Origin: Actinomycetota bacterium
GTDB lineage: Bacteria; Acidobacteriota; Blastocatellia; Chloracidobacteriales; Chloracidobacteriaceae
Reading direction: 5' to 3'
Length of the DNA: 13,044 nucleotides
NCBI GenBank assembly: GCA_013298335.1
Contig: JAAFHI010000025.1
Coordinates: 1 to 13,044, forward strand
Numbering within the stretch: position 1 is the stretch's first letter; each line of letters starts with the position of its first letter. Positions 1-13,044 of the stretch are shown one piece after another. Both the position numbers and the translations under genes were made by a program. Below the pieces are notes generated by a model. That model had not been told where the DNA came from. It ran no database searches and saw only the letters and a program-made list of their open reading frames with translations.

Positions 1-609
1 CATCACCCGGACGCGCTGTTCAAGATTGAGCGTAAACCGCACGGCTTTCAGGGTTTCCCCCGCGATGCACTGCATCGCGATATAGGGCATGCCGTCGACT
101 TCGCCGACTTCATACACCTTGCAGACATTCGGATGGTCGATCCGGCTCTGCGCCCGCGCTTCCTGAAGGAACCGCTGGGTCATCTGCTCGTCGTCGCCGC
201 GCAGAAACTTGAGCGCGACCGTCCGGTTCAGCCGCCGGTCAAGCGCCTTGTACACCAGCCCCATCCCTCCCTGCCCGAGCAGCGACTGAAATTCGTAGCG
301 TTCCCAGTCGGCGACCGGAAACAGCCGGTCGCGGCTTCCCGTCGGTCGGACCGGGCCGTTCGGCGAGGTACTGCTTCCCGGCTGACGCGACCGAAAAACC
401 TCCGTGTGGACCTCGCGAATCAGGCTTTCGACCGTGCTTTCATTCAGCAGGCCATACTGCATCAGGTATTTCAGCCGTTCGCTCCAGCGCCCCTCGCCAT
501 CCGGTGCGGGCGTGACCGCGACGGTCGGCATTTCGGAAACGGGGAGTGTCGCCGGGGAGTCCGGCGGGGCGTCGGCTGGCCGCAACGGATCGGAATGGGG
601 GTCGTGCAT
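1..609 (-). CDS. Hanks-type Ser/Thr protein kinase, N-terminal part (runs off left edge)
   Basis: The reading frame is open from an ATG at 609 down to base 1, giving 203 codons with no stop, so the gene continues beyond the window. Residues 1 to about 104 are a Pro/Asp-rich, low-complexity leader with no signal peptide. The kinase N-lobe begins near residue 105. It has the glycine loop GQGGMG (112-117), the ATP-anchoring Lys in VALKFL (Lys134), a helix-C segment FLQEARAQSRIDHPN, and a hinge-like YIAMQCIAGETL. These are established features of PknB-like bacterial kinases that phosphorylate Ser/Thr on cytosolic proteins. The HRD and DFG motifs would lie outside the window, so activity cannot be judged. 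The start is supported by GGAG eight bases upstream. The gene is divergent from the lipoprotein gene at 852, with 242 bp shared between them. The fold is certain; the substrate is unknown. Confidence 0.93.
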   Translation of the reverse strand, partial: MHDPHSDPLRPADAPPDSPATLPVSEMPTVAVTPAPDGEGRWSERLKYLMQYGLLNESTVESLIREVHTEVFRSRQPGSSTSPNGPVRPTGSRDRLFPVADWERYEFQSLLGQGGMGLVYKALDRRLNRTVALKFLRGDDEQMTQRFLQEARAQSRIDHPNVCKVYEVGEVDGMPYIAMQCIAGETLKAVRFTLNLEQRVRVM

Positions 610-725
610 GAGGAATACTCCGGGAACATCCGCGAGGAAGAAGCGGGTTACAGAAGCGAATCCGAAGACTCGAACGGAAAATGAGACGTATGGCGAATTT
701 CACTCCCGTACGACGGTCCGGTTCC

Positions 726-744
726 AAAGGTTTTACAAACCTTT
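726..744. promoter_or_regulatory. Perfect 8-3-8 palindrome in a divergent intergenic region
   Basis: AAAGGTTT, a TAC spacer, then AAACCTTT. The arms are exact reverse complements. The palindrome lies in the 242-bp gap (610-851) between the divergent kinase and lipoprotein genes, which otherwise holds no gene I can support. Its size and symmetry fit a dimeric regulator's operator; a small RNA hairpin is the alternative. I see no convincing -35/-10 pair on either strand. The best candidate for the lipoprotein is an extended -10-like TGGTACATT at 797-805. The operator role is inference. Confidence 0.4.
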
Positions 745-851
745 CGAATTTTCCTGCCGATAACCCGAAAAAAACGGCGGCGCGGGAATTCGACTTTGGT
801 ACATTCCGTCCGCACGCCCCGATTCCTCAAATAAGGATGAGTGCTCCGCCC

Positions 852-1700
852 ATGACCAAACGATCCGTTCTGGCAGTCAGCGTCTTTCTGGCTGCAACGG
901 CGCTCGGAGGCTGCTCAACCGGCGGCTCGAAACCCGCCGTTCCGCCACCGAAAATCACGGCTGACACCACGCCCGTCCCGGTTTCTCAAAAGAGCACCGC
1001 CCCGGCGCAGTCCGAGTACTACTTCACCCGCGAAATCACGGCTTCCGATCTCGAAGGCCGGACGCTTCGCGAACTCAACCTCATTCGCAACACGATCTTC
1101 GCGCGGGCGGGCAATCCGTTCCGCAAACAGTGGTTGCGGGACTACTTCACCGCCCTCCCGTGGTACAAAGCGGCGGCCAAAATGGACGAGTCGAAACTCA
1201 CCGCGCTCGACCGCCGGAACGCCACCTTCGTCGCCACCTACGAAGCCGAAATTCCCCGCGCGGACCTCGAACGCCGCCGGACGGCCATCACCGAAAAACC
1301 AAAAACCGCCCGTACCCCTGAAGACCTCGTCGAACTTCAACTGCTCGCGCGTTCGCTCGGTCAGTCATCGAACGAGGAAGGCGTCGAGAAAACACCGCTC
1401 GACACGCCCGAAATGCTCGACAAACTGCTGACTGTCGATCAGTTGAGCAATTTCTCGCGCCGCGACCTGCGCCTGTTGCGGAACATGGTCTACGCCCGGC
1501 GCGGACGGGTCTTCAAATCGCCGGTGCTTCAGGATTTCTTCCTCCGTACCGAGTGGTACACGGCGGACGAGAAGTATTCCGAAGTGAAACTCACCCCCAC
1601 CGACCGCAAGAACATCAAGATTATCGCCAGCGTCGAGCAGGAACTCGGCGGCGCGGTTTCCGACAAGGAAATGGGCGCCGAGTGGTTCGGCGCGGCCTGA
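852..1700 (+). CDS. Lipoprotein with two YARHG domains
   Basis: The product is 282 aa. I chose the ATG at 852 rather than the longer open frame from 681 because it gives a clean lipoprotein signal peptide: MTKR, a hydrophobic stretch, then the lipobox LGGC with Cys21 as the lipidated residue. AAGGA at 833-837 is a plausible ribosome site, though 14 bases away. After a Ser/Pro/Thr-rich linker there are two copies of a helical module, near residues 55-130 and 190-265. Each follows the pattern of an acidic DL or QL turn, LRxLxLxRNxxxARxGxxF, then LxxFF/YF, a WY pair, and LTxxDRxN. This matches the YARHG domain, a probably extracytoplasmic module often found on lipoproteins and beside peptidase domains; its biochemical role is unknown. 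The canonical YARHG signature appears as FARAG and YARRG, so the His is replaced in both copies. The protein probably sits at the outer membrane or periplasmic face. It would need Lnt-type processing, and lnt lies 3.7 kb downstream. Confidence 0.82.
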   Translation: MTKRSVLAVSVFLAATALGGCSTGGSKPAVPPPKITADTTPVPVSQKSTAPAQSEYYFTREITASDLEGRTLRELNLIRNTIFARAGNPFRKQWLRDYFTALPWYKAAAKMDESKLTALDRRNATFVATYEAEIPRADLERRRTAITEKPKTARTPEDLVELQLLARSLGQSSNEEGVEKTPLDTPEMLDKLLTVDQLSNFSRRDLRLLRNMVYARRGRVFKSPVLQDFFLRTEWYTADEKYSEVKLTPTDRKNIKIIASVEQELGGAVSDKEMGAEWFGAA

Positions 1701-1713
1701 TAAGCCACGAACA

Positions 1714-1770
1714 CGCGCCCGGTCCGGGTGCGCCCTTCGGGGAAGCCTGAAATTCCATCGGTCTTCCCCG
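1714..1770 (+). terminator. Two consecutive hairpins after the lipoprotein gene (possible terminator region)
   Basis: Hairpin one, 1714-1732, is CGCGCCCG, loop GTC, CGGGTGCG: eight pairs with one G-U. Hairpin two, 1738-1770, is CGGGGAAGCC paired with GG(T)CTTCCCCG around a 12-base loop. They begin 13 bases after the stop codon and lie ahead of the arsR operator, a sensible place to insulate the two units. No U-run follows either stem, so canonical intrinsic termination is not assured. Confidence 0.4.
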
Positions 1771-1836
1771 TCGTACTCCCCGAAATTCCCAATCAATCGA
1801 AAATAATGGTTGACGAAAGCCGTTTCGCAAACGAAC

Positions 1837-1856
1837 ATATAAACAATTGCTTATAT
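1837..1856 (+). promoter_or_regulatory. ArsR/SmtB-type operator overlapping the arsR promoter
   Basis: The site reads ATATAAACAATTGCTTATAT, a 20-bp palindrome in which 18 of 20 positions are symmetric; only the A/C pair flanking the central CAATTG breaks it. ATA-rich half-sites separated by about this distance are typical of SmtB, CzrA and NmtR operators. It ends 17 bases before the regulator's ATG at 1874. It contains a -10-like TATAAA (1838-1843) and touches TATATT (1852-1857). A TTGACG lies at 1810-1815, too far upstream (22-bp spacer) for an ideal -35. Autorepression by the adjacent regulator is the natural reading; binding is inferred, not shown. Confidence 0.75.
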
Positions 1857-1873
1857 TTAGAAATGTGAATCCG

Positions 1874-2227
1874 ATGACCAAGAAAATGAGTTCCTGCCTT
1901 GCCGAACACGCCGACGCCATCGGGGCCGCCGAAAGCCGACTGATCGAAGGCCGCCTCGCCCATCAGGTCGCCGAAATGTTCAATGCCTTCGCCGATCCGA
2001 CCCGGGTTCGCATCATCAACCTCATCGCCGACGAGGAAAAATGCGTCGGCGAACTGAGCCTCCTGCTTGGCATCTCCCAACCGGCGGTGTCGAGCCAGCT
2101 CCGCCTCCTGCGCAACGTCGGTGTCGCCACCGTCCGCCGCGACGGCAAACACGCCTTCTACACCCTCGCCGACGACCATGTCCGCGATCTCTTCAAACAG
2201 GGACTCGAACACATTCTTCACGGCTGA
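1874..2227 (+). CDS. ArsR/SmtB-family metal-sensing repressor (SmtB/CzrA type)
   Basis: The product is 117 aa, a normal length for the family. The winged helix-turn-helix runs from ADPTRVRIINLI (40-51), through the recognition region GISQPAVSSQLRLLRNVGV (66-84, ending Val84), to the wing RRDGKHAFYTL. Both established SmtB metal sites can be placed by spacing. The alpha-5 site is Asp100-x-His102 with His113-x-x-His116, the same residue types as CzrA. The alpha-3N site is Cys8-x3-His12 with Cys57-x-x-Glu60, matching SmtB Cys14/His18/Cys61/Asp64 except for Glu in place of Asp. Zn(II) is the likeliest signal; Co(II) or Ni(II) is possible because NmtR uses a related alpha-5 site. Apo-protein should bind the palindrome at 1837-1856 and metal should release it. 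The ATG at 1874 is preferred over an upstream TTG at 1847, which lies within the operator. The Shine-Dalgarno is weak. The His-rich gene follows after 29 bases, probably in the same transcript. Confidence 0.9.
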   Translation: MTKKMSSCLAEHADAIGAAESRLIEGRLAHQVAEMFNAFADPTRVRIINLIADEEKCVGELSLLLGISQPAVSSQLRLLRNVGVATVRRDGKHAFYTLADDHVRDLFKQGLEHILHG

Positions 2228-2256
2228 CCGAATCAACCAACCGAAAGGACCACCCC

Positions 2257-2583
2257 ATGTCGAACTGCACCACCCACGAAAACCACGGCCACGTTCACAG
2301 CGAAAACTGCGGCCATACGCGCATCCAGCACAACGATCACGTCGATTACCTCCACGACGGACATCTCCACCACGGCCACGAGGGCCACGTCGACGAACAC
2401 GTCATCGAAGTCAGCGACATCAACCCGAACGCCTGCGCCCCGGTCGAATGCGGCTGCACCCACGACGACTGCGGCCACGAACTCGTCCCGCACGGCGATC
2501 ACGTCGACCACCTCGTCAACGGACGCCTCCACCATCGCCACGGCGACCACTGCGACGACCACGGCCCGGTGGCGGTGCTGTAA
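2257..2583 (+). CDS. Histidine-rich metal-binding protein with internal duplication
   Basis: The product is 108 aa with 24 His (22%), 7 Cys and many Asp/Glu. It has no signal peptide or membrane segment. A GAAAGGA site seven bases before the ATG fixes the start. Residues 18-48 and 72-102 are two gap-free 31-residue repeats with 17 identities. Both contain CGH, a DHVD motif, L-x-x-G-x-LHH, and a final D-x-H. The linker (49-71) contains a VIEVSDINPNAC stretch and a CGC pair. The density and regular spacing of His, Cys and Asp indicate binding of several transition-metal ions, most likely zinc, as a cytosolic buffer or chaperone. No transporter or enzyme fold is visible, and I do not know an established family name. 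Its position directly behind the SmtB-like regulator suggests metal induction and a role analogous to SmtA metallothionein. That role is inferred. Confidence 0.85.
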   Translation: MSNCTTHENHGHVHSENCGHTRIQHNDHVDYLHDGHLHHGHEGHVDEHVIEVSDINPNACAPVECGCTHDDCGHELVPHGDHVDHLVNGRLHHRHGDHCDDHGPVAVL

Positions 2584-2704
2584 AAGGGTTTTGGGTTTTG
2601 GGTTTTGGGTTTTGGGTTTTGGGTTTTGGGTTTTGGAAAATACTCCCGCGCGGTTAGATTTCCGCAACACCTAAAACCTAAAACCCACCACCCAAAACCC
2701 TTTT
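2582..2704. repeat. Cassette A: (GGGTTTT)7 heptamer array with inverted heptamer arm
   Basis: The left arm, 2582-2636, is AAAA followed by seven exact GGGTTTT units and a final GG. The spacer is 2637-2667. The right arm, 2668-2704, read on the minus strand gives AAAAGGG, TTTTGGG, TGGTGGG, TTTTAGG, TTTTAGG and TG, again with period 7. The outer 14 bases of both arms (2582-2595 and 2691-2704) are perfectly complementary, and the remaining units pair in phase with one or two mismatches each. The left arm begins inside the TAA stop of the His-rich gene. The right arm ends four bases before the larB ATG. The G-runs could form a G-quadruplex in the plus strand. The stem ending in CCCTTTTCTT could also act as a terminator. 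Confidence 0.9.
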
Positions 2705-2708
2705 CTTC

Positions 2709-3458
2709 ATGAACCGAACCGATCTCGAACTTCTTCTGCAATCGTTTCAGCGGGGCGAGCGCTCGCTTGACGAAACGCTATCCCGGCTCGAAGGCTTCCC
2801 GCTCGAAGACCTCGATTTCGCCACCATCGACCACGCCCGCGCCGCGCGGCAGGGTTTTCCGGAAGTCGTCTACGGCGCATCGAAAACCCCGCGCCAGATC
2901 GCCGGAATCGTCGAACGCCTGCTGGTTCGCAATCCGAATGTGCTCGTCACCCGCGCAAGCGCCGAAGCCGCCGCGCTGGTCGCCGACATCGCACCCGACG
3001 CCGTCTTCGATGAAGCAGCGCGAACCATCGTCGTCCGGCGCGATACGACCATTCACGGCGGGGGAACGATTCTCGTCATCTGTGCCGGAACGTCCGATCT
3101 GCCCGTCGCCCGCGAAGCCTTCATCACCTGCGACATCATGGGAAATCACGTCGAACTCGTGACCGACGTGGGCGTGGCGGGCATTCATCGGCTGTTCAGC
3201 CATCGCGAACGCCTGCGCACAGCGCGGGTCGTCATCTGCGTGGCCGGAATGGAAGCCGCCCTGCCGTCGGTCGTCGGCGGACTCGTCGCGGTCCCGGTCA
3301 TCGGCGTCCCGACGAGCGTCGGTTACGGCGCGGCCTTCGGCGGGGTCACCGCCCTGCTCGCCATGCTCAACAGTTGCGCCTCGAACGTCACTGTCGTAAA
3401 CATCGACAACGGGTTCGGCGCGGGCTACGTCGCGTCGCTCATCAATCGGAATGTATGA
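2709..3458 (+). CDS. larB: LarB, pyridinium-3,5-biscarboxylate mononucleotide synthase
   Basis: The product is 249 aa, close to the usual LarB length (about 246). LarB carboxylates and hydrolyses nicotinic acid adenine dinucleotide to pyridinium-3,5-biscarboxylate mononucleotide, the first step toward the nickel-pincer nucleotide cofactor of lactate racemase and other LarA-type epimerases. An N-terminal helical part (about 1-115) carries the family hallmark FPEVVYGASKTP. It is followed by a PurE-like domain with ICAGTSDLPVA, GVAGIHRL, a glycine-rich CVAGMEAALPSVVGGL, and GVPTSVGYG. Cys223 in LNSCAS corresponds to the Cys that forms an adduct with the pyridine ring in the characterised Lactiplantibacillus enzyme (Cys221). 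LarC, LarE and LarA are not in the window, so the pathway must be completed elsewhere. The ATG has no Shine-Dalgarno because cassette A lies directly upstream. Confidence 0.93.
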   Translation: MNRTDLELLLQSFQRGERSLDETLSRLEGFPLEDLDFATIDHARAARQGFPEVVYGASKTPRQIAGIVERLLVRNPNVLVTRASAEAAALVADIAPDAVFDEAARTIVVRRDTTIHGGGTILVICAGTSDLPVAREAFITCDIMGNHVELVTDVGVAGIHRLFSHRERLRTARVVICVAGMEAALPSVVGGLVAVPVIGVPTSVGYGAAFGGVTALLAMLNSCASNVTVVNIDNGFGAGYVASLINRNV

Positions 3459-3568
3459 TTTTCGATTGATGATTGAAGATTGAAGATTTCAAAAACCGAG
3501 AACGGGCTGTTCCGTCGTGAACTCGTCGGTCATCACAATCGAAAATCTTCAATCGAAAATCGAAAATC
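3457..3568. repeat. Cassette B: GATTGAA/GATTTTC heptamer inverted repeat
   Basis: The left arm, 3457-3490, consists of period-7 units: GATTTTC, GATTGAT, GATTGAA, GATTGAA, then a partial GATTTC. The right arm, 3535-3568, read on the minus strand gives GATTTTC, GATTTTC, GATTGAA, GATTTTC and GATTGT. The arms pair in phase at 26 of 34 positions, and the differences are confined to the last three bases of units plus the inner end. The 44-base spacer (3491-3534) has no repeats. The first unit overlaps the TGA stop of larB, and the right arm ends three bases before the AAGAGG ribosome site of the yqeY-like gene. Confidence 0.82.
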
Positions 3569-3584
3569 TCAAGAGGTACGAACA

Positions 3585-4031
3585 GTGGGAATACGTGAAC
3601 AACTGCTCGCCGACATCACGGCGGCAATGAAGGCCAGGGACGCGGCGCGCCTCGACACGCTGCGAATGGTCAAGACCGAACTGCAACGGCAGGAAATCGA
3701 CCTTCAGACACAACTCGACGACGCCGGGATGATCGCCCTGCTCACCAAGCTGCTGAAACAGCGGCAGGAATCGGCGGAGTCCTTCGCCAAGGGCGGACGC
3801 CCCGAACTGGCCGCGAAGGAAACGGCGGAAATCGTCGTGCTCGAAGGCTACCTGCCGAAAGCGATGAGCGAGGAAGACGTCGCCGCCATCGTGGACGAAG
3901 CCATCCGCGAAACCGGCGCGACCACTGCCAAGGACATGGGCAACGTCATGAAGGCCGTGATGGCGAAACTCGCGGGCCAGCGCGTGGACGGCAAGACGGT
4001 CAACGGGCTCGTCCGGGCCAAACTTTCATAA
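3585..4031 (+). CDS. yqeY: GatB/YqeY domain protein
   Basis: The product is 148 aa, the same length as Bacillus YqeY. The GTG at 3585 is chosen because AAGAGG sits eight bases upstream and the protein then starts directly with the family N-terminus GIREQLLADITAAMKARD. A longer frame from a TTG at 3480 would only translate cassette B. An N-terminal helical bundle contains LDTLRMVKTELQRQEID, AMIALLTKLLKQRQESAESFAKGGRPELAAKE-like sequence and VLEGYLPKAMS. The C-terminal helical domain resembles the tail of GatB and ends in KTVNGLVRAKLS. The GatB tail contacts tRNA in the Asn/Gln amidotransferase. Free-standing YqeY proteins are proposed to act on or near tRNA, but no reaction is established. The DUF3006 gene follows after 26 bases. 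Confidence 0.9.
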   Translation: MGIREQLLADITAAMKARDAARLDTLRMVKTELQRQEIDLQTQLDDAGMIALLTKLLKQRQESAESFAKGGRPELAAKETAEIVVLEGYLPKAMSEEDVAAIVDEAIRETGATTAKDMGNVMKAVMAKLAGQRVDGKTVNGLVRAKLS

Positions 4032-4057
4032 TCACCACCCGCGAAAGCGAGGACACG

Positions 4058-4321
4058 ATGTCGAACCAACCGACCGCACAGCATTTCGTCGTGGACGCCA
4101 TTGAAGGCACACTGGCCCGGCTCGTTCTGTACGGCGACGATGCAACCACGTTCGACATGCCGCTCGCGCTGCTGCCTTCCGACACGAAGGAAGGCAGCCA
4201 CCTCGCCGTCACCTTCGCGCTCGACGAACAGGCGCGGCTGCAAGAAGCGGCCAAAGCCAGGGAACTGCTCAAGGAACTCACCGCCGGGACCGACCCGACC
4301 CAGACCGAGTTCCAGTTGTGA
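4058..4321 (+). CDS. DUF3006 domain protein
   Basis: The product is a small acidic cytosolic protein of 87 aa. A GAGGA site lies four bases before the ATG. It opens with the DUF3006 pattern VVDAIEGTLARLVLYGDD, followed by FDMPLALLPSDTKEGSHLAVTF, a short beta-rich core. It ends in a helix rich in Ala, Lys and Glu. DUF3006 proteins have no established function; the fold is probably a small beta barrel with the conserved acidic DxIEG and PxxLLP motifs. It lies between the yqeY-like gene and purM on the same strand, 26 and 25 bases from each, so co-transcription is likely. I see no functional link to purine synthesis. Confidence 0.78.
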   Translation: MSNQPTAQHFVVDAIEGTLARLVLYGDDATTFDMPLALLPSDTKEGSHLAVTFALDEQARLQEAAKARELLKELTAGTDPTQTEFQL

Positions 4322-4346
4322 TTTCAATCCGCTGAAAGCTGAACCG

Positions 4347-5372
4347 ATGATTTCCTACAAAGACTCCGGCGTCGATATCGACGCGGCCAACGAGGCCACC
4401 AGCCGCATCCGCGACCTTGCGCGCGGCACTTTCAACAAACAGGTCCTGACCCAGATCGGCAGCTTCGGCGCGATGTTCCGGCCCGATTTCCGCAACGCCG
4501 AGGACCCGATTCTCGTGTCGAGCGCGGACGGCGTCGGGACCAAGCTCAAGCTCGCCTTCATGACCGGCGTTCACAACACCGTCGGCTACGATCTGGTCGC
4601 GCACTGCGTGGACGACATTCTCGTGCAGGGCGCGCGGCCGCTGTTTTTCATGGACTACATCGCGACCGGCAAGCTGTCGCCCGATGTCGTCGCGTCCCTC
4701 ATCGAAGGACTGGCGCGCGGCTGCAAGGAAGCCGACTGCCCGCTCGTCGGCGGTGAAACGGCGGAGATGCCGGGCTTCTACGCCGACGGCGAATACGACG
4801 TGGCCGGTTTCATCGTCGGATGGGTTGATCGCCCGAAGGTCATCGACGGTTCGCGCATTGCGGTCGGCGACGTACTTCTCGGCCTGCCGTCGATCGGCCT
4901 GCACACCAACGGCTACAGTCTGGCGCGCAAACTCTTCTTCGAAATCGCGGGCTACCAGACCGATACCCACGTCGAAAAACTCGGCTGCACCGCCGGTGAA
5001 GCCCTGCTTGCGCCGCACCGGAACTACCTGCCGTTTCTCGACGCCTCGCTCGACGGCGGCCAGATCAAGGGACTCGCCCACATCACCGGCGGCGGACTGC
5101 TCGAAAACCTGCCGCGCATCCTGCCCGACGGCTGCGGCGCCGAAATCAGACTCGGAAGCTGGCCGGTTCTGCCGCTGTGTGAGCACCTCGTGGAACTCGG
5201 CAGCCTGCCGAACAGCGAGAGCTACCGCGTGTTCAACATGGGCATCGGCATGGTCGTCGCGGTCGCACCGGAAGACGCCGAGGCGCTGCGGAACGACATC
5301 GCCGCGCGGGGCATCGAGGTCTACACCATCGGCCACATCGTCGCGGGCGCGAAAGAAGTGACGCTGGTCTGA
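4347..5372 (+). CDS. purM: Phosphoribosylformylglycinamidine cyclo-ligase (AIR synthetase)
   Basis: The product is 341 aa, a standard PurM length. It catalyses ATP-dependent closure of FGAM to 5-aminoimidazole ribonucleotide, the fifth step of de novo purine synthesis, in the cytosol. The protein starts MISYKDSGVDIDAAN, the usual PurM N-terminus, so the ATG at 4347 is preferred to an open frame extending back to 4101. The PurM/PurL-type ATP-binding signature DGVGTKLK is at 61-68. HCVDDILVQGARPLFFMDY and GGETAEMPGFY (135-145) follow, then the C-terminal domain with GLHTNGYSLARK and HITGGGLLENLPRILP. No other pur gene is visible; purM usually sits beside purN or purF, so its neighbours here are unusual. 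Its TGA shares a base with the ATG of lnt, indicating translational coupling. Confidence 0.97.
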   Translation: MISYKDSGVDIDAANEATSRIRDLARGTFNKQVLTQIGSFGAMFRPDFRNAEDPILVSSADGVGTKLKLAFMTGVHNTVGYDLVAHCVDDILVQGARPLFFMDYIATGKLSPDVVASLIEGLARGCKEADCPLVGGETAEMPGFYADGEYDVAGFIVGWVDRPKVIDGSRIAVGDVLLGLPSIGLHTNGYSLARKLFFEIAGYQTDTHVEKLGCTAGEALLAPHRNYLPFLDASLDGGQIKGLAHITGGGLLENLPRILPDGCGAEIRLGSWPVLPLCEHLVELGSLPNSESYRVFNMGIGMVVAVAPEDAEALRNDIAARGIEVYTIGHIVAGAKEVTLV

Positions 5373-6979
5373 TGGAAAATCAGGAAACGCAAGGGCGCAC
5401 AGACGCAAAGGCGCACAGAAGAACGCTGTTTTTCCTTGCGTCCTTGCGCCTTTGCGCCTTTGCGCTTCTTTCTTCACTCCTGCTCGTGCTGGCCTTTCCG
5501 CCGTTCGATCTGTGGTGGCTCGCGTTCGTCGCGGTCGCGCCGCTCATGTGGGCGGCCACACGGGCGAGCAGCGCACGCAACGGTTTTCTGCTCGGCTGGC
5601 TGACGGGGATCGGCTTCTACTTCGGAAGCTGCTGGTGGGCGACCCATTCGCTCATCGCGTACGGCGGGATTCCGACTGCCCTCGCCTACCTGCTCATCTT
5701 CATCGCCGCCGTCATCGTCGGCCTTCCGACCGGTCTCTTCGGCTGGCTCGTTCACTACACGACGAAACGGAAAAGCACGCTCGGCCTCTGGTGCGCGCCG
5801 CTGTTCTGGGCGGCCACCGAATACTTCCGTGCGGAAGTCATGCAGTTCGGCTGGAATCCGATTGCCAACGCCGTCGCCCTGCACCCAATCCTCATTGCCC
5901 CGGCGCGCTTCGGTGGGAGCTACCTCGTCGGGGCCATACTGGTGATGTTCGCCGCGCTGGCAATTCTTCCTCTTTACGAAAAACATCAGACGGTCAAAGC
6001 CGTGATCGTCGCGGTGTTGCTCGGGGGCGCGCTCTACGGCTCGAATTTCCTCGGACGCAACATCATTTTCAAACCCGGTCCCGAACGGCTGACCGTCTCC
6101 GCCGTGCAGCCGATGGCCCCGATCGAGACCGACAATCCCGCCGATTACGAAGCCGCGCTCGAACGCCAGCGCTCGCTCGCCCGACAGGGTTTGAAGGACG
6201 CGAGGGGAATGAAACTCGTCGTTCTGCCGGAATCGCAGATGGCCATCGACCTGACCGCGCCCGATCCCGAACTGCTCGCCGACATTCGCAGGCTCAATGA
6301 CGACGGTGCCTACGTTTTGAGCAACGCCACGCGCCGCGTCGGGAAAAAATTCACCAATCTGGCCGTGATGTTCCTGCCCGACGGACAGCGCGTGGAATAT
6401 CAGAAAATCAAGCTGATGCCGTTCGGCGAGTACGTCCCGTTCCGCCGCTTTCTTCCCTTCGAGTTTGCGCCCCTTTCGGTCGATGCCGCCGAGGGCGACA
6501 AACTCGTCGTTCTGCCGGTCGGCGAAAACCGCGCGATCGGCGCGTCCATCTGCTTCGAATCGGTTTTCCCGAACCTGCATCGGGCCTTGCGGAAGCAGGG
6601 CGCGGTCGCGTTCATCAACATCGCCAACGACGGATGGTTCGGCCCCACGCCCGGCAGCGACCAGCATTTGCGTCACCTGATTCTGCGCGCCGTCGAGAAC
6701 GACTGCGCCGTCGCCCGTGTGACCAATACCGGAACGAGCTGCTTCATCAACGCGCGCGGCGTGGTCGTTGAAACATTGCCCAAACAACAGCCCGCCGTCG
6801 GTTCGTGGGTCATTCCGACCGCGATCGCAGCGACGGCGGCACCGACACCCTACACCCGCTTCGGTGATGTTTTCGCGTGGCTCTGTCTGGTCGGAACCGT
6901 CATTGCGATGATTCGTACGCTCTGGGTCCGCCTCGCAATATTCATCGAAGACCTCAAGGAACTGGTGGCGGGCGACTGA
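5372..6979 (+). CDS. lnt: Apolipoprotein N-acyltransferase
   Basis: The product is 535 aa. Lnt is an inner-membrane enzyme that transfers an acyl chain from phospholipid to the N-terminal diacylglyceryl-Cys of lipoproteins, completing their maturation in diderms. Several membrane segments span about residues 20-245, including the Lnt-typical LAFPPFDLWWLAFVAVAPL and the FGSCWW region. The periplasmic nitrilase-fold domain follows. The catalytic triad matches E. coli Lnt: Glu287 in LPES, Lys345 in YQKIKLMPFGEYVP, and Cys394 in ICFES. NIANDGWFGPTPG and AVARVTNTGTS are also conserved. A final membrane helix lies near 495-520. The oddity is at the N-terminus. Codons 5-32 are repeat cassette C, adding about 30 residues that include RRTLFFLASLRLCAFALLSS ahead of the normal Lnt start. 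No in-frame ATG follows before the conserved PPFDLWW, and translation is coupled to purM through the TGATG overlap. Confidence 0.95.
   Translation: MENQETQGRTDAKAHRRTLFFLASLRLCAFALLSSLLLVLAFPPFDLWWLAFVAVAPLMWAATRASSARNGFLLGWLTGIGFYFGSCWWATHSLIAYGGIPTALAYLLIFIAAVIVGLPTGLFGWLVHYTTKRKSTLGLWCAPLFWAATEYFRAEVMQFGWNPIANAVALHPILIAPARFGGSYLVGAILVMFAALAILPLYEKHQTVKAVIVAVLLGGALYGSNFLGRNIIFKPGPERLTVSAVQPMAPIETDNPADYEAALERQRSLARQGLKDARGMKLVVLPESQMAIDLTAPDPELLADIRRLNDDGAYVLSNATRRVGKKFTNLAVMFLPDGQRVEYQKIKLMPFGEYVPFRRFLPFEFAPLSVDAAEGDKLVVLPVGENRAIGASICFESVFPNLHRALRKQGAVAFINIANDGWFGPTPGSDQHLRHLILRAVENDCAVARVTNTGTSCFINARGVVVETLPKQQPAVGSWVIPTAIAATAAPTPYTRFGDVFAWLCLVGTVIAMIRTLWVRLAIFIEDLKELVAGD
5385..5467. repeat. 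Cassette C: 8-bp-unit hairpin inside the 5' end of lnt
   Basis: The left arm, 5385-5424, consists of five 8-base units: AAACGCAA, GGGCGCAC, AGACGCAA, AGGCGCAC, AGAAGAAC. After a 3-base loop (5425-5427), the right arm 5428-5467 read on the minus strand gives AAGCGCAA, AGGCGCAA, AGGCGCAA, GGACGCAA, GGAAAAAC. The units pair in phase at 31 of 40 positions. The cassette starts 13 bases after the first base of the lnt ATG and is translated throughout. Confidence 0.85.
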
Positions 6980-6996
6980 TGAATTCAATGGCTTCA

Positions 6997-7024
6997 TTGA
7001 CGCTTCCACACATTCGGTCATAAT
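6997..7024 (+). promoter_or_regulatory. Sigma70-type promoter for the SprT-like gene
   Basis: TTGACG (6997-7002) and CATAAT (7019-7024) are separated by 16 bp. Each hexamer matches the consensus at five of six positions. It lies 18 bases after the lnt stop and would start transcription near 7031, ahead of the ATG at 7055. This suggests that the SprT-like and Trm112-like genes have their own transcript. Confidence 0.6.
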
Positions 7025-7054
7025 GAACCGGCGCACATCCCGCGCGAAGGCCGT

Positions 7055-7825
7055 ATGTTCAAAACCGTCCCACCAACACCGACGCCGTCGGAAGCCGATC
7101 TGGCGGAACTCTTCCGCCGCTGGTATCGCTATATCGCGCCGCGCACCAGGCTGCCCGAAACGATTCACGTCACGTTCTATCCCTACGTCGGCATCAACAA
7201 CACCATCCGCCTCAAGGACGGCGTGCTGCGCGTCAAGCTGTCCGATCTGCTCGCCGACGCGCCGGCCTCGGTGCTTGAAGCGGTCGCGGGCATTCTGTTG
7301 GGAAAACTGTTGCGCAAACCGATTCCGCCGAAGTGCGAGGACGTGTTCCGCGACTACGCCCGATCGCTGCCGGTCCGCAAAGCCGCCGAACATGTCCGTC
7401 GCGAACGCGGCTACAAGGTCGTCTCCGGCGAACAGGGCGAATGGTACGATCTCTCGCCGCTGTTTGACCGTTTGAACGAGGCGTACTTCAACGGTTCGCT
7501 CACCCGGCCGATGCTCACCTGGAGTCGCGCCCGGACGCGCCGCATCCTCGGACACTACGACGCAACCCACCACGCCATCGTCATCAGCCGGACGCTCGAC
7601 GCGCGGACGGTGCCGCCCTTCGTCGTCGAATACGTGCTCTATCACGAGATGCTCCACGTCAAGCATGGCGTCGAACACATCGGCGGTCGGCGGTGCGTGC
7701 ATACGCCCGCATTCCAGGCCGATGAACGTGATTTCGTGGATTACGAACCGGCCATCCACTGGCTGAAAAACTTCGCCGATCTCGGCCCACGCCCGCGGGC
7801 CGTCAAACGCAGAAAGAAATCCTGA
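7055..7825 (+). CDS. SprT-like zinc metallopeptidase
   Basis: The product is 256 aa. The C-terminal half (about 130-256) is a SprT-like/zincin module. It contains LSPLFDRLNEAYFNGSLTRPMLTWSRARTRR-type sequence (given in part), then LGHYDATHHAIVISRTLD, then EYVLYHEMLHVKHG with the zinc-binding HEMLH motif (His197, Glu198, His201). A third ligand candidate is His216 in HTPAFQADERDF. The N-terminal half (about 20-120) has a conserved-looking IRLKDGVLRVKLSDLL segment of unknown role. There is no signal peptide or membrane segment, so it is probably cytosolic. SprT/SPRTN relatives cleave DNA-bound or damaged proteins, but substrate specificity cannot be inferred here. GAAGG lies four bases before the ATG. 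The tail is very basic (RPRAVKRRKKS), compatible with nucleic-acid association. The Trm112-like gene begins 12 bases after the stop. Confidence 0.85.
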   Translation: MFKTVPPTPTPSEADLAELFRRWYRYIAPRTRLPETIHVTFYPYVGINNTIRLKDGVLRVKLSDLLADAPASVLEAVAGILLGKLLRKPIPPKCEDVFRDYARSLPVRKAAEHVRRERGYKVVSGEQGEWYDLSPLFDRLNEAYFNGSLTRPMLTWSRARTRRILGHYDATHHAIVISRTLDARTVPPFVVEYVLYHEMLHVKHGVEHIGGRRCVHTPAFQADERDFVDYEPAIHWLKNFADLGPRPRAVKRRKKS

Positions 7826-7837
7826 CGACGTCCCACC

Positions 7838-8017
7838 ATGCCTCTGACCGAAGCCGACATCGAACTTATCCGCTGCCTCGTCTGCCGCGTTCCCGTGGCC
7901 TTCACGCCCGCCCGCGACGGCCTGCAATGCCCGACCTGCCGCCGGGTCTATCCGATCAAGGATGACCTGCCGCAGATGCTGCTCGACGAGGCTTACATTC
8001 CCAAAGAACAGGCGTAA
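7838..8017 (+). CDS. Trm112-like small zinc-ribbon protein
   Basis: The product is 59 aa from an ATG at 7838, ending in a TAA at 8015-8017. The sequence has CLVC (Cys13, Cys16) and CPTC (Cys31, Cys34), a four-Cys zinc ribbon. RRVYPIKDDLPQMLLDEA follows, which closely matches the Trm112p-like signature (CRxCGRxYPIxDGIPxML) of small bacterial YcaR-type proteins. In eukaryotes and archaea Trm112 activates several methyltransferases that modify tRNA, rRNA and release factors. In bacteria the role is largely unproven. It lies 12 bases after the SprT-like gene and is probably co-transcribed. Its stop codon is shared with the first bases of repeat cassette D, so the last residues could have been altered by cassette insertion. 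Confidence 0.85.
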   Translation: MPLTEADIELIRCLVCRVPVAFTPARDGLQCPTCRRVYPIKDDLPQMLLDEAYIPKEQA

Positions 8018-8094
8018 CACAAAGACACGAAGGCACAAAGACACGAAGGAATTTTAAATAGCCCTGTGTCTTTGTGCCTTCGTGTCTTTGTGTT
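8016..8094. repeat. Cassette D: perfect 29-bp inverted repeat of 8-bp units
   Basis: The left arm, 8016-8044, and the right arm, 8066-8094, are exact reverse complements over 29 bases, with a 21-base AT-rich spacer between them. Each arm is built of 8-base units alternating between CACAAAGA-like and CACGAAGG-like sequences. It overlaps the stop codon of the Trm112-like gene and ends eight bases before the stop of the convergent patatin gene. A long stem at this site could terminate both transcripts. Confidence 0.95.
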
Positions 8095-8102
8095 CTGTCT
8101 TC

Positions 8103-8894
8103 TCACCCGACGGCCAGCGCGACCGTTTCCCGCCCCGAATCAATAAGCGACGTCAGGCCGCTCCGACGAAACAGAATCGTGCCGCGTCCGAGCGTGTCGG
8201 GGGTCGCGATGACGATGGGAACATCGGGATGAGCCCTGCCGATGCGGGCGATCTTGTCGGCGTTCTCGCGGCGGTGTTCGATGCGGTTGGCGATGTCCAC
8301 CACGAGAATCTGTCTGGGTGAAAACGGTTCGGTAAAGAGCCATTCAATCGGGATGCGGTTGTATACCCCGCCATCGATCAAACGGTACGACCGCTCCCCA
8401 TGCACGAACTCGCGCACCGGATAGAACTTCGGAATCGCGACCGCGCCGCGCGTGGCATCGCAGAGCGGGAACGCGGGCAGCCCGCTGTGGAACAGCACTT
8501 CCTCATTCCGAATCAGGTCAAATGCCTGAACGCCGATGCGCGCGATACCGTGGTGCAACCGGTCGGTCGGCGCGCATTCAAGCATGTCGAGGTAGCCGGG
8601 AATGATGCCCGCCCGGCGCTTCAACCGCTGGGCGAGAAACGCGGGCGCGCGCCGCGCCGCGGCCCACGCAATCAACTGTCGCGACGAAAAACTCAGCCCC
8701 AGTTCACGCAGTTTCGGGAGATCAAGCCCGACGCAGCCATAATACGCCGCAATCAGCGCCCCGACGCTCGACCCGACAATTTCCGACACAACAAAGCTGC
8801 GTTCGGCAAGGCCTTCGAGAATGCCGACGTGCGCGACACCGCGTGCGCCACCGGCACCGAGAACGAGACTGACTGGGAGGGAGGGGTCAAGCAT
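8103..8894 (-). CDS. Patatin-like phospholipase family protein
   Basis: The product is 263 aa. All catalytic elements of the patatin/RssA fold are present: the oxyanion-hole loop GAGGARG (13-19), the nucleophile elbow GSSVG with Ser43, and the dyad Asp174 in DGGVYNRIPI. These enzymes hydrolyse acyl ester bonds of phospholipids or other lipids; the substrate here is not predictable. There is no clear signal peptide, so it is probably cytosolic or membrane-peripheral. Middle residues (about 72-125) form a helical, Arg-rich cap. The ATG at 8894 is the only Met ahead of the oxyanion loop, and it lacks a Shine-Dalgarno: the upstream bases are C/T-rich because they belong to the flank of cassette E. 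The gene is convergent with the Trm112-like gene and divergent from maeB. Confidence 0.92.
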   Translation of the reverse strand: MLDPSLPVSLVLGAGGARGVAHVGILEGLAERSFVVSEIVGSSVGALIAAYYGCVGLDLPKLRELGLSFSSRQLIAWAAARRAPAFLAQRLKRRAGIIPGYLDMLECAPTDRLHHGIARIGVQAFDLIRNEEVLFHSGLPAFPLCDATRGAVAIPKFYPVREFVHGERSYRLIDGGVYNRIPIEWLFTEPFSPRQILVVDIANRIEHRRENADKIARIGRAHPDVPIVIATPDTLGRGTILFRRSGLTSLIDSGRETVALAVG

Positions 8895-8903
8895 GGGGGA
8901 AGA

Positions 8904-9050
8904 GGGATCAGGTGTCGGGGATCAGAAGGTTCTGGGTTCTGGGTTCTGGGTTCTGGGTTCTGGGTTCTGGGTTCTGAAGTGAGCGTCACGCGGTTTGTTG
9001 CCTCGGTCAATCTTTTTCAACCTGATCCCTGATCCCCGACACCTGTTCCC
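8904..9050. repeat. Cassette E: GGGTTCT array nested in a 22-bp inverted repeat
   Basis: The outer arms 8904-8925 and 9029-9050 are reverse complements at 21 of 22 positions and are themselves built of period-7 units such as GGGATCA and GGTGTCG. Inside the left arm lies a tandem array, 8928-8975, with six exact GGGTTCT copies plus a leading GGTTCT. The interior from 8976 to 9028 contains no matching AGAACCC array. The cassette fills most of the intergenic space between the patatin gene and maeB. Confidence 0.9.
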
Positions 9051-9061
9051 TTTCCCCGCTG

Positions 9062-9070
9062 TGCTAGACT
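9062..9070 (+). promoter_or_regulatory. Possible extended -10 element for maeB
   Basis: TGCTAGACT has the TGn extension followed by TAGACT, four of six matches to TATAAT. It lies 49 bases before the maeB ATG and directly after cassette E. No acceptable -35 hexamer is seen at normal spacing, so this is a weak call. Confidence 0.3.
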
Positions 9071-9119
9071 CGCCGCCCATCTCCTCCGATTGAATTTCAA
9101 CCATCGAGGTTTCAGAAGA

Positions 9120-11405
9120 ATGAATCGTCGCCAAGCCGCGCTCGACTATCACAGTCAGGGAAGACGCGGAAAAATCGAAGTCGTACCCACCAAGTCCTGC
9201 CTTACCCAACGTGATTTATCGCTCGCCTACTCGCCCGGCGTGGCCGAGCCCTGTCTCGAAATCGCCCGCGACCCGGATACCGCCTATACCTACACCGCCA
9301 AGGGCAATCTCGTCGCGGTCGTCTCCAACGGCACCGCCGTGCTCGGGCTGGGCAATATCGGCGCGCTCGCCGGAAAGCCCGTCATGGAGGGCAAGGGGGT
9401 CCTGTTCAAGCGGTTCGCCGACATCGACGTGTTTGACCTCGAACTCGACACGGAAAACTCGGATGAGATCATCCGGACGATCAAGATTCTCGCCCCGACG
9501 TTCGGCGGCATCAATCTCGAAGACATCAAGGCGCCGGAGTGTTTCTACATTGAGCGGAAGCTGCGCGAGCAACTCGACATCCCGGTCTTTCACGACGACC
9601 AGCACGGTACGGCCATTATTTCGATTGCGGCCATCATCAACGCGCTCGAACTCGTCGGGAAAAACATCGAGGACGTAAAGGTCGTGTTCTCCGGTGCCGG
9701 AGCGAGCGCGATGGGTTGCGCGCGGCTCTACAAAAAGTTCGGCATGAACCCGGACAACATCCTGATGTGCGACACGAAAGGCGTCATTTTCAAAGGTCGC
9801 ACGGAAGGAATGAACGAGCACAAGGACGAGTTTGCCGTCGAAACCGACGCGCGGTCGCTCACCGATGCGCTGCGCGGGGCGGACATCTTCGTCGGCCTCT
9901 CGGCGAAGGGCATGGTCAACGGCGAGATGCTTCAGGCCATGGCCGCGAAGCCGATTATTCTCGCGATGGCGAACCCCGATCCCGAAATCAGTTACGAGGA
10001 CGCGAAAGCCGCGCGCCCCGACTGCATCATGGGCACGGGCCGCAGCGACTATCCGAATCAGGTCAACAACGTCCTCGGATTCCCCTTCATTTTCAGGGGC
10101 GCGCTCGATGTCCGGGCGCGGACGATCAACGACGAAATGATGTTCGCCGCGGCGCGGGCGCTGGCCGAACTCGCCAAGCAGGACGTCCCCGACTCGGTGG
10201 CGAAAGCCTACGATCTGCCGCACCTGTCGTTCGGCCCGGAATACATCATTCCCAAGCCGTTCGATTACCGCGTGCTGGTCTGGGCCGCGTCGGCGGTGGC
10301 GGAAGCGGCCATGAAGAGCGGCGTGGCGCGCATTCAGCTCGACCTCGACGAATACCGCGAACAGCTCGAAAACCGGCTCGGCAAGTCGCGCGAGGTGATG
10401 CGCATCATGTTCAACAAGGCGCGGCTCGAACCGAAGCGCGTCGTCTTTCCCGAAGGCACCAGCCGCCGCATCATCCGCGCGGCCTCGGCACTCGTCGAGG
10501 AACGCATGGCGCGACCGATTCTGCTCGGCGATCCCGAAGAAATCCGCGCGAAGGCCGATGCGCTCCGCATTGATCTCAAGGGCGTCGAACTGGTCCCGAC
10601 CGAAAATCACCCGCGCTTTGCGGAATATCAGGAAACCCTCTACCGCATGCGGCAACGCAAGGGGCTGACCCGTCTGTCCTCCGGCGAACTCCTCACGAGC
10701 AATCCGAACTACTTCGGCGCGATGATGGTACACATGGGCGACGCCGACGCGCTGATTTCCGGCGTGACGAGCAACTACCCCGACACGCTGCGCCCCGCGC
10801 TGCATGTGCTCCAGACCGCGCCGGGCGTCACGCGGGTGATGGGGATGTACATGATGATCGTCCGCAATCGGGTGCTCTTCTTTGCGGACACGACCGTCAA
10901 CATCGAGCCGACCGCCGAGGAACTCGCCGACATCGCGCTTCAGGCGGCGGCGACCTCCGAACGGTTCAGCATCACGCCGCGCGTGGCAATGCTCTCGTTT
11001 TCCAACTTTGGCAGCGCCAAGCACCGGTTTTCGGAAAAGGTGCGGCACGCGACGGAAATTGCGAAGAAGAAACGGCCCGACCTGATGATCGACGGCGAAA
11101 TGATGGCCGACATCGCGCTGTCACCCGAAGAGATGGAGCAGCACTACGCGTTCTCGACCTTGCAGGGACGCGCCAACGTGCTGATCTTCCCCGACCTGCA
11201 ATCGGCGAACATCGCCTACAAACTGATGCAGAAACTGGGCGGCGCGGAAGCCATCGGGCCGATTCTTATGGGAACGGGCAAGCCGGTTCACGTCCTGCCG
11301 AACAACGCCGAAGTGAAGGACATCGTGAACATTGCCGCCATCGCGGTGGTGGACGCGCAGGAAGCGGCCCAGGCGGCGGACGACGACATCAGCAAGGTCT
11401 GTTGA
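9120..11405 (+). CDS. maeB: NADP-dependent malic enzyme with C-terminal PTA-like domain
   Basis: The product is 761 aa, against 759 in E. coli MaeB. It oxidatively decarboxylates malate to pyruvate and CO2, producing NADPH at the TCA/gluconeogenesis junction in the cytosol. The malic N-domain has [12 protein letters not shown] with the catalytic-type Tyr37, and [20 protein letters not shown]. The metal-site loop FHDDQHGTA is at 157-165. The Rossmann domain carries GAGASAMG (192-199), and IIPKPFDYR closes the malic part. From about residue 430 a phosphotransacetylase-like domain follows ([59 protein letters not shown]). In MaeB this domain is generally regulatory, sensing acetyl-CoA, rather than catalytic. 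The start at 9120 is preferred to a TTG at 9090; GAGG lies ten bases upstream. The gene stands alone, ahead of a hairpin terminator. Confidence 0.96.
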
Positions 11406-11426
11406 GTCGCTGGCCGTGTGATTGAA

Positions 11427-11472
11427 AAACGGGGATGAGGTCACGCCGCTCGGGCTGCCTCAATCCCCGTTT
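11427..11472. terminator. Bidirectional hairpin terminator between maeB and the right-hand kinase
   Basis: AAACGGGGATGAGG (11427-11440) pairs with CCTCAATCCCCGTTT (11458-11472), a 14-bp stem with a single bulged A and a 17-base loop. It sits 21 bases after the maeB stop and 37 bases beyond the stop of the convergent kinase gene. The stem ends in A/T runs on both sides, giving short U-rich ends in either direction. Confidence 0.7.
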
Positions 11473-11509
11473 CCCATTTCAGCCAATGGGTGAACCGGTG
11501 GTGGCGAAT

Positions 11510-13044
11510 TCATTTCGGCGTCTCGGTCACGTTTCCGTGAATCGTCGGCTCGTTTTCCCCACCATCGTCGTCAGCGTCATCCTCGTCGTGGACGAGCAGT
11601 TTTTCGAGGTTCGTGGAACTCGTCGGCATGTCGTCGGGCCCCCACGTGGTGGTCGGTTCTTCGGCTTCGCGCAGGACTTCCGTCGGGAGTTGATCCACAT
11701 TCGCAATGGCCGTCCGGTCGGTGGTCGCCTGTTCCCCGTCATGCGTCGTCAACTCGTCGGGGTCAAGGGTTTCCTCGGTATCCGACGTACTCAGGGGATG
11801 GGCCGAACCGGCGGCGCTGCCTTCGACATTGCTCAATCGCGGCAGGATGTCGCGCAGCAGGTCCGCCATCTCGACCGCCGTCGGACGCTCCTCGGGTCGC
11901 CGGGCGAGCGCGCGCAGTACGATCGCTTCGAGTTCCAGCGGAACGTGCGGATTGAATGACGTGAGCAGCGGCGGCTTGCGGCTGAGTTTCGCGACGATGG
12001 CGGTCAGCGCCTGACTCTTGGCCGGAAACGGCGCGCGCCCGGCGAGCATTTCATAAAGCACGATGCCCACGCTGTAGACGTCGGTTTTCCCGTCGTACGG
12101 CTCGCCCTTCAACCGTTCGGGGGCCATGTAGGTCGGCGTTCCGATGATGACGCCGGTCGCCGTCAACTGGTGATTCGTTTCGGTCCGGTCCGCGCCGGTC
12201 AGTTTGGCGATCCCGAAATCCACCACCTTCACGACTTCCCCCTGCGCGGTGAAGTTGAGAAAGATGTTATCCGGCTTGATGTCGCGGTGAATGATGCCCA
12301 TCCGATGGGCTTCGGCGAGGGCATCGCAGACCGAGATCACGATTTCGGCGCAGCGCCGTTGCGACAGCCGCCGCCGCCTGAGTTCGCGCGTGAGCGTCCG
12401 CCCCTGCAAAAGTTCCATCGCGAGAAAGGCGATGCCTTCCTGCGAGATGCCGAAGTCGAGCACCGAAATGGCGTTCGGGTGATTCAGCTTCGAGGCCGAA
12501 ATGCCTTCCAGCTTGAACCGTTCGACGGCATCGGCGGAGTCGTTGCCCGGCGAGGGCTTGAACACCTTCACGGCAATGCTCCGGCTCAGGGTCAGATGCG
12601 TCGCCTTGAACACCGCGCCGAATCCGCCCGCGCCGATCTTTTCCTCAAGCCGGTACTTGCCGTCGAGCACCGTGCCGGGCAGCGCTTCGGCGAGGGCCGA
12701 GAAGATGCGGTCCGCGCGTTTCTGCGACGCGACGAGTTCTTCGTTCTTGCGGTTGAGTTCGCGGACCTTGCGGTCGAGTTCGGCATTGCGGGCCGCCAGT
12801 TCCGCCGCCGCCCGCGCCTCGATTTCAGCCGCGGCGGCTTTTGCCTGCGCGGCTTCGCGTTCGGCCTCGGCGGCCTTGACCGCAATTTCAGCGACATGTT
12901 TTTCGGCTTCGGCGGCATCGGCCTTCGCATGCGCGGCCTCGCGGGCCGATTCGGCGGCCCGGGTTTGAACCTCCGCTTTTTCGGCACGAAGGTGGGCCTC
13001 GCGCAACCGCCCGCGCGCCCGAACGCGGGTCGTCTCGAAACGGA
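11510..13044 (-). CDS. Coiled-coil Ser/Thr protein kinase (N-terminus beyond right edge)
   Basis: The frame is open from the stop (TGA, 11510-11512) to the right edge, giving at least 511 residues. A TTG at 13006 is not a credible start because coding sequence continues upstream of it. The visible N-terminal part (about 13006-12710) is an Ala/Glu/Lys/Arg-rich coiled coil. The kinase domain follows with all key elements: the glycine loop GAGGFG (12617-12634), the ATP-binding Lys in VKVFK (codon 12566-12568), HRD (12281-12289) within HRDIKPDN, DFG (12212-12220), and TYMAPE. After it, about 100 residues are acidic and Thr/Asp-rich (EETLDPDEL, HDEDDADDDGGENEP) with no membrane helix. It is thus a soluble Hanks-type kinase, predicted active, probably oligomerising through the coil. 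The substrate is unknown. It is convergent with maeB. Confidence 0.95.
   Translation of the reverse strand, partial: RFETTRVRARGRLREAHLRAEKAEVQTRAAESAREAAHAKADAAEAEKHVAEIAVKAAEAEREAAQAKAAAAEIEARAAAELAARNAELDRKVRELNRKNEELVASQKRADRIFSALAEALPGTVLDGKYRLEEKIGAGGFGAVFKATHLTLSRSIAVKVFKPSPGNDSADAVERFKLEGISASKLNHPNAISVLDFGISQEGIAFLAMELLQGRTLTRELRRRRLSQRRCAEIVISVCDALAEAHRMGIIHRDIKPDNIFLNFTAQGEVVKVVDFGIAKLTGADRTETNHQLTATGVIIGTPTYMAPERLKGEPYDGKTDVYSVGIVLYEMLAGRAPFPAKSQALTAIVAKLSRKPPLLTSFNPHVPLELEAIVLRALARRPEERPTAVEMADLLRDILPRLSNVEGSAAGSAHPLSTSDTEETLDPDELTTHDGEQATTDRTAIANVDQLPTEVLREAEEPTTTWGPDDMPTSSTNLEKLLVHDEDDADDDGGENEPTIHGNVTETPK

What the first reader, a model, noticed from the sequence alone, without database searches (positions are those of the whole stretch)
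2582..9050. Five unrelated-sequence cassettes share one architecture: 7- or 8-bp units in inverted arms
At 2582-2704, 3457-3568, 5385-5467, 8016-8094 and 8904-9050 there are inverted repeats whose arms are made of tandem 7-mers (GGGTTTT, GATTGAA/GATTTTC, GGGTTCT) or 8-mers (GCGCAAAG-like, CACAAAGA-like). In the first four, unit n of one arm pairs with unit n of the other, so even imperfect units keep phase. The unit sequences differ completely between cassettes, so this is not one dispersed element but a recurring construction. Heptameric tandem repeats (STRR) are established in heterocystous cyanobacteria, but an obligatory inverted arm and a variable unit sequence are not part of that description as far as I know. 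No transposase or reverse transcriptase is present. Replication template-switching, a MITE-like mobile hairpin, or selected terminator/processing structures are all possible.
Basis: partly seen in the sequence, partly recalled or inferred. Interest (0 to 1): 0.75.

Follow-up and report, generated by a model that had tools for sequence, protein, structure and literature searches.

The report
Repeat-built hairpins at bacterial gene ends
This bacterium places long hairpins made of short repeated words right where one gene stops and the next begins; the words differ but the architecture recurs, also in unrelated bacteria, and the hairpins may fold out of the message so that the next gene can still be read.

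Summary
In 99 own contigs (413 kb), 39 inverted repeats have arms of period 7, 8 or 9; ten shuffles give no periodic one. Arms fall into some 14 word families, several shown to be dispersed. The left arm is the G-rich one in 43 of 46, same-family neighbours face inward 44 times, outward never, and edges facing a gene's 3' end sit within -8..+9 bp of the stop codon in 34 of 37 cases. The kind is partly in print: paired hepta-/octamer sites in Geobacter (PMC2700814) and convergent GGGAATC pairs near stop codons in Xanthomonas (PMC4692102). New here: many non-G4 words in one genome, stop-codon anchoring, one arm shared across phyla, and one orthologous junction (lpxA|lpxI) with different words in different genera and none in others. 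Arms of one cassette are no more alike than arms of different cassettes, so local copying is not supported. Best reading: dispersed intercistronic hairpins that fold out of the mRNA; where they fill the gap, the Shine-Dalgarno stays in the upstream gene and folding brings it near the next start. Four of 11 lpx cases allow another start. How they spread is unknown.

The parts
2582..2704 (.). Cassette 1: arms 2582-2636 (GGGTTTT) and 2665-2704, between the stop of the His-rich ORF (2257-2583) and the ATG of the AIRC-domain (larB-like, name recalled) gene at 2709
   Evidence: predicted hairpin starts in the stop codon and ends 4 nt before the ATG
3457..3568 (.). Cassette 2: arms about 3457-3489 and 3536-3568 (GATTGAA/GATTTTC), between the larB-like stop (3458) and yqeY (start taken at about 3585)
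5385..5467 (.). Cassette 3: arms about 5387-5419 and 5434-5467 (RCGCAARG octamers), after the purM stop (5372); if lnt starts at the ATG that overlaps the purM stop, the cassette lies in the first codons of lnt
8016..8094 (.). Cassette 4: perfect 29-bp arms of CACAAAGACACGAAGG, between convergent Trm112-like (stop 8017) and patatin (3' end 8103)
8897..9057 (.). Cassette 5: outer arms 8897-8925 and 9029-9057 (GGGATCA/GGTGTCG type) between divergent patatin and malic enzyme genes
8928..8976 (+). GGGTTCT array (7 units) inside the loop of cassette 5, without inverted partner

Best explanation
The five are members of a genome-wide class of intercistronic hairpin cassettes: two facing arms, each typically about four to five tandem copies of a 7-, 8- or 9-nt word (by eye), with the G-rich arm first, set flush against a stop codon. 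Shown: many word families in one genome; fixed polarity; stop-codon anchoring; one arm sequence shared across phyla; cassettes with different words, or none, at one orthologous junction. Inferred: the cassettes spread as repeats by an unknown route and persist inside operons because the RNA hairpin folds out of the message. Where the cassette fills the gap between stop and start, the Shine-Dalgarno (SD) remains in the end of the upstream gene and the hairpin brings it near the start codon (a split ribosome-binding site, as known for phage T4 genes 25 and 38). A tandem-word stem is robust because any unit pairs with any other, so the word itself is free to drift.
For: Class and anchoring: 39 periodic inverted repeats vs 0 periodic in ten shuffles; 44 inward, 0 outward, 2 direct; 3' edge within 10 bp of the stop in 35 of 44 periodic vs 7 of 34 non-periodic inverted repeats, P 2e-7. 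Turnover: lpxA|lpxI read in 21 of 41 searched genomes of one family; three congeners carry GAAGGAT-type cassettes, 8 of the other 18 carry cassettes with other words (GTGATGA in three, TTTCAGG, GGGATGA, GAACGAT/GAAGGAT, AAGTTCA, GGGGAC-type), two have an ATGA stop/start overlap, i.e. an empty site. Split site, lpx: in 7 of 11 cassette genomes the lpxI frame is closed inside the cassette; in 6 of these the ATG right after the cassette is the only in-frame ATG/GTG/TTG, and no SD precedes it (duplex energies 0.1 to 2.8); the lpxA end keeps GGAG or GGGG in 11 of 11 (-6.1 to -7.6) and predicted folding cuts the distance from 70-205 to 5-21 exterior nt. Own genome, 14 tight cassettes: the frame is closed inside the cassette in 14 of 14, another in-frame start upstream in only 1; SD before the start 0/14 vs 30/57 controls; SD-like end of the upstream gene 12/14 vs 20/57, strongest in the last 20 nt, gone beyond 40 nt. 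Precedent: passages of PMC3014915.
Against: In 4 of 11 lpx genomes (G319, G317, G320, G342) the lpxI frame is open through the cassette from a start in or beside the left arm with a good SD (-5.9 to -6.5), so a cassette-coded N-terminal extension would do; G317 and G320 have no ATG directly before the conserved N-terminus. G321 has two further GTG candidates inside. Convergent (4) and divergent (4) paired cassettes cannot serve a downstream start. The lack of SD before tight starts follows largely from the pyrimidine-rich right arm. The upstream SD signal is also raised in loose cassettes (9/15), and other controls are higher than 20/57 (gaps under 15 nt 11/21, over 120 nt 28/63), so it may be a relic of older tight spacing. 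Among 6 lpx genomes without cassette shown the glycine codon is GGA/GGG in 3, so its retention is suggestive only. At fabZ|lpxA, starts next to the conserved N-terminus lack SD in the 4 of 8 genomes where my motif found lpxA, but one has a GTG with SD inside the cassette, and no upstream energy was computed. Own-genome starts come from my own simple gene caller; the anti-SD was generic. No mobiliser found.
Confidence: 0.42

Rival explanations
1. Mobile MITE/REP-like hairpins moved in trans by a transposase, tolerated at gene ends, with no role in expression; the words are internal iterations of their terminal repeats.
For: Families with like arms at unrelated sites and unrelated loops; empty sites; an identical 31-bp arm on a Candidatus Thiodictyon (Gammaproteobacteria) plasmid, again beside a stop codon; Y1 transposases in the own genome (5 matches) and relatives.
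Against: Eight Y1-transposase loci read: none has a periodic cassette beside the gene, four have a non-periodic palindrome close by. No target duplication was demonstrated. Loops do not travel with the arms (by eye).
Confidence: 0.3
2. Selected 3'-end structures: bidirectional intrinsic terminators, exonuclease barriers or RNase III processing sites that punctuate operons.
For: Begin at the stop codon; 19-68 predicted pairs in the 11 lpx gaps, 32-64 in the window's five; several have A-runs before and T-runs after the stem (by eye); in G342 three successive junctions around lpxA and lpxI carry cassettes.
Against: Arms also lie in 7 of 41 divergent gaps; a strong terminator a few nt before the lpxI start would cut an operon; not all families end in a T-run; no compensatory signal between arms.
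Confidence: 0.3
3. G-quadruplex regulators, as proposed for GGGAATC repeats in Xanthomonas.
For: Same polarity, pairing and stop-codon proximity as that paper reports.
Against: Only 15 of 137 arms have four G-tracts of three or more; 0 in the GATTGAA (14), AGTAGTC (13), GGAATGC (8), GAGAATT (7), CACAAAGA (7), ATGAATT (6) and GCGCAAAG (2) families.
Confidence: 0.05
4. By-product of replication slippage plus template switching at each site.
For: Some arms are long pure arrays (about 17 units in L020), typical of slippage.
Against: The same variant order (GGAATGC GGAATGC GGAATAT CGAATGC) recurs at 5 places; own arms no more alike than foreign arms; fixed polarity.
Confidence: 0.05
5. In-frame insertions: the cassette lies within the first codons of the downstream gene, which starts at the old site beside the upstream stop and gains a repeat-coded N-terminus.
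For: Frame open through the cassette with an SD-preceded start in 4 of 11 lpx genomes; possible for lnt in the window.
Against: Frame closed inside the cassette in 7 of 11 lpx genomes and in 14 of 14 tight own-genome cassettes.
Confidence: 0.08

Closest known systems
Paired 'global regulator binding sites' classes 1-3 of Geobacter metallireducens (PMC2700814; passages and supplement captions seen)
   Same: Tandem octa-/heptanucleotides (GTTGCTYN, TCTCCGTS[Y], MTYCTGA) in pairs on opposite strands; 24 pairs, 21 locations and 8 pairs; variable distance stated for classes 1 and 2
   Different: There a few unit classes, read as possible IHF/HU sites; here about 14 words, stop-codon anchoring, and different words at one orthologous junction
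GGGAATC-type heptamer repeats of Xanthomonas, and of Nostoc (PMC4692102; abstract and passages seen)
   Same: Heptamers, mostly four units, convergent pairs (70 and 75 in two Xanthomonas genomes, few in Nostoc), sense strand near stop codons, antisense upstream of ORFs
   Different: G4-capable words were studied there; here most arms cannot form a G4
STRR heptamers of cyanobacteria (recalled) and TAACTGA repeats of Beggiatoaceae (PMC4679880, abstract and passages seen)
   Same: Intergenic tandem heptamers, patchy across phyla
   Different: Direct arrays; one inverted set among 170 TAACTGA sets
REP/RAYT and MITE repeats (PMC3733652, abstract and passages seen)
   Same: Dispersed palindromes, mostly downstream of genes, some supplying the stop codon
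   Different: GTAG/CGTC tag; the Y1 genes read here have no periodic cassette beside them
Split ribosome-binding sites of phage T4 genes 38 and 25 (PMC3014915, passages seen)
   Same: A structure between SD and AUG restores working distance (22 to 5 and 27 to 11 nt)
   Different: Two single phage genes and short structures; here a possible genome-wide consequence of repeats

Membership tests
Paired tandem hepta-/octamer sites (Geobacter, Xanthomonas type) | tandem 7-8-mers in facing pairs on opposite strands, variable spacing, many copies | tested here: met
   44 inward, 0 outward, 2 direct neighbours; 39 cassettes in 413 kb, 9 of them of period 9
Xanthomonas-type G-rich heptamers | sense strand by the stop codon, antisense upstream of ORF | tested here: met
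   91 of 113 arms with complete context point away from the nearest gene, 22 toward it
Xanthomonas-type G-rich heptamers | G-quadruplex capacity | tested here: not met
   15 of 137 arms
Xanthomonas-type G-rich heptamers | under-represented between divergent ORFs | tested here: inconclusive
   arms in 7 of 41 divergent, 51 of 220 tandem, 8 of 36 convergent gaps
Geobacter class 1-3 sites | bound by IHF/HU or another global regulator | not testable with these tools
   a proposal in PMC2700814
REP/RAYT | elements flank the Y1 transposase gene | tested here: not met
   0 of 8 Y1 loci have a periodic cassette beside the gene; periodic arrays lie over 1 kb away in L284 and L286
REP/RAYT | GTAG or CGTC tag at one end of the hairpin | not tested
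   no counted test; by eye the printed cassettes show no common tag
MITE | target-site duplication and TIRs of a transposon in the genome | not tested
   empty sites exist but the overlap of stop and start leaves a duplication unresolved
Intrinsic terminator | compact GC stem followed by U-run and loss of downstream transcription | tested here: inconclusive
   T-runs in some families by eye; loops of 4-509 nt; no transcript data
Split ribosome-binding site | SD too far from the start in sequence, near it after folding | tested here: inconclusive
   7 of 11 lpx junctions with cassette fit with a closed frame; 4 of 11 allow another start with SD; 14 own-genome tight cassettes have closed frames and no SD before the start
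Split ribosome-binding site | destabilising the structure lowers translation | not testable with these tools
   needs a reporter assay

The most novel reading that the evidence does not exclude
[quoted passage not shown] Many genes of such genomes would then be started from split ribosome-binding sites, and 7-9-nt tandem words would be the solution because any unit pairs with any other.
Probability: 0.28. Interest if true: 0.8.

Novelty: new variant of a known kind. Interest (0 to 1): 0.6.

Why it matters
Paired heptamer/octamer repeats have been reported genome by genome under different names (global regulator sites, G4 repeats) with different guesses. A shared architecture, a stop-codon anchor, different words at one orthologous junction, and one arm found exactly or nearly so in acidobacteria, Anaerolineae, Caldithrix, a cyanobacterial and a gammaproteobacterial plasmid suggest one phenomenon. 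If the fold-out reading holds, it explains how operons tolerate long repeats between SD and start, and makes split initiation testable on many genes.

Tried and rejected
Local template switching and compensatory pairing: own arms no more alike than foreign arms. G4: 15 of 137 arms. Reverse transcriptase: no PF00078 match in the own genome, 90.5% complete. RAYT: see membership test. Plasmid search with the octamer cassette: no match. Octamer in 49 of the 80 named loci's genomes: 0 of 49, and only the own genome among 39 searched relatives incl. itself, so the cross-phylum claim rests on the GAAGGAT arm alone; its reversed control rang in 5 of 297 and 1 of 49 genomes. Rfam: nine matches, all below gathering scores, eight of them microRNA models on cassettes 1, 3 and 4, taken as chance hairpin matches. 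Orthologous borders of the window itself: the best named relative (L069) aligns at DNA level only over the malic enzyme, so the lpxA|lpxI junction found through a GAAGGAT hit was used; it was chosen because one genome had a cassette there. One search gave nothing (bad BLAST parameters) and was rerun. Dropped rows: contig C577 (picked because of a hit) left out but kept with the window; 5 arms inside predicted genes (among them right arms of cassettes 2 and 3) and 19 with incomplete context left out of the 113; a false antisense gene call of the window replaced by hand by the three Pfam-supported genes. Literature on the novel reading: the listings held the T4 review and no paper on repeats as split initiation sites; only open-licence papers are held, and the translational-coupling review PMC12548453 was seen in the listing only.
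Full report
What is there. The window is a whole 13,044-bp contig of a 5.1-Mb, 1093-contig draft genome. Its closest named match at the malic enzyme is an uncultured Chloracidobacterium (74%), so it is taken as an acidobacterium (inference). All five cassettes are present. The fifth is a GGGATCA/GGTGTCG-type inverted repeat at 8897-9057 with an unpartnered GGGTTCT array in its loop. Ten ORFs around them by Pfam: ArsR, a His-rich ORF with no match, AIRC (larB-like), YqeY, DUF3006, AIR synthase (purM), apolipoprotein N-acyltransferase (lnt), SprT-like, Trm112-like, patatin.

More than chance. In 99 contigs of the same genome picked by number (413,345 non-N bases) 39 inverted repeats of score >=18 have arms of period 7 (27), 8 (3) or 9 (9); ten dinucleotide shuffles gave 3 inverted repeats, none periodic; extrapolated, about 400 per genome. 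Eighty loci of other organisms around the malic enzyme (1.32 Mb) held 2 of period 7 and 1 of period 8 at that threshold: Geobacter GTTCAAG twice (L090) and an acidobacterium ACGCAAAG (L097).

Anatomy. Fourteen word consensi found 137 arms in 100 contigs plus the window. Same-family neighbours within 400 bp were 44 inward, 2 direct, 0 outward; 45 arms were solo. The left arm has more G than C in 43 of 46 periodic inverted repeats against 20 of 40 non-periodic ones (P 5e-6). Printed cassettes show like arms within a family, unrelated loops, and a recurring variant order at five sites; loops run from 4 to 509 nt. Within-cassette arms are not more alike than arms drawn from other cassettes of the family (8 families, 40 pairs; 7265 of 20000 permutations reach the observed sum). 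This argues against copying at the site and gives no covariation support for selection on the individual stem.

Position. Of 113 arms with complete context 91 have the G-rich strand pointing away from the nearest gene, 22 toward it. For 37 paired cassettes, 34 of 37 edges that face a gene's 3' end lie between -8 and +9 bp of the stop codon; 37 edges facing a start are spread (median 42). Non-periodic inverted repeats of the same contigs lie within 10 bp of the stop in 7 of 34 cases, periodic ones in 35 of 44. Arms occur in 51 of 220 tandem, 8 of 36 convergent and 7 of 41 divergent gaps. Gene calls are from a simple hexamer scorer of my own.

Spread. The octamer occurs at 22 places in the own genome and in none of 38 relatives, nor in 49 named genomes of other groups. 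The GAAGGAT arm (29 nt, up to 2 mismatches) is in 20 of 297 genomes of the phylum, with 329 overlapping matches in the own genome, 240 in G003 and 147 in G264; the reversed control rings in 5 of 297. It is in 3 of 49 named genomes (Anaerolineae L123, Anaerolineales L132, Caldithrix L135; up to 1 mismatch; control in 1 of 49). On plasmids, 14 records matched at E up to 10, most of them weakly; the notable ones are Candidatus Thiodictyon pTs485 (31 of 31 bases, 6 places), Kovacikia (93%, 9 places) and Chlorohelix (92%). The Thiodictyon cassette again begins beside the stop codon of its upstream gene. Samples of relatives G001 and G003 carry heptamer arrays with shared and other words; samples of five small relatives of genus g3 (20-40 kb each) show no period-7 or -8 tandem array, though two show a period-9 inverted repeat of another word.

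One junction in many genomes. A GAAGGAT hit in G221 lies between lpxA and lpxI in a fabZ-lpxA-lpxI order (Pfam). The region was searched in 41 genomes of that family (39 matched) and the junction read in 21 including G221. G221, G321 and G341 (one genus) have GAAGGAT-type cassettes. Of the other 18, 8 have cassettes with other words: G319, G339 and G342 (GTGATGA), G331 (TTTCAGG), G317 (GGGATGA), G323 (GAACGAT/GAAGGAT), G322 (AAGTTCA), G320 (GGGGAC-type); G322 and G342 are of one genus, so the 11 cassette genomes are of 8 genera. Ten have none: G336 and G346 have an ATGA overlap of stop and start, G328 and G027 short gaps, G338 no clear arms, G015 another palindrome, G316 a different longer array, G023 a long gap, G329 and G324 inserted open frames (by eye). 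In 8 cassette genomes the neighbouring junctions were read as far as the stretch went: clear cassettes at fabZ|lpxA in 4 of 8 and after lpxI in 2 of 8.

How it may work. The lpxA end keeps GGAG or GGGG in 11 of 11 cassette genomes (-6.1 to -7.6), a site which in the two overlapping genomes lies 7-9 nt before the lpxI start and serves as SD there (role inferred). Folding reduces the linear distance to the start beside the conserved N-terminus from 70-205 to 5-21 exterior nt. The glycine codon that supplies it is GGA or GGG in all 11, against 30% of Gly codons in lpxA and lpxI of 8 of these genomes and 3 of 6 in genomes without cassette; the genera share ancestry, so this is retention, not independent gain. 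In 7 of 11 the lpxI frame is closed inside the cassette; in 6 of them the ATG after the cassette is the only start and lacks an SD. In the other 4 (G319, G317, G320, G342) the frame is open through the cassette from a start with an SD in or beside the left arm, so a repeat-coded extension is possible. In the own genome, 14 tandem cassettes whose right arm ends within 20 nt of the called start have the frame closed inside the cassette in 14 of 14, SD before the start in 0 of 14 (controls with 15-120-nt gaps 30 of 57) and an SD-like end of the upstream gene in 12 of 14 (controls 20 of 57; shorter gaps 11 of 21, longer 28 of 63); the signal is gone beyond 40 nt upstream. Looser cassettes show both (9/15 and 9/15). 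T4 genes 38 and 25 are the precedent (PMC3014915). This reading does not cover the convergent and divergent cassettes, and the spread of the repeats needs a separate, unknown agent.

Known or new. Paired tandem octamers and heptamers on opposite strands are in print for Geobacter metallireducens (PMC2700814), and convergent heptamer pairs near stop codons for Xanthomonas (PMC4692102). A survey of prokaryotic satellites notes heptamer-derived families, e.g. GATAGRA in Chloroflexus (PMC6749651, two of five parts read). I therefore file the finding as a new variant of a known kind: many non-G4 words, stop-codon anchor, different words at one orthologous border, a cross-phylum arm, and a testable split-initiation consequence.

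Noticed in passing
L284, L286, L287, L289 (beside Y1 transposase genes); also L041, L052, L034, L015, L053: Non-periodic, REP-like palindromes occur in the genome and in G003; some lie beside Y1 transposase genes and look alike between contigs (by eye), suggesting a REP/RAYT-type system separate from the cassettes.
   Followed up: partly
window 5372-5480: If lnt starts at the ATG overlapping the purM stop, the octamer cassette is translated as the protein's N-terminus, including the hydrophobic stretch LASLRLCAFALLSSLL.
   Followed up: no
L267 (G316): The lpxA|lpxI junction there carries a different tandem array of about 20-bp units, another kind of intercistronic repeat.
   Followed up: no
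L283 (G324), L268 (G329): Open frames are inserted between lpxA and lpxI in two genomes (in G324 it looks like a HicB/HicA pair, by eye only).
   Followed up: no
L052:1471-1982: One intergenic region holds arms of four different families, three facing the same way, as if cassettes had been nested or eroded.
   Followed up: partly
L066:4251-4457: The right arm of a GAAGGAT cassette seems to lie inside a coding region, so that the loop spans a start codon (by eye).
   Followed up: no
G282: The reversed control pattern matched 16 times in this genome, so it may have an array family of the mirror word.
   Followed up: no
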